A DNA stretch of 33,978 nt from contig JABFSO010000099.1 in assembly GCA_013140555.1 (NCBI GenBank), positions 1 through 33,978 of the forward strand, written 5' to 3'. Each line of letters starts with the position of its first letter. Within the stretch, counting starts at the first letter, position 1. Made by a program: the position numbers and the translations under genes. Positions 1 through 33,978 of the stretch are shown here, piece after piece. Source of the DNA: Cyclobacteriaceae bacterium (GTDB lineage: Bacteria > Bacteroidota > Bacteroidia > Cytophagales > Cyclobacteriaceae). The notes beneath the pieces were generated by a model. The model was not told where the DNA came from. It worked only from the letters and a program-made list of their open reading frames with translations, and searched no databases.

Positions 1-1
1 C

Positions 2-1330
2 AATAGTAATTTTAATCTCGGGTCGTCTGGTGGAGGAAGCTTTTTCAATGGAGATATCGATGAAGTCGTATTCTACAAAGGAGCATTGTCGTTAGCTCAG
101 CTACAACGCATTCAAAGTTATTTGGCCATTAAATACGGAATTACCTTAGATCAAACCACCGTACAAAATTATGTAGCGTCAGATTGGAACGGTGCTACCG
201 GAACCATCGCGTGGGATGCAACGGCTGCGGGAATCTATAGAAATGATATTACTGTAATTGGTCGCGATGATAACTCCGGTCTCAGCCAAAAACAATCGGC
301 TAGCGTCAATGCGAATAATGTATTGACGATTGGTAACACAGCGATAGCAGCTGACAATATTTCGAATTCGAATACATTCACAGTCGATAAGAGTTTCTTC
401 TCGTGGGGTCATAACAATCAAGTGATGGCAGCCTTGACGGGAACTGATTTTGGAACAACGGTGAATGCAGAGGTAATTCTCGCGCGCTTAGCCAGAACAT
501 GGTTCTCGAAAGAAACCGGAACGGTAGGAACATTAAAATTACGTTTCAACATGGCCAATGTGGTTGGTGTGAGCGGTGTGCTAGGTAATAATGACCTTAA
601 TGATGTTCGATTGTTGGTCGATGCTGATGGCGTGTTTGCAACAGGAGCAACGTCTGTGGCACCATCAAGCATAAACAATACAACAGATATAGTAGAGTTT
701 GATTACGATTTTGCTGCCGGAACTGGATTCTATTTTTCGATTGGTACTGTAAATCTTACTACCGCTCCGCTACCTGTGGAGTTGATCAGCTTTACAGCTA
801 CGCCAGATCAGGATGGAGTTGCCTTGAAATGGGCAACAGCTTCCGAGCTCAACAATCATTATTTTGAAGTGGAATCTTCCATTGATGGAAAAAATTGGAG
901 CGTTGTAGCTAAGGTGGATGGAATGGGTACGAAGACAATCCGCACCGATTATCAGCAATTGGATGCAACCCCTTATCAGGGAATATCCTATTACCGATTA
1001 AAGCAAGTGGACTTTGATGGCAAATCGACCTATTCAAATATAGAGCAAGTTGATTTTCATAATGCCATTAAGTTGACCGTGTCGCCTAACCCATCGAATG
1101 GAAGCAATACGGTAAAGATCAAATTGAATGCGGTGCCATTTGGTTCGCAATTATTAATACGAGTGATCAGCTTGCAAGGTATTGAGTTGGTGCGCCATCA
1201 GATTCAATTGACAGAAAAGAATAGTGTAGAGCAGCAACTGGATGTGAAAGGTTTAGCGAATGGAACCTACCTCATTACAGCCGAGTTTGACGGACAAGTT
1301 CATCAGGCGAAATTGATAGTTACTCATTAA
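2..1330 (+). CDS. C-terminal part of a large T9SS-exported surface protein (LamG-like, DUF8202-like, T9SS type A sorting domain)
   Basis: The reading frame is open from base 2 with no stop, so the gene begins upstream of the window and the TTG at 86 is not its start. In order it shows: the end of a LamG/concanavalin-like domain (FNGDIDEVVFYKGALS, then SYLAIKYGITL), a region resembling DUF8202 (GIYRNDITVIGRDD, about 120-750), an Ig/FN3-like segment opening with LPVELISFTA (about 770-1050), and a final module of about 85 residues beginning KLTVSPNPSNGS and ending in a short basic/hydrophobic tail (about 1066-1327). That last module is the type A C-terminal sorting domain which directs proteins through the type IX secretion system to the Bacteroidota cell surface, where it is removed. 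The passenger is probably an adhesin or surface-layer protein; its catalytic or binding role cannot be told from this part. The neighbours on the other strand converge on it. Confidence 0.85.
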   Translation, partial: NSNFNLGSSGGGSFFNGDIDEVVFYKGALSLAQLQRIQSYLAIKYGITLDQTTVQNYVASDWNGATGTIAWDATAAGIYRNDITVIGRDDNSGLSQKQSASVNANNVLTIGNTAIAADNISNSNTFTVDKSFFSWGHNNQVMAALTGTDFGTTVNAEVILARLARTWFSKETGTVGTLKLRFNMANVVGVSGVLGNNDLNDVRLLVDADGVFATGATSVAPSSINNTTDIVEFDYDFAAGTGFYFSIGTVNLTTAPLPVELISFTATPDQDGVALKWATASELNNHYFEVESSIDGKNWSVVAKVDGMGTKTIRTDYQQLDATPYQGISYYRLKQVDFDGKSTYSNIEQVDFHNAIKLTVSPNPSNGSNTVKIKLNAVPFGSQLLIRVISLQGIELVRHQIQLTEKNSVEQQLDVKGLANGTYLITAEFDGQVHQAKLIVTH

Positions 1331-1350
1331 TGAAAGTAAAGAGCTAATAA

Positions 1351-1379
1351 AAAAAGCCCCGCGTTTCGTGGGGCTTTTT
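1351..1379. terminator. Bidirectional intrinsic terminator between convergent genes
   Basis: Arms 1351-1363 and 1367-1379 pair over 13 bases (AAAAAGCCCC core, one G-T pair) around a TTT loop. The stem has an A run on one side and a T run on the other, so it can end transcripts in both directions. It lies 20 bases past the stop of the T9SS-cargo gene and 22 bases past the stop of the convergent Asp-box gene. Confidence 0.85.
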
Positions 1380-1401
1380 ATTTCTTATAAGTTTTAGATG
1401 G

Positions 1402-4400
1402 TTAATTCACGATCGGATTTTTCTTGATCATGATTATATCTACTCCTTTTTCTTTTGCAAGTGAATTGATTCGCTCGGTGTTTTGTTGAATCGTTTGCTG
1501 CAACTTGGTGAGCTCTTCATCAATAATTTTAGATAACTGCTGACGTACTTCTTCTCCTTGTTGTGTGGGTGGAAAATCTCCGGCAGCCTGCTCGCTCAGT
1601 AAGTGAGCCAATCGATTATTGATTTTGATTCCATAATTCAATGGATCTTGTACGCTCTTATTTTTTGTTTGGTGCAAATTGTTTTCGTGTTGTGTCAATT
1701 CTGTTTCAAACTTTTTCACCATTTCCAATAGCTCTTTGTATTGCGCTTCGTTGCCCATTTTATTTTTCAATGAACCAAGATCTTCTTTGATCTTACGAAT
1801 ATCAATCACACCTTGATTGGCTTCGCTTACTTTGTCGCGCACTTTTACTAAGAAATCAAACTGTGCTTGAAATTCATCGGCTGTGGTATTGATACGTGGG
1901 TCTTTCAATATCTCAAACTCCTGTTCAAAAGTTTGATCGTTTACAGTTAGCTGTACTTTGTATTTACCGGGCACAGCTTTCGGCCCCACATTGGGCGAAC
2001 CATAAAACACCAATCCGGGAATCGACTGAAACCCCGGGTAACGCATATCCCAAACGAAGCGGTTGCCACCGGCTTTTACCTTTAGCTGTTGATTTCGTTC
2101 TTTCGATTGGTTGTTGAATGTGCGGATAACTTTCCCACCGTTTTCCACGAAAGTGATTTTCACTTCATCTTTTTCATCCAGCGCTTTCAAATAAAAATGT
2201 ACCATCACACCTCCCGGATGATTTTCGCCTTCGCCCTTGCGCGGCTCTCGATATCCTCCCTGACTCGGCATGCGATACGTTGGCATGGGCTTGTAGAGAA
2301 TTCGATCTTTCGAAGCCAATTCGGTAGTTAGTTGTTGGAGAGGCGTAAGATCATCGATCATCCAAAATCCACGACCGTGTGTTGCTGCAATGAGGTTGTC
2401 ATTCTTTACGGTAAGATCAGCAATCGGCACGGGAGGAATATTTAATTTGAATGAATTCCAACTCGCGCCATCGTCAAACGAAATCCACATTCCTTTTTCG
2501 GTTCCCGCATATAACAAGCCCGGACGCTTGAGGTCGGCACGCACTACACGCGCAAATTCTTCGGATGGAATTCCTTGTGTTATCTGAGTCCAGGTTTTTC
2601 CATAGTCGGTGGTTTTGTAAATGTATGGAGTGTAGTCGCCAAATTTGTACGAGGTAGCTACTGCGTAGGCACCACCTTTCACAAATGGATTTACATCAAT
2701 GCTATTCCACATGTTATATTTTGGAGATGTAGGTGGTGTTACGTTTTTCCAACTTTTCCCACCATCAGTGGTTACATGTATTAATCCATCATCCGATCCG
2801 GTCCAGATTTCATCTTTTGTAAAGGGAGACTCTGCAATCACAAAAATGTTAGCATAATATTCTGCACCCGTATTATCTTGTGTGATCGGGCCTCCAGATG
2901 ATTTGATTGTTTCGGGTTCACCGCGGGTTAGATCCGGACTAATCTCTTGCCAACTTTGACCTCCATTAGTAGTGGCATGTAAATGATTGGATCCGGCAAA
3001 TAATTTTTTGGGATCGTGTTTGCTGAATACTAACGGATAATTCCAGTTGAAACGATACTTCATCACTTCCACACCCGAGCCTGCTGGTAGATCGGGCCAC
3101 ACATTGGTGCTACGTTCCTGACCGTTTTCTAAATTCTGCATGCTCATGTAGCCTTTAAAATCACTTCCGTAAATGATGGAAGGATTGAGTGGATCTGGTG
3201 CCAGATGCGCGCTTTCACCAATGGAAAGAGCCACCCAATCTTTATCTGAGATAGAGCTTGCGCTAGTGCGATGTGGAATGCGCACGCTTGTGTTGTCTTG
3301 TTGTGCTCCAAGAATATTGTAAGGAAATGAATTATCAGTTGTAACACGATAAAACTGTGCCGTAGGTTGATTATGATAGGTAGTCCAGTTTTCACCATCG
3401 TCATTTGAAATCTGAGCACCACCATCATCGGCAATGGCCATGCGCTGGTTATTCGTAGGATCGATCCACAGATCATGGTGATCGCCATGCGGTGCATCTT
3501 TTAGTTCAAAAGTTTTCCCTCCGTCTTTTGATACGCCATAACTCACATTCATCACAAATACTTTGTCTTCGTTTTGCGAATCGGCATAGATGCGGCAATA
3601 ATACCACGCACGTTGCAGCAATGCACGATCTTGATTTACGCGTGTCCACGTGCTACCGGCATCGTCTGATCGATAAATACCTGGAGCTTCTGTGTTTTCG
3701 ATTATAGAGAAAATGCGGTTCGAGTTGACAGGTGAAACGGTTACTCCGATAATGCCATTGATCCCTTTCGGCATTCCGGGTTTGTCTGATAGATTCTCCC
3801 ACGTTTCGCCACCATCGGTGCTTTTATACAATTTTGAATCAGGGCCGCCACTGTCCATGCGATATCCATTGCGTTTCATATTCCACATGGCCGCATATAA
3901 AATGCGTGGGTTGTTAGGATCCATCACCAGATCACCAGCCATGGTAGAAGAATTGATGTACAGAATTTTTTTCCACGTGGTGCCGCCATCGGTGCTTCTG
4001 AAAATTCCACGCATTTCATTTGGTTTCCACAGGTTGCCCATCGCAGCTACATAGACTACATCAGCATTTTTTGGATGAATGCGAATGCGTGAAATATGTC
4101 GTGAGTCTTTTAGCCCGATGTGTTTCCAGGTTGTGCCTGCATCGGTTGATCGCCATACGCCCCAGCCGCTTGATACATTGTTGCGCAGTGTTTGTTCACC
4201 TTCGCCAACATAAATTACATTAGGATCGCTGGGTGCTACGGCCACTGCACCAATCGTTCCGCCAAAATAATTGTCTGTCAGGTTCTCCCATGATTGTCCT
4301 GCGTCTTTCGTGCGCCACACTCCTCCACCCACGGTGCCGAAATAATACAAGTTCGGGTTGCCGGCTACACCGGTGACAGTACATGATCTGCCTCCGCGGT

Positions 4401-4533
4401 AAGGCCCCACTTCGCGCCAGCGTATGCCAGAGTAAAGGCTTGCATCAAACGAAAGTGTAGATGGCTGTGGCTTTTTTTGTGCCAACACATCTGCGACAAG
4501 CAGGACAAGTATGAAAAGAACGATTTGCTTCAT
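1402..4533 (-). CDS. Secreted Asp-box (BNR/sortilin-like) beta-propeller protein, copy 1
   Basis: 1043 residues. The N-terminus is a signal peptide (MKQIVLFILVLLVADVLAQ, cut before KK). The body opens with RWREVGPYRGGR and carries about eleven Asp-box motifs of the form S/T-x-D-x-G-x-x-W/F (for example STDAGTTW, STDGGTTW, TTDGGKSW), the hairpin signature of sialidase/VPS10-type propellers. Two consecutive propellers fit the length. After about residue 740 follow an Ig-like module resembling FlgD/FN3 and a charged helical tail of about 150 residues. Bacteroidota annotations often call this family 'glycosyl hydrolase', but I see no sialidase catalytic set (no arginine triad can be assigned), so enzymatic activity is unproven. 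There is no T9SS sorting domain and no lipobox, which suggests a periplasmic protein or export by another route. It lies 4 bases after its paralogue and is probably cotranscribed with it. Confidence 0.85.
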   Translation of the reverse strand: MKQIVLFILVLLVADVLAQKKPQPSTLSFDASLYSGIRWREVGPYRGGRSCTVTGVAGNPNLYYFGTVGGGVWRTKDAGQSWENLTDNYFGGTIGAVAVAPSDPNVIYVGEGEQTLRNNVSSGWGVWRSTDAGTTWKHIGLKDSRHISRIRIHPKNADVVYVAAMGNLWKPNEMRGIFRSTDGGTTWKKILYINSSTMAGDLVMDPNNPRILYAAMWNMKRNGYRMDSGGPDSKLYKSTDGGETWENLSDKPGMPKGINGIIGVTVSPVNSNRIFSIIENTEAPGIYRSDDAGSTWTRVNQDRALLQRAWYYCRIYADSQNEDKVFVMNVSYGVSKDGGKTFELKDAPHGDHHDLWIDPTNNQRMAIADDGGAQISNDDGENWTTYHNQPTAQFYRVTTDNSFPYNILGAQQDNTSVRIPHRTSASSISDKDWVALSIGESAHLAPDPLNPSIIYGSDFKGYMSMQNLENGQERSTNVWPDLPAGSGVEVMKYRFNWNYPLVFSKHDPKKLFAGSNHLHATTNGGQSWQEISPDLTRGEPETIKSSGGPITQDNTGAEYYANIFVIAESPFTKDEIWTGSDDGLIHVTTDGGKSWKNVTPPTSPKYNMWNSIDVNPFVKGGAYAVATSYKFGDYTPYIYKTTDYGKTWTQITQGIPSEEFARVVRADLKRPGLLYAGTEKGMWISFDDGASWNSFKLNIPPVPIADLTVKNDNLIAATHGRGFWMIDDLTPLQQLTTELASKDRILYKPMPTYRMPSQGGYREPRKGEGENHPGGVMVHFYLKALDEKDEVKITFVENGGKVIRTFNNQSKERNQQLKVKAGGNRFVWDMRYPGFQSIPGLVFYGSPNVGPKAVPGKYKVQLTVNDQTFEQEFEILKDPRINTTADEFQAQFDFLVKVRDKVSEANQGVIDIRKIKEDLGSLKNKMGNEAQYKELLEMVKKFETELTQHENNLHQTKNKSVQDPLNYGIKINNRLAHLLSEQAAGDFPPTQQGEEVRQQLSKIIDEELTKLQQTIQQNTERINSLAKEKGVDIIMIKKNPIVN

Positions 4534-4537
4534 GAAA

Positions 4538-7500
4538 TTAATTATTGATCATCGTGTCTTTCGTTTCCGTAATCAGAGCCGGCATGTTTTTATCTTTAAA
4601 CAACTTGTTGTATTGCTGAATGTCGCTGTTGATTAAGATTTGCATTTGCTGTTTGTACTTCACCCAGTCGGCTTGCACATCGCGGGCGCGATCTTGTGCG
4701 CCTTTGGTCAATCGTGGATCGTGCGTATCGGCTACGCCACGCAACTGCAAAAATTCTGAGTTGAGTTTGTTCGGGAAGTTGATTACGTCCTGGAAGTTTT
4801 TACTGCACGGTTCGATCAGATTGTTTTCCCACTTTTCATTTTTCTTGATCAACTCTTTGCCTGTGTTGATGATTTCTTTTGCATCGGCATTGTCTTTCAG
4901 TGATTCGTTGTAGGTTTCAATTTGCTTTTTCACCTGGCGCATTTTGTTCACCGATTTGTGTAGCTCTTCAAATTGATCTCCTGCTTGTTTTAAAAATTCT
5001 TGCTGGGCAGCCCACTCTGCTGGTGTAGCCGTAATTTTTGGATCGGAAATAATTTCTAGTTCTGTTTCCGAAGTTACGCCATGATGTGTGATACGTGCTT
5101 TGTATTTACCTGGAGCAACGCGGTAGCCTTGATAATCGCCATACACAAAGACACCGGGCACGCCACTCAATGCTTCCGTTCTGAAATCCCAGGCAAAACG
5201 ATTCACGCCAGCTTCGGCAGGAATGGTTTGTTTGGCAGGAGGGCCACCGGGATAAGGTTTAAAGCTTTCATCTTTTTTGTTGGTGTAGCTGCGAATGACT
5301 TTGCCACTCATATCCAAAATATCGAGTGTTACTTTAGTTGTATCAGCTTTGTCTTTCAGATAGTAATCCAACAACACACCGTTGGCCGGATTGCGACCTA
5401 AGCCCGGAATGTCTCCAAAATATTCAGGAATAGTAACAGACGATAAGCGATAAGTTGGTTTCGGTGTGAAGATTTTCAGACTCGCGTCTACTATACCTTT
5501 CGTTTGTTGAATGGCACCCAAGTCATCTAAAATCCAGAAAGATCTTCCGGCCGTAGCTGCTACTAAATCATTGTCTCGAATGATCAAATCTGTCACCGGA
5601 ACAATCGGTAAGTTCAACTGAAATTTGCTAAAGGAATTTCCGCCATCGGCAGACAAATAGAAACCTCTTTCTGATCCGGCATAGAGCAACCCTTTTACTT
5701 TTTTGTCTTCGCGAATTACTTTGATGAAATCATCTGCATCCACACCGTTTCCAATTTTAGTCCAGCTTTTGCCATAGTCGGTAGACTTGTAGGTCATGTT
5801 GCTGTAGTCGCTGAACTTGTAACGTGATGCTGAAATATAAACTGTAGCTGCATCGTGTGGAGAAACTTCGATGGAGTGAATCATTCCTTCGGGTAACCCG
5901 GCCGGAGTTACGTTTGTCCAAGTTTTGCCACCATCTTTAGTCAGTTGCACTAATCCACAATCGCTACCGGTGTAAATCACTCCTGCTTGATGAGGAGATT
6001 CAACCACATAATAAATGGTGTTGTAGTTTTCGCCACCTGCTCCTTCGTTGGTAATCGGTCCACCGCTTACATCTTGCTTGGTGGTATCATCGCGCGTTAA
6101 ATCTGGTGAGATGACATCCCAGCTTAACCCACCGTTGGTTGTTTTGAACAATACATTGCCGGCATGATACATTGTTTTAGGATCATGAGGTGAGTTTATC
6201 AAGGGAGCATTCCAGTTGAAGCGGTACTTCATTTTCTTTGGGGCGAATGCTAAATTGGTAGAAGGGTACTCTTGTAAATCCTTCACTTCACCTGTTCGTC
6301 TATCCAAGACATCAATCTGACCTTGATAGCAACCACCGTATAAAAATTCCGGATTGTTCGGATCGTTGAAAGCAACCCATGCACTTTCGCAGCCGGGACC
6401 GTTGATCCAATCTTTGTCGGTAATGCCGAAACTTCCGTTGCGGCTCGGTGTAGCTACCGAGGAATTATCTTGCTGACCACCATACACCCAATATGGAAAC
6501 TGGTTGTCGGCAATCACTCTGTAAAACTGCGAGGTAGCTTGGTTGTTGATTGGCGAAAACGTGCGGCCGGTGTTGTAGCTGATTTCGGCACCGCCATCAT
6601 CAGCCAAAGCAAAGTTCTGATTGTTCTTTGGGTTGATCCATAAGTCATGTGTATCGCCATGGCCTACGCGAATGTTGGAGAATGTTTTACCACCATCGAT
6701 AGAGCGCATCATGGGCGCGTTGAGCACATACACTACATCGGCATTGACCGGATCGGCAAACACTTCCATGTAATACCAAGAGCGTGAAGTAATATTTTGA
6801 TCGGTGGAAAGTAGATTCCATTTTTTGCCGCCATCATCTGACCGATACAATCCGGCTTTTGATTTTTCAGCTTCTACAATGGCAAACACGCGATTGGGGT
6901 TGGCGCGTGAAACACTCACTCCAATTTTTCCCATTTCTTTGGGCAAGCCTTCGTTGATTTTAGTCCAGGTTTCACCACCATCTGTCGATTTCCAAATGTT
7001 GCAGCCAGGGCCTCCGCTTTCTACTTTCCATGGATAACGTCTGTGTTGCCAAGTGGCTGCATACAAAATACGTGGATTGGTATAATCGATGCTGAGTGAA
7101 GAGGCGCCCGTGTTTTCATCTACAAACAGTGTGCGTTTCCAGGTGGTACCGCCATCAACAGATTTATAAATTCCTCTTTCAGTACTGGGGCCATGCACCG
7201 TGCCTTGTGCTGCTACATACACTACATCGGGATTGTTTGGATGAACGATTACATCGGAGATATGGCGAGTTTTTTCAAGCCCTACATTCTTCCAGGTTTT
7301 ACCTCCATCGGTTGATTTGTAAACACCATCACCATAGGAAGTCATCACACCACGCACCGCATGTTCGCCAGTGCCCACATAAATTACATTGGGATCCGAT
7401 TCGCATACAGCGATGTCGCCAATGGATCCTACTTTAAAAAAACCATCCGAAATATTTTTCCAGGTGGCACCACCGTCATCAGTTTTGCCAACTCCTCCGC

Positions 7501-7720
7501 CAGTGTAACCAACATAATAAACCATGGGATCGAGAGGATCGCCAACAATAGCATTGGCACGACCTCCCCGAAAGGGGCCAATGTTACGCCATTTTAATCC
7601 TTTAAACTGATCGGCTTTGATTGTGGCCGTAGTTGAGTTGTCTGTTTTTGACTTTGTTTTTTGTGCGATGCCTGAAAAGGCAATGAGCAACAAGGCAAAG
7701 AGTGCGATACTTTTTCTCAT
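4538..7720 (-). CDS. Secreted Asp-box (BNR/sortilin-like) beta-propeller protein, copy 2
   Basis: 1060 residues, with the same plan as the downstream neighbour: a signal peptide ([20 protein letters not shown]), the opening block [18 protein letters not shown], about eleven Asp-boxes ([27 protein letters not shown] and others), an Ig-like module around residues 770-900 and a helical C-terminal region. Collinear blocks such as [14 protein letters not shown] here and GDHHDLWIDPTNNQ in copy 1 show that the two arose by tandem duplication, but divergence is substantial, so the duplication is old. It carries no T9SS tail and no lipobox. The stop is 4 bases before the start of copy 1, while an 82-base gap separates it from the OmpA-like gene upstream, where a promoter for this pair may lie. 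Function is unknown beyond a probable role in binding or processing glycans or proteins. Confidence 0.85.
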
Positions 7721-7802
7721 GAGGTTTTCGGTTTGAATACCTAATTAAGAAAAAAATATGACAACTTGTTGTGAAAGTATATGAGTGGTGGCGGAGTTAA
7801 GG

Positions 7803-9824
7803 TTAATCTCCTTTAGGGGCAGCTTCAAAAACTTCAATCTCCGTTCTGCGATTTACTTCGCGCCCACCGGTTTCATCATCATTGGAAACGATGGGCCGCT
7901 CTTCGCCATAGCCAACGGCACGCAGTCGATCGGGGGCAACACCGCGCTGAAGCAAAAACGCCACAACGGATTGTGCACGTTTAAGTGATAGCGCTTTGTT
8001 GGTAGCATCATCGCCTGAGTTATCGGTATGGCCGTTGATTTGAAGTTTGATGAGAGGACTGTTTTCCATCAGGTTAAGAATGCTTTCTAACTCGCCAATG
8101 GATTCCGTTTTGATTTCGGTTTTGCCAACGTCAAAGAAAATGTTTTTCATAACCACCTTCGATCCCACTTCGGCTTTCTGCATAAAAATGCCCGTTTCAA
8201 TTTCTTGAGCGTCCGTAAAGGCAGGCACTTCAAAATTGAGCGAGTTGAATAAGTAGCCGTTTACGGATGTGTTGATTCCATAATTACCACCATGTGGAAT
8301 GATGATTTTAAATTCTCCGGTACTGCTGTTGGAGTATACGCGCTCGATTACTTTGTTTGTTTTGTTGTCCACCAAAATGATCTGCGCCTTCAGCGGCTTA
8401 GCAGATTCTGCGTCTAAAACTTTACCTGATAGTTGCGTAGCGAGCCCCAAATCTTTTTGAAAGCTGATCATCGCATCCACAAATTCATCGCCTATGATTT
8501 CTGCTTCTTTGGTGGTGTCTATCGCTACGGGAACTGCGGCAATTATCTCTTCTTGTTTAGGTGGTGGTGGAGGATCGTGAAATTGCACAAAACAGATGTC
8601 AGAATTGCCAACACCCTCGGGGCGCATGGCACTGAAGTAGCCTCGCTTCTTATCTTTTGATAAATAAAAATAGTTTTCAAATTTAGGTGTGTTGATGGGG
8701 TAGCCTAAGTTGGCAGGCTTCGTCCATTGCCCATTTACCAACTCGCTTTTAAAAATGTCGAAGTCACCTAAGCCCAAATGGCCATCGGATCCAAAATACA
8801 AATGGCCATCCGGATGAATGAAGGGGGCATCCTCATTTCCTTTCGAGTTTATTTTTGGCCCTAGATTTTTTGCTTTGCCCCACTCACCGGTGCGTAGCTT
8901 TTCACTTACGTAGATATCCAATCCTCCATAACCACCTGAGCGATCGCTGGTGAAGTAAAATTTGGTTCCGTCCGGTGATAGACACCCGGATGTTTCCCAC
9001 GAAAGTGTATTTATTTCTTTGCCCATCGATTTGGGTGTACTCCATTTCTCACCATCAAAATCGGATTGATAGATGTCGCCATTGCCTTTTTCGTAATAGA
9101 GAAAAATGGTTTTGCCATCGGGTGTCAGGTAGGTAGCTGCATCGTGAAATTGATCGTTGATTTTATCGCTTAATTTTTGAGGCACCTCCCAGGTTTCTCC
9201 GACCAGATGTGTGCTGAGGATATCTTCAAACAACGTGTTGAATTTTTTATCCCTTTGTAATGAATCGCGCGCAGAAGTAAAAATCAACAGGTCTTCTTTT
9301 TCATTGATGAGGGGCCCGTAGTCTTGAAAGGGTGAGTTGACAGGAAACTCTAAAATCTTGATACTACACAAAAGAGGGTGGCGCATGAGTGAATCGCCTA
9401 AATGACATTGCTGAATTTTGTGCTGCGCTATGGTGGATAATTTTTTATTTTTCTCTTTAAATTTTTTGTAGTGCTCCATCGCTCGACCAAAGTGTGAATT
9501 ACTTTGTAATGCTTCAGCGAGGTAATAATCGATATCAGGATCTACGTTCGGGTTTTTTCGGTAGGCTTCTTCCAGATAAGGAAGTGCTTGTGCCTCTTGC
9601 CCTGCAGAGAGATAGGTTTGACCAATTTTTAATTGGATTGTAGCATCGCCCGGCAACTTAGATTGTGCCAGTGTGTAATTTTCTAATGCTTGCCGATAGT
9701 CGGCTTTCGCATAAAATTTATCGCCTTTTTCGATCAGTGATTTCGCATCCTGACCATACAAAACATAGCCAGAAAGAAATAACGAAACAAAAAAGGTTAT
9801 ACAGGTGGGGGTGTTCCTGTTCAT
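7803..9824 (-). CDS. PorE-like OmpA family protein (TPR, PD40 propeller, carboxypeptidase-regulatory domain, OmpA C-terminal domain)
   Basis: 673 residues from the ATG at 9824. A TTG three codons earlier is possible but less likely, because the ATG gives a clean signal peptide (MNRNTPTCITFFVSLFLSG, ending YG/Q). Domains in order: TPR repeats (about 25-125), a WD40-like PD40 propeller with repeats such as LSPDGTKFYFTSDRSGG (about 155-410), a proline linker (PPPPPK), a carboxypeptidase-regulatory Ig-like domain (about 460-545), and an OmpA C-terminal peptidoglycan-binding domain (about 560-670) with NGHTDNSGDD and LSLKRAQSV. This is the arrangement of PorE, the T9SS component thought to link the outer-membrane machinery to peptidoglycan. 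PorE itself is a lipoprotein, whereas no lipobox is seen here, so this may be a paralogue. It sits 35 bases after hutF. Confidence 0.85.
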   Translation of the reverse strand: MNRNTPTCITFFVSLFLSGYVLYGQDAKSLIEKGDKFYAKADYRQALENYTLAQSKLPGDATIQLKIGQTYLSAGQEAQALPYLEEAYRKNPNVDPDIDYYLAEALQSNSHFGRAMEHYKKFKEKNKKLSTIAQHKIQQCHLGDSLMRHPLLCSIKILEFPVNSPFQDYGPLINEKEDLLIFTSARDSLQRDKKFNTLFEDILSTHLVGETWEVPQKLSDKINDQFHDAATYLTPDGKTIFLYYEKGNGDIYQSDFDGEKWSTPKSMGKEINTLSWETSGCLSPDGTKFYFTSDRSGGYGGLDIYVSEKLRTGEWGKAKNLGPKINSKGNEDAPFIHPDGHLYFGSDGHLGLGDFDIFKSELVNGQWTKPANLGYPINTPKFENYFYLSKDKKRGYFSAMRPEGVGNSDICFVQFHDPPPPPKQEEIIAAVPVAIDTTKEAEIIGDEFVDAMISFQKDLGLATQLSGKVLDAESAKPLKAQIILVDNKTNKVIERVYSNSSTGEFKIIIPHGGNYGINTSVNGYLFNSLNFEVPAFTDAQEIETGIFMQKAEVGSKVVMKNIFFDVGKTEIKTESIGELESILNLMENSPLIKLQINGHTDNSGDDATNKALSLKRAQSVVAFLLQRGVAPDRLRAVGYGEERPIVSNDDETGGREVNRRTEIEVFEAAPKGD

Positions 9825-9859
9825 AACCTGCAATATAAATAGAAATGATATGCCGTTGG

Positions 9860-11260
9860 CTATCGATTATGTAAGGCGTGCATTGCTTTTATAAATGCGG
9901 GCTTAATGGCATGTCCGTTTTGGTGATGCTGCCCTTTTACCACCCATTGTCCATTCACTAATGTGCCTAAATTTCGGCTTGTATCAGAAGTGTAAATCAG
10001 GGTAGAAAGCCTGTTCTTTTCGGAGGTAGTAGCCAGCAGGTGAGAAGTAGCGTGGACTACAAGCGAATCTAACGGCTGCCCAATTGCAAAATGTTCTTCT
10101 GCATGATTTCCCATCGCCATTCTTCCACGAGTGGCAGCTTCGTTTGTCATTGCCCAGGCAGCATCGCCATCAAATGTGTTGCGCTTATTGGTAACAAGTC
10201 GCTGGCGGTAATCAATCATCCGAAACTCTTCGAAAGGATTTAACCCAATGTGACTATCGGTGCCAATGCACCAATGGCCTCCTAGTTTTACATATTCTTT
10301 CATGCGAAAGATTCCATCGCCCAAGTTGCCTTCGGTGCTGGGGCACAACACAACGGTAGCATGCGACTTTGCCAGTCGCTGTAATTCATCGTCATTCAAA
10401 TGCGTGGAGTGAACGAGATAAAACCGATCGTTCACCGGCAGGTGATCCAACAACCATTGCATGGGTCGCTTGCCTGAAAATGCCAGACAATCTTCTACTT
10501 CTTTTTTCTGTTCGGCTACATGGAGGTGAAAAGGAATTTTTGATGGGCCTTGCTCAAAGGTGGTTTTTACATCATTTAAATCTACCGCCCGAAGGGAATG
10601 CACACTAAAACCCAATGAAGCTGTATCGTATTTTTTAACAACCTGTGCTGACGATTCCAGCAATCGAAAATAGTCATCAACTGTTTTAGAAATAAATCTT
10701 CGCTGACGTGGTTGAGGGTCTTGTCCAAAAGTTCCTTTCTGGTAGAACACGGGCACAAGTGTAATTTTTATTCCGGCTGATTTCGCAGCACGCACCATGC
10801 GTTCGCCCATTTCAGCTAAATGCGCGTAGAGCTTTCCATCTTTATCGTGATGGAGGTAGTGAAACTCGGCCACGTGCGCATAGCCTTGGCGTACCATTTC
10901 AGCATAGAGCATGGCGGCAATTGCTTCGGCCTGATCGGGATCTACGGAGAGGGTGCACTTATACATTTCTTCGCGCCATGTCCAGAAGTCATCGTCAATA
11001 CCGGCTGCATGATTTTCAGCCAAGCCTGCCATAGCATATTGAAAGGCGTGAGAATGTGCGTTTTGAAACCCGGGTAAAGCATAACCTTGCACCATTTCGA
11101 TGGCAATAGCTTCTTGTGGAGCGTGGTTACTGAGATATTGAATCAATCCGTTTTCATCCACACCCACATAGGCAGGCGAAAGCCATTTCTCTTGAAGCAG
11201 CAATGAAGAGAAGCAAAAGAATTTAAGTGAGGAGATTTGTGTTGAGAGTTGAGTGTTCAT
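9860..11260 (-). CDS. hutF: Formimidoylglutamate deiminase
   Basis: 466 residues. This amidohydrolase hydrolyses N-formimino-L-glutamate to N-formyl-L-glutamate and ammonia, the fourth step of the five-enzyme histidine degradation pathway. Visible ligands and catalytic residues are HSH in QNAHSHAFQ (His69, His71), the HxxE of FHLHVAEQ (His247, Glu250), His284 in LVHSTH, and Asp335 in CIGTDSHI, matching the subtype III metal centre. Length agrees with the family. I chose the ATG at 11260; an in-frame GTG at 11287 falls inside an upstream repeat and adds nothing family-like. Its partner hutG lies about 700 bases upstream, separated by the DUF559 gene and a repeat block, so translation or transcription from the hutG promoter may be disturbed. 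hutH, hutU and hutI are not in the window. Confidence 0.92.
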   Translation of the reverse strand: MNTQLSTQISSLKFFCFSSLLLQEKWLSPAYVGVDENGLIQYLSNHAPQEAIAIEMVQGYALPGFQNAHSHAFQYAMAGLAENHAAGIDDDFWTWREEMYKCTLSVDPDQAEAIAAMLYAEMVRQGYAHVAEFHYLHHDKDGKLYAHLAEMGERMVRAAKSAGIKITLVPVFYQKGTFGQDPQPRQRRFISKTVDDYFRLLESSAQVVKKYDTASLGFSVHSLRAVDLNDVKTTFEQGPSKIPFHLHVAEQKKEVEDCLAFSGKRPMQWLLDHLPVNDRFYLVHSTHLNDDELQRLAKSHATVVLCPSTEGNLGDGIFRMKEYVKLGGHWCIGTDSHIGLNPFEEFRMIDYRQRLVTNKRNTFDGDAAWAMTNEAATRGRMAMGNHAEEHFAIGQPLDSLVVHATSHLLATTSEKNRLSTLIYTSDTSRNLGTLVNGQWVVKGQHHQNGHAIKPAFIKAMHALHNR

Positions 11261-11280
11261 TTTTATTAATGTTAGGTTTT

Positions 11281-11563
11281 CCCTCACCCTGGATAATGTT
11301 GGTGGACAATACTTCTTAATTTAGAGGGGAGCGAAGGGATTAATAATTATAGTTCTTGCTTTTGTTGGTTTCAGTTGAATTTAAATATTTCCCTCACCCC
11401 GTCCACCGTTGGTGCACACCCCCTCTCCCGTGGGAGAGGGGGTGTGCAGGTATATTAGAAATTATAGTTTCAAGACTTTTTTTATTTGTTTGAATTTTCT
11501 CTCTCACCGCTCACTCTTTGGTGGACGCCCCTCTCCCACGGGAGAGGGGAAGGGGTGAGGGTA
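11281..11563. repeat. Three tandem units of about 110 bp with GC-rich hairpins
   Basis: The block CCCTCACC recurs at 11281, 11391 and (as CTCTCACC) 11501, a spacing of exactly 110 bases twice. Each unit also holds GTTGGTGGACA or a variant (about 16 bases in), and units 1 and 2 share AATTATAG (11345, 11460) and TTGAATTT (11375, 11490), offset by a 5-base indel. Units 2 and 3 contain a CCCCTCTCCC/GGGAGAGGGG hairpin; in unit 1 it is decayed. Unit 3 merges with the 3' end of the DUF559 gene. There are no unique spacers, so this is not a CRISPR array. Confidence 0.85.
11413..11448. repeat. Perfect GC-rich inverted repeat within repeat unit 2
   Basis: Arms 11413-11429 and 11432-11448 are perfect inverted repeats of 17 bases around GT. 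Arm length and GC content predict a very stable cruciform or RNA hairpin. There is no T run on either side, so it is not a classical terminator, though it could stall polymerase or protect mRNA ends ahead of hutF. Confidence 0.85.
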
Positions 11564-11954
11564 AATTCTTCCGTCTCTCTAAAAGCCTTTCTTTAATCAT
11601 TCTTGCAACTGCAAATACATTGCGTTCAACTTCTTCATTAGTGAAGCGCATGATTTCTATTCCGAACTCGTTCAAGTAGGCTTCACGTTGTTGATCATAT
11701 TCGAGCTGCGCTGGTTGCAGATGAATTTTACCATCTACTTCTAATCCTAGTTTTGTTTCTTCGCAATAAAAATCAATAATAAAACCCTCAAATGGGTGCT
11801 GCCTTCTGAATTTAAATCCTGCTAGCTTTCTATTTCGGACAACCTGCCATAATTTTTCTTCAGCCTCGGTAGGCTCTTTCCTCATGCGCCTTGCATTTTC
11901 TTTCAGCAATTCGGCTAATTTTTCATGTTTCCATTTATTAGACTCTTGATTCAT
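11511..11954 (-). CDS. DUF559 (Vsr-like endonuclease fold) protein
   Basis: 147 residues. The core matches DUF559: NARRMRKEPTEAEEKLW, then RNRKLAGFKFRRQHPFEGF, then IIDFYCEETKLGLEVDG with the acidic residues expected of the very-short-patch-repair/restriction-endonuclease fold, then a helix with FGIEIMRFTNEEV. Function is unproven; the family is thought to be nucleases and is often found near mobile or defence DNA. The last 17 residues (SPLPLSRGRG region) are encoded by the palindromic repeat downstream, a fusion of gene end and repeat. It starts 10 bases after the hutG stop and divides hutG from hutF. With the repeats it looks like a small inserted unit rather than part of histidine metabolism. 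Confidence 0.85.
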   Translation of the reverse strand: MNQESNKWKHEKLAELLKENARRMRKEPTEAEEKLWQVVRNRKLAGFKFRRQHPFEGFIIDFYCEETKLGLEVDGKIHLQPAQLEYDQQREAYLNEFGIEIMRFTNEEVERNVFAVARMIKERLLERRKNLPSPLPLSRGRGASTKE

Positions 11955-11964
11955 TATAAAAAAT

Positions 11965-12768
11965 TCAGCGCAAGGTATCTATCAATTTCTTCAGGACACG
12001 CTTCAATACGAATTGCATTTTGCCTGCCCGGTCTTCATGGAATTGCGTTTCCGAATCGTCCATATAATTTACTTTACTCATTTCCAATTGCAATGCATGT
12101 CGTTGTAAATGCGGTTGGCCATAGTGGCGAGTGATGTATCCTCCTTTGAATGGATAATTGTGACTAAATGAATAGTCAGCACTTTGTAATGTTTGTACAG
12201 CATCTGAAATGATTTCTGCGGAGGCAGAAGTGCCATCGGCATTGCCCAGAATTAGATCCGGAAATTTCTCTGCGTGAATCGAAGGCACAAATTGTCGAAT
12301 GGAGTGACAATCCCACAGCAATACCTTCCCAAATTTTTGGTGCAAGCGATTTAGCTCGCTCTCTAGTTTTTGATGGTAGGGTTGGTAATAGGCAGAAACT
12401 CTTCGGGCCATTTCATTTGGTAAAATTTCTTTTCGCTCATCGCGATAGATTAGTTCACCTAAAAAGTTGGTTGTGGGGCACAAGCCGGTGATCACGCGAC
12501 CATCGGAATAGAGTGGTTTACTTTGTGGATCGCGATTAAGATCGATTACCCATCGGCTATAGTTAGCCGTAATCAGTGTGATTCCAAGCGAAGGTGCAAA
12601 GCCATAAAGTTTATCTACGAACCAATCGGTGTCATCCAGCGATTGAAGAAACTCGGATTTGTATTCGTCTTTTAGCTCTTGAGGAAACAATGTACCGCAG
12701 TGTGGCACACTCAGAAGGATAGATACTTCTGGTTGTGTGGCAGCAAAGAGATTGTAAACCGGATTCAT
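11965..12768 (-). CDS. hutG: N-formylglutamate amidohydrolase (deformylase)
   Basis: 267 residues. It converts N-formyl-L-glutamate to L-glutamate and formate, the last step of the HutF/HutG histidine route. Family motifs: SVPHCGTLFP near the N-terminus (His23, metal binding), DDTDWFVDKLY, WVIDLNRDP and LLWDCHSIRQFVPS; the C-terminal part GGYITRHYGQP followed by LQLEMSKVNYMD is also typical. The start overlaps the stop of the preceding 95-residue gene as ATGA, which implies translational coupling. Together with hutF downstream it shows that this organism uses the formylglutamate branch rather than formiminoglutamase. Confidence 0.92.
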   Translation of the reverse strand: MNPVYNLFAATQPEVSILLSVPHCGTLFPQELKDEYKSEFLQSLDDTDWFVDKLYGFAPSLGITLITANYSRWVIDLNRDPQSKPLYSDGRVITGLCPTTNFLGELIYRDERKEILPNEMARRVSAYYQPYHQKLESELNRLHQKFGKVLLWDCHSIRQFVPSIHAEKFPDLILGNADGTSASAEIISDAVQTLQSADYSFSHNYPFKGGYITRHYGQPHLQRHALQLEMSKVNYMDDSETQFHEDRAGKMQFVLKRVLKKLIDTLR

Positions 12769-13052
12769 TTTTTATTTGAAGAGGCTTCTTTAGCTGCCAT
12801 GGCTTGTGCGAATGCATAATCTTTTGCTTGGCGTGCTTCTACTAAAGCATTTTGAAGTTCCTGCTTAGCTAGTGCCGATTCTAATCTGCATTTTTCAACT
12901 TCTGTTTTTAATTCAAGGGCAATCCCTTGTTCCATTTTTGCAGCAGTTTTATTGACTAATCCATAAAAAAATAATCCAACATTTGCGATATGCGAAATCA
13001 CAAGGGCACTTATCAAAACCCGAGACTTGTTATGGTTTGTTTGATCCATCAT
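12765..13052 (-). CDS. Small single-pass membrane protein with coiled coil, unknown function
   Basis: 95 residues. A polar N-terminus is followed by one hydrophobic segment (VLISALVISHIANVGLFFYG, about residues 11-30) and then a charged alanine-rich helix to the end with heptad-like spacing (EVEKCRLESALAKQELQNAL), predicted as a coiled coil. Its stop overlaps the hutG start by 4 bases, so the two are cotranslated. Nothing in the sequence ties it to histidine catabolism. No family recognised. Confidence 0.65.
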   Translation of the reverse strand: MMDQTNHNKSRVLISALVISHIANVGLFFYGLVNKTAAKMEQGIALELKTEVEKCRLESALAKQELQNALVEARQAKDYAFAQAMAAKEASSNKK

Positions 13053-13098
13053 TTATAAAGTTTGAAATTTGAAGTTGTGCTGTGAGTTGGCTTTGATG

Positions 13099-14400
13099 TT
13101 ATTTCTCTTTCGATTTCTTTTTCTTCTTTTTCTTTCCGGAAGAATCCACTTTCTCTTGAAGCAATTTGATTTCTTCTCGAGCAGCTTTTAATTGAAGAGC
13201 GGTTAACTTTTGGCGAAGCTCTAATTTTTTAAAATTACTTTCAAGTTCACCACGATTCGTTAAATCTATTTTTTTCTTCAATGCGATGATTCGATGATAC
13301 GATTGATTGATGCGCTCAGCAGAAATTTCTCCACTGGCCACTGCATTTTTTATAACTGAAAAAATTCGCTGCGGACTTACCTTTTGGCTACCCGGCACAT
13401 TGTTCGCAAAACATAAAATATCTACTCCGGCCAGTATCGCCATTTTAATGGACTCGTCCAGACCGTACTGTTTTGTAATGGCTTCCATCTGCATGTCGTC
13501 TGAAAAAACAACTCCTTGATAGCCCAATTTTTTGCGTAGCATACCATCCAACATATCTACAGACAAAGTACCGGGCCTTCCCGATTTATCTAATTCTTTA
13601 TTTACAATGTGGCAACTCATAACGCCATCTACTAAACCAGAATCCAGTAGACTCTGATACGGTTTTATCTCGCGGGGTGTCCATGATTTGGTAACATCGG
13701 CAATGCCGTAATGTGAGTCAGTGGTAGAGCTACCATGTCCGGGGAAATGCTTCAATACTGTTACCACACCATACTTGCGATGTTGCCTAATAAATTCTCC
13801 CGCCATCATGGTTACGGTATCCTCGTTGGGTGAATAAGAGCGCTCGGACTTCACAATCACAGGATTAGTAGGCTCCACAGCTACATCTACACAAGGCGCA
13901 AAGTTTACATTGAAGCCCAATCCGGAAAGAGTAGAAGCAGTTGCTTCTCCATAAAACCGAGCAGAGTCCAGCGACTTGGATTTACCGGTGGCGCGTGCTG
14001 TAATGGATTTTGTAAAACCATATTTCTCTTTCAAGCGATTTACTTTGCCACCTTCCTGATCAATGGAAACGAAGATTGGATAAGGGGCAGCTTCTTGGTA
14101 AGTCCAAATAATTTTTTTCAAATCCGCGAAAGCGCTGGATTTTTTTGGAATATTTTTTTCAAACAAAATGATGGAGCCGATATTTCCTTTCCGCACTTCT
14201 TCCAGCACGGCAGTGTCGATTTGTGCATACGGAATCCCCATCAAAATCATTTGCCCAATTTTGATATCAAGGCTGTCGCGGGTTTGGGCTGATACCGAAA
14301 TGGTCGGGAGCATCATCATCCAAACGATTCCAGATACCATCACGCTTCTATTCAATCTGCATTTCATAAAACTAAACTTCATATAGCTAATACTTCTCAT
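13099..14400 (-). CDS. Exported glycoside hydrolase family 3 protein (NagZ-like beta-N-acetylhexosaminidase)
   Basis: 433 residues from the ATG at 14400. ATGs at 14382 and 14367 are also possible, and 14382 avoids the overlap with the preceding stop. A signal peptide ends at ISVSAQ. The GH3 catalytic domain shows KHFPGHGSSTTDSH (about 217-230), whose Asp/His pair is the acid/base element peculiar to NagZ-type enzymes, and VFSDDMQM with Asp301 as the expected nucleophile. It should release N-acetylglucosamine or related residues from peptidoglycan fragments. Unlike cytoplasmic NagZ of enterobacteria it is exported. The C-terminus adds a coiled coil and a tail with seven consecutive lysines. 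The adjoining gene is a PBP4-type peptidase, which fits a cell-wall turnover unit. Confidence 0.88.
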   Translation of the reverse strand: MRSISYMKFSFMKCRLNRSVMVSGIVWMMMLPTISVSAQTRDSLDIKIGQMILMGIPYAQIDTAVLEEVRKGNIGSIILFEKNIPKKSSAFADLKKIIWTYQEAAPYPIFVSIDQEGGKVNRLKEKYGFTKSITARATGKSKSLDSARFYGEATASTLSGLGFNVNFAPCVDVAVEPTNPVIVKSERSYSPNEDTVTMMAGEFIRQHRKYGVVTVLKHFPGHGSSTTDSHYGIADVTKSWTPREIKPYQSLLDSGLVDGVMSCHIVNKELDKSGRPGTLSVDMLDGMLRKKLGYQGVVFSDDMQMEAITKQYGLDESIKMAILAGVDILCFANNVPGSQKVSPQRIFSVIKNAVASGEISAERINQSYHRIIALKKKIDLTNRGELESNFKKLELRQKLTALQLKAAREEIKLLQEKVDSSGKKKKKKKSKEK

Positions 14401-15670
14401 AGATACTCTTAAGAATGGTTTCCATCTGCTTGCGCAATTCGCTAGTAGATGCCACGTAGTTGTTACTCATCATACTAAAGATGAGTGTTTTTCCTTTTTT
14501 TGTTTTAATGAACCCACTCAGGCAATGGTTGTTGCTGAGCGTTCCGGTTTTTGCATAAATGTAAGGCACATCTGCTTTGTACCAATTTTTTATAGTGCCA
14601 CTTTTTCCACCTACGGCCAGCAGTTTAAATAATCGATCGGAGGGAATAGTCCTGTAAATTTTATTCCATATATGCACAATGCTGCGCGGTGTCACCAAAT
14701 TAAATCGTGATAATCCGGAGCCATCTACCCATTGAGGAGCATCCGGCAAATCGGCCAGTAGTTGCTTGGTAGCATATCGAATAGCGATTTCAGGCTGCAA
14801 GGTGTCGCTCACTACGGCTGCACATTGCAACAGCAATTGTTCAGCAATGTGGTTGTCACTTTCTACCATCATCACCTTGAGCAAACTATCAAGAGGTACG
14901 CTGCGTAGAATTTGAGCGTCTTTCAACAAGGGCTTTTCGATTACCTCTACGGATCTCTTCAATGTATCGCGAAGTAGAGAAGCAATGAGTGATGAGGAAA
15001 AATGAATAGGTACACTCCATCGCGTGCGACTCTTTTGGCCGGGATAATGGCGGAGCGTATTTGCATCGATGTCGCGCCTTACTTCTTCCGTTGTGCGCGC
15101 TTCGGTTTCTTCAAGGATGTATGGTTGAAAAAAGGAAGGTGTGGCTATTAGCTTTCGCGAATTGTTTTTTTGGATGGCCATTAAATTACCATACATAGAA
15201 ACAGCTGACCGCTCCGGAGCATAGCCAAATGGATAGTCGTCCCACGACCAACCCTCACCCAAACCAGTTGTTTGAAAATGACTTTGCGATAAGTATAACT
15301 TCCGCGGATTATTTTTTAAAAACGAAAAGGCCCGATCGTTTGTAAATACATCTGTATTAAGAAACGAAGGATCGCCCATGCCCCATACCAACAACGAATC
15401 GCTTACGATTTTGTATTTGAATGCAATAGCCGAATCACCTAGCAATTTTAAGCTTGTATAGAAAGTAAAAATTTTAGTGTTCGATGCAGGCGTAAAATAT
15501 TTTTGTTCGTTGTAGGCAATCAACGTTTTGTTTTGACTGGGATCAAACAGAACAAAACCCGTATGGTCGCTGAATTTATTTTCAGTGACACGCAGTTGTT
15601 TCACCACGTATGCCTTCGATGAACAACCGATCATCAGGCTGACGAAGCCAATCCAAAAAACAAACCGCAT
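14387..15670 (-). CDS. dacB: D-alanyl-D-alanine carboxypeptidase/endopeptidase, PBP4 (peptidase S13) family
   Basis: 427 residues. The N-terminus (MRFVFWIGFVSLMIGC) has a lipobox-like end, so it may be a lipoprotein with Cys16 acylated; Met at -3 makes this only fair. The three active-site motifs of serine penicillin-recognising enzymes are present: SNTK (Ser63, Lys66), SDN (271-273) and KTG (374-376), plus DGSGLSR (316-322), typical of S13. The enzyme trims or cleaves peptidoglycan cross-links in the periplasm. The start shares one base with the stop of the DinB gene (TAATG), and its own stop overlaps or abuts the GH3 start, so the three are a tightly coupled unit. Confidence 0.9.
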   Translation of the reverse strand: MRFVFWIGFVSLMIGCSSKAYVVKQLRVTENKFSDHTGFVLFDPSQNKTLIAYNEQKYFTPASNTKIFTFYTSLKLLGDSAIAFKYKIVSDSLLVWGMGDPSFLNTDVFTNDRAFSFLKNNPRKLYLSQSHFQTTGLGEGWSWDDYPFGYAPERSAVSMYGNLMAIQKNNSRKLIATPSFFQPYILEETEARTTEEVRRDIDANTLRHYPGQKSRTRWSVPIHFSSSLIASLLRDTLKRSVEVIEKPLLKDAQILRSVPLDSLLKVMMVESDNHIAEQLLLQCAAVVSDTLQPEIAIRYATKQLLADLPDAPQWVDGSGLSRFNLVTPRSIVHIWNKIYRTIPSDRLFKLLAVGGKSGTIKNWYKADVPYIYAKTGTLSNNHCLSGFIKTKKGKTLIFSMMSNNYVASTSELRKQMETILKSIYEKY

Positions 15671-16188
15671 TACTTTTTATCGGATAAGTAACGTTCCACT
15701 AGCACATGACGGTGATGTGTTTCGTGCCCGGCAATGATAAAGCCTAATCCGACAACCGATAATTCGTTGTTATTTGCGAGGCCTTTGCGAGTCAGCATTT
15801 CTGGCGTGAAGCCTTCAAACAAATCGATTGTAGAGGCGCGCAAGCGAGCCATTTCATCGGCAATCTTTTTTAAGCTGCGACCTTCTGCGTTGGCTTGCGG
15901 TGCGTAGTCGTTTTCTTCAAATCCCGCCAAAGGAGTTTTGTCATTGCGGGCAAAGCGCAATGCTCGATAGGTAAAGATTCGCTCGGCATCGATCATGTGA
16001 CACAACAATTCTCGTACAGTCCATTTGCCATCGGCATATCTGTAATCGGCTTTTGATTCCGGGATACTATGCGCTATTTCAGACATACGATTGCCCGATA
16101 CGCGCAACGCTTGAATCAAATCCGTTTCTTCAACTTGTTTAATATAGTTCTTATAAAAGTGCGGAATGCTTTCTAAGTTTAACAGCAT
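15670..16188 (-). CDS. DinB-fold (DinB_2/YfiT-like) metal-dependent protein
   Basis: 172 residues, a four-helix bundle type. KWTVRELLCHMIDAERIF carries the first metal-ligand histidine (His64), and GHETHHRHVLVERYL supplies the other two (probably His155 and His159). Members bind Zn or Ni; some are thiol transferases, but most have no known reaction, and none can be named here. It is 10 bases after the lipoprotein gene and overlaps dacB by one base, so it belongs to the same transcript. The name DinB-fold does not imply DNA polymerase IV. Confidence 0.85.
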   Translation of the reverse strand: MLLNLESIPHFYKNYIKQVEETDLIQALRVSGNRMSEIAHSIPESKADYRYADGKWTVRELLCHMIDAERIFTYRALRFARNDKTPLAGFEENDYAPQANAEGRSLKKIADEMARLRASTIDLFEGFTPEMLTRKGLANNNELSVVGLGFIIAGHETHHRHVLVERYLSDKK

Positions 16189-16198
16189 AGCAAATGGG

Positions 16199-16954
16199 TT
16201 AGAAGTCGGTAAATAATTTGTCGGGCAGGGTTTCGCTAACTTTTACATTTTTCGGCCCGCCATTGTCTGAACGATCAGCGGAAAGCAGCACGTTGCCGTA
16301 CTTTTGATAATTATCCCATGGGCGAATGAATGAAGCGGTATCTTTCTTGGCATCATTGAAGTACGCCCAATGTTTTATCATCTTGTCTTTGAGGTCAACA
16401 TATAGTTGGTATTTGTTTTCGGGCGTGTTGCCTACATTGGAAAACGTAAGTTGCAGAATGTTATAACGATCATTTTTCAGCGTGTCTTCGCCCAGATACT
16501 TTAATGTAACTCCGGTATCTTTTAATTTGAATGGCATAGTCAACCAATAGGAGTCGTTGATCCAAATGCTTTTGGCGCGTTCCAAAAGTTTTTTCACGGT
16601 GTCTGCTTCGGTTAGTTCAACCCCATGCAATTTCACCCGGCCTTCACCGGTGTTGATATTCACCAGATAAATGGAGCTGTCACTAGGCGACTCAATGCGC
16701 ACGCGGCCTGTATGTTTATCCCAAGTCAGGTCGCGTCTACCAAAAAAATTCCAGGAAATGAATCGTGTTTTATCCCAGTTTTCGCGCCCACCCATGGCGG
16801 CCATAATACTGTCGGCCAACTGAATAGCATCCGGATCTGAATTTAGAGAGTCAAAACCGGGAGCAGCGGGGTTTAACTCGCCCAATGTTTTTTCTTTGGG
16901 CGTACAAGCAAATGCCAGTGCCAACACAATAAAGAGATAGGAAAGTAATTTCAT
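16199..16954 (-). CDS. Putative lipoprotein, unknown function
   Basis: 251 residues. The signal sequence MKLLSYLFIVLALAFAC ends in a good lipobox (AFAC), so it is probably an outer- or inner-membrane lipoprotein. The mature part begins with a helix containing MAAMGGRENWDKTRFISW and continues with alternating strands and aromatic residues, as in the open beta-barrel (LolA/LppX-like) class of lipid- or ligand-carrying periplasmic proteins; that resemblance is structural guesswork. First gene of the minus-strand run, divergent from the CBM9-like gene, so its promoter should lie in 16955-17070; no convincing consensus was found there. Confidence 0.7.
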   Translation of the reverse strand: MKLLSYLFIVLALAFACTPKEKTLGELNPAAPGFDSLNSDPDAIQLADSIMAAMGGRENWDKTRFISWNFFGRRDLTWDKHTGRVRIESPSDSSIYLVNINTGEGRVKLHGVELTEADTVKKLLERAKSIWINDSYWLTMPFKLKDTGVTLKYLGEDTLKNDRYNILQLTFSNVGNTPENKYQLYVDLKDKMIKHWAYFNDAKKDTASFIRPWDNYQKYGNVLLSADRSDNGGPKNVKVSETLPDKLFTDF

Positions 16955-17070
16955 AAGCGGTTTGGTTAGTGGAAGAAAACAGACTAACTACAATGGGTGA
17001 AGGTAAACAAAATATGTTTTCAATGGTCAAATGAGGAAAGGTTTTAACTTGCATGCGCAAATCTGTATTT

Positions 17071-17811
17071 ATGAAAGTAATAAAAGCATGGTCGTTAATA
17101 GTTTTGATTTTTGGAGCAACTGCTGCCATAGCCCAAAAGGAGAGAGAAGCCTATCAGCCGGAGGAGGCGATTGTGATTGATGGTAAAACGGACGAATGGA
17201 AAACGGATTGGTTGCTCGATCAGGATGGCAAGTTTTTATACAATATTGCCAATGATGCAGATCATTTATACTGGCGAATAAAAATTTCAGATGACCTTAC
17301 GCAAATGAAAGTGGCCTTATATGGTTTGTTTGTAAAATTTGATTTGAATGGAAAGAAACGGGGCAAGCTGGGTATCAAATATCCGGTAGGCAAAGATCCC
17401 CACGAACTAAAGAAAGAGCCTGAGCCATTGCCACAAGATTTGCCTAGTCGCATTGCTGCAAAGAAGCAACTACTTACCGAGGTAGATGTGCTGGAATTAT
17501 TGGGGCTTACCAAGGAATCCATTGTCTCCAGCCGATTAGGTTTGATGAATGGAATAGAAGTTTTAATGACCATCACCGAAGATGGGACTTATGTATATGA
17601 GGCCAAAATTCCTTTCAAGGCTTTTAAAATAAAGAAGGAAGATGAAAGCGTAATTGGATTTACAGTTGAAACGGGCAAGATGGAGCTTTCGCGAAATGGC
17701 CCTGCCACACCCAACAATGGTCAGAGCCCGCGCTTCGGACAAACAAGTTTTGGAACATACCATCCCCTTTCCTCTCCTGCCTACATGTGGGTGGCAGTGA
17801 AGTTACGATAA
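17071..17811 (+). CDS. Secreted CBM9/DOMON-like protein
   Basis: 246 residues from the ATG at 17071, chosen because it gives a textbook signal peptide (MKVIKAWSLIVLIFGATAA, then IAQ); another ATG at 17053 adds six residues. The mature protein has IVIDGKTDEWKTDW near its start and DHLYWRIKISDD, the pattern of carbohydrate-binding family 9 (DOMON-like) beta-sandwich modules, and a C-terminal part with VYEAKIPFKAF and IGFTVETGKME as in such domains. No catalytic domain is attached, so a binding or haem/sugar-sensing role is possible. It precedes the XrtN pair on the same strand, with a 126-base gap, and is probably a separate transcript. Confidence 0.7.
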   Translation: MKVIKAWSLIVLIFGATAAIAQKEREAYQPEEAIVIDGKTDEWKTDWLLDQDGKFLYNIANDADHLYWRIKISDDLTQMKVALYGLFVKFDLNGKKRGKLGIKYPVGKDPHELKKEPEPLPQDLPSRIAAKKQLLTEVDVLELLGLTKESIVSSRLGLMNGIEVLMTITEDGTYVYEAKIPFKAFKIKKEDESVIGFTVETGKMELSRNGPATPNNGQSPRFGQTSFGTYHPLSSPAYMWVAVKLR

Positions 17812-17872
17812 GGTCAATCACACTTTGATGATTTTCTATGGATTGAACGATCAAATGTAAATAATTCTCTTT

Positions 17873-17891
17873 TACTTTGAAACACAAAGTA
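17873..17891. promoter_or_regulatory. Interrupted palindrome upstream of the XrtN operon
   Basis: Perfect 7-base arms TACTTTG and CAAAGTA around AAACA, 46 bases before the ATG of the VIT-domain gene. It could be an operator or short leader hairpin. Arms of this length arise by chance several times in a window this size, so position is the only support. Confidence 0.25.
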
Positions 17892-17937
17892 CTTTTATTT
17901 CGTTGGCAACTTCATCATTCATTTTAAAAGTCAAACT

Positions 17938-20475
17938 ATGGAAATAGAAAATACCACCTCCGGTAATAAGGATCATGATCAATCCAAGCGATTTCTGACA
18001 GGCTATGTTTTACTGATCGTGTCATCAATTGTTTATGTTATTGTAGAAAACATCAATATCGAGAAGCTACAATCTTCGTTTTCTTTGTTTGTAGTTCACT
18101 ATGTGATTGCTATCGCCTATTTGTTATACCTGTATCACCATAACGAGTTTGGCATCATGAAGAGCTTTCAAAAAAAGACGATTGACCGAACCATTATCCT
18201 AACAAATCTTTTTCTGATTAGTGCATACTCGTTAAACAGAGATATTGCAGTGTTTGAAGATTCGGTAGAATGGTTTTGTGTGTATTTGATTATTTCATCC
18301 ATTGTGCTATTAAGTTTTCGTTTTTTCTCCGATCTGCCCGCATGGGTGAAGCGACTGCAGGCATTTTTCCTCGGCTGCGCTATGGTTTTATACCTTTATA
18401 TGACTTTGTATGTAGTGAACTTCATGCCTGTGGGAGCAATTGGTATGATTGCATTAGGTATTGGTGGCCATATTTTTGTGCCGTTGATTTTGCTGGTGTG
18501 TGGTGTGTTGATCATTCAATTTCGATTTAATAGAACTGAGATAACTTGGTTGGTGGTGGGATCGATTAGTGCGATACTTATTTGTGTTGCGTTTGTGACG
18601 GAGTGGAAAAAGAGAATGAATGCGATTGAAAAATTTGCTAACCAATCGGTTCTCAACCCCCATACAGAATTGCCAATCTGGATTCGTGTGGGGCAAACTA
18701 TTCCGAACGATTGGATTACGCAACGCATTCTTAAATCGGATTTAGTATATAGCACCCGCACGGATCGATGGGACAGCTGGGATTTTATGCCGCGAACGGT
18801 AACTTGGGATGAGGCCCGAAAGCATGACCCGCTCGTATTGCTCGCCAGTTTTAGTTCGACTATTTCACTAAACCGTGAGGAGCGGGTAAACATTCTCAGA
18901 GTACTTTCAGATTCCAGACACCGATCCAACGAGCGTTTGTGGACTGGAAAAGATTTGAGTATCCCTTATATCGTTTCAGATATTGATGTGTATCCACACT
19001 TGCGGTTGGCATACACCGAAAAATATTTCAACATACGCAACTCGGGGCCTGCGCGATGGAATGGCAACACACAAGAAGCGATCTTCACGTTTCAATTGCC
19101 CGAAGGCTCAGTGGTTACTTCACTTTCGTTGTGGATTGAAGGAAAAGAAGAAAAGGCAATTCTCACTTCCAAACAAAAAGCAACCAAAGCATACCAACAG
19201 ATTGTAGGTGTAGAGAGACGCGATCCATCGGTTGTGCATTGGCAAGAAGGTAATACGGTTACGGTGCGCGTTTTCCCTTGCACCATAAACGAAGAGCGAA
19301 AGTTTAAAATTGGGATCACATCTCCTCTCGTTGTGGAAAACGGAAAAACGATTTACAGAAATATTACATTTCAAGGACCAACCGCGAGCCATGCTCAAGA
19401 GGTCATTCGCTTTCGTATGATCGGTGGGGAAGAAGATGCCGTGATTCCTAGTGGATTTGAAAAAGATGATGAAGGATTTTACAGGCGCGAAAGTGCTTAT
19501 GACGCTGAATTTAGTTTAGCGACTTCTACTCAGCCGATTCCTTCCAATAATCAATTTATATTTCAAAATCATCTGTACAAAATAGAAGAATACACTCCGA
19601 TCTATCGGCCACAGATTATTAAAAAACTTTATTTGGATTTAAACAATAGCTGGACAAAAGACGAGCTGGGCGAATTACTCGAGTTTGCAAAGCAGCGGGA
19701 GGTTTTTGTGTATCGCCATGATTCGTTTATTCAATTAACTCAGGAAAATCAGTCGATAGCTTATGAATTAATGAAACGAAACTATTCGCTGTTCCCTTTT
19801 CACCTGATAAAAGATTCGGAACAAAGTTTAGTTATTACCAAAGGTCAAACGGTTTCTCCGCATCTCAGCGACTTTAAGGAAAGTGAATTTGCTAGAGCCA
19901 TGGAAAAATATTTTTCTGATAATCGCAAATGCCTTGTTTATAACTTAGGTGTAGAAACATCCGCTTATGTTCGTTCGCTTCGCGAGTTACGTGCATTTGA
20001 ATTTTTACATGGCTCTATTGACGAATTGATTACATTATTAAATGAAAACAAATTTGTAGCAACTCAAGAAGATAACAGTCAAACCATTATTCACGATGCC
20101 CGGATTGTTATCCGCAAGCAACCGCTAAGTGATACAACCATCAGCAGCAATGCGCCCGATCACTTGGCGCGTTTGTTTGCCTACAACAATGTATTGCGTA
20201 AAGTAGGAAGAAACTATTTCAACGATGACTTCATTAATCAGGATTTAGTAGATGAAGCTTCTACTGCGTATGTCGTTTCTCCTGTGTCGAGTTTAATTGT
20301 ATTAGAAACAGCTAAAGACTACGAACGCTTCGACATCAAAGATAATGACAACAGTCTGAAGAATGCTTCTAAGCAATCGGATGGAGCGGTGCCCGAGCCG
20401 CATGAGTGGGCTTTGATTATTATTGCTCTTTTGGTAGTGCTTTACTTTAAATTCTATCACACACGCTCTTCATGA
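17938..20475 (+). CDS. XrtN-system VIT domain protein with PEP-type C-terminal sorting signal
   Basis: 845 residues. About seven hydrophobic segments occupy residues 20-223. A VIT (inter-alpha-trypsin) domain follows at about 355-485, recognisable from ATKAYQQIVGVERRDPS and NTVTVRVFPCTINEER. The next region looks like a degenerate vWA domain: LYLDLNNSW has D567-x-N569-x-S571 in place of a MIDAS DxSxS, and AYVVSPVSSLIVLET is a block common in VIT/vWA proteins. The C-terminus is a tripartite sorting signal: PEP at 819-821, a hydrophobic helix (WALIIIALLVVLYFKFY) and a short basic end (HTRSS). It matches the family named as the dedicated substrate of exosortase N. The stop overlaps the exosortase start as ATGA. 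Cellular function is unknown. Confidence 0.9.
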   Translation: MEIENTTSGNKDHDQSKRFLTGYVLLIVSSIVYVIVENINIEKLQSSFSLFVVHYVIAIAYLLYLYHHNEFGIMKSFQKKTIDRTIILTNLFLISAYSLNRDIAVFEDSVEWFCVYLIISSIVLLSFRFFSDLPAWVKRLQAFFLGCAMVLYLYMTLYVVNFMPVGAIGMIALGIGGHIFVPLILLVCGVLIIQFRFNRTEITWLVVGSISAILICVAFVTEWKKRMNAIEKFANQSVLNPHTELPIWIRVGQTIPNDWITQRILKSDLVYSTRTDRWDSWDFMPRTVTWDEARKHDPLVLLASFSSTISLNREERVNILRVLSDSRHRSNERLWTGKDLSIPYIVSDIDVYPHLRLAYTEKYFNIRNSGPARWNGNTQEAIFTFQLPEGSVVTSLSLWIEGKEEKAILTSKQKATKAYQQIVGVERRDPSVVHWQEGNTVTVRVFPCTINEERKFKIGITSPLVVENGKTIYRNITFQGPTASHAQEVIRFRMIGGEEDAVIPSGFEKDDEGFYRRESAYDAEFSLATSTQPIPSNNQFIFQNHLYKIEEYTPIYRPQIIKKLYLDLNNSWTKDELGELLEFAKQREVFVYRHDSFIQLTQENQSIAYELMKRNYSLFPFHLIKDSEQSLVITKGQTVSPHLSDFKESEFARAMEKYFSDNRKCLVYNLGVETSAYVRSLRELRAFEFLHGSIDELITLLNENKFVATQEDNSQTIIHDARIVIRKQPLSDTTISSNAPDHLARLFAYNNVLRKVGRNYFNDDFINQDLVDEASTAYVVSPVSSLIVLETAKDYERFDIKDNDNSLKNASKQSDGAVPEPHEWALIIIALLVVLYFKFYHTRSS

Positions 20476-21815
20476 ATTTAAACGTAGCCCTTGAATTTCT
20501 TCGGCAGCCTCATCGCAAGCTTTTGGTACTATTGCTATGCCTTTGTGCGATTGGTGCGGTAGCCGCGTTGCCACTTTGGTATGTAATGACCACCAATTGT
20601 TTGATCGGCCTTTGCCTTGTGCCATTTGTAATTTACACAACAGGCTCTGCAAGGTTCAATGGATTTGCCTTAGCGGGAGTTATTGCTTTTGGAATTTTGT
20701 CGATGATGTATCACCATAAGGTGTTTTACTTTTTAACAGTGGCATTGTTCGTTGTATTCTTACTTGATTTTTTTGTGGGCAAGGTGACGGGATTAATTTA
20801 TTTCCTGATCGCATTCATGTCGCCCGTGTTTTATCAGGTGTCTGTTATTTTGGGTTTCCCGATTCGTTTGCTGCTCAGTAGTTGGACTGGCTTCATTTTA
20901 AAGTCAGCGGGAATGCAAGTCGAAGTGCTTGGTAATATGATCTGGATTAATGGCACTGATTTTTCGGTTGACGAAGCTTGCATGGGTTTGAATATGCTGG
21001 TGGTTTCGTTGTTGCTCTCCGTATTTATGATGGCGCAGTGCCTTCGATCTCAGAAAAGAGATATGAATTTTATCTATATGATATTATTCTTCATCATGGT
21101 TTTTATGCTTACGGTTCTGTCCAATATGATGCGCATCATATTATTGGTCATGTTTCAGCTCCTTCCCAATAATCCTTGGCACGAAGTGGTGGGAATACTT
21201 TGCTTATTGGCTTATGTACTTATTCCGGTTTACTTTTTAAGTAGGTGGTTATCGGCACGAGTCGGAGCGCTAGTTTCTGATGCAGGTAATCGTGTTATGA
21301 TTTCGCGAACTCAAAAGAGTCTAATGATCGTGATGGCTTTATTTGTAGTGTGCTGTGGTTTTGCGTTGAATCCGGATCGCAAAGAAGCAGCAATTGAACA
21401 TGCCAACGTGGCTTACCACCAATTGCCGATTGAAAATATGCCGGGAGGAATATCAAAAATAACAACTACTGATCTGTTGTTGTATGTAAAGCCGATTCCG
21501 GATTTCTTTTCGATGGAGCACACTCCGTTGCTTTGCTGGAAGGGGAGTGGCTACGAATTTAAAAGCATTCGAAAGGAGGTTGCGGCCAATTATGAAGTGT
21601 ATCGTGGCGTACTGAAAAAGGGCAATGATTATTTGTACACCGCGTGGTGGTACTTTAATGGCACCAACTCTACCACCGATCAATTTGCCTGGCGAACAGA
21701 TATGCTCAAGGGAGCCAACCGCTATTGCCTCGTCAATATTACTTCGAAGGAGGAAAAAAAGTTGAATGAGTATGTAAAAGAGATTTTAGAATCCAAAATT
21801 CTTAAGATTAATTAG
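20472..21815 (+). CDS. xrtN: Exosortase N with EpsI-like C-terminal domain
   Basis: 447 residues. The N-terminal 260 or so residues form a multi-pass transmembrane domain holding the exosortase catalytic set: Cys170 in DEACMGLNM, Arg221 in SNMMRIIL and His237 in PWHEVVG. It should cleave the PEP-type C-terminal signal of the VIT protein encoded just upstream and transfer or release the product at the membrane. After one more hydrophobic segment (residues about 278-296) comes a soluble domain of about 145 residues with HTPLLCWKGSGYEF (Cys355), resembling EpsI, a partner commonly encoded with or fused to exosortases. Translationally coupled to its substrate by a 4-base overlap. The next gene converges, only 7 bases away. 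Confidence 0.9.
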   Translation: MNLNVALEFLRQPHRKLLVLLLCLCAIGAVAALPLWYVMTTNCLIGLCLVPFVIYTTGSARFNGFALAGVIAFGILSMMYHHKVFYFLTVALFVVFLLDFFVGKVTGLIYFLIAFMSPVFYQVSVILGFPIRLLLSSWTGFILKSAGMQVEVLGNMIWINGTDFSVDEACMGLNMLVVSLLLSVFMMAQCLRSQKRDMNFIYMILFFIMVFMLTVLSNMMRIILLVMFQLLPNNPWHEVVGILCLLAYVLIPVYFLSRWLSARVGALVSDAGNRVMISRTQKSLMIVMALFVVCCGFALNPDRKEAAIEHANVAYHQLPIENMPGGISKITTTDLLLYVKPIPDFFSMEHTPLLCWKGSGYEFKSIRKEVAANYEVYRGVLKKGNDYLYTAWWYFNGTNSTTDQFAWRTDMLKGANRYCLVNITSKEEKKLNEYVKEILESKILKIN

Positions 21816-21822
21816 AAAATAA

Positions 21823-22758
21823 TTAATGCTCTTTTCCTAAACGAAACTTCCAACTAAAATCTAAACTAATCAGATGCTCATAATTGAATTGAGCGAATGG
21901 TTTAATTGTATAGAAATTGGGTCGATAGATTACGCCAATGGAGAAGTGATCACTTAATCGATAGTATCCATTTAAAATCAACCCAATCGATTCGCTGGAT
22001 TTACTTATTGTGAAAGTAGAAGATGGTAGGTTATTGACAGTTCGGTCACTCGAAAAAAGCCACGTGTTTTTGGAATAGTGTAATCCGTAGCCAATAGAAA
22101 AGTCTTTAAACTGAAAGTTGTCTGTAATCGAGCCATAAACAGTTGACAACACCTCGTAGTCTCCGTATATATCAATAGCCGCAACGATTGGAATATAAAC
22201 ATCCATATTGCCGCTAATGGTGCCGCTGACAAACTTATTTGATTTATAATAATGATCTAGGCCGAGTGAAATTCCCCAGAATCCCGTATTCGATTTTGTC
22301 GGTTGCCCGGAAGGTTTTACATAGAAGCTGTTTACCCAAGGAAAAGATAATCTCCAATAAGTGGAGCCCTTCTGAAAAGGAGCAAAGCGATCAGGCTTTT
22401 TATTTGTCGAGTTGAAATTTAAGTAGATGTTCTTTCTGTAGGTATATCTTTTTTCGTTCGTATCCCAAATAAAGCCAAGACCATAGGTAAAAACATTTGC
22501 GTAATAGTTGAAAGAGTATTTTGGCTTTAGATAGTAAACTTTGCTAACGCTATCGGTAGCTGCAGTTATGGCAAGCACCGAATCTTTTCTCAACACATTA
22601 ATTTTTGTTTTTTGATGAACCCAATACTCTGTTCCCTCAACCGATAGTTTGGTTGGTCTACTGGAATAAATTTTAATGGAAGTAGTTGATTCATTAAACA
22701 CACGCGCACATCCACTTAATCCTAGTAGTAAGATGATACCAGCAACTCCAATTCTCAT
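21823..22758 (-). CDS. Putative outer-membrane lipoprotein with beta-barrel-like C-terminal part
   Basis: 311 residues. MRIGVAGIILLLGLSGC is a lipoprotein signal with a canonical LSGC lipobox. Residues about 25-75 (TSIKIYSSRPTKLSVEGTEYWV) resemble a PEGA-like or stalk domain, followed by alternating aromatic beta strands (WGISLGLDHYY, SIGYGLHYSKNTW, SIGVIYRPNFY) ending in LDFSWKF, as in small outer-membrane barrels. No named family recognised. Its start overlaps the tag stop as ATGA, so it is translated from the tag transcript, although no functional link with alkylation repair is evident. It converges on xrtN with 7 bases between the stops. Confidence 0.7.
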   Translation of the reverse strand: MRIGVAGIILLLGLSGCARVFNESTTSIKIYSSRPTKLSVEGTEYWVHQKTKINVLRKDSVLAITAATDSVSKVYYLKPKYSFNYYANVFTYGLGFIWDTNEKRYTYRKNIYLNFNSTNKKPDRFAPFQKGSTYWRLSFPWVNSFYVKPSGQPTKSNTGFWGISLGLDHYYKSNKFVSGTISGNMDVYIPIVAAIDIYGDYEVLSTVYGSITDNFQFKDFSIGYGLHYSKNTWLFSSDRTVNNLPSSTFTISKSSESIGLILNGYYRLSDHFSIGVIYRPNFYTIKPFAQFNYEHLISLDFSWKFRLGKEH

Positions 22759-23333
22759 TTTAATTTCTTGGTTTCTTTAAATCGAAAGCAATCTGCTACA
22801 TGATCATTCACCAATCCGCAGGCTTGCATGTGCGCATAAATCACCGTGCTACCCACAAACTTAAAACCGCGCTTGATTAAATCTTTACTTAATTCATCTG
22901 ACTCGGGTGTAGTGGCCACAACTTCTTTCAATGACTTGCGATTGTTTACAATCGGCTTTCCACCCACAAACTGCCAAATGTAACGATCGAAGCTGCCAAA
23001 CTCTTTTTGAATTTTTAAAAATTGCTTCGCGTTGTTGATAGCAGCATAACCTTTCAAGCGATTCCGAACGATTCCCGGATCGAGTAAAATCTTTTCCAGT
23101 CGGGCTTCGGTGAATCGCGCAACCTTAGCCGGATCAAAATCGGCAAACGCTTTGCGGTAGCCCTCTCTTTTTTTTAAAATCATCGACCAGCTCAGCCCCG
23201 CCTGCGCACCTTCCAAAATTAAGAATTCAAAATGAATCCGATCGTCATGCACCGGCACTCCCCATTCTTCATCGTGGTAGCGAATGTATTGATCAAACCC
23301 GAGACACCAAGAGCATCTGATTTTTTCGTTCAT
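22755..23333 (-). CDS. tag: DNA-3-methyladenine glycosylase I
   Basis: 192 residues from the ATG at 23333, which places MNEKIRCSWC at the usual Tag start; an ATG at 23357 and a TTG at 23402 are less family-like. Tag removes 3-methyladenine from alkylated DNA. The zinc site is intact: Cys and His in RCSWC and YIRYHDEEWG near the N-terminus, and His and Cys in YAHMQACGLVNDHVADC near the C-terminus. FEFLILEGAQAGLSW is the helix-hairpin signature of the family. Divergent from recX with about 46 bases between the starts, so both promoters lie in or overlap that gap. Confidence 0.95.
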   Translation of the reverse strand: MNEKIRCSWCLGFDQYIRYHDEEWGVPVHDDRIHFEFLILEGAQAGLSWSMILKKREGYRKAFADFDPAKVARFTEARLEKILLDPGIVRNRLKGYAAINNAKQFLKIQKEFGSFDRYIWQFVGGKPIVNNRKSLKEVVATTPESDELSKDLIKRGFKFVGSTVIYAHMQACGLVNDHVADCFRFKETKKLK

Positions 23334-23379
23334 CGTTATTTTATTTTTGATTGTCATGATTTGTTCCTTGATTTGAGTT

Positions 23380-23865
23380 GTGTTTGACGAAGAATCATCC
23401 AAAAAGAGAATCAGGCTTACGCCATCTGTTGCGTTCGCTAAGATACAACAATACTGTGCCTACCAGGAGCGCTCGCATCGAGAAGTTAAAAACAAATTGT
23501 TCGATTATGGCCTTTATGCCAGTGAGGTGGATGACCTGATTTCTAAATTAATTGTAGAAGGCTTTCTAAATGAAGAACGTTTTGCGAAAGCATTTGCCGG
23601 TGGAAAATTTAGAATTAAAAAGTGGGGCCGCATTAAAATAAAACAAGAATTGGAAATGCAAGGGCTTACGAAGCGATGTGTAGCCATTGGCCTAAAGGAG
23701 ATTGATCCTTCCGATTATCGAAAAACACTGAAAATTCTCATTCAAAAAAAGTCAGCTCAGACCACTGAAAAAAATCCATTCAAACGAAAAAACCTGATAG
23801 CCCGCTATGTGATCAGTAAAGGCTATGAAGCGGAGATGGTGTGGGAGATGTTGAAGGAGGATTAG
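23380..23865 (+). CDS. recX: RecX family regulator of RecA
   Basis: 161 residues. RecX binds RecA filaments and modulates recombination and the SOS response. Family features: AFAKIQQYCAYQERSHREVKNKL at the N-terminus, a run of three-helix repeats (SEVDDLISKLIVEGFLNEERFAKAF, then KWGRIKIKQELEMQGL), and a C-terminal KRKNLIARYVISKGYE repeat. Only a GTG at 23380 fits as start, as an in-frame TGA lies 4 bases before it and no ATG precedes the conserved region. recA is not adjacent. The gene is divergent from tag and convergent with the exonuclease gene. Confidence 0.92.
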   Translation: MFDEESSKKRIRLTPSVAFAKIQQYCAYQERSHREVKNKLFDYGLYASEVDDLISKLIVEGFLNEERFAKAFAGGKFRIKKWGRIKIKQELEMQGLTKRCVAIGLKEIDPSDYRKTLKILIQKKSAQTTEKNPFKRKNLIARYVISKGYEAEMVWEMLKED

Positions 23866-23998
23866 AAGATTAACCAGATAGATAGAGCACATAAGCCACT
23901 TATGGATTATCTCTACTATGCGTTCTACGATTCTATGATTTCTATATCTTAAGGAAAACTTATCCAAAATATACTTCGTGCCTTTGTGGCGAAAAAAT

Positions 23999-25372
23999 TT
24001 AGGAGAGCGCAATTACTTCTGCTCCTTTCGGATTGAGTAAGTAAGAATTGACCAAATTCTGTACGACTCTGTTTTCTTTTCCGGGTTTAATAAAATTTTT
24101 TGCCGTTTCTAAGTTGAGTACCGCTTCATCTTTATGAAAGAATCCGAAGCCCAGATAACTTCCATTCTCTACCAATACCAACGACTTTTCTTCTGCTTTG
24201 CGACCTTGACCGATGATCGCCACCGATTCACCACCTTCAAAAAACGAATCAATTGATTTTTGCGCACGTTTATTATACTTCTTAGCCGACTCAATTCCTT
24301 GACAGGCTCCTTTGCACGCACCCGTTTGGTGACTAAAGCAAAGGCCTTTCGCCAACTGAAGTCCGCTTAACTTAGGACACAATTCAAACTCTTTCACTTT
24401 CTCCCACATAAAATTCCAGGCATCACCTTTCGAGCTGAAAGTAATCAGCGGCTTAGTTCCTTTGCTGATGATATTGATACCGAATCGCAAGTAGCCATTG
24501 CGGTCTTCATAATCGAAAATGCCCCACTCCTCCACTTTATATTTTTGCGCCAGATTATATTTAGGCCAAAGCCTTCGTATTTCCTGCGATTCTAAAATCA
24601 ATGCAATCAAATCGCTGCCGGTTAGTTCGTAAGTTATGTTATGAATTTCGTTGCGGATGTTGGATCGGTTCCACTCGCGTGCTTCTCCTGTAAAATGTCC
24701 GGCAATACGTTTTTTAATATTCACAGCTTTGCCTACATAAATCACTTGCCCGTGACCATCTAAAAAATAATACACTCCCGCTTTGGCTGGAAGCTTATCA
24801 AAATCTTCTTTGTTCAGGTTGGGCGGTAAAATAGTTTCGCCTGAATTTCTCTTGAGTGCTTTGGTGATGATGCCGCTTTCATCGCGCTGCAGTAAGATGG
24901 AAAATATTTTTGCGGTAGCATGTGCATCGCCTCCGGCACGATGGCGGTCGGGAATTCGCACGCCAAGGCTTTCAGCAAGGCGTCCCAGACTGTATGAATC
25001 AAGTCCGGGAATGATTTTTCGACTCAGTCGAACGGTGCATAACTTTTTTGTTTGCCAGTTGATGCCCGTGCTATCAAATTCTTTTTTGAGAAAACTATAA
25101 TCGAAGTGTGCGTTGTGAGCTACAAAAATCCGATCCTTCAGCCAGCTATGAATTTCTTCGGCCATCTCTTCAAAGGTTGGTGCTTCTTCCACCATTTGAG
25201 AAGTTATTCCGGTAAGGCCTGTGATGAAGTGTGGAATTTTTCGCCCCGGATTTAGCAGAGTGCGAAAATTGTCGGTAATCCGTTTGCCATCATGATGATA
25301 GATAGCAATTTCTGTGATGCGATGGTTATCCGCGTAGCCTCCCGTAGTCTCAATATCAACAATGGCGTACAT
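23999..25372 (-). CDS. DnaQ-type exonuclease fused to GIY-YIG nuclease (Cho/UvrC-like)
   Basis: 457 residues. Domain 1 (1-165) is a DEDDh 3'-5' exonuclease: Asp6/Glu8 in VDIETTG, HNAHFDYS with Asp91, and HRAGGDA with His144 and Asp149. Domain 2 (about 193-275) is a GIY-YIG endonuclease: GVYYF (199-203) and IYVGKAVNIKKR (211-222), the half of UvrC and Cho that makes the 3' incision. Between them and the end is a four-cysteine motif C332-x12-C345-x7-C353-x3-C357, close to the cysteine spacing of UvrC. No UvrBC-interaction or RNase H-like C-terminal half is evident. Such fusions occur in several phyla and are believed to act in damage processing. It follows the DinD-like gene by 12 bases. Confidence 0.93.
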   Translation of the reverse strand: MYAIVDIETTGGYADNHRITEIAIYHHDGKRITDNFRTLLNPGRKIPHFITGLTGITSQMVEEAPTFEEMAEEIHSWLKDRIFVAHNAHFDYSFLKKEFDSTGINWQTKKLCTVRLSRKIIPGLDSYSLGRLAESLGVRIPDRHRAGGDAHATAKIFSILLQRDESGIITKALKRNSGETILPPNLNKEDFDKLPAKAGVYYFLDGHGQVIYVGKAVNIKKRIAGHFTGEAREWNRSNIRNEIHNITYELTGSDLIALILESQEIRRLWPKYNLAQKYKVEEWGIFDYEDRNGYLRFGINIISKGTKPLITFSSKGDAWNFMWEKVKEFELCPKLSGLQLAKGLCFSHQTGACKGACQGIESAKKYNKRAQKSIDSFFEGGESVAIIGQGRKAEEKSLVLVENGSYLGFGFFHKDEAVLNLETAKNFIKPGKENRVVQNLVNSYLLNPKGAEVIALS

Positions 25373-25384
25373 AATGGGGCTAAA

Positions 25385-26215
25385 TTAGCTTTTGCCTTTG
25401 ATCTTTTTAGCAGTTTTCGATTCCGGCAAATAATTATTTGATGTTATAACTTTTTCTCCCGTTTTTAATTCTAGCGCTTTTCTAGCGTCACCGGCAATTT
25501 TACCACCCTGTATAGCTACTACTTGATTTTCTACGAACCCCTTCGGATTTCTTGTTTTAACAATGGCAGTAGTAGACGCTTCTCCTAACATTGAGAATAT
25601 TAATTCTAGATCGGTCATATGATCTCTTAAATTTTCACGCTTTAATTTTTTTAGTTTTTTATAATCAGAAGGTGTTAATCCAAATGTGGCCTTAGAAATT
25701 TCAGCTGTTAGAATCGAATACTCTTTTTGTTCTTTTATACCTCTGTTTTTCCATTCTTCAGTTAATTCCTCGCGAATGGCGATACTCCTCATCCTTTTCT
25801 CTATCCAATCATCCGAATAGCCCTTTAGCTTATAAAGTTCTCTGGTTCTTTGCGCTGCTAACTCTGGATTTTCTATTTCATCAAGGCGATCAGCACCTAC
25901 TTGGGCCAGCCATAATTTGAACGGTTCCGCTTTTGGTGATGGTATTGATTGAATGATCCGTAACAGACCTTTGGCATTCGAACAATTCAATTTTTGTTTA
26001 CCACCTTTCGTATCGATTAAAAGGGGGGTGACAATTTGTCCCCACCCTTGAGAAAGCTGCTCATCTCGCTTTCTCATTTTTTTTAAATAATCGGATGGAT
26101 TTAGACTATCTGTTAAAACTTGAATTACATCAGTCACGACAAAATACCATTGTTGACTTTCCTCATCCCAAACGGAACGTATCTCTTTGCTTTGAAAAAG
26201 TTTGATATTGCTCAT
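25385..26215 (-). CDS. BRO-N/DinD-like DNA-damage-type protein
   Basis: 276 residues from the ATG at 26215; an in-frame TTG two codons earlier is less likely. The N-terminal part (IRSVWDEESQQWYFVVTDV, then NCSNAKGLLRIIQSIPS) is a BRO-N/antirepressor-type domain. The C-terminal half (GLTPSDYKKLKKLKRENLRD, DLELIFSMLGEASTTAI, and GGKIAGDARKALELKTG) resembles DinD, an SOS-induced inhibitor of RecA-mediated strand exchange in E. coli. It is upstream of the DnaQ/GIY-YIG nuclease in the same direction with a 12-base gap. BRO-N genes are common in phages, but no other phage gene is near. The link to damage response is an inference from the neighbours and the DinD likeness. Confidence 0.8.
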   Translation of the reverse strand: MSNIKLFQSKEIRSVWDEESQQWYFVVTDVIQVLTDSLNPSDYLKKMRKRDEQLSQGWGQIVTPLLIDTKGGKQKLNCSNAKGLLRIIQSIPSPKAEPFKLWLAQVGADRLDEIENPELAAQRTRELYKLKGYSDDWIEKRMRSIAIREELTEEWKNRGIKEQKEYSILTAEISKATFGLTPSDYKKLKKLKRENLRDHMTDLELIFSMLGEASTTAIVKTRNPKGFVENQVVAIQGGKIAGDARKALELKTGEKVITSNNYLPESKTAKKIKGKS

Positions 26216-26274
26216 TTTCAAATTTATTTAAAATTAGGCATTTAAAATTTGCCGATATTTCCTAAAAAAAGCTG

Positions 26275-26628
26275 ATGAATATTATCCTGCGCTTCTTATT
26301 AAATGGTTTGGCCGTTTTGGCTACCGCCTATCTGCTACCGGGGGTGGATGTTACCGATTACCAAACAGCATTACTAACCGCTTTGGTTCTTTCTATTGCC
26401 AACATCATTATCAAGCCGCTTTTGATTTTGTTTACCATTCCGATCACCGTGATGACGCTCGGACTCTTTTTACTGGTCATCAATGCCATCATTATTCTAG
26501 TAACCGATTATTTTGTCCCGGGTTTTACCGTCAACGGTTTTTGGTGGGCTTTGGCATTCAGTCTTATCATGTCTATTTTCAATAGCGTTATTGACGACAT
26601 CTTAAAAGACAAGAAGAAAAAGGACTAA
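26275..26628 (+). CDS. YvlD/PF04020 ('phage holin family 4') small membrane protein
   Basis: 117 residues with four hydrophobic segments (about 3-22, 30-48, 52-78 and 86-103) and a lysine-rich C-terminus (KDKKKKD). NIIIKPLLILFTIPIT followed by MTLGLFLLVINAIII is the diagnostic block. These proteins are widespread inner-membrane proteins; the 'holin' name is historical, and a role in envelope stress is known for only some relatives. It starts 53 bases from the divergent DinD-like gene. Confidence 0.88.
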   Translation: MNIILRFLLNGLAVLATAYLLPGVDVTDYQTALLTALVLSIANIIIKPLLILFTIPITVMTLGLFLLVINAIIILVTDYFVPGFTVNGFWWALAFSLIMSIFNSVIDDILKDKKKKD

Positions 26629-26731
26629 TCAGCCATTCATATAATTCAGCCCTGCACACTTCTTCAGTTGCATTAATTTTCCTTTCTGAAATCACGACTA
26701 CCGTTACCTAAACGAGTCTAATCTTTAAGCT

Positions 26732-29083
26732 ATGAATCGAATTCTATTCTTTCTGTTGATCAGTGCTTCTGCCTATTCCCAACAAGTAGGCGAACTAACG
26801 GTTGAAAAAATTATGCGTGACCCGAAGTGGATTGGCGTTGCCCCTTCCAACTTGTTTTGGGCGGAGAATAGTAAACAACTTTTTTTCAACTGGAATCCCG
26901 AAAAATTTCCAGGCGATTCTCTTTACACGGTTGCGCTTCCTGGTGGCAAACCAACTAAAGTAAATGCATCCATTCGCAGACAACTGCCTTCTGTTTTCGG
27001 AACCTACAATAAAGCGCGCACGAAAAAAGTGTATGAGAAAAACGGGGATTTGTTTTTACTGGACATCGCATCAAATCGAATCACTCAAATTACCAACACC
27101 ATTGATCGCGAATCGAATCCTACTTTTTCGGGAGATGATCGAAAAGTGATTTTCACTACGAATGGCAATTTGTTCAGTTGGACGATTAGTGGTGGAGAGT
27201 TTGCACAACTCACCGACTTCAGAAAAGGAAATAAAAAATCAGATCCCAAGAAAACCGAGCAAGACAAGTGGTTGCGCGAAGATCAATTGACTTATTTCGA
27301 AGTGTTGAAACAACGCAATTCCGAACGAAAGCAATCAGATGCAAGTAACAAATTAGATCGACCCAAGCGCCCCAAAGAAATCTATTTGGATGACAAGAAT
27401 CTGGATTATTTTCAACTAAGTCCCGATGGAAACTTTGTGATCTATCGCCTCACAAAAAGCGCGAGTGCAAAAGCTACCATTGTACCAAACTATGTTACGG
27501 AATCCGGCTTTACGGAAGATATTCCGGCACGTACCAAAGTAGGTGCACCGATGAATAGTCAGGAGTTATTTGTTTATGATGTGAGACGAGATACTACGCT
27601 GATCGTAAAGACAAATGAACTGGCAGGTATTACCACTCAACCCGAGTACAAGAAAGACTATGCATTTGCCAAAGAAGAGAAGAAAGACAGCAAACCAACA
27701 CCTCGTGCTGTTACGTACCAAGGTTTAGTTTGGTCAGATGATGGAAAACAAAACGCGTTTTCGATTCGCTCGACTGACAATAAAGACCGCTGGATTGTTT
27801 CTTTGAATCCGGCAACACAGAAATTAACACTGATCGATCACCAACACGATGAAGCATGGATTGGTGGCCCCGGCACCGGAGGATTTTTTGGTGGTGCCAA
27901 CATGGGTTGGTTAAGCGACAACAAAACCGTATGGTTTCACTCGGAAGAATCCGGCTACTCACATCTTTATGTAGTAGATGTTACTACCAACAAAAAACAA
28001 GCCTTGACTTCGGGTAAATATGAAGTGCAACAAGCCCAACTATCGAACGACAGAAAATATTTTTACCTCACTACCAACGAGGCACATCCCGGTGAAAAAC
28101 ATTTTTATAAAATGCCGGTAGCCGGAGGAAAAGCAGAGAAATTAACTTCGATGGTTGGGGCGCATGAAGTCTCTTTATCTCCGGACGAAAAATGGCTGGC
28201 GTATCGCTATTCGTATAGTAATAAACCTTGGGAATTGTTCATTCAAGAAAACAAAGCAGGAGCCAAGCCAACACAAATTACAGAATCACTTTCTGCAGAG
28301 TTTAAGTCGTATGCCTGGAAAGATCCGCTGGTCACTTCTTTCAAAGCTCGCGATGGTGGAGACGTGTATGCACGTGTGTATGCGCCTGCAAAGTCTAATG
28401 GTGCAGCCGTAATATTTGTACACGGTGCCGGTTATTTGCAAAACGCGCATAAGTGGTGGAGCTCTTACTTTCGTGAATACATGTTCCACAATTTATTGGT
28501 GGATAAAGGATACACCGTTTTAGATATTGATTATCGTGCCAGTGCCGGGTATGGTCGCGACTGGCGCACGGGAATCTACCGCTTCATGGGAGGAAAAGAT
28601 TTAACCGATCATGTAGACGGTGCCAAGTGGTTAACCGATAATTATAAAGTAGACGCCAAGCGCATCGGAATTTACGGAGGCTCGTATGGTGGCTTCATTA
28701 CATTGATGGCCATGTTTACTACGCCTGATGTTTTTGCTGCCGGTGCCGCCTTGCGACCTGTGACAGATTGGGCGCACTACAATCATCCGTATACAGCCAA
28801 CATTCTCAACGAGCCATTCGCAGATAGCGTGGCGTACGTAAAAAGCTCACCACTCTATCATGCACAAGGATTGAAAGGACACCTTCTGATTTGTCATGGT
28901 ATGGTTGATACCAATGTTCACTTTCAGGATGCGGTCCGCCTTTCGCAGCGATTAATAGAGTTGGGAAAAGACAATTGGGAGTTAGCTGCTTATCCGATGG
29001 AAGATCATGGATTTGTGGAGCCAAGCAGTTGGACGGATGAATACAAGCGCATCTTAGAACTATTTGAAATGAATTTGAAGTAG
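26732..29083 (+). CDS. S9 family prolyl oligopeptidase/dipeptidyl peptidase IV-like peptidase, exported
   Basis: 783 residues. Signal peptide MNRILFFLLISASAYSQ. The N-terminal part is a beta-propeller (repeated blocks such as LSPDEKWLAYRYSYSN); the C-terminal 250 residues are an alpha/beta hydrolase with the catalytic triad Ser651 in YGGSYGGF, Asp726 in HGMVDTN and His759 in EDHGF. It removes short peptides from the N-terminus of substrates in the periplasm or at the surface, probably for peptide nutrition. No T9SS tail is present. Single gene; the next gene starts 58 bases on and has its own candidate promoter. Confidence 0.93.
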   Translation: MNRILFFLLISASAYSQQVGELTVEKIMRDPKWIGVAPSNLFWAENSKQLFFNWNPEKFPGDSLYTVALPGGKPTKVNASIRRQLPSVFGTYNKARTKKVYEKNGDLFLLDIASNRITQITNTIDRESNPTFSGDDRKVIFTTNGNLFSWTISGGEFAQLTDFRKGNKKSDPKKTEQDKWLREDQLTYFEVLKQRNSERKQSDASNKLDRPKRPKEIYLDDKNLDYFQLSPDGNFVIYRLTKSASAKATIVPNYVTESGFTEDIPARTKVGAPMNSQELFVYDVRRDTTLIVKTNELAGITTQPEYKKDYAFAKEEKKDSKPTPRAVTYQGLVWSDDGKQNAFSIRSTDNKDRWIVSLNPATQKLTLIDHQHDEAWIGGPGTGGFFGGANMGWLSDNKTVWFHSEESGYSHLYVVDVTTNKKQALTSGKYEVQQAQLSNDRKYFYLTTNEAHPGEKHFYKMPVAGGKAEKLTSMVGAHEVSLSPDEKWLAYRYSYSNKPWELFIQENKAGAKPTQITESLSAEFKSYAWKDPLVTSFKARDGGDVYARVYAPAKSNGAAVIFVHGAGYLQNAHKWWSSYFREYMFHNLLVDKGYTVLDIDYRASAGYGRDWRTGIYRFMGGKDLTDHVDGAKWLTDNYKVDAKRIGIYGGSYGGFITLMAMFTTPDVFAAGAALRPVTDWAHYNHPYTANILNEPFADSVAYVKSSPLYHAQGLKGHLLICHGMVDTNVHFQDAVRLSQRLIELGKDNWELAAYPMEDHGFVEPSSWTDEYKRILELFEMNLK

Positions 29084-29109
29084 CCAACGCAACTCATCGC
29101 AGCACGAAG

Positions 29110-29117
29110 TATCTTTG
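29110..29117 (+). promoter_or_regulatory. Candidate Bacteroidota -7 box (TAnnTTTG)
   Basis: TATCTTTG matches the Bacteroidota sigma-A -7 consensus exactly and lies 24 bases before the ATG of the DUF1801 gene. No TTG is found at the expected -33 position, so it is only a candidate for driving the DUF1801-rluD pair. Confidence 0.4.
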
Positions 29118-29141
29118 TGAAACCATTTCGCAAAGTAACCT

Positions 29142-29540
29142 ATGGATTCAGTTCAAGCATACATTGCCGAACGACCCAAATCACAAGCTCAAATTATGAG
29201 TGTGCTGCGTAGCATAATTTTGGACGTAGGGCCACATGTACAAGAAAAGATCAGCTACACCGTTCCTTTCTTTTATTTCCACGGACCGCTCTGTTATCTC
29301 AGCCCTAAGTTTGATGGCGCCTACATTGGTTTTGTGCGTGGCCATGAGTTGTCCAATGAGCAAGGTTTACTGGAAATAAAAGACAGAAAGTACATTCGCT
29401 CAATTCATTTTCATAGCTTAGCCGAATTACACGAAAAGGCAGATGCGGTTCGTCACATATTGAACGAAGCAGCCATTTTAAACGAATACCACGACCAACA
29501 GAAAAAGAAAGCGAATGAGGCAAGACGAAGAACCCGATGA
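29142..29540 (+). CDS. DUF1801 (YdhG-like) protein
   Basis: 132 residues. RPKSQAQIMSVLRSIILDVGPHVQEKISYTVPFFYFHGPLCYLSP is the DUF1801/YdhG signature, a small alpha/beta fold related to frataxin-like proteins, with some members proposed to bind iron. The function is not established. The C-terminus is strongly basic (KKKANEARRRTR). Its last 26 bases overlap the start of the pseudouridine synthase gene in another frame, so the two are cotranscribed and probably coupled. Confidence 0.85.
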   Translation: MDSVQAYIAERPKSQAQIMSVLRSIILDVGPHVQEKISYTVPFFYFHGPLCYLSPKFDGAYIGFVRGHELSNEQGLLEIKDRKYIRSIHFHSLAELHEKADAVRHILNEAAILNEYHDQQKKKANEARRRTR

Positions 29541-30543
29541 ACTGGATGACGAACTTTTTGAACACCACCGCATTGTAGCTGATGCCGGTCAAAGTCTCTT
29601 GCGCATCGACAAATTTTTAATGGATCGTTTACCCAATGTTACACGATCCAAAATACAAACCGGAATACACGATGGCTTTGTCAAAGTAAACGACAAGCCG
29701 ATCAAACCCAATTACAAAGTACATCCGCTGGATGTGATTACGGTAGAGTTGCCCGAGCCGCCACGCGATACCGATGTGAAGCCGGAAAACATTCCGCTGA
29801 ATATTGTTTTTGAAGATGAACACTTGCTGGTAGTAAATAAAGAAGCAGGCATGGTGGTGCATCCGGCTTATCAAAATTGGACCGGCACCTTAGTGAATGC
29901 ACTTACTTTTCATTTTCAGAATTTACCGGAGATGAAAAATAATGCCGGTCGACCGGGATTAGTGCATCGCATTGACAAAGACACGTCCGGCTTGTTGGTG
30001 ATTGCCAAAACCGAAGTGGCCATGACTTCGCTGGCAAAACAATTTTTCGATCACAGCATCGAGCGAACCTACAATGCCATTGTGTGGGGTGTTCCGGATC
30101 CGGAGGAAGGTACCATCAATGTAAATGTGGGCCGCAGTTTAAAAGACAGAAGAATTACCACTGCTTTTCCGGAAGGAGATTTTGGGCGCACAGCTATTAC
30201 GCACTATAAATTATTGAAAGACCTGCGCTATGTGTCATTGATCGAGTGTCGGTTGGAGACAGGCCGCACGCATCAGATACGAGCACACATGAAGTACATC
30301 GGTCACACGTTGTTTAATGATGCCACGTATGGAGGAAATGATGTTTTAAAAGGAACCGTCTTTTCGAAGTACAAACAGTTTGTCGACAACTGCTTCAAAA
30401 TTATTCCGCGCCAAGCCCTACACGCTAAATCATTGGGCTTCATCCATCCAACTACTCAAAAGTTTTTACAGTTTGATTCAGAATTGCCCAACGATTTTAA
30501 AGAAGTATTGGAGAAGTGGGAGAACTATGTGAAGAATCATTGA
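29515..30543 (+). CDS. rluD: RluA-family 23S rRNA pseudouridine synthase (RluD-like)
   Basis: 342 residues. An S4 RNA-binding domain (about 25-80; DKFLMDRLPNVTRSKIQTGI) precedes the synthase domain. The catalytic aspartate is Asp154 in LVHRIDKDTSGLLV, and GRTHQIRAHMKYIGH is the second conserved block. It isomerises uridines in 23S rRNA; the S4 domain and length favour RluD over RluC, but Bacteroidota have several such proteins and the exact target is inferred. The ATG at 29515 is inside the DUF1801 gene; an acidic N-terminal extension precedes the S4 domain. Confidence 0.88.
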   Translation: MRQDEEPDELDDELFEHHRIVADAGQSLLRIDKFLMDRLPNVTRSKIQTGIHDGFVKVNDKPIKPNYKVHPLDVITVELPEPPRDTDVKPENIPLNIVFEDEHLLVVNKEAGMVVHPAYQNWTGTLVNALTFHFQNLPEMKNNAGRPGLVHRIDKDTSGLLVIAKTEVAMTSLAKQFFDHSIERTYNAIVWGVPDPEEGTINVNVGRSLKDRRITTAFPEGDFGRTAITHYKLLKDLRYVSLIECRLETGRTHQIRAHMKYIGHTLFNDATYGGNDVLKGTVFSKYKQFVDNCFKIIPRQALHAKSLGFIHPTTQKFLQFDSELPNDFKEVLEKWENYVKNH

Positions 30544-30583
30544 TTATTAGTTCTGATCTGGTTACATATTTGGAACGCTGACG

Positions 30584-31213
30584 TTACCCAAACAGACTAT
30601 TCAACTCCAAATCTACTCGTCCCACAATCTGAGAAAAGTCTTCAATGTTCGCCACAAAATCAAGTTTGTTGACATCAATCACCAGCAGTTTGCCGTGCTT
30701 GTAGCCGCCAATCCATTTTTCGTAGTGTTCGTTGAGAGTCTTTAGATATTCCAGTTTGATGTTGAATTCAAAATCGCGGTTACGCTTTTGGATTTGTTGC
30801 ACCAGCTTGGGAATATCGGCTTTCAGATAAATCAAAAGATCTGGTGGCTGCACAAAGTTGATCATCGAATTAAAAATGTCGAGATAACTTTGGTAATCGC
30901 GCTCGTTAATGTGACCACTCTTGTGCAAGTTGGCAGCGAAGATGTGGGCATCCTCATAAATCGTTCGGTCTTGAATAATTGTTTTTTCGCTTTCGCGGAT
31001 TTGCCGCACTTGCGTAAAGCGACTGTTGAGAAAATAAATTTGCAAGTGAAATGCCCAGCGCGTCATGTCTTCATAAAAATCGCGCAGATACGGATTATGA
31101 TCTACTGATTCGAACAAAGGCGTCCAGTTGTAATGTTTGGCCAGTTTTTCCGTCAGTGTGGTTTTGCCCGACCCAATGTTTCCGGCAACGGCAATGTGTT
31201 TGATTTTACTCAC
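30584..31213 (-). CDS. Deoxynucleoside kinase (dNK/dGK family)
   Basis: About 209 residues. P-loop AVAGNIGSGKTTL, Glu in PLFESVDHNPYL, and QDRTIYEDAHIFA (the DR-[ST] motif that binds substrate) define the deoxynucleoside kinase family, which phosphorylates deoxynucleosides for salvage to dNTPs. Substrate choice (deoxyadenosine or deoxyguanosine) cannot be read off. No ATG lies before the P-loop; in-frame GTGs occur at 31213 and 31234, and I chose the nearer one because it gives MSKIKHIAVAGN as in relatives. Convergent with rluD (40-base gap), divergent from gldB. Confidence 0.88.
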   Translation of the reverse strand: MSKIKHIAVAGNIGSGKTTLTEKLAKHYNWTPLFESVDHNPYLRDFYEDMTRWAFHLQIYFLNSRFTQVRQIRESEKTIIQDRTIYEDAHIFAANLHKSGHINERDYQSYLDIFNSMINFVQPPDLLIYLKADIPKLVQQIQKRNRDFEFNIKLEYLKTLNEHYEKWIGGYKHGKLLVIDVNKLDFVANIEDFSQIVGRVDLELNSLFG

Positions 31214-31389
31214 AATAATTTTCGATTGAACCACGAATGTCGACTTTTTACTTTCACTTTCGCAAATCTTAAAGTGCGGAAATGAGTGCTATAACACCTT
31301 TTCGGTAAGTCATCGTTTTCTTTGGCTGAATGCAATACGAATTGCTTCGGAATTTGCGTTTCTTTGCGGCTTCTTACGATCCTATGAGT

Positions 31390-32397
31390 ATGAACAAATT
31401 TGCTTTAGCCATTCTTGCCATTCCCTTTTTATTCGCTCAGTGTTCATCTGATCAAAAAGAAGAATGCGCCTTTCAGCCTGAAACGCACAACATCAAAGTA
31501 GAAATAGCTTTTCAATCATTGGAAGATTCCATTCCTCAATTTCAAAACAAGCAACAAGTAGTTGATTTCTTCTCACGTCACACCGTGATGCGTGATGTGT
31601 TTTTCAACCGCTCGGCTTATCCGGATGATTCTGTTTTTATCAACGAATTGTATCGCAGATTTTCCAACCCCGCATTCGACACCTTGTTGATGGAAACCAA
31701 ACGCGTTTTTGGCGATGGTTCAGAACTAAAAAAAGAATTTACGCAAGCATTTACCAACCTCAAATACTATTACCCTGAAATTCAGATCCCTAAAATTGAG
31801 ACCGTAATTACCGGTATGGAGAGTGACTTGTTCGTCAGCGACTCGCTGGTGATTGTAGGTCTCGATTATTTTTTGGGTCATGAGGCGAAGTATCAGCCAA
31901 ACATGTACGAATACATGTTGCGCAGATACACCAAACAATTTGTAGTGCCATCCACTATGTTGTTGTACGGCATTGACGGTCGCATCAATGCGGTAAATCC
32001 GGAAGACAAAACCGTGCTGGCTGATATGATTGCGTATGGCAAAGCGTATTACTTCGCCAAGCAAATGTTGCCTTGTGTGCCCGACAGTGTTTTTATCGGA
32101 TACACTTCAAAAGAAATCAATGGCGCGCGCGAAAACACCGACATCATCTGGAAGCACTTGGTAGAGCGTGAGGTGTTTTTTAACACCGCCAAAAACATCA
32201 AACAGAAATACATTGACGAGCGCCCCACTACCATCGAAATTGGCGACCAATGCCCCGGTCGAATTGGCGTGTGGATTGGCTGGCAAATCGTATCCGAATT
32301 CGCCAAGAAGAATGCGCAATACTCTTCGCTGCCAAAGTTGATGCAAGTTTCTAACCCTGAACAGGTGCTGAAAGGCTCCAAGTTTAGACCCAACTGA
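31390..32397 (+). CDS. gldB: Gliding motility lipoprotein GldB
   Basis: 335 residues from the ATG at 31390; ATGs at 31384 and 31330 are alternatives, but this one gives a normal signal sequence (MNKFALAILAIPFLFAQC). The Cys after AQ would be lipidated, although Gln before Cys is unusual for a lipobox. Family blocks: YYPEIQIPKIETVITG, GLDYFLGHEAKYQP, MLRRYTKQFVVPSTMLLYG, and PGRIGVWIGWQIV near the C-terminus. GldB is required for gliding motility and type IX secretion in flavobacteria, with its precise role still unclear. gldC, the usual neighbour, is absent; feoA follows about 105 bases later. Confidence 0.92.
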   Translation: MNKFALAILAIPFLFAQCSSDQKEECAFQPETHNIKVEIAFQSLEDSIPQFQNKQQVVDFFSRHTVMRDVFFNRSAYPDDSVFINELYRRFSNPAFDTLLMETKRVFGDGSELKKEFTQAFTNLKYYYPEIQIPKIETVITGMESDLFVSDSLVIVGLDYFLGHEAKYQPNMYEYMLRRYTKQFVVPSTMLLYGIDGRINAVNPEDKTVLADMIAYGKAYYFAKQMLPCVPDSVFIGYTSKEINGARENTDIIWKHLVEREVFFNTAKNIKQKYIDERPTTIEIGDQCPGRIGVWIGWQIVSEFAKKNAQYSSLPKLMQVSNPEQVLKGSKFRPN

Positions 32398-32443
32398 CAG
32401 AAAGTTTATTATCGTTGAAATCGGTAGAAACTGACTCGAATCA

Positions 32444-32474
32444 TTGTTTTGCAGGCGCCAGCCTTCTATATTCG
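32444..32474 (+). promoter_or_regulatory. Candidate feoA promoter
   Basis: TTG at 32444-32446, a 20-base spacer, and TATATTCG at 32467-32474, a six-of-eight match to the TAnnTTTG -7 box. The transcript would begin around 32480, inside the adjoining palindrome. Weak match, supported mainly by position. Confidence 0.3.
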
Positions 32475-32478
32475 CGTA

Positions 32479-32497
32479 ATTTAAAATCAGTCTAAAT
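32479..32497. promoter_or_regulatory. Candidate iron-responsive operator upstream of feoA
   Basis: A 19-base near-palindrome with outer arms ATTTA and TAAAT; seven of nine symmetric pairs match about the central C at 32488. It ends 5 bases before the feoA ATG and would cover the predicted transcription start. Size and AT-rich arms are those of Fur- or DtxR/IdeR-type sites, the usual repressors of feo operons. Which regulator is used cannot be decided. Confidence 0.4.
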
Positions 32498-32502
32498 AAC
32501 GA

Positions 32503-32727
32503 ATGGCCAAAAATGTTGCGGAGATGTTGCCGGGAGAAACAGCCGTAATAGCAGGCTTTAGTGACGAACAGATCGGATTAAAACTTTTAGAAATGGGTTT
32601 ATTGCCTGGCACCGCCATTCGATTTAATTTTTCTGCTCCTTTCGGAGATCCTGTTTGCGTAAGCGTTTCGGATGTCGATTTATCACTTCGGGTAGAGGAG
32701 GCGGCCACCATTTCGATCATTAATTAA
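32503..32727 (+). CDS. feoA: FeoA family protein
   Basis: 74 residues, an SH3-like small cytoplasmic partner of FeoB. Typical blocks: LPGETAVIAGFSDEQIGLKL, LEMGLLPGTAIRF and ending in LSLRVEEAATISI. It assists ferrous iron uptake. The stop shares one base with the feoB start (TAATG), so translation is coupled. Confidence 0.93.
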   Translation: MAKNVAEMLPGETAVIAGFSDEQIGLKLLEMGLLPGTAIRFNFSAPFGDPVCVSVSDVDLSLRVEEAATISIIN

Positions 32728-33978
32728 TGGAGCTGGGCAAACTGAAAATAGCATTAACCGGTAAACCCAATGCGGGTAAATCTTCGCTATTTAATCACCT
32801 CACCGGCCTCAACCAAAAAATTGGAAATTTTCCAGGGGTTACCGTTGACAAACGAATCGGGTATTGTCAATTAGATAATAATACACAGGCTGAAATCATC
32901 GACCTGCCGGGCATTTACAGTTTATATCCACGCACGCTGGACGAAAAAATTGTAACCGAAATTTTCTCTGACCAACAAAACAACCTCTATCCCGATAAGG
33001 TAGTATTGATTGCCGATGCTACGAACTTAAAAAATTGTTTGCTGCTGCTCACGCAATTGATCGACCTGAAGATTCCAACCATTGTGGCTTTGAACATGAT
33101 GGACCTCGCGGCAAAATCAGGTTTGAGCATCGATGTAAAAAAATTATCAGCATCGTTGGACATGCCGGTGGTGATGATCAACGCGCGCAAAGGGCATGGC
33201 ATTTTTGAATTGAAACGAGTATTGGCCGAGCCGTTAGCCGCATCGCGAAAATCGGTTTTTCAGATAGGCGATGAAATCAAAAAAGTAATCAGTGTCATCC
33301 GTGAGAAGTTTCAACTTGCTACCGACTATGAAGCGTATCACTTTCTGCAACAAACGGAGAATCTGATTTTTTTAAAACCAGAACAGCGCAACGAAATCAA
33401 AGCCATCGCCAAAGAGCATTCGTTTTTTCCGCATAAATACCAAGGTGCAGAAACCATTATGCGGTATGGCTTTATTCAGGAATTGCTGAATACCGCCATC
33501 GTCAAACCATCACACCGCGACTGGAAGCGCGTATCGCACGGCATCGACAAAGTGCTCACACACAAAGTGGGTGGCTACGTCATCTTCTTCGCAGTTTTGT
33601 TTTTGATTTTCCAGGCCATTTTTGCGTGGGCGCAAATACCGATGGATTTCATCGACTCATCGTTTGCACAATTGAGTAATGTGCTGGCCAAAGAATTACC
33701 CGAAGGACCATTTTTTGAATTGCTGTCGCAAGGCATTGTGCCAGGTATTGGAGGCATCGTCATTTTCATTCCACAAATCGCCATTCTATTTGCATTCATT
33801 GCCATTCTTGAAGAGAGCGGCTACATGGCGCGCGTGGTTTTTTTGATGGACAAAATTATGCGCAAGTTTGGGCTCAACGGAAAAAGTGTAGTGCCCCTCA
33901 TGTCAGGATGGGCTTGCGCTATTCCCGCCATCATGGCCACGCGCACCATCGACAATTGGAAAGAACGGCTCATCACTA
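32727..33978 (+). CDS. feoB: Ferrous iron transporter FeoB, N-terminal part (truncated by window end)
   Basis: 417 complete codons, open to the last base, with no stop. The N-terminal GTPase domain has G1 GKPNAGKSS (12-20), G2 with Thr39 (FPGVTV), G3 DLPG (59-62) and G4 NMMD (123-126). A helical GDI-like spacer follows, then the membrane core beginning at about residue 280 (VGGYVIFFAVLFLIFQ), with the Gate motif region EESGYMARVVFLMDKIMRKF and SGWACAIPAIMATRTI, which holds the cysteine proposed in the iron path. It transports Fe2+ across the inner membrane. The rest of the membrane domain lies outside the window. Confidence 0.95.
   Translation, partial: MELGKLKIALTGKPNAGKSSLFNHLTGLNQKIGNFPGVTVDKRIGYCQLDNNTQAEIIDLPGIYSLYPRTLDEKIVTEIFSDQQNNLYPDKVVLIADATNLKNCLLLLTQLIDLKIPTIVALNMMDLAAKSGLSIDVKKLSASLDMPVVMINARKGHGIFELKRVLAEPLAASRKSVFQIGDEIKKVISVIREKFQLATDYEAYHFLQQTENLIFLKPEQRNEIKAIAKEHSFFPHKYQGAETIMRYGFIQELLNTAIVKPSHRDWKRVSHGIDKVLTHKVGGYVIFFAVLFLIFQAIFAWAQIPMDFIDSSFAQLSNVLAKELPEGPFFELLSQGIVPGIGGIVIFIPQIAILFAFIAILEESGYMARVVFLMDKIMRKFGLNGKSVVPLMSGWACAIPAIMATRTIDNWKERLIT

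Follow-up and report, generated by a model that had tools for sequence, protein, structure and literature searches.

Exosortases and the catalogued XrtN system

Exosortases are each predicted to cut many proteins, making their chemistry hard to study. The classic exosortase/PEP-CTERM (EpsH) systems feature signal peptides and exopolysaccharide genes along with numerous substrates, and an EpsI-type domain is fused to some of the enzymes (PMC1569441). According to Haft and Varghese (2011), one VIT-VWA family includes proteins with LPXTG, GlyGly-CTERM and PEP-CTERM tails (PMC3237569). The inter-alpha-inhibitor heavy chain of animals has a pro-domain removed from its C-terminal side, and the C-terminus so created becomes ester-linked to chondroitin sulfate (PMC7170535). 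For exosortase N (XrtN), a dedicated VIT-domain target is already recorded in NCBIfam (TIGR04476/TIGR04477), as the original prediction stated, and the literature searched for exosortase and XrtN yielded no experiment on XrtN.

The pair described here lies in a stretch of 33,978 nucleotides from a Cyclobacteriaceae bacterium (contig JABFSO010000099.1), hereafter the window. The upstream gene (17938..20475, + strand) encodes an 845-aa product matching TIGR04477, the ‘XrtN system VIT domain-containing protein’, with 902 bits against a cut-off of 250 over profile positions 3-817 of 822. The downstream gene (20472..21815, + strand) encodes a 447-aa product matching TIGR04476 (304.9 bits, cut-off 200) as well as the exosortase family PF09721 (53.6 bits). 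Its start overlaps the target stop as ATGA at exactly 20472-20475, and the predicted coordinates and strand are equally exact. The pair is thus a member of the catalogued XrtN type and the pairing is not new: both cut-offs are passed by wide margins, gene order and tail agree, and no defining difference was found. HTH_34-type neighbours, present at 26 of the 80 related loci, are lacking in the window lineage.

Other described systems share some of these traits. The XrtK/MSEP-CTERM system (TIGR04287/TIGR04286) also has a VIT-containing target with a Glu-Pro tail, whereas the window target reaches 80.7 bits against TIGR04286, over the VIT part and below the cut-off of 150, its tail reads GAVPEPHEW instead of MSEP, and the XrtK enzyme profile gives 31 bits of 55; MSEP-type tails do occur at loci L048 and L049 and in control genome G415. 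The Gram-negative sortase with a VIT-VWA target (TIGR03788) resembles the pair in having a single VIT-class target per enzyme, but the enzyme is unrelated, and the window target includes a membrane domain while lacking a Pfam VWA match. With the classic systems the pair shares superfamily PF09721, the tripartite tail and perhaps an EpsI-type domain, while differing in its one substrate, the membrane domain of that substrate and the lack of exopolysaccharide genes among the window genes scanned. The prediction that polysaccharide-synthesis genes are missing nearby was likewise borne out by the Pfam matches of these genes (95-aa ORF at 12765-13052 excluded).

Exosortase N

The enzyme was predicted to be a multi-pass membrane protein carrying Cys170, Arg221 and His237; the hydropathy scan calls nine hydrophobic segments, and the residue numbering is correct. 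The codons of Cys170 (TGC, presumed nucleophile; 20979..20981), Arg221 (21132..21134) and His237 (21180..21182), all on the + strand, specify residues that are invariant in 79/79 aligned XrtN sequences, as is N218. The putative C-terminal EpsI-type domain (21384..21812, + strand; about residues 305-447) contains H350 and C355, which are kept in 78 of the 79 sequences (one gap). Profile matches to this domain are weak, with DUF3485 found in 7/35 members (best 6.8e-4) and EpsI_fam in 3/35 (best 0.0027), and the window enzyme's own domain matches neither. Naming it by structure was likewise abandoned, as the best PDB matches were SciW/DcrB/EagT6/PsbP-like with a best E of 0.025 and none at E<=0.001. 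SciW, a chaperone that PDB titles describe as solved with a transmembrane segment, is kept as a lead only.

The target protein

The target has an N-terminal membrane domain (17992..18597, + strand; about residues 19-220) delimited from the AlphaFold2 model (mean pLDDT 88) and the hydropathy scan. In the model, residues 9 to 239 include seven helices, and the scan calls six N-terminal segments in the window target and 4-8 in 64/64 relatives. On these predictions the target appears to be an integral membrane protein whose N-terminal part spans the membrane six to seven times, a feature newly recognised here; therefore, cutting of the tail should not release it.

Downstream of this domain lies a VIT domain (19060..19311, + strand; residues 375-458; Pfam PF08487, 47.4 bits, cut-off 26.5), followed by a VWA-like region (19615..20052, + strand; about residues 560-705, with borders inferred from the model) that has no Pfam VWA match. 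The closest solved structure to the model is inter-alpha-inhibitor heavy chain 1 (ITIH1; PDB 6FPY/6FPZ), a VIT-VWA-hybrid fold matched with E 4.1e-13 over 590 alignment columns, at 11% identity, TM-scores of 0.30/0.39 and an rmsd of 10.3 A. The periplasmic part of the target is tentatively predicted to resemble an inter-alpha-inhibitor heavy chain, a likeness also newly recognised here. Matches to giant-virus ITIH-like proteins in a viral library (best E 2.8e-17) repeat the fold result only.

The likeness does not extend to the VWA metal site (MIDAS), which is degenerate in the window target, and the linked sugar is known for the animal protein alone. An intact MIDAS is absent: Ser571 is present in 38/64 relatives, and Lys635 replaces the usual Asp in 61/64. 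D567 (64/64), N569 (62/64) and W572 (64/64) are kept.

The sorting tail and the number of substrates

As predicted, the target sequence terminates in three parts, GAVPEPHEW followed by a hydrophobic helix and then by weakly basic residues (20383..20472, + strand; residues 816-845); the model shows a linker of low confidence at residues 814-819 and a helix at 821-843. PEPxEW is kept in 79/79 complete related tails, a figure biased by the retrieval of the A7 tails and the 80 loci partly via the motif GAVPEPHE. The unbiased set comprises 31 loci retrieved by a VIT pattern, of which 30 have a complete tail; PEPxEW is kept in 30/30 of these loci retrieved independently of the tail motif. One point speaks against the mechanism proposed below: at the threshold used, the hydropathy scan recognised a segment following PEP in no more than 34 of the 64 relatives.

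Searched with PF09721, the source genome yields a single exosortase at E<=1. A scan of this genome with the tail profile for other such signals returned a single strong match (E 8.8e-20), the next being at E 1.6 or worse and covering the hydrophobic part only. The several PEP-CTERM substrates per genome of the classic systems are not seen in 25 XrtN genomes, each of which has one strong match (E 7.5e-20 to 1.6e-15), and in the order sample one strong match occurs in 34/34 XrtN genomes (E<=1.8e-9) as against 0/40 controls. These two counts are not additive, since some genomes carry two handles (G409/G773 and G410/G702, with identical match coordinates; G839 contains L069 and G803 contains L070).

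It is quite unlikely that further XrtN substrates exist whose tails, being unlike GAVPEPHEW, escape the profile. A profile derived from the known targets would overlook such tails. The general PEP-CTERM model (PF07589), which returns nothing over its cut-off in 5/5 XrtN genomes, is no independent test for extra substrates as it misses even the XrtN tail. On the other hand, when the 25 genomes were scanned at E<=10, just one extra match fell below 0.01 (E 0.0089, in G413), where the stretch matched is out of frame within a different gene, and the remaining weak matches cover mainly the hydrophobic part.

Co-occurrence of enzyme and target

Across 395 genomes of the phylum sample, the enzyme is found in 5 and the target in the same 5; among 390 genomes of the order sample each is found in 34, with 32 in common. 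Sub-threshold family matches (XrtN in 26 further genomes, which belong to a single family within the sample; the target profile in 71 further genomes, mostly over the VIT part only) were set aside in these counts. The two genomes having the target and no detected XrtN are both 84% complete, one (G593) with its target at a contig end and the other (G442) fragmented. XrtN overlaps the target or lies within 100 bp downstream in 74 of the 80 related loci and is 230-1505 bp away in 4 more; of the last two, L078 is cut off by the end of its contig and L130 lacks XrtN within 3.7 kb downstream. Adjacency in 74/80 loci is therefore not due to chance.

A further new observation concerns two of the 34 order-sample genomes with XrtN, G428 and G472: here another VIT-VWA protein bears the tail, and in one of the two it is encoded at a distance from the enzyme. 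The tail alone is common with the usual target, the rest of the protein being different and, in G472 and probably in G428, devoid of a membrane domain. These two proteins score 427.5 and 311.9 bits against TIGR03788, below its cut-off of 551.65, and their enzymes lie on long, possibly misplaced branches of the XrtN tree. Because in these two genomes another protein ends in that tail, comparison of the genomes suggests that the partner is marked by the tail and not by the rest of the protein; the swap fits a tail-reading enzyme. “One enzyme, one substrate” is thus well supported by the single tail match per genome (25/25, 34/34) and by co-occurrence, and the closed circuit originally proposed stands to that extent, although the identity of the partner differs in these two genomes. 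That the two genes are mere neighbours with no enzyme-substrate relation is hardly credible: biochemical proof is absent from the literature searched, but enzyme and target co-occur in both the phylum and order samples, and the tail follows the enzyme even onto another body and another contig while missing from all 40 controls.

Neighbourhood and history

The proposed isolation of the pair holds in the window and fails family-wide, as an HTH_34 regulator gene lies upstream on the same strand in 26/80 loci. At least one gene among HTH_34, DUF308-like, 173-aa membrane, DUF1361, DUF4153 and CreD is near 41/80 loci (raw counts), always on the same strand; all six are absent from the window. A GH3 glycoside hydrolase gene and an S13 carboxypeptidase gene lie 2-5 kb from the pair.

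Also new is the patchiness of the target gene within the genus (5/62 genomes). In the window the pair is flanked by a CBM9-like gene and Tag; at locus L236 (G812) only about 10 bp separate these two, an empty site at which the pair plus one further gene appears to have been gained or lost. The XrtN tree broadly tracks taxonomy, which favours descent with loss over gain by transfer as the probable history. Recent arrival of the window as a foreign contig was rejected: its DnaQ/UvrC-like gene has 84% and 99% matches in the same genus, and its GC content of 42.5% falls inside the 39.9-43.7% range of seven other stretches of the same genome.

Proposed mechanism and implications

Family identity, one tail per genome, co-occurrence, adjacency, invariant residues, architecture and the second body in two genomes are the computed results from which a mechanism is proposed, and the locus is considered likely to encode an exosortase system of the established XrtN kind, dedicated to its target and working in this manner. 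Six to seven helices at its N-terminus would insert the target into the inner membrane, exposing a periplasmic, inter-alpha-inhibitor-like ectodomain (VIT plus degenerate VWA) followed by the short flexible GAVPEPHEW linker, the last helix and a cytoplasmic basic end. XrtN from the same operon would recognise this helix together with the linker, and the attack on the chain beside PEP would come from the enzyme's Cys170, acting with Arg221 and His237. The tail would be removed and the rest of the target would stay in the membrane via its N-terminal domain, with the C-terminus of the ectodomain freed or re-attached and no secreted protein released. XrtN is the presumed catalyst and the cleavage site on the target a predicted one; with less assurance than for cleavage, the acyl-enzyme may be handed to an acceptor, and the system may serve envelope upkeep.

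Alternatively, XrtN may be a plain protease that hydrolyses the tail so that the anchored ectodomain moves or changes shape with nothing attached, a reading with an appreciable though minority chance of being correct. A second anchor would be unnecessary for a target still held by its N-terminal helices, and polysaccharide synthesis is not represented among the window families scanned. Nevertheless, a tripartite tail and a Cys/Arg/His set of this kind are typical of a transpeptidase-like class, and hydrolysis would release the G472 (probably also the G428) protein, which bears the tail without a membrane domain.

A bolder and unlikely extension of the transferase mechanism, drawn by analogy with the joining of ITIH to chondroitin sulfate in animals, is that XrtN acts as a transferase that is specific for the tail and serves inter-alpha-inhibitor-like proteins alone, joining the VIT-VWA C-terminus to an envelope glycan or lipid. 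The tail would then have moved to a secreted VIT-VWA protein in two lineages, and VIT-VWA would be a general chassis for sortase, exosortase and rhombosortase. If true, most lineages would have an inner-membrane protein bearing a covalently bound envelope molecule, and bacteria would pair VIT-VWA bodies with any C-terminal linking enzyme at their disposal.

Since the target is predicted to be a membrane protein and the tail occurs on a second kind of VIT protein, the question is narrowed: the tail would be the address and the VIT-type body the cargo, and release from the membrane could not be the general purpose of XrtN cutting. One enzyme and one target, with no other candidate in the genome, would provide the simplest place to learn the attachment chemistry of exosortases.

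Identity and genomic setting of the pair

Both ORFs of the pair are genuine and full-length, and they overlap. The upstream gene (17938-20475, + strand) encodes an 845-aa product, the target, assigned to NCBIfam TIGR04477, 'XrtN system VIT domain-containing protein' (902 bits, cut-off 250), and the downstream gene xrtN (20472-21815, + strand) encodes the 447-aa exosortase N (XrtN; TIGR04476, 305 bits, cut-off 200). Pfam concurs, placing VIT at target residues 375-458 and Exosortase_EpsH in XrtN. The original prediction of an XrtN and VIT-domain gene pair was right. This kind of system is already known; the target's membrane architecture, its movable tail and the test offered by the system are added here. 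Searches of open-licence papers found no literature on 'exosortase' with 'XrtN' or on 'MSEP-CTERM'. The source genome, 94% complete, totals 4.78 Mb over 498 contigs, of which the window is contig C388.

Neighbours in the window include a CBM9-like protein, a PorE-like type IX secretion protein, sortilin-like proteins, GH3, an S13 carboxypeptidase, Tag, RecX and GldB. Around the pair lie components of type IX secretion and gliding, namely a protein with TPR, PD40 and OmpA domains (7803-9833, - strand), which we take to be of the PorE kind, a protein bearing a Por secretion tail (86-1330, + strand) and GldB (31330-32397, + strand). The near relatives L068 and L069 retain the CBM9 gene upstream and carry an 844-aa DUF3857-transglutaminase-DUF2569 gene downstream; in its place the window has a 311-aa protein (21823-22758, - strand) with no Pfam or NCBIfam match. 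A Bro-N domain protein (25385-26221, - strand) adjoins an exonuclease gene, and just 27 residues match at its place in the near-identical relative L235. Among eight fetched relatives without the pair, the flanking genes are joined in one (L236).

Architecture of the target and the enzyme

A hydropathy scan of 64 aligned targets placed four to eight hydrophobic segments N-terminal to VIT in every sequence and none from VIT to the tail in 63; a segment after PEP was called in 34/64 at the threshold used. The AlphaFold2 model of the target (64 sequences, mean pLDDT 88, pTM 0.80) has seven N-terminal helices followed by a beta-rich ectodomain, low confidence at residues 814-819 and a helix at 821-843. 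In the VWA-like part, D567 (64/64), N569 (62/64) and W572 (64/64) are conserved, and Lys635 (61/64) occupies the position at which the usual VWA motif has Asp. The model's best PDB matches are to ITIH1 (E 4.1e-13 across 590 columns; the TM-scores, 0.30/0.39, are low), followed by M1 aminopeptidases (E ~1e-6). According to PMC7170535, a C-terminal pro-domain is removed from ITIH heavy chains, which become ester-linked to chondroitin sulfate; the parallel in processing is an analogy and not evidence.

In XrtN (model mean pLDDT 91), C170, R221, H237 and N218 are present in 79/79 sequences, and the C-terminal domain has H350 and C355 in 78/79 (one gap). This domain may be EpsI-like; its closest folds are SciW/DcrB/PsbP (best E 0.025).

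Co-occurrence and adjacency

Co-occurrence across Bacteroidota, proposed originally as a check, bears out the pairing. Over curated cut-offs, enzyme and target occur in the same 5/395 genomes of the phylum, adjoining in 5/5; among 390 genomes of the order each occurs in 34, with 32 in common. In this order sample, G428 and G472 have the enzyme and no TIGR04477 match over cut-off, and G442 and G593 (each 84% complete) have the target with no enzyme seen. A scan of named genomes retained the best 80 of 242 target relatives, of which 78 have XrtN on the same strand, 74 have it overlapping or within 100 bp, and 19 show the exact four-base overlap. The two loci lacking it are L078, which is truncated by the contig end, and L130, where no XrtN lies in the 3.7 kb downstream. 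The target occurs in 5/62 genomes of the genus; XrtN adjoins it in the three having both on one contig, and in a fourth (G823) XrtN accompanies the target's C-terminal piece.

An HTH_34 regulator gene lies upstream of the target, always on the same strand, in 26 of the best 80 loci, accompanied in 25 by a gene for a 221-aa DUF308-like membrane protein; CreD, DUF4153 and DUF1361 genes likewise recur nearby. One pair (L088), titled as Williamsia (Actinomycetota), groups within Chitinophagaceae in the tree, and its assembly is probably mislabelled or mixed.

One tail per genome

The scan for other PEP-like tails, also suggested originally, employed a profile (A7) built from 63 tails. At E up to 10, it gave one strong match in each of 25 XrtN genomes (E 7.5e-20 to 1.6e-15). 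After these, the best match in any of the genomes had E 0.0089 (G413) and is a PEPSEW stretch out of frame within another gene; one in G412 (E 0.028) lacks PEP. A second search, of 80 genomes drawn from the order and the genus, returned strong matches (E<=1.8e-9) in 34/34 XrtN genomes, in 5/6 picked for the target alone (none in G442) and in 0/40 controls, two of which (G796, G812) were tested for the target alone. A weak match in control G415 (E 0.012), reading QQAMSEPGDWLLLL, is a tail of the MSEP type, which belongs to the sister system XrtK. The proposed closed circuit of one enzyme and one substrate is well supported by one strong tail per genome.

No exosortase besides XrtN was found in the source genome with PF09721 at E<=1. 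A second, short exosortase (E<=0.001) occurs in 7/25 XrtN genomes; of the five that were scanned, four are XrtF and one is XrtY, which are other known systems. XrtF of Flavobacterium johnsoniae, a neighbouring system, has a colonisation and biofilm phenotype (PMC10936215).

The tail on a different body

VIT proteins of ~940 aa at L048, L049 and L261 bear MSEP-type tails and are presumably exosortase K targets. Seven from other Bacteroidota genomes (L038, L040, L044, L050, L053, L054, L056) have, near the end of the available stretch, a YPNP motif, which we take for the kind seen in type IX secretion tails.

The G428 tail, ATPEPHEW, belongs to a VIT-VWA protein of 653 aa encoded 1.8 kb upstream of XrtN, and two ORFs intervene; the G472 tail, AVPEPEEW, is carried by a VIT-VWA protein of 700 aa encoded on contig C46, XrtN being on C6. 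The two bodies share 40% identity and, at 427.5 and 311.9 bits, fall short of the 551.65-bit cut-off of the sortase target TIGR03788, which they resemble. Compared pairwise with the window's target, the G472 protein has the tail alone in common with it. The hydropathy scan called a hydrophobic N-terminal segment and a C-terminal helix in the G472 protein and, at the same threshold, neither in that of G428, which we infer from its N-terminal sequence to be secreted. According to PMC3237569, a signal peptide is present in every PEP-CTERM protein; the 2006 paper (PMC1569441) gives one exception, a three-member family of membrane proteins. The enzymes of G428 and G472 score above the cut-off for XrtN (301 and 287 bits). 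Both fall within the XrtN tree, on long branches that may have been joined falsely.

Judged from sequence, the tail appears to be the address read in the XrtN system. Haft and Varghese (2011; PMC3237569) define 'dedicated systems' and report one VIT-VWA family carrying LPXTG, GlyGly-CTERM or PEP-CTERM tails, a finding that the swapped-tail cases of XrtN extend.
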